Part shown: piece by piece, positions 1-35,182 of the stretch | How the letters are laid out: every line of letters begins with the position of its first letter | Numbering within the stretch: position 1 is the stretch's first letter | Assembly: GCA_021849745.1 (NCBI GenBank) | Contig: JAJZSN010000024.1 | Span: forward strand, 1 to 35,182 | DNA length: 35,182 bases | Source of the DNA: Bacillota bacterium | Lineage (GTDB): Bacteria; Bacillota; GCA-003054495; Carboxydocellales; JAJZSN01 | Direction: 5' to 3' | Notes under the pieces: model-generated | The model's database searches: none | Told to the model about the DNA's origin: nothing | Seen by the model: only the letters and a program-made list of their open reading frames with translations | Position numbers and translations under genes: made by a program

Positions 1-1
1 A

Positions 2-2281
2 AGTGAGCATAGGCCTGGCGGCCCTGGTGGTCAAGCCAGACCAAGTGAGCATAGGCCTGGCGGCCCTGGCGGTCAGCAAAGACCTGGCGGACCCAGACCT
101 GGTGGCCCCGGCGGTCCCGGTGGTCAACAAAGGCCTGGCGGACCCAGACCTGGTGGCCCCGGCGGTCCCGGTGGTCAACAAAGGCCTGGCGGACCAAGAC
201 CTGGTGGTCCTGGCGGCCCTGGAGGTCAGCAAAGACCTGGCGGACCCAGACCTGGCGGCCCTGGAGGCCCTGGAGGTCAGCAAAGGCCCGGCGCACCCAG
301 ACCCGGCGGTCAGCCCAGACCGGCAGCCGGAGGTCCCGGAGCACAGCAGCGGCCTGCCCAGGGACCATCCAGACCTGGACAAGGGACTCAAAAAGGGCGT
401 CCAGATAAAAATAAGGCTTTTGGACGTCCGGAAAACGATGGTTTTAATAAGAAAAATCATTATAAAAAGGGCAAAGGTGATAGAAATCAAAAAGCCCAGG
501 AAGTTATAGGAACCCTTCCACCTAAAGAGATTAAACCGATTCAAATTGGAGAAAGTATAACTGTACAGGATCTGGCCCGCAAGATGAACAAGAATGCGGC
601 CGAATTAATTAAGAAACTGATTATGTTGGGTGTTATGGCCACCATTAATCAAGAGATCGATGCTGATACCGCCGGTATTTTGGCTGGGGAATTTGGTTTT
701 GAGGTGGAGGTTCTCCCTGAAGAAACTCCTGAGGATCTCATTGAAGAAGTGGAAGATAACCCTGGGGAATTGGTTTTCAGGCCCTGTGTAGTTACAGTTA
801 TGGGTCATGTCGACCATGGTAAGACTTCATTGTTGGACGCCATTCGCCAAGCCGATGTGGTAGCCGGAGAAGCCGGTGGAATTACTCAGCATATCGGGGC
901 ATATCAGGTTGAGCATGGCGGTAAGAAAATTACTTTTCTGGATACACCCGGCCACGAAGCCTTTACGGCTATGCGGGCCCGGGGAGCCCAGGTCACTGAT
1001 ATAGCTATATTGGTAGTGGCTGCCGATGATGGGGTTATGCCTCAGACCATTGAGGCCATAAACCACGCCAAGGCTGCCAATGTACCCATTATCGTGGCCG
1101 TAAATAAGATTGATAAGCCAGGAGCTAACCCTGACCGGGTTAAACAGGAACTGACAGAACATGGACTGGTGGCTGAAGAATGGGGCGGTGACACCATTTG
1201 TGTCAACGTTTCTGCCAAGGCCAAGATGAACATTGACGACTTGCTGGAAATGATTCTTTTGGTGGCTGAGGTTCAGGATTACAAAGCCAATCCCAAGCGT
1301 TTGGCCAGGGGGACCGTGGTGGAAGCGGAACTGGATAAAGGACGCGGCCCTGTAGCTACTGTATTGGTTCAGACCGGTACTTTGAATATCGGCGACGCCG
1401 TGGTAGCAGGAACTGCTTTTGGCCGGGTGCGGGCCATGGTTGATGACAAAGGCCGCCGGGTTAAAAAGGCAGGACCTTCCACTCCAGTAGAAGTCTTGGG
1501 CCTATCAGGTGTACCTGAAGCAGGGGATGTTTTCTATGCTGTAACCGATGAGAAGATTGCCCGGGCCGTAGCTTCCAAGCGTATCAGCAAAAAGCGTGAA
1601 GAAGAAATGAAGAACACCTCTAAGGTTTCCCTTGATGACCTATTCAAACGGATCAAAGAGGGCGAGGTCAAGGACCTGAATATTATTATTAAGGCTGACG
1701 TTCAAGGTTCCATTGAGGCCCTGAAACAAGCCTTGGAACGGTTATCCACCGATGAAGTACGGGTTAAACCCATCCATGGCGGGGTTGGGGCTATCACCGA
1801 GACCGACATTATGCTGGCTTCAGCTTCCAATGCCATTATCATCGGTTTCAATGTTCGGCCTGATAATAATGCCCGTAAGGCTGCCGAGGCGGAGCAGGTG
1901 GATATCCGGTTATACCGGGTTATCTACAACGCCATTGAGGATGTCAAAGCGGCCATGGAGGGTATGCTGGATCCGGATTTGAAGGAAGTTATTCTGGGCC
2001 GGGTGGAGGTGCGTCAGACTTTCAAGGTCACCAAAGTGGGAACCATCGCCGGTTGTTATGTTCTGGAGGGTAAAATCATCCGGGATGCCCAAGTGCGGGT
2101 AATCCGGGACGGTATAGTGATTCACGAAGGTAGGCTGGATTCTTTAAAACGCTTTAAAGATGATGCCAAAGAAGTAGCCCACGGCTACGAATGCGGAGTT
2201 ACCATAGATAAATTCAATGATGTTCAGGAAGGGGATATCATTGAACCATTTACCTTCGAAGAGGTTAAACGGGAACTATAG
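2..2281 (+). CDS. infB: Translation initiation factor IF-2 (5' end cut off by window)
   Basis: IF-2 is the GTPase that brings initiator tRNA to the 30S subunit and promotes subunit joining. The reading frame is open from base 2 to the stop at 2279-2281 (759 visible residues); the real start lies before the window. Visible parts in order: a Gly/Pro/Arg/Gln repeat region (about residues 1-120), a Lys/Asn-rich linker, an IF2-N domain (about 186-240, [20 protein letters not shown]), then the GTPase with G1 GHVDHGKT (about 268-275), G3 DTPGH (about 317) and G4 NKID (about 368), then the beta-barrel and C-terminal domains up to the terminal [10 protein letters not shown]. An internal ATG at 584 would remove part of IF2-N and is not the start. 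The gene order infB-rbfA is standard. YlxP, found between the two in Bacillus subtilis, is absent. Confidence 0.97.
74..328 (+). repeat. 51-bp tandem repeat encoding 17-residue collagen-like units in IF-2
   Basis: In the infB frame the unit [17 protein letters not shown] (17 residues, 51 bp) starts at 74, 125, 176, 227 and 278. The first four copies are nearly identical in DNA; the fifth is degenerate ([15 protein letters not shown]). Just before it, a 42-bp unit ([14 protein letters not shown]) starts at 2 and again at 44. The encoded segment is rich in Gly-X-Y-like and Arg-Gly patterns and is probably disordered. Confidence 0.9.
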
Positions 2282-2350
2282 CATCCCGTTAAACATAGCC
2301 GGACCAGGTATCAGGGTTTCGGCGTATCAGTAGACAGTGGGGTGAGCTTT

Positions 2351-2716
2351 ATGGCTATAAATCGTGCCAACCGGGTAGCAGAGGCCATTAAAAAAGAAGT
2401 TGCCCAGATGCTAAGAGATGAACTGAAAGACCCCAGGATTGGCTTTGTAACTGTAACCTCGGTAGAGGTTTCCCCAGACCTGCGCCATGCCAAAGTTTTT
2501 TTCAGTATTTACGGCAGCGTGGAAGAAAAGCAGCAGACCTTAAAGGCCTTAAACAGCGCCCAAGGCTTTGTCCGTAGTGAATTAGGAAAAAGACTCAGGC
2601 TGCGTTACGCACCGGAAATTGTTTTCCGCTTTGACGAATCCATTGAGCATGGGGCCAGGATTATGGAACTTTTGGAAGAGGTTCAGGGTTCCAAAGGAGA
2701 TAAGACCCATGAGTAG
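2351..2716 (+). CDS. rbfA: Ribosome-binding factor A
   Basis: RbfA is a small KH-type protein that binds the 30S subunit and helps mature the 5' end of 16S rRNA. The product is 121 residues from the ATG at 2351 ([17 protein letters not shown]), typical for the family, with the conserved [18 protein letters not shown] stretch in the first half and the [19 protein letters not shown] block near the end. A GTG at 2342 is in frame, but the ATG has a GGGGTGAG ribosome binding site a few bases upstream, so I prefer it. The 3' end overlaps the nrnA start (ATG at 2709, TAG ending 2716), suggesting translational coupling. Confidence 0.95.
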
Positions 2717-3677
2717 TTGTCAGGAAGTGATAAGTGCTCTGGGTAAATATGATGAAATAGCGGTAGTTTGCCATGTCAACCCTGACGGTGACTGTGTCGG
2801 GTCCATGCTTGGAATGGGCCTGATTCTACAGGCTATGGGTAAAAAGGTTACTTTCATCAGCAGTGATGTAATACCCGGCGCCTATAGTTTTCTTCCGGGA
2901 AGTCAACATATCAAGGGTGTGGATAACCTGGGCGGACAGCAAGCGGTTGTATTTGTAGATTGCACCGACCCTGACCGGGCCGGGGAACAAGTGGCCCGGT
3001 CAGTTTCCGGCATCCCTTGCATTATCAACATCGACCACCATGTCAGTAACCGGCAGTTCGGTCACCTCAACCTGGTGGACCCCGAAGCCGCTGCCACCGG
3101 GGAGATAATTTACCGCTTGGCCAAAGAAATACCCCTTCCTTTGACTAAGGAAATAGCCCTTTGTTTGTACACAGCTATTGTTATGGATACTGGATCTTTC
3201 CGTTATGAAAACACTACCGGAACTACCCACCGAATTGCTGCAGAACTAGTGGATACCGGTTTGAATGTGTTTGACATTAATCGCAATTTATACGAGGATG
3301 TTCCTTTAACCAACCTGAAAGTAATTCAGTTAGGCTTAGCCGGGCTTAAAACATCTTCCTGCGGCCGGGTGGCTTGGATAACTCTCAGGGAAGAGGATAT
3401 GCGCAAAATTGACGCCGGGGATGAACACATCGACGGGTTGATTAACTATACCCGGATGATTAAAGGAGTAGAAGTAGGTATCCTTTTTCGGGAGACAGGG
3501 GAAGGGTTAATTAAAATTAGTTTTCGCTCAAAAGACCGAGTTGATGTTAACCGTTTGGCCGGGGAGTTCGGCGGTGGTGGACACCCCAGGGCCTCCGGGT
3601 GCCGAATTGCCACTTCTCTGGCCCAGGCCGAGGAACAAGTGGTGGCCGCTGCTTCCAGGCTCTTGGAGGGGTGCTAA
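2709..3677 (+). CDS. nrnA: DHH-family nanoRNase / pAp phosphatase
   Basis: NrnA degrades 2-5 nt RNA fragments and dephosphorylates 3'-phosphoadenosine 5'-phosphate. From the ATG at 2709, which overlaps the end of rbfA and has AAGGAG upstream (2695-2700), it is 322 residues, a normal family length. Visible motifs: the N-terminal [14 protein letters not shown] metal site, the DHH motif NIDHHVSN (about residue 107), [11 protein letters not shown], and the C-terminal DHHA1 signature [11 protein letters not shown] (about 288). The open frame continues upstream inside rbfA, but nothing supports a start there. NrnA between rbfA and truB is common in Clostridia. Confidence 0.93.
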
Positions 3678-3684
3678 TAAACCT

Positions 3685-4617
3685 ATGGATGGGATCATCA
3701 ATGTACATAAACCTCCGGGCATGACTTCCCATGATGTGGTATCCTTTATCCGACGGACATTTCGGCAAAAAAGGGTAGGCCATACAGGGACCTTAGATCC
3801 CGGAGTGGCTGGGGTGCTGCCCATTTGTTTGGGAAAGGCCACTAGGGTCGCCCAGTTTCTCACCGACCAGGATAAGGCTTACCGGGGTGAATTGACTCTT
3901 GGCTTTACCACCGACACCCTGGACGGGTTCGGTCAATTTACCGGTGAAAAAGATGCTTCCCGGCTAACAGAGGATGAAATCCGTCAGGCCTTGGTCGGCT
4001 TCATAGGGGAGATTGAACAGATTCCTCCCATGGTTTCCGCTGTCCGGCATCAGGGGAAGAAACTTTATGAACTGGCTCGAGCGGGTGTAGAGGTAGAACG
4101 GCGGCCCCGAAAAGTTACTATTCACTCCTTGGAAATACTGGAAATAGAGGGGCTATCTACAGCTCATCCTAAGGTATCCTTTGATGTGGTCTGTTCCAAA
4201 GGAACCTATATCCGCACCTTATGTGACGATATTGGAGCCCGTCTGGGAGTAGGTGGATACATGTCCCACCTTGTCCGTACCCGTTCCGGGCCTTTTACCC
4301 TAGCCACAGCTCACCCCTTGGAGATTATAGAAGAGGCGGTCCAAACCGGGAACTACCAACAGGTGGTTTTGGCCATTGAATCAGGATTAACCCATCTGTT
4401 GTCTGTAAAAGTGTGGGACAGTGCGGTCAAGGCCGTAAGTCACGGCAATCCCCTATTCGAACCCGGTGTTGCCGAAAAACCTGAAACACTTCAAGAAGGG
4501 CAACTAATCAGATTACATGGATTGAATGAAGAGATCTTAGCAGTTGCTAAAGTAATCTTTGAACAGAAAGATAATCAAACAAAAATAATATTTCAACCAA
4601 TTGTTGTTTTTATTTAG
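3685..4617 (+). CDS. truB: tRNA pseudouridine-55 synthase
   Basis: TruB converts U55 in the T loop of tRNAs to pseudouridine. The ATG at 3685, 7 bp after the nrnA stop and preceded by GGAGGGGTG inside the end of nrnA, gives 310 residues, about the Bacillus length. It begins MDGIINVHKPPGMTSHDVV, as family members do. The catalytic Asp lies in GHTGTLDPG (Asp38). Other conserved blocks are KATRVAQFL, GEIEQIPPMVSAVRHQGKKL and the SKGTYIRTL segment. The open frame extends upstream to 3541 inside nrnA, but that extension has no homologous character. Confidence 0.96.
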   Translation: MDGIINVHKPPGMTSHDVVSFIRRTFRQKRVGHTGTLDPGVAGVLPICLGKATRVAQFLTDQDKAYRGELTLGFTTDTLDGFGQFTGEKDASRLTEDEIRQALVGFIGEIEQIPPMVSAVRHQGKKLYELARAGVEVERRPRKVTIHSLEILEIEGLSTAHPKVSFDVVCSKGTYIRTLCDDIGARLGVGGYMSHLVRTRSGPFTLATAHPLEIIEEAVQTGNYQQVVLAIESGLTHLLSVKVWDSAVKAVSHGNPLFEPGVAEKPETLQEGQLIRLHGLNEEILAVAKVIFEQKDNQTKIIFQPIVVFI

Positions 4618-4628
4618 AGGTGGGGAAG

Positions 4629-5579
4629 ATGGAAATCTATCATAACCTTGAGGAAGTTGACCTGAAGGGTACGAAGCTACTGGTGGCCCTTGGCAACTTT
4701 GACGGGGTTCATCTGGGGCACCGGCAGCTATTGGGCCAATTAGTTGCTACGGCAAGGGAGCAAGGAGTTAAGGCCGCTGTTTTAACTTTTGACCCTCATC
4801 CTTTACAGGTAATCAATCCCGAAATCAGCCCGCCCCTTTTATTGAATCCGGCGGAGAAAGCCAGACAGATAGCCTCCTTAGGGGTGGACATGCTGATTCT
4901 GGTCCCCTTTACCATAGAGTTTGCCGGTTTACCTCCGGAAGAGTTTGTTGCTAACATTCTGGTTGACAGATTAAAAGTTAACGGAATCTTCGTGGGGTGG
5001 AATTATAATTTCGGTCGGGGCGGCCGGGGTAATACAGAGTTATTAGCCGCTCTAGGGGATCAGTACGGTTTTTTTGTCCGGGTTGTCAAACCTGTTTCCT
5101 ATCAGGGGCAAGTGGTCAGTAGTACATTAATTAGGGAATTGCTACAACAAGGTGAAGTTAGCAAAGCCACTGTGTTTTTGGGTTACCGCCCATATTTCAG
5201 CGGGCTGGTGGTTCACGGTGACGCCAGGGGCAGGACTATCGGTTTCCCGACGGCCAATCTTGAACTTGCACCTAATCTAGTGAAACCGGCCAAGGGGGTC
5301 TATGCCGTTTATTTCCTGTTGGGTAATCGTATTTTAAAAGGAGTGGCCAACATCGGGGTTAAGCCAACTTTTCATCAACAGGGCCAAACCCCTAACCTTG
5401 AGGTCTTCATTTTTGATTTTGCGGGAGATATTTACGGCGAAGAAGTCAGGGTAGAGTTGGTGGCCCGAATCCGGGATGAGAAAACCTTCTCCTCCGTTGA
5501 TGAATTAATATCCCAGTTAAGGGAGGATGTTGAACAAGCCCAAATTATCCTCGCAGCAGAAAATGATGATATCTGGTAA
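4629..5579 (+). CDS. ribF: Bifunctional riboflavin kinase / FAD synthetase
   Basis: RibF phosphorylates riboflavin to FMN and adenylates FMN to FAD. The ATG at 4629 follows GAGGTGG with 5 bp spacing and gives 316 residues; an in-frame GTG at 4620 has no better site. The N-terminal nucleotidyltransferase half has GNFDGVHLGH (22-31) and TFDPHPL. The C-terminal kinase half has GRTIGFPTANL, GVYAVY and NIGVKPTF and ends in the helix SSVDELISQLREDVEQA. It starts 11 bp after truB, as in Bacillus. No FMN riboswitch precedes it, consistent with a housekeeping role. Confidence 0.96.
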   Translation: MEIYHNLEEVDLKGTKLLVALGNFDGVHLGHRQLLGQLVATAREQGVKAAVLTFDPHPLQVINPEISPPLLLNPAEKARQIASLGVDMLILVPFTIEFAGLPPEEFVANILVDRLKVNGIFVGWNYNFGRGGRGNTELLAALGDQYGFFVRVVKPVSYQGQVVSSTLIRELLQQGEVSKATVFLGYRPYFSGLVVHGDARGRTIGFPTANLELAPNLVKPAKGVYAVYFLLGNRILKGVANIGVKPTFHQQGQTPNLEVFIFDFAGDIYGEEVRVELVARIRDEKTFSSVDELISQLREDVEQAQIILAAENDDIW

Positions 5580-5625
5580 CATAAACCCGAAATCATAGAA
5601 ATATATTTAAGAAAGCTGAAAAAAC

Positions 5626-5655
5626 TTTACAACAATACATTTGTCATGATAGAAT
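5626..5655 (+). promoter_or_regulatory. Likely sigma-A promoter for the 5701-6164 gene pair
   Basis: TTTACA (5626-5631) and TAGAAT (5650-5655) are separated by 18 bp, in the 121-bp gap after ribF. This would give the small gene pair its own promoter. AAGGAG (5686-5691) sits 9 bp before the ATG at 5701. Confidence 0.5.
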
Positions 5656-5700
5656 AATACCTGTCACATACGTCCCTTAACCTGAAAGGAGACGTTGCAA

Positions 5701-5928
5701 ATGGCGAAATACTTTATCGATGGCCGTGAAGAGGAACTTAAAACCTTTGTCCGGAGAATATCCGTCATCTGTATGAGTGAAGAATTTCAGGTTCTGAAAA
5801 AGGATCTGGAGGTCATGTATTTACGGTGTAAGATGGACAATGCTCTGATGGTTGCTTTTCAAGATGCACTTTTCGCACTATTGGCCCAAGATGAAGAACC
5901 TCAGACCTTAAAATCCCAAGCGTATTGA
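5701..5928 (+). CDS. Small hypothetical protein, possible antitoxin partner
   Basis: A 75-residue protein starting MAKYFIDGREEELKTFVRR. AAGGAG lies 9 bp before the ATG at 5701, and an in-frame TTG two codons earlier is less likely. I do not recognise the family. It looks helical, with an acidic C-terminal third (LLAQDEEPQ), three internal Met and two Cys, no signal peptide and no membrane segment. It overlaps or abuts the next gene through TGATG, so the two are probably translated together. The pair is inserted between ribF and rpsO, which are usually adjacent. Because the downstream partner resembles the DUF4258/RelE-like group, an antitoxin role is possible, but nothing in this protein proves it. 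Confidence 0.65.
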   Translation: MAKYFIDGREEELKTFVRRISVICMSEEFQVLKKDLEVMYLRCKMDNALMVAFQDALFALLAQDEEPQTLKSQAY

Positions 5929-5942
5929 TGAGGTCGGGGGCT

Positions 5943-6164
5943 ATGCGAGTTATTATTACCGAACATGCTCGTAAGCGTCTTCACGATTTCCGCCAGGATA
6001 GGATAACCATAACTGATATCATCAACGCCGCTACAGGTGTACCGGGGCGAATTCCAACCGCCACCCGTTTCCGAGGCTTTTTCGCCCGGTCCGGACGCAT
6101 GTTTGACATCGTGGCCAAGGACATCCCCACCGGAAGATTGGTGATAACGGTGATAGGGAAGTAG
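5943..6164 (+). CDS. DUF4258-like small protein, possible RelE-type toxin
   Basis: A 73-residue basic protein from the ATG at 5943 (MRVIITEHARKRLHDF), with GAGG about 9 bp upstream. An overlapping ATG at 5928 would add five residues and couple it directly to the preceding stop. The pattern HARKRL, then DRITITDIINA, then MFDIVAKD and LVITVI fits the DUF4258 arrangement (H-A-R helix, second helix, two final strands), a group related to RelE/BrnT-type toxins. This is pattern recognition without a search. The stop codon is the first base triplet of a heptad-repeat array (6162-6262), so the gene end and the repeat have grown together. Confidence 0.65.
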   Translation: MRVIITEHARKRLHDFRQDRITITDIINAATGVPGRIPTATRFRGFFARSGRMFDIVAKDIPTGRLVITVIGK

Positions 6165-6262
6165 CTGATAGCTTGTAGCTTATAGCTTGGGTGCCGTTCT
6201 ATGTGGTCAAAAACCCGTAAGGAAGGCTTTCAAGCTACCAGCTATCAGCTAATAGCTAATAG
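6162..6262 (+). repeat. Heptad repeat array with inverted arms (NNAGCTA units)
   Basis: The left arm (6162-6189) is a run of 7-bp units reading TAGCTGA, TAGCTTG and so on. The right arm (6231-6262) is a run of the complementary units CAAGCTA, CCAGCTA, TCAGCTA, ATAGCTA. The two arms can pair over three to four units around a 41-bp loop. The same kind of unit recurs in three other spacers of the window. Confidence 0.8.
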
Positions 6263-6340
6263 ATCCACCAGCTCGGGAACCCGACTACTCCGACGGTTAG
6301 CTTGGCTAGTGGGGATACAAGATTAAAGGAGGTGAAGATG

Positions 6341-6610
6341 ATGACCTTAGCAACCGAAAAAAAGCAAGAGATCATTAGTAAGTATAAGCTTCATGACAAT
6401 GATACCGGTTCTCCTGAAGTACAGATTGCAATTCTTACAGAGAGAATCAACTATTTAACCGGGCACCTGAAGGAACATAAAAAAGATCACCACTCTCGGC
6501 GTGGTTTGTTAAAAATGGTAGGTCAAAGAAGGGGTTTATTAAACTACCTCAAGAACAACGACTTTGACCGTTACCGGGCCATCATTGAAAAATTAGGTCT
6601 CAGACGGTAA
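6341..6610 (+). CDS. rpsO: Small ribosomal subunit protein uS15
   Basis: S15 is a primary 16S rRNA-binding protein of the 30S platform. The product is 89 residues from the ATG at 6341, the same length as in Bacillus subtilis. It contains the nearly invariant [16 protein letters not shown] and [18 protein letters not shown] blocks and ends IEKLGLRR. The ribosome binding site AAAGGAGGTGA (6325-6335) is excellent. An ATG at 6338 directly before would add one Met and cannot be excluded. The open frame runs back to 6302, but that part lacks similarity. The spacer 6263-6340 is the natural place for an S15 autoregulatory leader; I see short GC-rich pairing (TCGGGAACCCGA) but cannot define the fold. 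Confidence 0.97.
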
Positions 6611-6612
6611 GA

Positions 6613-6636
6613 AAGCGGGCATTTGCCCGCTTTTAT
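6613..6636 (+). terminator. Rho-independent terminator after rpsO
   Basis: GCGGGC (6615-6620), loop ATTT, GCCCGC (6625-6630), followed by TTTTATT. It lies 3 bp after the rpsO stop and separates it from pnp, which would need its own promoter or read-through. Confidence 0.88.
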
Positions 6637-6746
6637 TCATCTAAAAGTATTTTTCTTATGAATAGAAGGAAATAATATAAACAATGTCGAAAATGAAAAT
6701 GTTAAAGGAAAAATTTTCATCCATTGAGAGGAGGACCATTTAATCT

Positions 6747-9002
6747 ATGCATATTTTTAAAACCCAGGTAGGGGGTCGTACATTAACAGTAGAAATAGGG
6801 AAGTTAGCCAAACAGGCTAGCGGATCTGCTTTTTTACGTTATGGAGATACCACCATACTTTCAACAGCGGTAGCCTCCGCTGAACCTAGGGAGGGAATAG
6901 ATTTCTTCCCCCTAACTGTTGACTACGAAGAACGTCTCTATGCTGTAGGAAAGATTCCCGGTGGTTTTATTAAAAGAGAAGGTAGACCCAGTGAAAAAGC
7001 TGTTTTATCTGCCCGGTTAATTGACCGGCCTATCCGTCCCTTATTCCCGGAGGGGTTTCGTAATGATGTCCAAGTAATCAATACCGTTATGTCGGTAGAG
7101 CAGGATAATGCTCCGGAAATTACGGCCATGCTGGGAGCATCTATTGCTTTATCCATTTCGGATATTCCTTTTTTAGGACCCATTGCCGGGGTTATTGTGG
7201 GTAGGGTGGACAAACAGCTTGTTATAAACCCTACTGTGGAGCAAGCTGAAAAAAGCGACATGCACATTGTGGTAGTAGGAACCAAAGAAGCTGTAATGAT
7301 GGTGGAAGCTGGAGCCAAAGAAGTTCCTGAAGGAGAGATTCTTGAAGCCATCATGTTCGGTCATGATGAAATCAAGAGACTGGTAGCCTTTATCGAGGGC
7401 ATTCAAGCTGAGGTTGGTTTACCTATCAGAGGACAGGCTGTTTATGATGCTTTGAAAGATGATGTAACAGAGAAAATTGCCGGAATACTGGCCAATCAAT
7501 CACCCGCTGACTGGAAGGCTGCCTTTGATGAAGTCTTGGCTGCATTAGTACAACAAGCTAACCAACAGTTCAGTCGTAAAGAGATAACCACTGTATTTAA
7601 CAAAATTCTTGATTCTAATTTAATGAACAAGATTAAACCGGAAGTGGCTAATTTCGTTAATGAGGATCTTGAAAAAGCCATTCGGATTTTTGAGAAACAA
7701 GAACGTAATAATAAACTGGATTTTGTAAAGGATTTGGCCCAAAATCATTTTGTGCAAATCTATCCCGATTTTGGCAAAGTGGTGGCTAATGCTTATGGAA
7801 AGCTTGTTAAAGAACGGGTTCGCCGGATGATTATTAACGAATCAATCCGTCCTGATGGTCGTAAGCCCCAGGAAGTCCGTCCGGTTGCTTCTGAGGCTGG
7901 CTTATTACCCCGTGCCCATGGTTCAGGTTTATTTACCCGTGGTCAGACACAGGTTATGACTGTAGCTACTTTGGGCGCAGTTGGGGATGAGCAGATTCTG
8001 GACGGCCTTGGGATTGAAGAATCCAAAAGATATATGCACCATTATAACTTCCCACCTTACAGTGTAGGTGAAGCCAGACCTATGCGGGGGGCCAGCCGGC
8101 GGGATATCGGACATGGCGCTTTGGCTGAACGGGCATTGGAGCCTATGATTCCCACTGAATTAGATTTTCCTTATACCATTAGACTGGTATCAGAGGTACT
8201 GGAATCCAATGGATCCAGTTCCATGGCCAGTGTTTGTGGTAGTACCTTGGCTCTGATGGATGCCGGTGTTCCCATTGCCCGTCACGTTTCCGGGGTGGCT
8301 ATGGGTCTGATCAAAGAAGGCGATCAGGTAGTTGTTTTAACCGATATTCAGGGTATGGAAGATGCTCTGGGTGATATGGATTTCAAAGTGGCCGGGACTG
8401 ACAGAGGGGTTACCGCCATCCAGATGGATATCAAGATTGGCGGGATTGACCGGGCCATCCTGGAAAGGGCCTTGGCTCAAGCCTACGAAGGCCGGATGCA
8501 TATTATGAGCATTATGAAGGAAGCAGTTCCTGCTCCCCGGGCCGAACTTTCCCCATATGCTCCCAGAATTATCTCCTTTAGCATCGATCCTGATAAAATT
8601 CGTACCGTTATCGGGGCCGGCGGTAAAACCATCAAGAAGATTATTGATGAGACCGGGGTTAAGATTGATATCGAGGATGACGGACGCGTCTTTATCGCTG
8701 CTGTAGATATGGAGGCAGGCCAGCGGGCGTTGAAAATGATTCAAGATCTTATTGAAGATGTGGAAGTTGGCAAAACCTATCTGGGTAAGGTCATGCGGAT
8801 TATGGATTTTGGAGCCTTCGTTGAAGTGTTGCCCGGCAAGGAAGGTTTGGTTCACATTTCCCAGTTAGCCGAGCAGCGGGTTAACAAAGTTGATGATGTA
8901 GTGTCCGTTGGTGATGAAATCGTGGTTAAGGTTATCAAGATTGATGAACAAGGACGGGTTAACCTTTCTCGCAAAGCGGTGCTGCAGGAACAGAAGCAGT
9001 AG
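6747..9002 (+). CDS. pnp: Polyribonucleotide nucleotidyltransferase (PNPase)
   Basis: PNPase degrades RNA 3' to 5' by phosphorolysis and is a core member of the RNA-decay machinery. The 751-residue product has the full layout: a first RNase PH domain, an all-helical linker, a second RNase PH domain with the catalytic acidic stretch [16 protein letters not shown] (about residue 535), a KH domain with [11 protein letters not shown] (about 620) and an S1 domain (about 674-745) with [18 protein letters not shown]. The start ATG at 6747 follows GAGAGGAGG at a longish spacing of about 13 bases. A weak AT-rich inverted repeat (ATGAAAAT 6693-6700 and ATTTTCAT 6713-6720) lies in the leader. The order rpsO-pnp is conserved widely. 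Confidence 0.97.
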
Positions 9003-9027
9003 TTTCTTTCCAGGAATTTTAAAATAA

Positions 9028-9083
9028 TTGTTCAAAAGGAGCCGAATCAGGGGTATGGCCCTGGTTTGGCATACTTTGAACAG
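9028..9083 (+). ncRNA. Long stable hairpin in the pnp 3' spacer
   Basis: GCCGAATCAGGG (9041-9052) pairs with CCCTGGTTTGGC (9059-9070) over 12 bp, including two G-U pairs, around a 6-nt loop. An outer stem TGTTCAAA (9029-9036) pairs with TTTGAACA (9075-9082), separated from the inner stem by a 4x4 internal loop. The two wobble pairs mean the helix is stronger as RNA than as a DNA palindrome. No U-tract follows, so it is not itself a terminator. It may protect the pnp 3' end or be part of a small RNA. Confidence 0.55.
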
Positions 9084-9092
9084 GACTTTGAT

Positions 9093-9118
9093 AAACCGAT
9101 ATAAATCGGTTTATTTTC
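9093..9118 (+). terminator. Terminator after pnp
   Basis: AAACCGAT (9093-9100), loop ATAA, ATCGGTTT (9105-9112), followed by ATTTTC. The stem is perfect, though moderately AT-rich with a short U-tract. Confidence 0.7.
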
Positions 9119-9146
9119 ATGCTACAGGAATTTATATTTTCCACTC

Positions 9147-9235
9147 TTGTAGAAAATTCGGCGGAATGTAGTATAGTGCGCATCCCTTGCGGGTGAAAAG
9201 GTGCACGCAGCGGAACAAACGATGCGCACCTTTTT
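9147..9235 (+). promoter_or_regulatory. Possible attenuator or short terminated RNA upstream of sleB
   Basis: TTGTAG (9147-9152) and TAGTAT (9169-9174), 16 bp apart, could be a promoter. Downstream, GTGCGCATC (9176-9184) is a perfect 9-bp complement of GATGCGCAC (9221-9229). AAAAGGTGC (9196-9204) can instead pair with GCACCTTTT (9226-9234), a terminator-like hairpin ending in five T. The two pairings share bases 9226-9229 and exclude each other, as in attenuators. If transcription starts at the proposed promoter, the first arm would be only partly transcribed, so the switch idea is uncertain. It matches no riboswitch class I know. Confidence 0.35.
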
Positions 9236-9525
9236 AATGTTAAAAAATGTTATCCCCCAAGATAAGTTAATTAACGGGAGCATTTTACACCATATTGCAA
9301 CTGTTTTTTGGTCACTGTTACTGAGGCGTGGATATCCCTGGACAGGCCTTGTGACAAAGTTAGCTTGTTTTCCCAAAAAGGTGGTATACTGGTAGCGTCA
9401 GTAAACAAGCCTGAACTAAACCGGTAAAAGGAGATACTGAGCAAAAAGTTAAATTTTTGAGCAGTTTTGGAACATGGGGGTATGTGTTCATTTCCGTTTT
9501 CCGGAGAAGGGAGGGGATGTAAACC
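9236..9525 (+). other. Leader of sleB with a possible extended -10 promoter
   Basis: About 290 bp without a convincing gene; an open frame at 9201-9395 has no ribosome binding site or protein-like character. TGGTATACT (9382-9390) fits an extended -10 (TGn-TATACT) without a clear -35. A weak hairpin, CTGAGCAAAAA paired with TTTTTGAGCAG, lies at about 9437-9464. I found no clear sigma-G promoter, which sleB has in Bacillus. Confidence 0.4.
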
Positions 9526-10245
9526 ATGAAACCTATGCGTTGGGGTGTTCTTTTGGTCTTGGCGCTAGCTGTCTGGATTAGCTGGGGAGCAATTCAACCC
9601 GATCAGGCTGAGGCCCAGACCTTAGGCTCCAGGGTCATTAAGCGAGGTATGGTTGGTGACGATGTCAAGGCGCTACAGAATTCTTTAAAGGTTTTAGGCT
9701 ATCAGGTAGGCGCTGTTGACGGAATCTATGGGGGTCAAACTTTATTTAGTGTAAAGGCCTTTCAGAAAGACTTTAAGCTTGTTGCTGACGGCGTCGTGGG
9801 TTCCGGCACCATCAAAGCCCTGCAGGGGGCCAAGGCTCGCCAGTGGAGACGCTCTACGACCAGTAGAGGGGCTTCCCGCGGACAAAGTGTCAGCCGGGAA
9901 GATTTGACCTTGTTGGCTAGGGTAGCCTTCAGTGAAGCCAGAGGTGAATCCTATCAGGGCCAGGTTGCCGTGGTGGCCGTAGTGCTAAACAGGTTAAAGG
10001 ATTCCAGGTTCCCCAAGACCATCAAGGGGATTGTTTTCGAACCCTGGGCCTTTACAGCGGTCAATGACGGTCAGTTCTGGTTAGAGCCCAATGCCACAGC
10101 CTATAAAGCGGCCCAAGATGCCGTAAACGGCTGGGAACCCACCGGTGGAGCGGTTTATTATTATAATCCAGCCAAAACCACCAACAAGTGGATCTGGTCC
10201 CGACCGGTGCTTAAGACCATCGGAAAGCATATTTTTGCGAAATAA
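9526..10245 (+). CDS. sleB: Spore cortex-lytic enzyme SleB-like hydrolase
   Basis: SleB is a lytic transglycosylase that cuts cortex peptidoglycan at muramic-delta-lactam during germination. The 239-residue protein has a signal peptide (1-30, hydrophobic core WGVLLVLALAVWISW), a peptidoglycan_binding_1 domain (about 34-100, GDDVKALQNSLKVLGYQVG...DGIYGGQT), a basic Ser/Arg linker and a Hydrolase_2 domain (about 123-239). The catalytic Glu lies in SEARGE (136-141), followed by VAVVLNRLKDSRFPKTIKG. The start ATG at 9526 follows GGGAGGGG. No ypeB follows it, unlike in Bacillus; the convergent LysM gene stands there instead. A related CwlJ-type hydrolase is a less likely alternative because the PG-binding domain is present. 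Confidence 0.9.
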   Translation: MKPMRWGVLLVLALAVWISWGAIQPDQAEAQTLGSRVIKRGMVGDDVKALQNSLKVLGYQVGAVDGIYGGQTLFSVKAFQKDFKLVADGVVGSGTIKALQGAKARQWRRSTTSRGASRGQSVSREDLTLLARVAFSEARGESYQGQVAVVAVVLNRLKDSRFPKTIKGIVFEPWAFTAVNDGQFWLEPNATAYKAAQDAVNGWEPTGGAVYYYNPAKTTNKWIWSRPVLKTIGKHIFAK

Positions 10246-10284
10246 GAGAAACCCTCGTGTTAACGAGGGTTTCTCTTATTTCGC
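10237..10284 (+). terminator. Perfect 22-bp hairpin terminator, bidirectional, overlapping the sleB stop
   Basis: Bases 10237-10258 are perfectly complementary to 10263-10284 with a GTTA loop (10259-10262). The core CCCTCGT/ACGAGGG is followed by TTTCTCTTATTT on the + strand. The left arm contains the last two sense codons and the TAA of sleB. The symmetry suits termination from both sides, since the LysM gene converges on it. Confidence 0.88.
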
Positions 10285-10329
10285 AAGGTTTTAGGGGTTA
10301 GGGGGTGTGGGGTATTTCTTGGAGGATGG

Positions 10330-10363
10330 GTTCGTAGTTCGTAGTTCATAGTTCATAGTTTCC
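10330..10363 (+). repeat. Heptad repeat GTTCRTA
   Basis: GTTCGTA twice, GTTCATA twice and then GTTTCC, in exact 7-bp period, in the convergent spacer after sleB. A shorter relative (TATAGTTCATAGTTC) stands at 27039-27053. Confidence 0.8.
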
Positions 10364-10416
10364 GGGGTGTGGAATCAAAGGTAACCCCTGACCCTAAAAG
10401 CCTACCCTTTAATTTG

Positions 10417-10462
10417 CTGACGACTGACAGCTGATAGCTGATAGCTGACGACTGACGACTGC
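10417..10462 (+). repeat. Heptad repeat CTGAYRR
   Basis: Units CTGACGA, CTGACAG, CTGATAG, CTGATAG, CTGACGA, CTGACGA in exact 7-bp period. The array ends 2 bp before the stop codon (minus strand) of the LysM gene. It is related to the CTGATAG units at 6162 and 16229. Confidence 0.85.
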
Positions 10463-10464
10463 TC

Positions 10465-11454
10465 TCACTTTCCCGCTGCCTTCTTCACCATGGCTTGGTG
10501 GTCGGCTCTGATGCTGTTGGTGTTGTGGCTGCGGCTGTTGAGGAAGTGGATATCGAAGTGGCCGGTGAAGTTATTGGAATCACCGATGGTCTCAATACTA
10601 TGGGGCATACCGCTCATGGAGGCGGCTAACTGTCGGTCGCCTACTTCCACGATAATGGCCCGGGTGTCCCAACTCCATTTGGGATAAAGTTCTTTCATCA
10701 CGGCTGTATCTTCGGCAGTCATAGGTTCAACGTCGGCGTGGTTGATTCCGTAGTAACGCTTAATCTTGAAGGTCTTTCCGGTTGCAAAATCCCTTATGGT
10801 AGCTTCGGCTCCGATAGGGAAGGCGTAGCGGGCATCTTCCCACCAGTCGGCATACTCACCATAACCTTCCTTAGCCGCAGGCTGTGTTTCCTTGGGTTCC
10901 TCGGCTTTGGTTGCCTCTTCCTGGGTGCCGGCGTAGGTTGCAGTTCCCTGTCCGCCTGATTTCCTGCCGGGGATAATTAATTTCTGGTCAATGGACAGGG
11001 CATCCGATTCCAAGTTGTTGACCTGGATAAGCTCGTCCACCGTGGTTCCGAACTGTTGGGAGATAGTCCACAGGCTGTCTCCTTCTTTAACAACATATTC
11101 CTGGCCGTTGACAGAGGGTCTGCCGCCCCGAGAAACCTGTTTTTTAACGGTTCTTATGTTAATAGCCGTAATAGTAGCTTGGCCGGCAATTCCATCGGCC
11201 TTGAGTCCTTTGGCTTTTTGGAAAGACATTACGGCTTCCTTGGTTTTGGGACCATAGTTTCCGGTGGACTCTTCCTTGAAATAGCCCCGGACTTTAAGGG
11301 TTATTTGCAGTTGCTTAACATCATCTCCTTGCATTCCTTCTTTGAGGGATCGGCTGCCCAGTTCGGCGGCATAAGCTGAAGTGAGACCGGCCAGCAGGCT
11401 GATGGTAACTAAGGTAACAAGTAGCAGTAGGGAAAGGGATTTCTTTTTTGCCAT
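10465..11454 (-). CDS. Secreted peptidoglycan-binding/LysM protein under c-di-GMP control
   Basis: A 329-residue secreted protein. The ATG at 11454 (minus strand) follows AAGGAGGAG; the frame extends 15 codons upstream into the riboswitch region without support. Parts: signal peptide (1-30, ending TSAYAAELG), peptidoglycan_binding_1 domain (about 32-100, MQGDDVKQLQITLKVRGY), LysM (about 117-162, YVVKEGDSLWTISQQFGTT), a Glu/Thr/Gln-rich linker and a C-terminal domain of about 130 residues with NHADVEPMTAEDTAVMKELY and GHFDIHFLNSRSH. I have no firm family name for that domain, which recurs in clostridial wall proteins. Its His/Asp-rich end could be a metal or catalytic site, but that is inference. 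Expression is governed by the c-di-GMP-I riboswitch and terminator directly upstream. Confidence 0.9.
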   Translation of the reverse strand: MAKKKSLSLLLLVTLVTISLLAGLTSAYAAELGSRSLKEGMQGDDVKQLQITLKVRGYFKEESTGNYGPKTKEAVMSFQKAKGLKADGIAGQATITAINIRTVKKQVSRGGRPSVNGQEYVVKEGDSLWTISQQFGTTVDELIQVNNLESDALSIDQKLIIPGRKSGGQGTATYAGTQEEATKAEEPKETQPAAKEGYGEYADWWEDARYAFPIGAEATIRDFATGKTFKIKRYYGINHADVEPMTAEDTAVMKELYPKWSWDTRAIIVEVGDRQLAASMSGMPHSIETIGDSNNFTGHFDIHFLNSRSHNTNSIRADHQAMVKKAAGK

Positions 11455-11501
11455 AACACTCCTCCTTAAGTTTAATTTGGAAACGGTACAGAAACACAAA
11501 A

Positions 11502-11526
11502 GCCTATCTTTAAATGAAAGACAGGC
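11502..11526 (-). terminator. Expression-platform terminator of the c-di-GMP riboswitch
   Basis: On the minus strand GCCTGTCTTTC, loop, AAAGATAGGC form a stem (one A-C mismatch on the opposite strand), followed by TTTTGTGTTTCTG. It lies between the aptamer and the ribosome binding site of the LysM gene, where a transcription-terminating expression platform is expected. Confidence 0.8.
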
Positions 11527-11544
11527 CTACACACAGTTGAAATA

Positions 11545-11640
11545 TTCCCATCCTTCGGCGGCTGGCGATCATAGTAGTGCTGCTACATTAGACCCATGAC
11601 TTTGCGTCGCCAACTTTCGCTGGTTTTGCCCTTATCGGGT
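11545..11640 (-). promoter_or_regulatory. Cyclic di-GMP-I (GEMM-I) riboswitch aptamer
   Basis: Reading the minus strand, the segment runs AAGGGCAAAACC, then CAGCGAAAGTTGG, GACGCAAAG, then GGGTCTAA, GATCGCCAGCCGCCG. These are the hallmark pieces of the GEMM-I fold: the GNRA-type tetraloop hairpin (GCGAAAGT), the GACGCAAAG joining strand that holds the ligand, and the tetraloop receptor side. It is followed by a terminator and then the LysM/peptidoglycan-binding gene. GEMM-I switches are known upstream of wall, surface and motility genes in Clostridia. Whether the ligand turns the gene on or off cannot be decided by eye. Confidence 0.93.
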
Positions 11641-11806
11641 TTGTTTTTTCTATTACTTCGACACAGAAGGACATATTTCCTCTTTAGGCAGCAAAAAAAG
11701 GTTAAGGTAAAACTTTACAATGGTATTTTTTTTGTGGGGAGTATTGGGGATAATAGAAAGACAAATACTTTAAAAGAAAAAGTCCAATAGAAAAGGATGA
11801 ACCCAG

Positions 11807-12928
11807 ATGACTGGCTTATGTAAAGGAATCACTGTAATAATGCTCTTTGCTTTTTGGTTAACCGGGCCGGAATGGGTGGCAGGGGAGGAGTTACTGCCTG
11901 AAATCTCGGCTTCTACGGCTATCCTGGTAGACCGGCGAACAGGTCAGGTTTATTATGCTAAAGAGGCGGACAAGCAAAGACATCCTGCCAGCACCACCAA
12001 GATTTTAACCGGCATTCTGGCCATCGAAAGGGGCCGTCTGGAGGAAGAAGTGGTAGTTGGCCGTAAGGCAGCCGGAATCACCATCGGAAGCACCTTAAAC
12101 TTGCAGCAGGGGGATCGTCTTACCCTGAAGGATTTGGTCAAAGGGGCTTTGTTGGTGTCGGCTAATGACAGTACTGTAGCCATCGGTGAACATATTGGCG
12201 GTAAGGGTGGAGTTTTTATGGAAATGATGAATACCAAGGCTCTGTTAATGGGGGCTACCCGAAGTAATTTTCTCAACACCAACGGCTATTCTAAACCTAA
12301 TCATTATACTACCGCCGCAGATTTGGCCCGGATGAGCCGTTATGCCTTGGATAACCCTTTGTTTGCAGAAATAGTAGCTACCAAGGAAAGTTCTATCGCC
12401 ATTATTGACCGGCAGGGACAGGAAAAGATGGTGGATTTACGCAATACCAACCGGCTCTTAGGGGACTACCCCGGAATTAATGGGGTCAAAACAGGCACCA
12501 CCAGTGCTGCGGGAGGTTGCCTGGTAACCTCGGCGGTACAAAATGGCAGGAGTCTTATCACTGTGGTGCTAAAAAGTCGTTCTCGCTATAGGGATACGGT
12601 GAAACTATTGAATTTCGGTTTTAAAGAATTGGTGGAGGAAGTGATGGCAGAAAGGGGACAGATTTGGACTCAGGTTTCTGTAACCGGAGGGAAAAAGACT
12701 ACGGTACAAGTTGTGGCAGAGCAGCGAATTAGCTTTATTTTGCCTGCCAAGATAATAGCTAAGGTAGAAAAAAAGGTTGAATTACCGGGTAGCATCCCGG
12801 CGCCGGTGGCCAAGGGCCAGAAAGTGGGTACTTTGACCGTTAGTTATCAGGGACAGGTCTTGGGACAGACAGATTTATTGTCTGCCATAGAGGTTAAGGA
12901 ACTTAATTTTTGGGATAAGTTGTTTTAA
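11807..12928 (+). CDS. D-alanyl-D-alanine carboxypeptidase (penicillin-binding protein, S11 family)
   Basis: A DacF/DacB-type enzyme that trims the terminal D-Ala from peptidoglycan stem peptides. It has 373 residues, with a signal peptide (about 1-26) and all three active-site motifs: SxxK as STTK (62-65), SxN as SAN (about 118) and KTG (about 228). The C-terminal PBP5-like beta domain follows (VQVVAEQRISFILPAK...KVGTLTVSYQGQV). The start ATG at 11807 follows AAAAGGATG. GGGGATAAT (11746-11754) fits the sigma-F -10 consensus, and B. subtilis dacF is sigma-F dependent. However, the only -35-like match (GTATT 11723-11727) is spaced too far, so sporulation control is only a possibility. The 5' spacer up to the riboswitch (11641-11806) holds nothing else clear. 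Confidence 0.92.
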   Translation: MTGLCKGITVIMLFAFWLTGPEWVAGEELLPEISASTAILVDRRTGQVYYAKEADKQRHPASTTKILTGILAIERGRLEEEVVVGRKAAGITIGSTLNLQQGDRLTLKDLVKGALLVSANDSTVAIGEHIGGKGGVFMEMMNTKALLMGATRSNFLNTNGYSKPNHYTTAADLARMSRYALDNPLFAEIVATKESSIAIIDRQGQEKMVDLRNTNRLLGDYPGINGVKTGTTSAAGGCLVTSAVQNGRSLITVVLKSRSRYRDTVKLLNFGFKELVEEVMAERGQIWTQVSVTGGKKTTVQVVAEQRISFILPAKIIAKVEKKVELPGSIPAPVAKGQKVGTLTVSYQGQVLGQTDLLSAIEVKELNFWDKLF

Positions 12929-13003
12929 AAAAATGTTAATAAATCCCGCTTCCAGTGCATATGTAGTGTAAGGAAGAATCAAAAAGAAAGGTAGGATGCA
13001 CTA

Positions 13004-13723
13004 ATGCGGGTTTATTTTTTAAGTTTTGCCAGGTTGTGGCCCCGACTTTTGTTGGTTGGTCTGGTATTGTCAGTTTTAATTTTGGGTTATGGAATTACCC
13101 GAAATAAAAACGAACTTCCCACCACTAAGCCTTATGAGGCGATTTACCAAGGTAGTTCCGAGGCTAAAAAAGTGGCCTTGATCTGCAATGTGGTCTGGGG
13201 TGAGGAATTCTTACCGGAAATGCTGGAAATTCTGCGCAAACAAGATGTTAAAATGACATTTTTTATTGGAGGCCAGTGGGCCGAGCAATTTCCTGAATTG
13301 ACAGAATTGATTTATAAAACCGGTCACGAAATCGGTAACCATGGTTATGCTCATCGTAAACCCAGCGTCCTCTCCAAGGAACAGAACCTAACCGAAATTA
13401 AGAAGGCTGAAGCCATTATAAATGATATCACCAAACAGAAGACCACATTATTTCATCCCCCTTACCGGGATATTAACGATATAGCTCTTGATGTGGCAAA
13501 CCAAAATGGTTATAAAGTTATCATGTCCAGTGTGGATACCATTGATTGGCAGCGACCGGCCCCTGAAGTAATCACCAAACGGGTAATTGATAAAATTCAC
13601 AATGGGGCCATCGTATTAATGCATCCCACCGCTCCCACTGTTAAGGCCTTGCCGGTGATTATCAAAGAATTAAAAAACCGAGGGTATGATATAGTTACTG
13701 TTTCTGAATTAATAAAACAATAA
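13004..13723 (+). CDS. ylxY: Polysaccharide deacetylase-like protein YlxY (degenerate active site)
   Basis: A NodB-fold protein of 239 residues with an N-terminal membrane anchor (about 11-31, LWPRLLLVGLVLSVLILGYG) and the domain outside the membrane. The fold is clear: MTFFIGGQWAEQFPEL, GHEIGNHGYAH (HxxxH), FHPPYRD, VDTIDW and IVLMHPT. The catalytic TFDDG motif is replaced by ICNVVWGEE, so the acidic base is Asn. This change is typical of the YlxY branch as I know it, and the enzyme may be inactive or altered. The location between pnp and the M16 peptidase matches Bacillus ylxY. Start at ATG 13004 with AAAGGTAGG upstream. Confidence 0.88.
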   Translation: MRVYFLSFARLWPRLLLVGLVLSVLILGYGITRNKNELPTTKPYEAIYQGSSEAKKVALICNVVWGEEFLPEMLEILRKQDVKMTFFIGGQWAEQFPELTELIYKTGHEIGNHGYAHRKPSVLSKEQNLTEIKKAEAIINDITKQKTTLFHPPYRDINDIALDVANQNGYKVIMSSVDTIDWQRPAPEVITKRVIDKIHNGAIVLMHPTAPTVKALPVIIKELKNRGYDIVTVSELIKQ

Positions 13724-13736
13724 ATAACCAGTTGCC

Positions 13737-13769
13737 AGACTTTTGAGCAATTCAGAAGTCTATTTTCTT
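13737..13769 (+). terminator. Weak terminator after ylxY
   Basis: AGACTT and AAGTCT (ending about 13761) form an interrupted stem with inner TGA/TCA around a short loop, followed by ATTTTCTT. Confidence 0.5.
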
Positions 13770-13793
13770 AATTAAAGCTTGGGAGTGCTAGTA

Positions 13794-14481
13794 ATGATTG
13801 CAGTTCGTATTGTAGTAATATTTGTTAGCCATTGAACAAGGGGATTTGCGGGGGATAGTAACGGTCAGTTCTAGGGCCGCTGCCACCGAAGAATCCAGCA
13901 TCCATCTGGTAGCTGGAGAACAATTGACCCTAGAAGAATTATTATACGGAGCCTTATTAAAATCTGGTAATGATGCCTGCGTGGCCATAGGCGAACATAT
14001 TGGGGGTACGGAAGCAGTTTTTTTGCATATGATGAATACAAAAGCCTTGTTATTGGGAGCCAGGGACAGCAGTTTTGCCAATACTAATGGATTGCCTCAT
14101 AAAGAACATCATTCCACCGCCTTAGATTTGGCCCTGATTACCAGAGAGGCCTTAACAAATGAAGATTTCAACAGGATTATCAAGACTAAGGAAAAGGTTA
14201 TTTCATACCATGGTCGCCCCAGGGGCAGGTACCTGAAAAACACCAATAAACTCCTTTGGCAATATCCATGGGCCGACGGAGTGAAAACCGGCACTACCAA
14301 TGCCGCCGGTAAATGCCTCGTGGCTTCCGCTACCAAGGATGGCCGCAGGTTGATAACAGTGGTTCTGCGCAGTCCGGACCGTGGCCATGATAACCATTCA
14401 ACAATCAAAAAGCCCGGCCTGGTGGCAAAGGTTAAAAACTTTCATGTCTTCGAAAGGATTTTAGCCAAAGTCCTCGAATAG
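13794..14481 (+). pseudogene. 5'-deleted D-Ala-D-Ala carboxypeptidase
   Basis: From 13822 the frame encodes 219 residues closely parallel to the carboxypeptidase at 11807-12928: the same AIGEHIGG, MMNTKALL, SxN (KSGND) and KTG (VKTGTTNAAG) blocks. It begins exactly where the intact paralogue has just passed its catalytic STTK, so the signal peptide region and catalytic Ser/Lys are missing. Directly upstream, an ATG at 13794 with GGGAGTG before it starts a hydrophobic 13-residue peptide (MIAVRIVVIFVSH) that stops in another frame. This looks like the original start of the gene, joined to the rest by a deletion of roughly 50 codons with a frame change. The C-terminal beta domain is also absent. 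Codon use is normal, so decay is recent or the fragment is still translated. Confidence 0.8.
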
Positions 14482-14512
14482 TTAATTGGTCGTAATAATA
14501 AGGAGGCAGTCT

Positions 14513-15766
14513 ATGATAAAAAAAGTGGCCCTGGCCAATGGGGTCCGCATCTTAACGGAAGAGATTCCCTACGTTCGCTCAGTAGCAATCGGTATTTGGG
14601 TGAGGGTAGGTTCCCGGGATGAGTTACCTGGCCAAGATGGTATTACTCATTTTATTGAGCACCTAATGTTCAAAGGAACAGAAAATAGAACCGCCAAGGA
14701 ACTGGCAGAGGCCCTTGACTCTGTTGGGGGTCAGTTAAATGCCTTCACTTCCAAAGAATATACCTGCTATTATGCCAAGGTTTTGGACGACCATTTGGAA
14801 CTGGCCCTAGATGTATTAACCGATATGTTTTTCAATTCCAGGTTCGGCCCAAATGAGATTGAAAAAGAAAAAAATGTGGTTCTTGAAGAAATAAAGATGT
14901 ATGAAGATACCCCTGATGACCAGGTCCATGACCTTTTTACCAGCACCATCTGGCAAGGGCACTCTCTTGGCCGCCCCATCATCGGCACTAAAGAAAGGGT
15001 AATGAGCTTTAGCAGGGATGATGTGCTCAACTATTTTAACCACCACTATGTGCCCACTAACACCGTCATTGCCGTGGCCGGTAGTATTGACCACCTGCAA
15101 GTGGTAGAGCGTTTGGGGAAAATTTTCGGTCAATGGTCGGGACCGCCCATAGAGCGACAGCTTAATCGTCCTGAATCCAGATACGAGATTAATATTAAAA
15201 ATAAGGATATCGAGCAAGTCCACCTTTGTTTAGGTGTTCAGGCTTTACCTATGGAACATCCGGATATTTATGTACTGCACATCCTTAACAGTATAGCCGG
15301 TGGAGGTCTTAGTTCCAGGCTTTTTCAAAACATTCGGGAGGAACGAGGCTTAGCTTATTCGGTTTATTCTTACCATAGTTCATATCAGGAAACGGGATTC
15401 TTTGCGGTTTACGCTGGCCTCAGCCGAAATAATCTGGAAGATACTATTCAACTGGTTATGGAGGAATTGAGTAATTTCCGTAACCACGGGGTAACTCCGG
15501 AGGAATTAACTAGGGCCAAGGAACAGCTTAAAGGCAGCCTGTTTCTGGGACTGGAAAACGTCAGTAGTCGTATGAGCCGCTTAGGTAAAACAGAACTCTG
15601 TTATGGCCGGGTAATAACCCCTGATGAAATCGTAGAAAAGATTAATCATGTCGAGATAGAACAAGTACGCCGACTTGCAGAAGATTTATTGAAGCCCCAC
15701 GAGTTTTCTTTGACGGCCATCGGTCCTATGGAAGAAAATTTGAATTTAACTAAGTTCCTGAAATAA
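14513..15766 (+). CDS. ymxG: M16 family zinc peptidase (processing peptidase-like)
   Basis: A 417-residue inverzincin-type metallopeptidase, the MlpA/YmxG homologue of this conserved cluster. The zinc motif HxxEH is HFIEH (46-50), with the distal Glu in [12 protein letters not shown] (about 124-127). The C-terminal M16 half carries [22 protein letters not shown]. The ATG at 14513 follows AAGGAGG (14500-14506); the upstream in-frame start at 14486 has no site. No signal peptide, so it is cytoplasmic. It lies 11 bp before dut. The substrate in bacteria is poorly known. Confidence 0.93.
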
Positions 15767-15777
15767 AAGGAGGCCCC

Positions 15778-16227
15778 ATGAAAGCGCCGAAGGTATACTT
15801 GAAACGGGCAGAGGGTTGTGTGGATCTTCCTTTGCCCAAGTATATGACAGACCAAGCCGCAGGGATGGACTTATATGCTGCTGTTATCCAACCTATTGAG
15901 TTGAAACCGGGAGGAATCAGCTTAATACCCACAGGCCTCCATATCGCCTTACCTGAAGGGTACGAGGCCCAGATTCGCCCACGCAGCGGGTTGGCCTTGA
16001 AGCATGGTATCTCCCTAGTTAACACCCCCGGAACCATCGATGCCGATTACCGTGGTGAAATAGGACTTATCATGATTAATTTCGGCCCCGAACCCTTTGT
16101 CATCAACCGGGGTGAACGGGTCGCCCAGATGGTCATCAACAAAGTAGAACACCCCGAACTAATCGAAGTTGAAGAACTCACCGAAACCCAACGCAACTCC
16201 GGCGGCTTCGGCCACACAGGGAAGTAG
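15778..16227 (+). CDS. dut: Deoxyuridine 5'-triphosphate nucleotidohydrolase
   Basis: dUTPase hydrolyses dUTP to dUMP and pyrophosphate, keeping uracil out of DNA and feeding dTMP synthesis. The 149-residue protein shows all five trimeric dUTPase motifs in order: [43 protein letters not shown] and the C-terminal [10 protein letters not shown] that closes over the active site. The start ATG at 15778 follows AAAAGGAGG and lies 11 bp after the ymxG stop, so the two are probably co-transcribed. A heptad-repeat array begins directly after the stop. Confidence 0.97.
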
Positions 16228-16228
16228 G

Positions 16229-16340
16229 TATTAGCTATCAGCTGTCAGCTTTAAGTAGTTCTTATCAGCTATAAGTATTACCGATAAGCTGTCAGCTATT
16301 AGCTATCAGCTACAAGCTAATAGCTAATAGCTGACAGCTA
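16229..16340 (+). repeat. Heptad repeat array (NNAGCTA/G units)
   Basis: Units such as TTAGCTA, TCAGCTG, TCAGCTT, then TAAGCTG, TCAGCTA, TTAGCTA, TCAGCTA, CAAGCTA, ATAGCTA, ATAGCTG, ACAGCTA run in a 7-bp period with a short interruption (about 16250-16275). Because AGCT is self-complementary, arms can pair in several registers. The array begins right after the dut stop. Confidence 0.85.
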
Positions 16341-16378
16341 AAACAGGCATACAAGCTCGTCTCATAGCATAAACATTA

Positions 16379-16406
16379 ACCAGGGAGTAATTGGCCCTGG
16401 TTTTTG
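16379..16406 (+). terminator. Terminator after dut and the repeat array
   Basis: ACCAGGG (16379-16385) and CCCTGGT (16395-16401) with a 9-nt loop, followed by TTTTGTTATT. It ends the ymxG-dut transcript about 150 bp after dut. Confidence 0.8.
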
Positions 16407-16487
16407 TTATTCGGAGGAAATTACCGTTTAGCAGGGTTGTGGGTAAGTAATGTTTACTTTCGGGGGCAAGGACATAAATAAGGCAAC

Positions 16488-16723
16488 CACAGAGGTCGCG
16501 GACACGGAGAAAGACCTTAAAGTGACCTGTGAGCAACGAAGGGTGAGGCAGTAACCCGGAGGGCACATTACGGAACTTCCGGAAGCCAATCACTTCGAAG
16601 GGCCCGTCGTGGAGGCCACTGTGACCACAGGGAAAGCAGTATAAGAGTTTGGCCGGAGCAGGGACCGAGAAGATGAGTGGCCCGGAAGTGGAGTATAGTG
16701 CCCGGAGGGTTACTGCCTCACCC
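16488..16723 (+). other. Large GC-rich fold-back element: candidate structured RNA or MITE-like element
   Basis: A perfect 17-bp inverted repeat, GGGTGAGGCAGTAACCC (16541-16557) with GGGTTACTGCCTCACCC (16707-16723), encloses 149 bp. Inside it, after a symmetric GGA/GGA internal loop, GGGCAC (16561-16566) pairs with GTGCCC (16698-16703). Further in, CACTTC (16591-16596) pairs with GAAGTG (16685-16690) and GGGCC (16600-16604) with GGCCC (16679-16683). Small hairpins such as GTGG-AGG-CCAC sit at the centre. A separate stem, GGTC/GACC extended by CACA/TGTG (16488-16531), stands just before it. The trinucleotide GAA flanks both ends. A 22-bp-period repeat of GAAGTCGACC follows (16724 and 16746). 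No known RNA class was recognised. Confidence 0.6.
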
Positions 16724-16774
16724 GAAGTCGACCCGGATTCGCCCGGAAGTCGACCAGAGAGCGAGGAGGCAGCT

Positions 16775-17047
16775 ATGAGAATAAGTGAACTAGTGGGAAA
16801 AGAAATTGTCAATATTGTGGATGGCGCTCGGTTGGGGGTGGTAGGCGACTCCGATGTAGTCATAGACTTGGAAACAGGCTATATCGAATCTATAATTCTG
16901 CCTAACAGGGGTAACGTCTTAAGTTTTTGGGCCGCCAACCGGCAGCACCTGGTTATCCCCTGGCAATCAATTAAGAAGATTGGCACAGAGGTTATCATTG
17001 TCGAGCTCGATCAATCTAATCCTAACCCTAACCGCTATGCTTTCTGA
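16775..17047 (+). CDS. ymxH: YlmC/YmxH family sporulation-associated protein
   Basis: A 90-residue PRC-barrel-like protein, MRISELVGKEIVNIVDGARLG at its start, of the YlmC/YmxH family found in spore formers. The ATG at 16775 follows AGGAGG (16764-16769); the frame is open further upstream through the fold-back element, but that part is Pro/Glu/Ser-rich and not protein-like for the family. The C-terminus (NPNPNRYAF) is polar. Its place between the M16 peptidase/dut and the dap-dpa operon matches Bacillus. The function is not established. Its unusually long 5' region holds the structure at 16488-16723, which may act as a leader. Confidence 0.88.
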   Translation: MRISELVGKEIVNIVDGARLGVVGDSDVVIDLETGYIESIILPNRGNVLSFWAANRQHLVIPWQSIKKIGTEVIIVELDQSNPNPNRYAF

Positions 17048-17077
17048 ACCTGAGGGACAAGAATTGTAACCCATGGG

Positions 17078-17106
17078 TTGACCCCAACAATATACTATGG
17101 TAAAAT
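17078..17106 (+). promoter_or_regulatory. Sigma-A promoter of the dap/dpa operon
   Basis: TTGACC (17078-17083) and TAAAAT (17101-17106) with an ideal 17-bp spacer, about 40 bp upstream of the lysine aptamer. Confidence 0.75.
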
Positions 17107-17145
17107 ATCTTAAAATAATTCCATATGTACCTCATCTCTGCTGGG

Positions 17146-17332
17146 GTGAGGTAGAGGCGCGAAGATTCAAGAGTACTGACTGGGAAAGTAGGGACTTAAT
17201 GACCGGTTAAGGAAAGGGGATTTCGCCGAAGTCCGGTAAGCTGCCCTGAGCAGCCGGGCTGGGTCTGCACAAAAGATGTGCAGGACTGTCACTGGAGAGA
17301 TCAACCCGTTCTTCGGTGGAGCACTATCTCAC
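17146..17332 (+). promoter_or_regulatory. Lysine riboswitch (L-box)
   Basis: The conserved L-box pieces appear in order: GAGGTAGAGGCGCGAAG, AAGAGTA, GAAAGGGGATTTCGCCGAAG, GCTGGGTCTGCA, GGACTGTCACTGGAGAG, and TTCTTCGGTGGAGCACTATC. Helix P1 is GTGAGGTAG (17146-17154) with CTATCTCAC (17324-17332). Lysine binding is known to favour the downstream terminator, lowering expression of lysine and diaminopimelate genes. Here it controls dapB and, by read-through, dpaA-dpaB-asd-dapG-dapA. Confidence 0.96.
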
Positions 17333-17368
17333 AAGGGGAGAGGGGTATTTCTGCGCACATGCCTATTT

Positions 17369-17399
17369 ACGGCTGCCGGAATCTCCGGCAGCCGTTTTT
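17369..17399 (+). terminator. Lysine-riboswitch terminator
   Basis: ACGGCTGCCGGA (17369-17380), loop ATC, TCCGGCAGCCGT (17384-17395), then T-rich to 17399. A perfect 12-bp stem between the aptamer and dapB. Confidence 0.92.
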
Positions 17400-17458
17400 G
17401 TTGGCTTGCTATGGGGAAGACTATATTGGAGCTGTCAGCTAAACAAGGAGGTACAATC

Positions 17459-18256
17459 ATGATTCGCGTACTAGTGGCCGGGGCCGCCGGTAGGATGGGC
17501 CGGGAGGTGGTCAAGGCGGTAGCCGGGGATGAAAATCTACAACTGGCAGGCGCTGTAGATTTTAATCACCTGGGCCAGGATGCTGGAACTTTGGCCGGCG
17601 TAGGAGAACTGGGGGTAGTTGTAACCCGGGACTTAGCCCAGACCATAAAGGATACTCAAGCTCAGGTGGTGGTAGACTTCACTAACCCGGATGCGGTTTT
17701 GGACAATATCAAAACCATCCTCAACAGCGGAGCATTTCCGGTTGTTGGTACTACTGGTCTTGACCAGAAGGATCTGGATGAAATTGACCAACTGGCCAGG
17801 GCCAAAGGCCTGGGTTGTCTAGTGGCCCCCAACTTCGCTATTGGGGCCATCCTGATGATGAAGTTTGCGGCCCAGGCAGCCAAATACATGCCCCATGTGG
17901 AGATCATCGAACTTCACCATGACCAGAAGCTGGACGCACCGTCAGGGACGGCCCTGAAAACAGCAGAAGCCATCATGAAGGTGCGGGAAAGTTTTCGCCA
18001 GGGCCACTTTAACGAATTCGAGAAAATCCCTGGTTCCCGAGGAGGGGACTACGAGGGTATGCGTATTCACAGCGTCCGCTTACCAGGGTATGTAGCCCAT
18101 CAGGAGGTAATTTTTGGCGGATTGGGCCAGAGCCTCGTCATCAGGCATGACTCCATCAGCAGGGAATCCTTTATGCCCGGCGTGGTTTTAGCTTGTAACA
18201 AGATTTTGGACTATAAAGGAGTGGTTTATGGGTTAGAACACCTCATTGCCGAATAA
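17459..18256 (+). CDS. dapB: 4-hydroxy-tetrahydrodipicolinate reductase
   Basis: DapB reduces 4-hydroxy-tetrahydrodipicolinate to tetrahydrodipicolinate on the way to diaminopimelate and lysine. The 265-residue product starts at ATG 17459 after AAGGAGGT; the longer open frame from 17276 runs through the riboswitch. The N-terminal NAD(P)-binding motif is VAGAAGRMG (6-14), followed by VVDFTNP, GTTGLDQ, APNFAIGAIL and the catalytic/substrate block ELHHDQKLDAPSGTA (about 149-163). It is the first gene after the lysine riboswitch and competes with DpaAB for the same substrate pool. Confidence 0.97.
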   Translation: MIRVLVAGAAGRMGREVVKAVAGDENLQLAGAVDFNHLGQDAGTLAGVGELGVVVTRDLAQTIKDTQAQVVVDFTNPDAVLDNIKTILNSGAFPVVGTTGLDQKDLDEIDQLARAKGLGCLVAPNFAIGAILMMKFAAQAAKYMPHVEIIELHHDQKLDAPSGTALKTAEAIMKVRESFRQGHFNEFEKIPGSRGGDYEGMRIHSVRLPGYVAHQEVIFGGLGQSLVIRHDSISRESFMPGVVLACNKILDYKGVVYGLEHLIAE

Positions 18257-18273
18257 CTAAATAGATGACCAAG

Positions 18274-18302
18274 CACCACCTTCCTGGACTACTCATATAC
18301 TG
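18274..18302 (+). promoter_or_regulatory. Candidate sigma-K promoter for dpaA
   Basis: CACC (18274-18277), a 16-bp spacer, then CATATACTG (18294-18302). This matches the sigma-K consensus mACm-N16-CATAnnnTA except for the last base. The B. subtilis spoVF (dpaAB) operon is known to be sigma-K dependent. Transcription would start near 18309. Confidence 0.55.
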
Positions 18303-18337
18303 GAATTACCTATGGGCCTTTTGTTCAGGAAGGAGGT
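18275..18337 (+). promoter_or_regulatory. Anti-Shine-Dalgarno hairpin over the dpaA ribosome binding site
   Basis: ACCACCTTCCTG (18275-18286) pairs with CAGGAAGGAGGT (18326-18337) in 11 of 12 positions (one A-A mismatch), with a 39-nt loop. The right arm contains the whole dpaA AGGAGG (18331-18336). The left arm overlaps the candidate sigma-K -35/spacer, so only read-through mRNA from dapB would contain both arms. Confidence 0.65.
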
Positions 18338-18345
18338 TTAGTTCA

Positions 18346-19236
18346 TTGAATTCCAAACTACAAGGGATGAAGATAGCCATTCTCGGAGGGGATCGCCGTC
18401 AGTTAATCCTTATTGATCAATTGGTTCGCTTGGGGGCCATTATCCAGGTAATTGGTTTGCCCACCGACCCGGACACCAGAATCAGGGAATGTGCAACCGT
18501 GGCCGAAGCCGTTACCGGAGCTGATGTGGTTATTCTCCCCATGCCGGGAACCAATGATGAAGGTAAGATTCACGCCGTTTTCAGCAAGATCCCCCTACTG
18601 CTAACCCCTGAAATCATGGATCGGATACCTCAAGAGGTACCCATCCTGGTGGGGGCCGCCAAACCATACCTGAAGAATCTGGTGGCAGCCAGGAGTCGGG
18701 AAATGATTGAAATAGCCGAAATAGACGACGTAGCTATCCTTAACTCCATCCCCTCTGCAGAGGGCGCTATCCAGTTGGCTATGGAAGAATCCCTCATAAC
18801 CATTCACGGCAGCAATTCCTTTGTATTGGGTTTTGGCCGGTGTGGGATTACCCTGGCCCGGATGCTCTGTGGTTTGGGAGCCAAGGTTACCGCTGTGGCT
18901 AGAAAATCAGCTGATTTAGCCAGGATTTACGAAGCCGGTTATGAGGCTTGTACCTTTGGGGAGATGGAAGATTTAATCCAAGAGGCGGACTTTATTTTTA
19001 ACACAGTCCCCGCTCCAGTCTTACCCGCAGGGTTGCTGAAGAAAGTCAAACCCGAAGTGGTTATCGTGGATATTGCCTCCACACCCGGCGGCACAGATTT
19101 TAAAGCCGCTGCCAACTTAGGGCTTAAAGCAATCCTGGCTCCCGGTCTACCAGGTAAAGTTGCTCCCAAAACAGCGGGGGATATCCTGGCCCGGGTGGTG
19201 CCTGACCTTATTACCACAGCCCTTGGTTTGAACTAG
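18346..19236 (+). CDS. dpaA: Dipicolinate synthase subunit A
   Basis: DpaA (SpoVFA) with DpaB oxidises dihydrodipicolinate to dipicolinate, the calcium-chelating spore core metabolite. I choose the TTG at 18346: AGGAGG lies 9 bases upstream, and the resulting 296 residues and N-terminus (MNSKLQGMKIAILGGDRRQL) match the Bacillus protein (about 297). The earlier in-frame ATG at 18265 would put the hairpin and ribosome binding site inside the gene. Motifs: the N-terminal GGDRRQL block, NSIPSAEGAIQLA, the nucleotide-binding VLGFGRCGITLAR (about 158-170) and the C-terminal PGLPGKVAPKTAGDIL. It would act in the mother cell. Confidence 0.94.
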   Translation: MNSKLQGMKIAILGGDRRQLILIDQLVRLGAIIQVIGLPTDPDTRIRECATVAEAVTGADVVILPMPGTNDEGKIHAVFSKIPLLLTPEIMDRIPQEVPILVGAAKPYLKNLVAARSREMIEIAEIDDVAILNSIPSAEGAIQLAMEESLITIHGSNSFVLGFGRCGITLARMLCGLGAKVTAVARKSADLARIYEAGYEACTFGEMEDLIQEADFIFNTVPAPVLPAGLLKKVKPEVVIVDIASTPGGTDFKAAANLGLKAILAPGLPGKVAPKTAGDILARVVPDLITTALGLN

Positions 19237-19280
19237 GCCTACGGAACAATATCCCTCGGTTAGTTGCGGAGGTGCTTGGC

Positions 19281-19865
19281 ATGCGATTAAAAAAAGTGGG
19301 CGTAGGATTTGCGGTAACCGGTTCTCATTGTACCCTTGATCATATTTTTCCCGAAATAGAGAAGCTGAAACAGGAAGGAGCCGAAATATATCCCATCCTA
19401 TCCCCGGCAGTAAACCAGACCGTAACCAGGTTTGGTGCTCCTGTCAAATGGAAAGAACTCTTTGCTCAAATAACGGATAAACCTATTATCACGGATATCG
19501 TGGAAGCCGAACCAATCGGCCCCAATAAACTGTTGGATGTGCTGATAATTGCTCCTTGTTCCGGCAATACCGTTGCCAAATTAGCCAATGCGATTACCGA
19601 TACCCCGGTTTTGATGGCGGCCAAGGCTCATTTGCGGAATCAGCGTCCGGTTATCTTAGCCATCTCCACTAATGACGGCTTGGGCCTCAACGCCAAGAAT
19701 ATCGGTATATTATTGAATACCAAAAACATTTATATGGTTCCCTTCGGGCAGGATAACCCTATGGGTAAGGCCAATTCATTGGTAGCCAAGATGGAGTTAA
19801 TTCTAGAAACGACCTGTGAAGCGATGCAAGGCAGACAACTTCAGCCCATTCTTATTGCCAAGTAA
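19281..19865 (+). CDS. dpaB: Dipicolinate synthase subunit B
   Basis: DpaB (SpoVFB) is a flavoprotein of the phosphopantothenoylcysteine decarboxylase fold that partners DpaA. The ATG at 19281 follows GGAGGTG (19269-19275) and gives 194 residues, close to the 200 of Bacillus. An in-frame GTG at 19272 lies inside that site and is not used. Visible: VGVGFAVTGSHCTLDHIFPEI at the N-terminus (flavin fold with the TGSHC motif), IIAPCSGNTVAKLANAITD (flavin-phosphate binding) and the C-terminal NIYMVPFGQDNPMGKANSLV. It lies 44 bp after dpaA. Clostridia lacking DpaAB use another route, so its presence helps place the organism. Confidence 0.95.
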   Translation: MRLKKVGVGFAVTGSHCTLDHIFPEIEKLKQEGAEIYPILSPAVNQTVTRFGAPVKWKELFAQITDKPIITDIVEAEPIGPNKLLDVLIIAPCSGNTVAKLANAITDTPVLMAAKAHLRNQRPVILAISTNDGLGLNAKNIGILLNTKNIYMVPFGQDNPMGKANSLVAKMELILETTCEAMQGRQLQPILIAK

Positions 19866-19951
19866 CCCTTTGCCATTGGCTTACAAGATCCCACAGCTTG
19901 CCCAGCAGCCGAAAACCATTCACATAAAAGACTATCCAAGGAGGGATACTT

Positions 19952-20962
19952 GTGAAGAAGTACAATGTAGTAGTAATAGGAGCCACCGGTGCGGTGGGTC
20001 AAGAAATCCTCAAAATTCTGGTTGAACGAAATTTTCCCGTCGACCAGTTGCGCCTCTGTGCCACAGCCCGGTCTGCCGGTAAAATTATGACCTTCCAAGG
20101 CAAGGAATATACCGTAGAAGAAACCAGGGCCGAATCTTTTGAGAATATGCATGTGGCCCTCTTTGCCGGAGGTTCCGCCAGTAAGGATTTTGCCCAAGAC
20201 GCGGTAAAAAGAAATTGTGTGGTGATTGACAACAGCAGCGCCTTCCGGATGGACCCCAACGTACCCTTGGTGGTGCCTGAGGTTAACCCTGAAGATGTTA
20301 AATGGCACAAAGGTATTATTGCCAACCCCAACTGTTCCACCATCCAAATGGTAGTTGCCTTGAAACCTATCCATGATGCGGCCCGCATTAAGCGGGTGGT
20401 GGTCTCTACCTATCAGGCTGTTTCCGGCGCAGGTATTGAAGCCATTGAAGAATTAACCGCCCAGGTCAAAGCCATCTACGAAGGTGGCGAAATCAAGAAG
20501 GAAGTGTTCCCATACCAGATTGCTTTTAACCTTATTCCTCATATCGATGTCTTTGGTGACATGGATTACACTAAAGAAGAATGGAAAATGGTTAAGGAAA
20601 CCCAGAAAATCATGCATGACGATGCCATTCAGGTTACCGCCACCACGGTAAGGGTGCCGGTCTACCGGAGCCACTCCGAATCCATCAATATCGAAACCGA
20701 AAAGAAACTATCCTCTCAACAAGTTAAAGAGATTCTGGCCAAAGCGCCGGGGGTAGTAGTGATGGATAACATCGCCAACAAAGAATATCCCATGCCCCTT
20801 TACACATCTGACCGGGATGAGGTATTCATAGGGCGGATTAGGGAGGATAATTCCATCTCCAATGGCATCAACCTGTGGTGTGTGGCCGACCAACTACGCA
20901 AAGGGGCAGCCACCAATGCTGTGCAGATTGCCGAAACCATGATTAAATACGATATTCTTTAG
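19952..20962 (+). CDS. asd: Aspartate-semialdehyde dehydrogenase
   Basis: Asd reduces aspartyl phosphate to aspartate semialdehyde, the branch metabolite for lysine, threonine and methionine. A GTG start at 19952 after AAGGAGGG gives 336 residues. Motifs: NADP-binding VVIGATGAVGQE (7-18), FAGGSASKDFA, the catalytic Cys in NPNCSTIQM (Cys128) and the VVSTYQAVSGAG loop. The active-site His lies in the segment VPVYRSHSES. In B. subtilis asd and dapG-dapA follow spoVF in the same order. Confidence 0.97.
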   Translation: MKKYNVVVIGATGAVGQEILKILVERNFPVDQLRLCATARSAGKIMTFQGKEYTVEETRAESFENMHVALFAGGSASKDFAQDAVKRNCVVIDNSSAFRMDPNVPLVVPEVNPEDVKWHKGIIANPNCSTIQMVVALKPIHDAARIKRVVVSTYQAVSGAGIEAIEELTAQVKAIYEGGEIKKEVFPYQIAFNLIPHIDVFGDMDYTKEEWKMVKETQKIMHDDAIQVTATTVRVPVYRSHSESINIETEKKLSSQQVKEILAKAPGVVVMDNIANKEYPMPLYTSDRDEVFIGRIREDNSISNGINLWCVADQLRKGAATNAVQIAETMIKYDIL

Positions 20963-21015
20963 CCATTAGCCAAAGGCGCCGGGTGAGGTCCCTTGAATAT
21001 GAGGTGGCCGGGAAA

Positions 21016-22242
21016 ATGCGTTTTATTGTTCAGAAATTCGGCGGCACTTCAGTCGCCACTCCCGAAAAAAGACAACAGGTTGCCCAGAAGATTATTGGGG
21101 CCCAGGCTGAAGGGTTTGCACCGGTGGTGGTGGTCTCTGCTATAGGTCGGACTGGAGACCCCTATGCCACCGATACCCTGATTAACTTGGCCCGGGAGGT
21201 ACATAGTGACGTTCCCGGAAGGGAACTGGATTTGCTAGTGGCATGCGGGGAGATTATTTCCGGGGTAATCCTGGTCAACACCCTGATTGCCAGGGGGCAC
21301 CCGGCTGTACTGCTTACCGGCGGCCAAGCCGGAATCATTACCGACGGGAATTTTGCCAATGCCCGGATTGAAAAAATTCAACCCGGTAAAATTCTTGAAC
21401 AGGCCAAAGCCGGCAATATTGTGGTGGTAGCCGGTTTTCAAGGGGTAACCAGGGACGGGGAAGTAACCACTTTAGGCCGCGGCGGCAGTGATACCACTGC
21501 GGCGGCATTAGGAGTAGCCTTGGATGCCGAATATATCGATATCTTTACCGATGTGGAAGGTATCATGACCGCTGATCCCCGTCTTGTTGAAGATGCCCAG
21601 ACCATTGATGTGGTCACCTATAACGAGACCTGTCAACTGGCCCACGAAGGGGCTAAGGTAATCCATCCCCGGGCGGTGGAAATAGCCATGCAGAAAAACA
21701 TCCCTCTGCGGGTTAAGTGCACTTTTTCCAATGAACCCGGAACCCTGGTCACCAATCAGGGTGAACTTGCTGAAGTAACGGGTATTCAGAGCGACCGGCT
21801 GATTACCGGGATTGCTCATATATCAGGTTTAAGCCAGATAAAGATTTTCACCAAGAATTACCCTGATATCAAAGACGTTCAGATGAAAATCTTTAAAGCC
21901 TTGGCACTGGCCGATATAAGTGTTGATTTTATCAACATCTACCCTCATCTGGTGATTTTCACCGTTCGAGATGAGGTGGGGCCTAAAACGGTAGAGATTC
22001 TTGCCAATATGGGTTTTGAAGCAGAAATACAAAAAGAATGTGCCAAAATTGCCGCCGTAGGTGCCGGAATGACCGGTATTCCTGGAGTGATGGCCGGTAT
22101 TATAGAAGCTTTAACTAAAGAAGGCATCACAATTCTTCAGTCAGCTGATTCCTATACCACCATCTGGTGTCTGGTCCAGAACGATGATATGGCCAAAGCC
22201 GTCCGGGCGTTGCACAGGCAATTTGGTTTGAATAAAGCATAA
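21016..22242 (+). CDS. dapG: Aspartokinase I (diaminopimelate-regulated type)
   Basis: Aspartokinase phosphorylates aspartate, the first step of the pathway. The ATG at 21016 follows GAGGTGG (21001-21007) and gives 408 residues, near B. subtilis DapG (404). An in-frame GTG at 20983 is possible but has no site. It begins MRFIVQKFGGTSVATPEKR; further kinase motifs are LGRGGSDTTAAALGVAL and DVEGIMTADPR. Two C-terminal ACT domains (about 265-408) bind the allosteric amino acid. The type, meso-DAP-inhibited as in DapG, is inferred from gene context. Confidence 0.95.
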   Translation: MRFIVQKFGGTSVATPEKRQQVAQKIIGAQAEGFAPVVVVSAIGRTGDPYATDTLINLAREVHSDVPGRELDLLVACGEIISGVILVNTLIARGHPAVLLTGGQAGIITDGNFANARIEKIQPGKILEQAKAGNIVVVAGFQGVTRDGEVTTLGRGGSDTTAAALGVALDAEYIDIFTDVEGIMTADPRLVEDAQTIDVVTYNETCQLAHEGAKVIHPRAVEIAMQKNIPLRVKCTFSNEPGTLVTNQGELAEVTGIQSDRLITGIAHISGLSQIKIFTKNYPDIKDVQMKIFKALALADISVDFINIYPHLVIFTVRDEVGPKTVEILANMGFEAEIQKECAKIAAVGAGMTGIPGVMAGIIEALTKEGITILQSADSYTTIWCLVQNDDMAKAVRALHRQFGLNKA

Positions 22243-22249
22243 ATAATAC

Positions 22250-22263
22250 GGCTGTTAACAGCC
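22250..22263 (+). promoter_or_regulatory. 14-bp perfect palindrome between dapG and dapA
   Basis: GGCTGTTAACAGCC can form a 5-bp stem with a TTAA loop in RNA, or be a two-fold DNA site. It stands directly before the dapA ribosome binding site (AGAGGTG) and has no T-tract, so it is not a terminator. Confidence 0.4.
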
Positions 22264-22278
22264 AAAAGAGGTGAAAGT

Positions 22279-23157
22279 ATGGATTTTGGTAGAATGCTCA
22301 CCGCCATGGTTACTCCCTTTGACAACAATCTAGCCGTAGATTACCAACAGGCCGGAAAAATTGCGGAGTATCTCGTTAATAACGGTTCAGACGGTATCGT
22401 TGTGGCAGGCAGCACCGGGGAAGGGGCTACCCTGACCCATGAAGAAAAGATCAATTTATTTAAACTGGTCAAGGATACAGTGGGCCACCGGGCCAAAGTC
22501 ATTGCCGGTACCGGTTCCAATAGTACCGCTGATTCCATTGCCCTGACCCAAGCCGCCGAAAAGGCCGGTGTGGATGGGGTTATGCTGGTGGTTCCTTATT
22601 ACAATAAACCATCCCAGGAAGGGATTTACCGTCATTTTAAGGCCATAGCTGAAAGTACTTCATTACCTATTATGTTATATAATATTCCTAGTCGTACCGG
22701 CATCAACATGGTACCTTCTACCGTATCTCGCTTGGCTGAAATTGATAACATTGTGACCCTCAAAGAATCCGCCGGTATGATTGATCAAGTTTCAGAACTG
22801 GTACGTTGCGTGCCTGATGATTTTAAGATTTACAGCGGCGATGATTCCCTAACCTTACCAATGTTATCCTTGGGCTGCCACGGTATTGTAAGCGTATGCG
22901 CCCATGTTATCGGGAATCAGATACAAAGTATGATTAAGGCCTATTTGACCGGCAATGTAGCTGAGGCTGCCCAACTTCACCGTCAACTTTTCCCTGTCTT
23001 TAAAAATCTTTTTATTACCACTAATCCTGTACCCGTAAAACTTGCCATAGGTTTACTTGGACTCAATCCCGGTGGGGTAAGACCTCCCCTTATCGAAGCC
23101 ACTACTGAAGAATTTGCCGTGGTAAAAAAGACCTTGGAAGAATTGAAATTGATTTAA
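22279..23157 (+). CDS. dapA: 4-hydroxy-tetrahydrodipicolinate synthase
   Basis: DapA condenses pyruvate with aspartate semialdehyde; its product feeds DapB (lysine, DAP) or DpaAB (dipicolinate). The 292-residue TIM-barrel protein has the Schiff-base lysine in VTLKESAG (Lys162), the catalytic Tyr134 in LYNIPSRTG, the [10 protein letters not shown] pyruvate site (44-53) and [10 protein letters not shown]. The start ATG at 22279 follows AGAGGTGA, 36 bp after dapG. It is the last gene of the operon, closed by a strong terminator. Confidence 0.97.
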
Positions 23158-23162
23158 GCACG

Positions 23163-23198
23163 ATAATCGATGCTGAAACTAAAGCATCGATTATTTTT
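23163..23198 (+). terminator. Terminator of the dap/dpa operon
   Basis: ATAATCGATGCT (23163-23174) and AGCATCGATTAT (23183-23194), a perfect 12-bp stem with an 8-nt loop, followed by TTTTT, 5 bp after dapA. Confidence 0.92.
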
Positions 23199-23265
23199 GC
23201 ATAATTACTATTATGTATTTCCTCCACAGATTTTGGAAATAATGTAGCGGAAAGGTTTAAAGCCC

Positions 23266-23294
23266 TTGTTTCTATTAAGAAAATAAAGTATAAT
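23266..23294 (+). promoter_or_regulatory. Sigma-A promoter of rnj
   Basis: TTGTTT (23266-23271) and a perfect TATAAT (23289-23294) with a 17-bp spacer; this leaves a 5' leader of about 125 nt before the rnj ATG. Confidence 0.7.
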
Positions 23295-23427
23295 GGAATA
23301 GAGTGTTTTGGGCGGCTTTTCCATAAAGAACCTGGGCATTGATCGGGTAACAGAATATTTTCTATCTTCTCCTGGTTTGACCCGTTTAATAGTCAATAGT
23401 GTTGGTCAAATTACAGGAGGTGTTTGT

Positions 23428-25092
23428 ATGGCAGCAAACGGTAAAGTTTCGTTAATCCCTTTAGGCGGGTTAGGCGAAGTTGGAAAAAACATGATGGTAG
23501 TTAAATATGGAGAAAATATTCTGTTGATTGATGCCGGGTTGATGTTCCCGGAAGAGGAAATGCTGGGGATTGATATTGTTATCCCGGATATTACTTATCT
23601 ATTGGAAAACAGGGATATCGTACGGGGAATTGTATTGACCCACGGCCATGAAGACCACATCGGCGCTCTGCCTTATGTACTGAAGCAGATTAATGTACCG
23701 GTTTATGGAAGCAGGCTTACTCTAGGTTTATTGGAGGGTAAACTGCGGGAAAACAACATTCTGGGCAGTGTTAAGATGCATCCGGTTAAACCCAGGGATA
23801 CGGTCAATATTGGACCTTTTAAGGTAGAGTTCTTACGGGTAAGTCACAGTATCCCGGATTCTGTTGCTTTGGCCATCCATACTCCGGTGGGTATTGTCCT
23901 GCATACTGGGGATTTCAAGTTTGATCAGACACCGGTGGATGGGGAAGTCAGTGATTTTCAGAAGTTAGCCGAGTTGGGTGAACAAGGGGTTTTGGTTCTC
24001 TTATCTGACAGTACCAATGTGGAACGGCCCGGTTTCACCTTATCTGAACGTACGGTGGGACAGACTTTTGAAGAGACCTTCCGGGAGGCCAAGAACCGTA
24101 TCATTGTGGCTACTTTTGCTTCCAATGTACACCGGTTGCAGCAGGCCATCACCACTGCTTATAAGTATAACCGGCGGGTTGCGGTAGTGGGTCGGAGTAT
24201 GGTCAATGTGGTTAACATTGCTTCTGAACTTGGTTATCTCACCATTCCTGATGACATGCTGGTAGATATCGACGAAGTGGGCAATTTACCCCCCGAGCAA
24301 GTAGTGATTCTTACCACCGGCAGTCAGGGGGAGCCTATGTCGGCTTTGACGCGGATGTCTATGTCCGATCACCGTCGGGTGGAGATTGTACCGGGGGATA
24401 CGGTGATTATCTCGGCAAACCCCATTCCCGGCAATGAAAAACTGGTAGCCAGGACCATCAACAACCTGTTTAAACTGGGAGCAGAAGTTATTTATGAGAA
24501 GTTTTCGGGTATTCACGTTTCCGGTCACCCCAGCCAGGAAGAACTGAAATTGATGATTAACCTGACTAGACCTAAGTTTTTGTTTCCAGTCCACGGTGAG
24601 TATCGCCACTTACGTAAACATGCCCAATTGGGACAAAGTATGGGTATACCTGCGGAAAATATTTTCGTGGCCGAGAATGGGCAAGTACTGGAATTCTCTA
24701 AGAAATCCGGGCGCATTGCCGGCAGAGTAACGGCCGGACGGGTATTAGTAGATGGTTTGGGTGTCGGCGATGTGGGTAACATCGTGCTTAGAGATCGTAA
24801 ACAGTTATCCCAGGACGGTATTCTCATCATCGTGGTGACTATGGATAAAGAGACCGGGTCGGTGGTTGCCGGGCCGGATATCGTATCCAGGGGATTTGTT
24901 TATGTCAGGGAATCGGAACAGCTTATGGATGACGCCAAGGAAAAAGTTAAAAACGCTCTAGGCAAATGTGGAGAACGGGGTATTACCGAATGGGCTTCAA
25001 TTAAGACCAATATTCGGGATGCTCTGGGTAAATATTTGTACGAAAAAACCAGGAGAAGACCAATGATTTTGCCTATCATCATGGAAGTTTAA
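23428..25092 (+). CDS. rnj: Ribonuclease J
   Basis: RNase J is a metallo-beta-lactamase/beta-CASP enzyme with 5'-3' exonuclease and endonuclease activity, central to mRNA decay in Firmicutes. The ATG at 23428 after ACAGGAGGTG gives 554 residues (B. subtilis J1/J2: 555). The zinc motif is THGHEDHIGA (71-80), with further ligands in VSHSIPDSVALAIHT and HTGDFKFDQTP. The beta-CASP region (SNVHRLQQAI, GRSMVNVVNIA) and SGHPSQEELKLMINL, FPVHGEYRHLRKHA follow. Its position after dapA matches B. subtilis rnjB. Only one copy is visible here. Confidence 0.96.
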   Translation: MAANGKVSLIPLGGLGEVGKNMMVVKYGENILLIDAGLMFPEEEMLGIDIVIPDITYLLENRDIVRGIVLTHGHEDHIGALPYVLKQINVPVYGSRLTLGLLEGKLRENNILGSVKMHPVKPRDTVNIGPFKVEFLRVSHSIPDSVALAIHTPVGIVLHTGDFKFDQTPVDGEVSDFQKLAELGEQGVLVLLSDSTNVERPGFTLSERTVGQTFEETFREAKNRIIVATFASNVHRLQQAITTAYKYNRRVAVVGRSMVNVVNIASELGYLTIPDDMLVDIDEVGNLPPEQVVILTTGSQGEPMSALTRMSMSDHRRVEIVPGDTVIISANPIPGNEKLVARTINNLFKLGAEVIYEKFSGIHVSGHPSQEELKLMINLTRPKFLFPVHGEYRHLRKHAQLGQSMGIPAENIFVAENGQVLEFSKKSGRIAGRVTAGRVLVDGLGVGDVGNIVLRDRKQLSQDGILIIVVTMDKETGSVVAGPDIVSRGFVYVRESEQLMDDAKEKVKNALGKCGERGITEWASIKTNIRDALGKYLYEKTRRRPMILPIIMEV

Positions 25093-25122
25093 AATACGCA
25101 CCCGCAAGGGTGCGTATTTTTT
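25091..25122 (+). terminator. Terminator after rnj
   Basis: AAAATACGCACCC (25091-25103), loop GCAA, GGGTGCGTATTTT (25108-25120), then TT. A perfect 13-bp stem overlapping the last bases of the rnj stop codon. Confidence 0.92.
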
Positions 25123-25170
25123 ATGGGCCTTTCGGTTATGATAATTTTGCATAAAAAGGAGAGTGAGATA

Positions 25171-26025
25171 ATGCCGGATCGTTACTATGGTGATTTTCAT
25201 GACAATCCCGGAGGGATTGACCCCGATGTGGATCCGAGAGTAGAACAGCCAAATGCCAATCCGATTCCCCCCATTGCTCCCGGTGAACCGGAGGTTAATC
25301 CACCTTCCAGGAAGGGGAAAAAAGCTAGAGAAGGTGCTAAGAAAGGCGTTTTAGACAGCATAAGGGAATTAGGGCAGATTAACGTACCCCAAGTAAAAAC
25401 CAATATTCATACTTTATCCATCATTGGCCAGATAGAGGGACATTTAGTACTGCCGCCCCAGAATAAGACAACTAAGTATGAACATATCATTCCTCAACTG
25501 GTGGCCCTGGAACAGAGTCCGGAGGTTGAAGGAATTCTGGTAATCCTGAATACGGTGGGCGGCGACGTTGAGGCCGGTTTGGCCATTGCCGAAATGCTGG
25601 TTAGTATGTCCAAACCTACAGTCTCACTGGTTTTGGGGGGCGGTCACAGCATCGGTGTACCCATTGCAGTATCCTGCAACTATAGCTTTATAGCCGAAAC
25701 AGCCACCATGACCATTCACCCTATCAGATTGAATGGTTTAGTAATTGGAGTTCCCCAAACTTATGAATACCTGGATAAAATGCAGGACCGGGTGGTTAAA
25801 TTTGTTACCGATCATTCCAAGGTTACAGGTGAACAGTTCCGGGAGTTAATGTTCAGAACGGGAGAATTGGCCCGGGATATAGGTACGGTAGTGGTAGGCA
25901 ATGAAGCGGTGAAATATGGCCTGATTGATGAAATTGGCGGCTTAGGCCAAGCGGTAGCTAAGCTTAACCAAATGATTGAAGAATACCGTAAATCAAAACC
26001 GGGGATAGGGGGACATGTTCAATGA
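25171..26025 (+). CDS. tepA: ClpP-fold serine protease TepA
   Basis: A ClpP-class protein, named TepA (translocation-enhancing) in Bacillus, where it is linked to spore protein handling and secretion. The ATG at 25171 follows AAGGAGAGTGAG and gives 284 residues; the frame before that is the rnj terminator. A Pro/Asn-rich N-terminal tail (about 1-50, [13 protein letters not shown]) precedes the ClpP core. The catalytic Ser sits in GGGHSIGVP (Ser160) and the His in [11 protein letters not shown] (His183). [18 protein letters not shown] is the substrate-binding strand and helix. It overlaps ylzJ by 4 bp (ATGA), which indicates coupling. Confidence 0.92.
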
Positions 26026-26252
26026 TTCTCTGGACTCCTTTATACCTTGAACAGGTTTTTGAAGGATTGGATAAGGAACGGCCCCCCTATGAAGAAATTG
26101 AGTACTTGGGCCGCAAGGTGGAAATTGAACGGACAGAGGACCATCAAATACGTTTGATTCGATTATACAGCAGTAACCCTCTGGATTACCTGGATAACCG
26201 ATTTCAACCCGGTCAACTGCTAAATATTAGCCCTAATATGGCGAAAAAATAA
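26022..26252 (+). CDS. ylzJ: YlzJ-like small protein
   Basis: A 76-residue protein beginning [15 protein letters not shown], with [15 protein letters not shown] and [16 protein letters not shown] in the middle and end. These are the characteristic blocks of the YlzJ family. The ATG overlaps the tepA stop (ATGA at 26022-26025), the arrangement seen in Bacillus. No signal peptide or membrane segment. The function is unknown. Confidence 0.88.
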
Positions 26253-26277
26253 AGAGGTAGTGGGATACTACCTCTTT
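26251..26277 (+). terminator. Bidirectional terminator between ylzJ and the response regulator
   Basis: AAAGAGGTAG (26251-26260) and CTACCTCTTT (26268-26277), with a T-A pair closing a 5-nt loop. A-rich sequence on the left (GCGAAAAAAT) supplies the U-tract for the minus-strand gene that converges here. Confidence 0.85.
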
Positions 26278-26286
26278 AAAATGAAC

Positions 26287-26949
26287 CTAATGAACTTGTA
26301 AATCCCATTGAACCAAACCTTCCTGAACTGCATGGGCAGCTAATTGGACTCGATTTTGAATACCCAATTTGTCCATAATGTTATATAAGTGATTTTTGAC
26401 AGTATGAGGGGTAACGGTCAAAAAATTGGCAATTTCCTTATTGGTATAGCCTTTAACCAAGAGGGTAAGTAGTTCCCTTTCCCGCTGGGTAAGGGATTTT
26501 TTATTTTTAGGTTGAGTTTCCTGTCTGCAAAGACGTTGTATTCCTTCAATCGCTTTGGGTGTTAATTCCGGCGATAAGGTAAACTCACCTTTTAAAACCT
26601 GATGGGTACTTTTCAGCAATTCTCCAGAAGATATGCTGGTATCAAGAAAACCACATATTCCTGCTCTTATAGCATCGAAAAGAAGATTTTCATCTGGTTT
26701 CTCTGATAGAATAATAATTCTTGCCTCCGGCCAATTTTCCTTAATCAAGTGAGTAACTTCCAGACCGTTAATTCCAGGTAGTTGAGGGTCCAGGTAAATT
26801 AAATCAGGTTGCAAGGATTTGCATAACCGGACGGTTTCCTGTCCGTCCCCGGTTTCGCCAATCACCTTAAAAGTCTGTTGTCTGTTAAAAAACTCCGTTA
26901 ACAAGCTGCGGTAAAGTTCCAGGGGATGAGCCACAAAAACTGAATACAT
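26287..26949 (-). CDS. NarL/FixJ-type response regulator with atypical receiver
   Basis: A 220-residue orphan regulator. The receiver domain (about 1-120) keeps the phosphoacceptor Asp54 in IYLDPQLPGING and the Ser in IIILS (82). By alignment with DegU/NarL it lacks the N-terminal acidic pair (IDDHQLFR becomes VAHPLELYR) and the conserved Lys (GYLLKE becomes GFLDTS, Thr104). The LuxR-type helix-turn-helix (about 150-215) is intact: LTQRERELLTLLVKGYTNKEIANFL then TPHTVKNHLYNIMDKLGIQNR (quoted in pieces). No histidine kinase is adjacent. The start at 26949 (minus) follows GGAGGAGG. It is the only inserted regulator in the ylzJ-spoIIIE interval. Its targets are unknown; uppP lies divergently 208 bp away. 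Confidence 0.9.
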   Translation of the reverse strand: MYSVFVAHPLELYRSLLTEFFNRQQTFKVIGETGDGQETVRLCKSLQPDLIYLDPQLPGINGLEVTHLIKENWPEARIIILSEKPDENLLFDAIRAGICGFLDTSISSGELLKSTHQVLKGEFTLSPELTPKAIEGIQRLCRQETQPKNKKSLTQRERELLTLLVKGYTNKEIANFLTVTPHTVKNHLYNIMDKLGIQNRVQLAAHAVQEGLVQWDLQVH

Positions 26950-27157
26950 ACTAGTACCTCCTCCTCAAAAGAATTGAAATAATTTATAATTATTACTACG
27001 ACATGTATTAAGAAATTTAGGGGGTGGGGATTAGGATTATAGTTCATAGTTCTTTTCACTAACGATAAAACTACTACGATAAGCTGGTAGCCTATCTTTA
27101 CTTATGGTATACTAGATGGGTTAATTGAAGTAGTGGAGAGGATGTGGGTTTTTTTTA
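26950..27157 (+). other. Divergent spacer between the response regulator and uppP
   Basis: This stretch contains the minus-strand ribosome binding site of the regulator, a short GTTCATA heptad remnant (27039-27053) and TATACT (27108-27113), a likely -10 for uppP without a strong -35. The uppP ribosome binding site is weak (GGAGAGGATG, followed by a T-rich stretch). Confidence 0.45.
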
Positions 27158-27937
27158 ATGAGTATTTTAGAAGCAATTATCCTGGGGATTATCCAGGGAT
27201 TGACGGAATTCTTACCTATTAGTAGTTCGGGACATCTGGTTTTATTTCAGAAACTCTTTGGCCTTACAGAAGGGACTTTCACTTTTGACATCATGGTTCA
27301 CTTGGGGACGTTGGTGGCGGTGGCGGTTATCTTCTGGAAGGATATTGTTTATATGATTAAGCGGCCTTTTGACCGGTTGACCCTGCTGGTTATTGTGGGA
27401 ACCATACCTACTGTAATCATCGGCCTAGCTTTCAAGGATTATTTCAAAGCTCTTTTTGAATCCGGTTCCAGCTTGGGTATTGAGTTTATCGTCACCGGTG
27501 CCATAATCTGGTTTGCCGAAAATATGAGACGAGGTCACAAAAAAATCGACCAGGTTACTTATGGTGATGCAATATTAATCGGTATTCTCCAAGGGGCGGC
27601 CATTTTGCCTGCCATCTCCAGATCGGGATTAACCATTGCCGGAGCTCTCTTTAGAGGCATTGAACGGGAAACTGCGGCCCGCTACTCCTTTTTGCTTTCT
27701 ATTCCTGCTATTTTAGGGGGAGTGGTCCTTGATGGCAAAGATGTTTTTGAACAAGGGCTGGGGAATATTTCTTTAACCCCTTTACTTATCGGCACTGTAG
27801 TTTCGGCCATAGCCGGGTATCTAGCCATTAAGACCATGATTGCTTTAATTCAGAGGGGATCCTTGAAGGTTTTTTCCTGGTACGTTTGGGTTCTTGGTAT
27901 TGGGATTATTATGGCCCAGCTATTGGGAAAGTTCTAG
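27158..27937 (+). CDS. uppP: Undecaprenyl-diphosphatase (BacA family)
   Basis: UppP dephosphorylates undecaprenyl pyrophosphate to recycle the lipid carrier of wall synthesis; overproduction gives bacitracin resistance. The 259-residue membrane protein has several hydrophobic segments and both family motifs: LTEFLPISSSGHL (15-27) and ILPAISRSGLTIAG (about 150-163). The start ATG at 27158 is preceded by a T-run, so initiation is probably weak. It is not part of the Bacillus order at this locus and may be a lineage-specific insertion next to spoIIIE. It lies 48 bp before spoIIIE and they may share a transcript. Confidence 0.96.
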   Translation: MSILEAIILGIIQGLTEFLPISSSGHLVLFQKLFGLTEGTFTFDIMVHLGTLVAVAVIFWKDIVYMIKRPFDRLTLLVIVGTIPTVIIGLAFKDYFKALFESGSSLGIEFIVTGAIIWFAENMRRGHKKIDQVTYGDAILIGILQGAAILPAISRSGLTIAGALFRGIERETAARYSFLLSIPAILGGVVLDGKDVFEQGLGNISLTPLLIGTVVSAIAGYLAIKTMIALIQRGSLKVFSWYVWVLGIGIIMAQLLGKF

Positions 27938-27985
27938 AAAGGATTTCGTAATATTATGTAGAATTAATACCACGAGGTGTAGGTA

Positions 27986-30349
27986 ATGGCCAAAAGTAAT
28001 CAACTTAGAGAACAAACCAAAAAACCTAATGAGATAATCGGCCTTGTCCTGCTGGCACTGGGTATTTATAGCTTAATTAGCCTGAACATGGAAACCGGGC
28101 TGGTGGGTGGTTTTATCCAACGGATTCTGGTCGGTCTGGCAGGTAAGGGGGCCTTTATTATTCCTTTAGGCCTAGTGGCTTATGGGATTAAACTAATTAT
28201 TAAGGGCAAGAACACCGGCGCAAATGCTAAAACCTATGGTTTAATGGGATTTGTTCTAGTGTTTTTGGCTTTTTTACATGTTCATCAGATTCAGCCCAAT
28301 CATTTCTGGGATTATGGCCTTCAAGGGATGGGAGGCGGTCTCATCGGCGCCCTGTTGGCCATTGTGTTGGTCAAAGCTTTTGGGATGGTGGGAACATACA
28401 TAATATTAACTACTTTGGCTTTGGTTAATATTATCCTGCTCACTAACGGTTCCCTTAGTGACTGGACCATGAATTTGGGCGGGTTTTTGAATAAAGGCTG
28501 GAGAAAAACCAGGGCTGAATTAAATGATTTTATGTATGAGATAGTTGAAGAGGATGAAGAAGAGGATAAATCTGGGCCATCCGGAGGAAAACCTTCTATT
28601 AAGAATGAAGGACCGGTGATCATTGATCACAGCCACAAACAGGTGGAAAAACCTTCCGCCAAAGGCCGGGCCATCATCAATATGGCTAAGGGTGTTTTAG
28701 AACATGCAATGCCTAAGGTGAATGTTTACCCCGAAGCATGGGAGGAAAATCAGTCCCCGGCCGGGGACAAGGGAGGACTGGACTCGGGAGATATCCAGGA
28801 GCATGACACTGAAGAAGATGAGGAACATCCGGCAGTGGAAGAAGTTAAGGAAACCTCCCGCATCAGCGCCGCTGCCCAAGAAGAAATAGTTGAAGATATC
28901 GGCCCGGTTCAACCTAGGACCGGCAGTTACAGAATGCCTCCCGTTTCATTGCTGGCCAGACCCATGAAGATTAAGAACACTCGGCTGAATAAAGATATCA
29001 CCGATAATGTTAAAATCCTGGAGGAGACTTTGGATAACTTTGGCGTCAGGGCCAAAGTAACCCAGGTTTCCCGCGGGCCGGCCATCACCCGGTATGAACT
29101 TCAACCTGCCCCCGGAGTTAAAGTCAGCCGGATTGTCAACCTGGCTGACGATATTGCCCTAAGTATGGCTGCTCCTGATGTCAGGATTGAAGCCCCTATC
29201 CCAGGCAAGGCTGCTGTGGGCATTGAAGTTCCTAATAAAGAGATTTCCATGGTCTACCTGCGGGAACTGGTGGAAACCCCGGAATTTAACCAAGCGGTTT
29301 CCGGGCTGAGTGTGGTGTTGGGTAAGGATATTGCCGGTCAGCCAATTATAACCGACCTGGCCAAGATGCCCCACCTGCTTATCGCAGGTTCAACGGGTTC
29401 AGGCAAGAGTATCTGCATGAATACCCTAATCGCCAGTATTCTTTATAAAGCCCGGCCCGATCAGGTCAAGTTCCTGATGATTGACCCCAAGATGGTAGAA
29501 CTTGCTACTTATAACGGTATTCCCCACCTCATCGCCCCGGTGGTCACCGACCCCAAAAAGGCTGCTACCGCCCTTCGGTGGGTGGTCAGCGAAATGGAAA
29601 ACCGCTACGCCCTTTTTGCCGGGACCGGGGTGAAAAACATCACCGGTTTTAATGCCATGAAAGTTGGCCTGGGGGAAGAACCTCTGCCCATGGTGGTTGT
29701 CCTTATTGACGAATTGGCTGACTTAATGATGGTGGCTCCAGCCGATGTGGAGGATGCCATCTGCCGATTGGCCCAGATGGCCAGGGCCGCCGGTATCCAC
29801 CTGGTGGTGGCCACCCAGCGGCCCTCGGTGGACGTCATCACCGGTCTCATCAAAGCCAACATCCCTTCCAGGATTGCCTTTGCCGTATCATCTCAGATTG
29901 ACTCCCGTACTATTCTGGACATGGCCGGGGCGGAGAAACTTCTGGGCAAAGGCGACATGCTCTTTTTCCCTGTTGGAGCCGCCAAACCCCTACGGGTTCA
30001 GGGGGTATTCGTGTCCGAAAAAGAAATTGAAGAACTGGTCAACTTCGTTAAAAACCAAGCCATCCCTGAGTACGAAGAAGGGGTTTTAAAGGCTGAACCC
30101 AGCAGGACGGAAAAGGAGTCGGGTGAAGAAGATGAACTCCTTCCTGAAGCCCTGAGGATTCTTATCGAAAGCGGCCAGGCTTCCATTTCCATGCTCCAGC
30201 GGCGTCTGCGCATAGGTTATACCAGGGCCGCCCGCCTCATTGACATCATGGAGGAAAAGGGCTTTGTGGGAGGTTATGAAGGCAGTAAACCCAGAGCCAT
30301 TCACATGACCTTGGAGCAGTGGGAAAACACCTTCGGTCAGCGGCAGTAA
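27986..30349 (+). CDS. spoIIIE: DNA translocase FtsK/SpoIIIE
   Basis: A membrane-anchored ATPase that pumps chromosomal DNA through the closing septum, including into the forespore. The 787-residue protein has four N-terminal membrane segments (about 15-170), an acidic linker (about 185-310, with EEDEEEDKSG), an alpha domain, and a RecA-like motor with Walker A GSTGSGKS (about 468-475), Walker B VVLIDELADLMM and the ATQRPSVDVITG block. A C-terminal gamma winged helix (about 715-785, QASISMLQRRLRIGYTRAAR) reads the orienting DNA motifs. Start at ATG 27986 with GAGGTG upstream. The location after tepA-ylzJ matches Bacillus spoIIIE. Confidence 0.96.
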   Translation: MAKSNQLREQTKKPNEIIGLVLLALGIYSLISLNMETGLVGGFIQRILVGLAGKGAFIIPLGLVAYGIKLIIKGKNTGANAKTYGLMGFVLVFLAFLHVHQIQPNHFWDYGLQGMGGGLIGALLAIVLVKAFGMVGTYIILTTLALVNIILLTNGSLSDWTMNLGGFLNKGWRKTRAELNDFMYEIVEEDEEEDKSGPSGGKPSIKNEGPVIIDHSHKQVEKPSAKGRAIINMAKGVLEHAMPKVNVYPEAWEENQSPAGDKGGLDSGDIQEHDTEEDEEHPAVEEVKETSRISAAAQEEIVEDIGPVQPRTGSYRMPPVSLLARPMKIKNTRLNKDITDNVKILEETLDNFGVRAKVTQVSRGPAITRYELQPAPGVKVSRIVNLADDIALSMAAPDVRIEAPIPGKAAVGIEVPNKEISMVYLRELVETPEFNQAVSGLSVVLGKDIAGQPIITDLAKMPHLLIAGSTGSGKSICMNTLIASILYKARPDQVKFLMIDPKMVELATYNGIPHLIAPVVTDPKKAATALRWVVSEMENRYALFAGTGVKNITGFNAMKVGLGEEPLPMVVVLIDELADLMMVAPADVEDAICRLAQMARAAGIHLVVATQRPSVDVITGLIKANIPSRIAFAVSSQIDSRTILDMAGAEKLLGKGDMLFFPVGAAKPLRVQGVFVSEKEIEELVNFVKNQAIPEYEEGVLKAEPSRTEKESGEEDELLPEALRILIESGQASISMLQRRLRIGYTRAARLIDIMEEKGFVGGYEGSKPRAIHMTLEQWENTFGQRQ

Positions 30350-30393
30350 TACTAAACCGGCTGAGCAGCCGGTCAGGCAGGAGGCAAGGCAAC

Positions 30394-31581
30394 GTGTTAC
30401 GTACCCTCAAGATTCTCGGTGCTTATCTGCTGATAAGCGCCTTAATTATTAACCTGGCCGGTTGTGCCAGGGACAACGGAAACGGTATGCAACAACCCCT
30501 CCCCAAATCCATTAATGTAGAAGAAGAAAAGGAATACAAAGTAGGGGTTGTCCTCTCAGAAAATGACCTAGGGGCCAATAATGCCGTTACGGCGGCCCTA
30601 ATCAAGGCTAATAACACCTTGAATATTGAATATCGCACCCTTAAAGCTAAAGAGCTGGCCACTCCTGAGGATTCCGTCCGTTTCCTAGCGGAGAATGACT
30701 ATGATTTGGTTATCGGGGTTGGCCCTGGTCCTTCTCAAGCCATTGATAAATTATCCGGAGAATACACCGATATAAAATTTGCTTCCACCGAAAAAGTTGA
30801 GCAGCCCAACGTTGCTTATTATGACTTCAGATATCACGAAGGCGGTTTTCTTAGCGGCGTGTTGGCAGCTACCCTTACTAAAACCGAACGTATAGCTTTT
30901 GTGGGAGGAGCGGAAAATGACCTGACCAGACGATATTATTCCGGTTTTGTCCAAGGAGTTAATTACATCAACACCCTCCAGAAACGGGCAGATGTACCGG
31001 CTGAGGTACAAGGCTCAGTCTACCAAGGGGTATACCAACCACCCAGAGGTAATACAACAAAGTTCACGAGCCGAGACAAAAAGAAAAAAGACCTGCCCAA
31101 ACCGTTAATTAAAGTCAATCAAGTATGGGTAGGGTACTTTAACAAGGCTTTCAACCAACCGGAAAAGGCTAAAGCAGTGACCTTAACCCAAATCGACAAA
31201 GGAGTGGACGTAATTTTTCAGGTGGCCGGCAGATCCGGGCAAGGAGTTCTCCAAGCCGCCGGGGAACGGGGAGTGAAAGTTATTGGCACAGGGTACAACC
31301 CAAAAGAAAAAACCACCGGTCTAATGATTACAAATGTGGTGCAAAACCTGGAAGAAGCCACCTTAATCCTCTTAAAGGATTTAAAAGCAGATAAGTTTCG
31401 CCCAGGGCCACTCCCCTTGGGCCTGAAAGAAAATGCCATAGGGCTGACAACTATGGAAATAGTCCCAGAAGGCAAGACATGGGCTAACCCTCCTAATACC
31501 GGTGTTCAATCCGAAGTTGTGAATCTGCTGGGCTTTTTGAAAGAGCAAATCAGCGCCGGTAAAATTATTATTAAAGGTTAG
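30394..31581 (+). CDS. BMP/Med-family lipoprotein (substrate-binding-like)
   Basis: A lipoprotein of 395 residues in the basic membrane protein (BMP) family, whose members bind nucleosides (PnrA/BmpA) or, like Med, act in competence. I choose the GTG at 30394, with AGGAGG (30379-30384) 9 bases upstream. The frame is open back to 30319 inside spoIIIE without support. The lipobox is LAGC with Cys24. The fold is visible as YKVGVVLSENDLGANNAV, DLVIGVGPGPSQAI, ERIAFVGGAENDLTRRYYSGFVQG and GVDVIFQVAGRSGQGVLQAA. An unusual Lys-rich insert (SRDKKKKDLPKP, about 228-240) sits in the middle. No ABC transporter genes are nearby, so the partner and ligand are unknown. Confidence 0.88.
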   Translation: MLRTLKILGAYLLISALIINLAGCARDNGNGMQQPLPKSINVEEEKEYKVGVVLSENDLGANNAVTAALIKANNTLNIEYRTLKAKELATPEDSVRFLAENDYDLVIGVGPGPSQAIDKLSGEYTDIKFASTEKVEQPNVAYYDFRYHEGGFLSGVLAATLTKTERIAFVGGAENDLTRRYYSGFVQGVNYINTLQKRADVPAEVQGSVYQGVYQPPRGNTTKFTSRDKKKKDLPKPLIKVNQVWVGYFNKAFNQPEKAKAVTLTQIDKGVDVIFQVAGRSGQGVLQAAGERGVKVIGTGYNPKEKTTGLMITNVVQNLEEATLILLKDLKADKFRPGPLPLGLKENAIGLTTMEIVPEGKTWANPPNTGVQSEVVNLLGFLKEQISAGKIIIKG

Positions 31582-31684
31582 TATTGAAATATTCTGAACT
31601 TTGTTGTATCTTAAAAATATATAAACATTACTCAAAGGTGCGCAGAGATTACCTGATAAGTTTCTCGCTGACTAAAAAGGGAAC

Positions 31685-31732
31685 ACGAGCGCCATTGAAT
31701 TGGGAAAAACGGGCTAGGGCTCGTTTTTTTTT
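31685..31732 (+). terminator. Terminator after the BMP gene / in the BchI leader
   Basis: ACGAGC (31685-31690) and GCTCGT (31719-31724) pair, with inner GCC/GGC, followed by nine T. It may end the BMP transcript, or be an attenuator for the downstream ATPase/VWA pair, since it lies about 50 bp before their ATG. The preceding part of the spacer contains AAAAAGGGAA (31674-31683), but I cannot assign a riboswitch. Confidence 0.65.
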
Positions 31733-31780
31733 AAAAATCCTGTACAAACTAACTTAAACAAGCATAGGGGGGAACAACAA

Positions 31781-33109
31781 ATGAAATCTTACCATAACTT
31801 GGCCCGTCATGAAGGTAACCGGCAACTCTTCGAAGTCGTGGAAATGGGGGTTATTTCTTCTTTATGGGAAGCGCCTCTTCACATCCACGCCGAAGGCCTG
31901 CGGGGAACCGGGAAAACCACCGTCATGAGAGCGGTAAAGGATTTGTTACTACCTATGGAAAGAATTAAGGGATGTCTATATAATTGCCACCCTCACCACC
32001 CCCATTGCCCTCACCACCGTAACCTAAACCGGGAAGAGGTGGAGGCAGTAGGTACCGAAGTCATTCCCCGGCCCTTTCTGGAGATTTCCCATACCGCCAA
32101 AACAGGTACGGTGGCAGGCAGTATCGACCTGGCCAGGATAACCGATACCACTAGGTCGGAGGCGGCCCTGTTGCCTGGGATTATTCCCCAAGCCCACCGG
32201 GGCATTATTTTCATCGATGAAATAAATCGCTTAGCCGATACAGCGCCGGAAATTACTGATATCCTGCTGGATGTTATGGGAACTAAGCCCGGACGTATCC
32301 AAATCGAAGAAACCGGTTTACCGGTAGTGGAAATTCCTGTGCAAGTTTCTGTATGGGCCGCCTCAAATCCCGATGAAGAACCTGGCCCCCTGCAAGAAAT
32401 TCGCCGTCAACTTTCCGACCGATTCGACCTGGTAATCGACATGGGCCGTTCCAAAGATCCTGACGCCATCGCTCAAATCTTAATTCAAAGCGAAACCGCC
32501 AGAAAAAACCCCTATCTGAAACCGGTGAAAACTGAACCGGCTGAAAAGCGCTACAGTCAGGAAATGGAAGATATAGCCCACCGGTACCGTAACCTTGAGA
32601 TGCCCGATTTTCTTCGTAACTATATCGCCCGTACTTATGTGAAATACGACCTGGAAAGCCTGAGGGCTATTGAAGCTGTTCAACACGGGGCTTTGTTAAG
32701 CTGTGCCTTGCGTAGAGGAGAAAAAGTATTGATCTCCGATATCCTGAAAATCATACCTCTAGCCTTACAGCACCGTACTGACAGGGCCACCCTGGCCAAG
32801 ATTATGGCCGGTTCGGATAACTCATTTTCTTACAAAGAAGAGAAAGGAAACGGCAGCGACAGCAATAATAACCGGCCAACAACCGGAATACTCAGCAGCC
32901 AAGAAGATACCGAAACATTATCTGCTGAAGCGCCCGCTAAGGCAATGGCCGACAAATCATTATTTGCACCTTTGAAACAATTGCTTGGCAGCAGACCTAA
33001 GCCAGCCAACGCCGATGAAATCACCACTTCACCTCCTGGCCAAGCTCGCCGAATCACCGAGGTTGACGGTGATAATCTACTTAAAACAGAAACTCAACTA
33101 CGTTCCTAA
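31781..33109 (+). CDS. BchI/ChlI-like AAA+ ATPase with a His/Cys cluster
   Basis: A 442-residue AAA+ protein of the magnesium-chelatase subunit I/MoxR branch. Walker A is GLRGTGKT (39-46) and Walker B is GIIFIDEIN (141-149); the chelatase-type block AGSIDLARI and the VSVWAASNPDEEPGPL sensor-1 region follow. Residues 65-79 hold a dense Cys/His cluster (CLYNCHPHHPHCPHHR), where BchI proteins usually have a Cys-containing but acidic loop; this could bind metal. The last 90 residues are low-complexity and polar. It is followed after 14 bp by a VWA protein, the usual BchI-BchD pairing. No large chelatase subunit (BchH/CobN) is in the window, so the job may be cobalt/nickel insertion or protein remodelling. 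A GGGGGG tract precedes the ATG. Confidence 0.87.
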   Translation: MKSYHNLARHEGNRQLFEVVEMGVISSLWEAPLHIHAEGLRGTGKTTVMRAVKDLLLPMERIKGCLYNCHPHHPHCPHHRNLNREEVEAVGTEVIPRPFLEISHTAKTGTVAGSIDLARITDTTRSEAALLPGIIPQAHRGIIFIDEINRLADTAPEITDILLDVMGTKPGRIQIEETGLPVVEIPVQVSVWAASNPDEEPGPLQEIRRQLSDRFDLVIDMGRSKDPDAIAQILIQSETARKNPYLKPVKTEPAEKRYSQEMEDIAHRYRNLEMPDFLRNYIARTYVKYDLESLRAIEAVQHGALLSCALRRGEKVLISDILKIIPLALQHRTDRATLAKIMAGSDNSFSYKEEKGNGSDSNNNRPTTGILSSQEDTETLSAEAPAKAMADKSLFAPLKQLLGSRPKPANADEITTSPPGQARRITEVDGDNLLKTETQLRS

Positions 33110-33123
33110 AAGAGGATGATATT

Positions 33124-34884
33124 ATGGATAACAAGCAACTATCAACAGCCCGTAAAAAATCCAGTCAATTAGAAAATCGTCTTAAACGGCTGCTAGCTAA
33201 CGGTCAGGGTATGCGTTTGGGCGAAACCGCTGTCATCAGCACCAAAGTCCATGCTAATGATGGCCTTAACCCTGGAATTATTCAAATTCTTCCTCACCTT
33301 GATGCGGGCTGTTATTATCTAAAGGCTGATGAACCCGACCGGTATTTGCATCTCGATGTCTTTCACCAGCCCGGTCAAATCGACCCTGTTTTCCTGGGCC
33401 GCCGCATTTGGCTTAACCTATCCCAATATTTTGCTTTTTTAAAAAGGGAAACCCCTGTCCAAATCTCGGAACAGCAGTGGATGGAAAACCAGATAGCCTT
33501 CGCCTGCGGAATTATTGTAGCTACTGAAACGGGTCATGGCGATGTTTATCAATTAGCCAGCAATACGGCCCACACCAACCAACGGCCTATCCAAAATCAT
33601 GTCCACATCCTGGCTCGGATACCTTCGGGCTATTATGATTTTCTTATCAGCCTTGTGGATGCCGTGGAGACCGGTATCCTCAGACAGGGCTATGAAATCC
33701 GCAAGGTGGAAGCCCTCATCCACCGCAAGCAGGGACTGGCTAACGAGGCTCCAAAAGTTACCATACCCCTACCTAAAGAACTTACCAGTTTACTCTTTAG
33801 TTTATTTCGTTATCACAACCAATCCCAGGCTGCTATGAAACTGGCCTTCTCCTTAGGAAGCTTGGAGGAGGCGGCCCAACTGATGGAAACCCTTACACCT
33901 ACTAAGAATATCTATCTGGGTCGGATTCGTTACAAAAACCCTGATTTAAACTATGTTTTGCAGGAACTTATTGAGGCCGGCCTGGTTAAAAAGGGTAAAC
34001 TCTTCTATACCCTAACCGGTGAGGGTAAGGAACTTCTCGGTTTTCTCCGCAGCCACCAACGGGAACTGGAAGTGGAGATAAATAAGACTATCAGAAAAAA
34101 ACCCTTGGCTTCCCCTCAACATACCTGTCAATATAATTCCCGGCTGAAGGCCAGAAAAAAGCTCCTCATTGACCGGAGAAAGGTAATGCCATTATCAGGC
34201 CACCGGTATGGGCCGGTTGCAGTACCTGAAACGGTAATCCGGGCTGCTGTCCGGGGTTGGCGGGAAGGGCGGCCCGGAGTCAAAATAGAGACCGGAGATA
34301 TTCGGGTATACAGCCACAAATCATACGCTCCCATTGACACCTGCCTGCTTATTGATTGCAGTGGCAGCATGGTAGGAGAAAAAATAAAAGCCGTCAGTCG
34401 GTTAGCTGAACACCTGGTCCTCACATCCAGGGAAAAGGTTAGTATTGTAAAATTTCAGGAAATGGATGCTCAAATTGTGGTTCCTTTTACCAAAAACCAC
34501 AAGGACCTTCAACTGGGTCTTCGCTCCATTCTCCCTGAAGGATTGACCCCTCTGGCCAAAGGAATTAACCAAGCAGTAACCACCATCGTCAAAAGCAGGG
34601 CCAGAAACCCCTTGCTGGTAATTATCACAGATGGTCTACCCAATTATCCCTTATGGACTCGGGATGCCCAGGCTGATGCCCTAAAGGCTGCGGAAATAAT
34701 CCCTGCCAATAAAATCCGTTGTATTATCATTGGCCTTAAACCCGATGAAAAATACCTACGAAGCCTGGCTTATAGAGCTGAGGGAAACCTTTATATCATC
34801 GATAGTTTTAAAACTGAAACCATGGTTGACATAATTTATGGCGAAAGGGCGGATTATAGCAACAGTCGGCGCATCTACAGATAA
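33124..34884 (+). CDS. VWA domain protein, BchD/ChlD-like partner of the AAA+ ATPase
   Basis: A 586-residue protein whose last third (about 400-575) is a von Willebrand A domain with an intact MIDAS site: LLIDCSGSM (DxSxS), the Thr in LTPLAKGINQ, and IITDGLPNYP. The N-terminal two thirds lack an AAA+ Walker A, unlike full-length BchD, and contain a possible winged-helix part (about 225-320, LNYVLQELIEAGLVKKGKL). A basic stretch (KARKKLLIDRRK, about 340) lies before the VWA domain. The ATG at 33124 follows AAGAGGATG. It forms a two-gene unit with the ATPase upstream. MoxR-VWA chaperone pairs are an alternative reading. Confidence 0.87.
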   Translation: MDNKQLSTARKKSSQLENRLKRLLANGQGMRLGETAVISTKVHANDGLNPGIIQILPHLDAGCYYLKADEPDRYLHLDVFHQPGQIDPVFLGRRIWLNLSQYFAFLKRETPVQISEQQWMENQIAFACGIIVATETGHGDVYQLASNTAHTNQRPIQNHVHILARIPSGYYDFLISLVDAVETGILRQGYEIRKVEALIHRKQGLANEAPKVTIPLPKELTSLLFSLFRYHNQSQAAMKLAFSLGSLEEAAQLMETLTPTKNIYLGRIRYKNPDLNYVLQELIEAGLVKKGKLFYTLTGEGKELLGFLRSHQRELEVEINKTIRKKPLASPQHTCQYNSRLKARKKLLIDRRKVMPLSGHRYGPVAVPETVIRAAVRGWREGRPGVKIETGDIRVYSHKSYAPIDTCLLIDCSGSMVGEKIKAVSRLAEHLVLTSREKVSIVKFQEMDAQIVVPFTKNHKDLQLGLRSILPEGLTPLAKGINQAVTTIVKSRARNPLLVIITDGLPNYPLWTRDAQADALKAAEIIPANKIRCIIIGLKPDEKYLRSLAYRAEGNLYIIDSFKTETMVDIIYGERADYSNSRRIYR

Positions 34885-34920
34885 GTAGGGGGTGTTAGCG
34901 ACGGCAATTTGAAATAAATT

Positions 34921-35061
34921 ATGGCTGATATTGTCCGTTTAAAATTCAAAGGTTTACAATGTATAGAATGGGCCCATGGTGAAAAATTAAAAAAATTAAA
35001 GTCCGAATACGGTAATGAACTCTGTCTAATGGGAAATCTTCCTTTAGAAAGGAAAGATTAA
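34921..35061 (+). pseudogene. Fragment of a uroporphyrinogen-decarboxylase-type gene
   Basis: A 46-codon open frame (MADIVRLKFKGLQCIEWAHG...) containing LKKLKSEYGNELCLMGNLPL. This resembles the segment of URO-D-fold methyltransferases (MtaA/CmuA type) that reads like 'ElKerYGDrlcLmGNvd'. Only this internal piece is present: the N-terminal barrel and the rest are missing, no ribosome binding site precedes the ATG, and the frame stops right after the match. I read it as the remains of a decayed or deleted gene. Identification is by eye. The following 120 bp to the window end show no gene. Confidence 0.4.
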
Positions 35062-35182
35062 ATTTTTGTTACCGCTATCTGGATAAAACCTAAATTCCCG
35101 TTGAATTATAACATGTTGGGCGGATTAACACCGAAACACTTATAGATACGTTGTTGCTTCGTAGTAATTTCACTAATGTGAT

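Follow-up and report, generated by a model that had tools for sequence, protein, structure and literature searches.

The dapB-dpaA interval and its hairpin

The window analysed here is the whole 35,182-nucleotide stretch of contig JAJZSN010000024.1 (assembly GCA_021849745.1) from a Bacillota bacterium. It carries the operon dapB-dpaA-dpaB-asd-dapG-dapA, which sits after a lysine riboswitch and lies between ymxH and an RNase J gene, in the order ymxH, dapB, dpaA, dpaB, asd, dapG, dapA, RNase J gene (Table 1). A riboswitch and terminator precede dapB, and a scan of 18254-18346 gave no terminator call in the dapB-dpaA interval, suggesting that the operon is read in growth at low lysine and dpaA along with it; this transcription from dapB into dpaA is an inference, as no RNA data are at hand. 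The promoter listed ahead of the riboswitch is only a candidate, since the number of sigma-A-like consensus matches in that region is not above chance. Elsewhere, the window holds a c-di-GMP-I riboswitch (RF01051) at 11554-11640 on the minus strand (65 bits).

Table 1. Features of the lysine-dipicolinate operon and of the hairpin ahead of dpaA (SD, Shine-Dalgarno)
Feature	Position	Strand	Basis or remark
Sigma-A-like promoter TTGACC-17-TAAAAT, TG before -10; candidate vegetative operon promoter	17078..17106	+	consensus scan, 10/12 matches
Lysine riboswitch aptamer RF00168	17144..17334	+	99.7 bits (gathering score 30), E 1.4e-25
Intrinsic terminator, likely riboswitch expression platform	17369..17395	+	12-pair stem, then T run
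dapB, 4-hydroxy-tetrahydrodipicolinate reductase	17459..18256	+	TIGR00036, 291 bits, above cut-off
Sigma-K-type -35 element GCACC, overlapping left arm	18273..18277	+	pattern scan; conserved in relatives
Left (anti-SD) arm ACCACCTTCCTG	18275..18286	+	upstream of predicted start, so present only in read-through mRNA; cognate pairing tests
Sigma-K-type -10 element CATATACTG, in hairpin loop	18294..18302	+	pattern scan and relatives
Expected start of short mRNA, about 18309	18305..18311	+	inferred from spacing
Right arm CAGGAAGGAGGT, containing dpaA SD	18326..18337	+	sequence, fold, opening energies
dpaA (spoVFA), dipicolinate synthase subunit A, TTG start at 18346	18346..19236	+	TIGR02853 (NCBIfam spore_dpaA) 352 bits, NF006162 381 bits, both above cut-off
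dpaB (spoVFB), dipicolinate synthase subunit B	19281..19865	+	TIGR02852, 285 bits
asd, aspartate-semialdehyde dehydrogenase	19952..20962	+	TIGR01296, 476 bits
dapG, aspartate kinase	21016..22242	+	NF006068, 600 bits; family match starts at internal ATG
dapA, 4-hydroxy-tetrahydrodipicolinate synthase	22279..23157	+	TIGR00674, 369 bits

Between dapB and dpaA, ACCACCTTCCTG is complementary to CAGGAAGGAGGT at 11 of 12 positions, and a sigma-K-type promoter (GCACC, 16 bp, CATATACTG; 18273-18302, with CACC at 18274-18277) overlies the left arm and the loop. The left arm precedes the -10 element, and a transcript from this promoter, whose start is inferred, would thus lack the 5' arm. The promoter meets the sigma-K pattern of AC in the -35 element, a -10 element CATAnnnT and a spacing of about 16 bp; the sigma-E consensus has ATA at -35 in place of the AC of sigma-K (PMC3789822). 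GCACCN15-17CATATANTG matches the window once and none of 100 shuffles, and the looser CACCN15-17CATANNNT matches three times against 0.84 expected. This anatomy is established at the level of sequence. A first-pass annotation, made without database searches, had given the same arms and coordinates, the 11/12 pairing and the CACC-16 bp-CATATACTG promoter, all of which held exactly, as did its claim, on sequence and comparative data, that the promoter lies inside an anti-SD hairpin; it had not mentioned the lysine riboswitch, which strengthens the case.

The fold of 18257-18350, proposed there as a check, reaches -27 kcal/mol (z -2.4; 3 of 200 shuffles equally good); taken alone, it is only moderately unusual, and the decisive evidence is comparative. 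Reading the hairpin as an intrinsic terminator or attenuator was rejected: it has no U run, and the right arm continues into TTAGTTCATTG and the start codon. An Rfam search of five loci, up to E 0.1, returned the lysine riboswitch only and no known family for the hairpin.

Promoter conservation and cognate pairing in relatives

A phylum-wide search for dpaA found a match in 310 of 399 genomes; no relative closer than order was in the sample. The first comparative set comprised 110 dpaA upstream regions from 37 families, and with a second set of genomes, fetched after the first, the whole comparison covers dpaA genes from relatives, about 180 in all. A promoter of the sigma-K type is near-universal, with GCACC or a close variant, usually 16 bp, and CATATAnTG in nearly all of the 110 loci and in most of the later ones. 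The final G of CATATACTG departs from the B. subtilis consensus but is the norm in these relatives. The retained CATAnnnTA that the first-pass annotation had proposed to look for is found as CATATAnTG, 16 bp from GCACC. Moreover, arms and promoter follow the same order as in the window, and the predicted start lies about 20-90 nt ahead of the dpaA start codon. In most families dapB is directly upstream of dpaA, in most without a terminator between them, and pairing persists with the -35 element anywhere between 0 and about 98 nt past the dapB stop. A lysine riboswitch was found near dapB in 8 of 25 loci scanned, a search limited to the sequence around each locus.

Selection on the arms was assessed with a swap test, which compares the duplex energy of each family's -35 to -10 segment with its own SD segment against that with swapped partners and needs no fixed alignment. 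Over 37 families, the cognate sum was -750.9 versus -592 +/- 19.5 for swapped partners (z -8.1). The excess was likewise seen in the 47 families without a detected terminator (z -9.6) and in 13 families absent from the discovery set (z -3.8, p 5e-5), with cognate arms gaining 4 to 5 kcal/mol per locus over non-cognate ones (z -9.4). Controls were far weaker: shuffling the left segment gave z -0.8 to -1.3, keeping the -35 block GCACCnCC while shuffling the rest of the left arm z -1.0 to -2.7, reversing the left arm z -2.7, and using DNA further upstream z -1.5 and -1.6. Masking the SD 9-mer left an excess of z -5.3. Base composition as the source of the excess is rejected on the shuffled, reversed and upstream controls. 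Two imperfect controls remain, namely the left arm against the first codons of dpaA (z -3.0 to -4.4), a signal possibly arising from some stems that reach into the start, and the leader after the -10 element against the SD (z -6.1), two segments that overlap in sequence.

The left arm varies by family and the SD flanks vary with it, for example ACCTCTTTCGACA/TGTCGAAAGGGGGT in L030, ACCTCCCGGTTGC/GCAAACGGGAGGT in L216 and CACTTCCC/GGAAAGTG in L265. Within single families, compensation followed column by column is sparse, since the SD arm does not vary and the register shifts, and the swap test took the place of classic column covariation, which is weak there. The arms are under selection for cognate pairing, with compensating change between families, as the sequences and statistics demonstrate; the covariation that the first-pass annotation had proposed to seek in relatives is borne out between families and remains sparse within them. 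The hairpin is common, not universal. At least 11 of the 47 families without a terminator (e.g., f6, f41, f93 and f95) had neither excess pairing nor a detected terminator; insulation is therefore not obligatory.

One of these families, f95 (L092, L098, L101 and L102), has another stem, of ACTGGATAGT at the -10 element with ACTATCCAGT just before the SD, replacing the -35 arm. In L101 both sides of this stem have changed with pairing kept, and most of its left arm would likewise be absent from the short mRNA.

Related layouts were also noticed at other genes of the window's own genome. L123 (minus strand, position 1500) has CACCTTTTGCCCATTG-CATAATCT and then CAATGGGAAAGGGGT, shortly ahead of a start codon, as a second case of a sigma-K/E-like promoter within a hairpin that masks the SD; it lies downstream of genes for a sensor kinase and response regulator pair and upstream of Flp-pilus-like genes. 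L128 (position 1500) has a GCACC-16-CATATAGTG promoter between mutM and a gene for a YtaF-like sporulation membrane protein, with a terminator-like hairpin ahead. L126 (minus strand, position 1500) has a CACC-16-CATATGAT promoter past gpsA and its terminator, ahead of a CotS-like kinase gene, with partial SD pairing.

Terminators and predicted SD accessibility

A terminator lies between dapB and the promoter in 28 loci, 25 of f17, two of f135 and one of f51; two of these terminators (L038 and L083) were added by eye. The median dapB-promoter spacer in this set is 165 nt versus 22 nt, and the set as a whole has no excess pairing (z -0.3). The f17/f135 group retains the promoter, usually has an intrinsic terminator in the long spacer, mostly lacks CCTCC after the -35 GCACC, and carries arms that are not complementary above chance. 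The loss of pairing in this group, where a terminator usually blocks read-through, is shown by sequence and statistics. The single terminator-scored locus of f51 (518 nt spacer) still pairs. Furthermore, the hairpin is present and no terminator was detected in f70 (L196, z -3.2), the sister family of f17/f135, which came from one class search with f17 and has a spacer of 39 nt. Since f17 and f135 form one group, the terminator contrast represents only one or two evolutionary events, and p values calculated by locus (1e-5) overstate it. Terminator and SD mask appear to be exchangeable insulators, a suggestion that rests on these one or two events.

A different layout occurs in L227-L256, from the class of G024 (apparently Bacilli, and including large-genome relatives), where no dapB was found upstream in 30 of 30 loci. 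About 20 of the 30 have a conserved sigma-A-like promoter (TTGnnn...TAAAAT or TACAAT) in the last 60 nt before dpaA, ending 5-8 nt ahead of the SD; a vegetative transcript would therefore begin at or in the dpaA SD. This could conceivably be another means of keeping dpaA silent in growth.

The predicted structures differ between the two mRNAs. The long RNA has 67% of its SD bases paired with the -35 to -10 segment, against 5% paired with any base past the predicted start (40 families). Over 138 loci, opening the SD costs a median of 9.9 kcal/mol in the long and 3.0 in the short RNA, and 6.0 when the part upstream of the start is shuffled, versus 4.5, 3.6 and 5.1 kcal/mol, respectively, in the 27 terminator loci of f17/f135. 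The difference between long and short exceeds 2 kcal/mol in 36 of 48 families. In the window, opening costs about 12-14 kcal/mol in the long versus 5-6 in the short RNA, insensitive to the exact start base across 18305-18315, and 10-11 kcal/mol if the long RNA begins at 18200; the short mRNA keeps a weak SD hairpin of about -8.6 kcal/mol. The accessibility difference is a clear property of the model predictions, folds and opening energies alike, which place the SD in a paired state in the read-through transcript. That DpaA would be translated less from the long than from the short mRNA is inferred, without translation data. The first-pass annotation had inferred that vegetative read-through mRNA does not translate dpaA and mother-cell mRNA does; the comparison supports this view, which is still an inference.

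Alternative readings, proposed mechanism and its meaning

The complementarity could be a by-product of two motifs without selection for a hairpin, as a sigma-K -35 region reads GCACC(T)CC and any SD reads GGAGG. Indeed, non-cognate arms already reach about -17 kcal/mol per locus, meaning that part of the stem is given by these motifs. However, cognate arms add 4 to 5 kcal/mol, the excess survives SD masking (z -5.3) and shrinks to z -1.0 to -2.7 after shuffling outside GCACCnCC, and f17, which retains the promoter, mostly lacks CCTCC after it and has no pairing excess, making this reading very unlikely.

Translational coupling, in which ribosomes finishing dapB open the hairpin so that dpaA is translated from read-through mRNA, is also very unlikely. 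In its favor, the dapB stop lies just 0-15 nt ahead of the left arm in several families, and an in-frame ATG at 18265 in the window, 8 nt past the dapB stop, could permit reinitiation. Against it, the distance extends to about 98 nt, outside the reach of a terminating ribosome, and just 17 of 133 loci have an upstream in-frame start that is not interrupted by a stop. The ATG at 18265 has no SD, and an N-terminally extended DpaA starting there was rejected on this ground and on the same rarity of upstream in-frame starts.

Regulators such as SpoIIID or GerE bind at promoters, and the left arm overlaps one, but the reading of the inverted repeat as the DNA site of such a sporulation regulator, not an RNA structure, has very little in its favor, because families differ in arm sequence with complementarity kept, G-U pairs are freely accepted, and neither the separation of the arms nor their register is constant; a fixed protein site would require none of this.

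We consider a dual role, promoter and SD mask, the likely explanation, without transcript-start, RNA-level or translation data. In this explanation, one stretch would serve as DNA as the mother-cell (sigma-K) promoter of dpaA-dpaB-asd-dapG-dapA and as RNA as the anti-SD strand. In read-through from the riboswitch-controlled dapB, the -35/spacer half would fold onto the dpaA SD and block dpaA translation, while the downstream lysine genes would still have start sites of their own. Sigma-K RNA polymerase in the mother cell would start inside the loop, yielding an mRNA without the left arm and with a freer dpaA start, and this downstream start would also bypass the lysine riboswitch. Use of sigma-K, the start site, read-through during growth and how far translation is lowered are all inferred. 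Sigma-K is reported to transcribe dpaA in C. difficile and B. subtilis (PMC3789822), in agreement with the statement of the first-pass annotation on B. subtilis spoVF; for the organism studied here, sigma-K use is an inference.

The type of mechanism is already known. In phage T4, the SD or start codon of e, soc, 49 and I-TevI is sequestered in long early transcripts; for e and the genes like it, the DNA that encodes the 5' strand of the hairpin also holds the late promoter, and late mRNA thereby escapes (PMC3014915). The parallel to e/soc, drawn in the first-pass annotation, holds in that dpaA has its own promoter in the masking hairpin and a predicted paired SD in read-through. Unlike the phage lysis and late genes with their T4 late promoters, dpaA is a cellular developmental gene with a sigma-K-type promoter in a riboswitch-controlled metabolic operon, across many bacterial families. 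A sporulation precedent missing from that annotation is B. subtilis sigG (spoIIIG), where a large hairpin is proposed to block translation of spoIIG read-through and cannot form in mRNA from its own promoter (PMC5942855). Both are sporulation genes downstream of an earlier operon, with a mask limited to read-through mRNA; sigG, however, is a forespore sigma-factor gene with read-through within sporulation, whereas dpaA is a mother-cell enzyme gene with read-through from a vegetative lysine operon. The transposase starts of IS10 and IS50 are folded over only in read-through transcripts from outside. Unlike that self-protection of mobile elements, which involves no developmental promoter, the dpaA mask carries a sporulation-type promoter. 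Finally, the operon begins like other lysine riboswitch (RF00168) operons, with a standard riboswitch and terminator; the dpaA mask, unlike the riboswitch, is a separate ligand-free element within the operon. In the literature searched, no paper joined dipicolinate, lysine riboswitch and sporulation, and a lysine-riboswitch survey (PMC5584792) does not mention spoV or dipicolin. The dpaA element is a new member of this known kind, notable for its breadth, its metabolic setting and its apparent exchange with a terminator.

A bolder reading, which we regard as no more than possible, is that a sporulation promoter in an anti-SD arm is a general device of spore-formers outside Bacilli for placing developmental genes in growth operons, interchangeable with a terminator and used by other spore genes too. 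For dpaA itself, the dual role offers a specific, testable answer to how a spore-only enzyme can be encoded among lysine genes and yet not drain dihydrodipicolinate in growth, and would also explain how the synthesis of dipicolinate is freed from the lysine riboswitch. A mechanism known from phage, with sigG as the one parallel proposed in sporulation, would thereby be extended to an element kept in many bacterial families.
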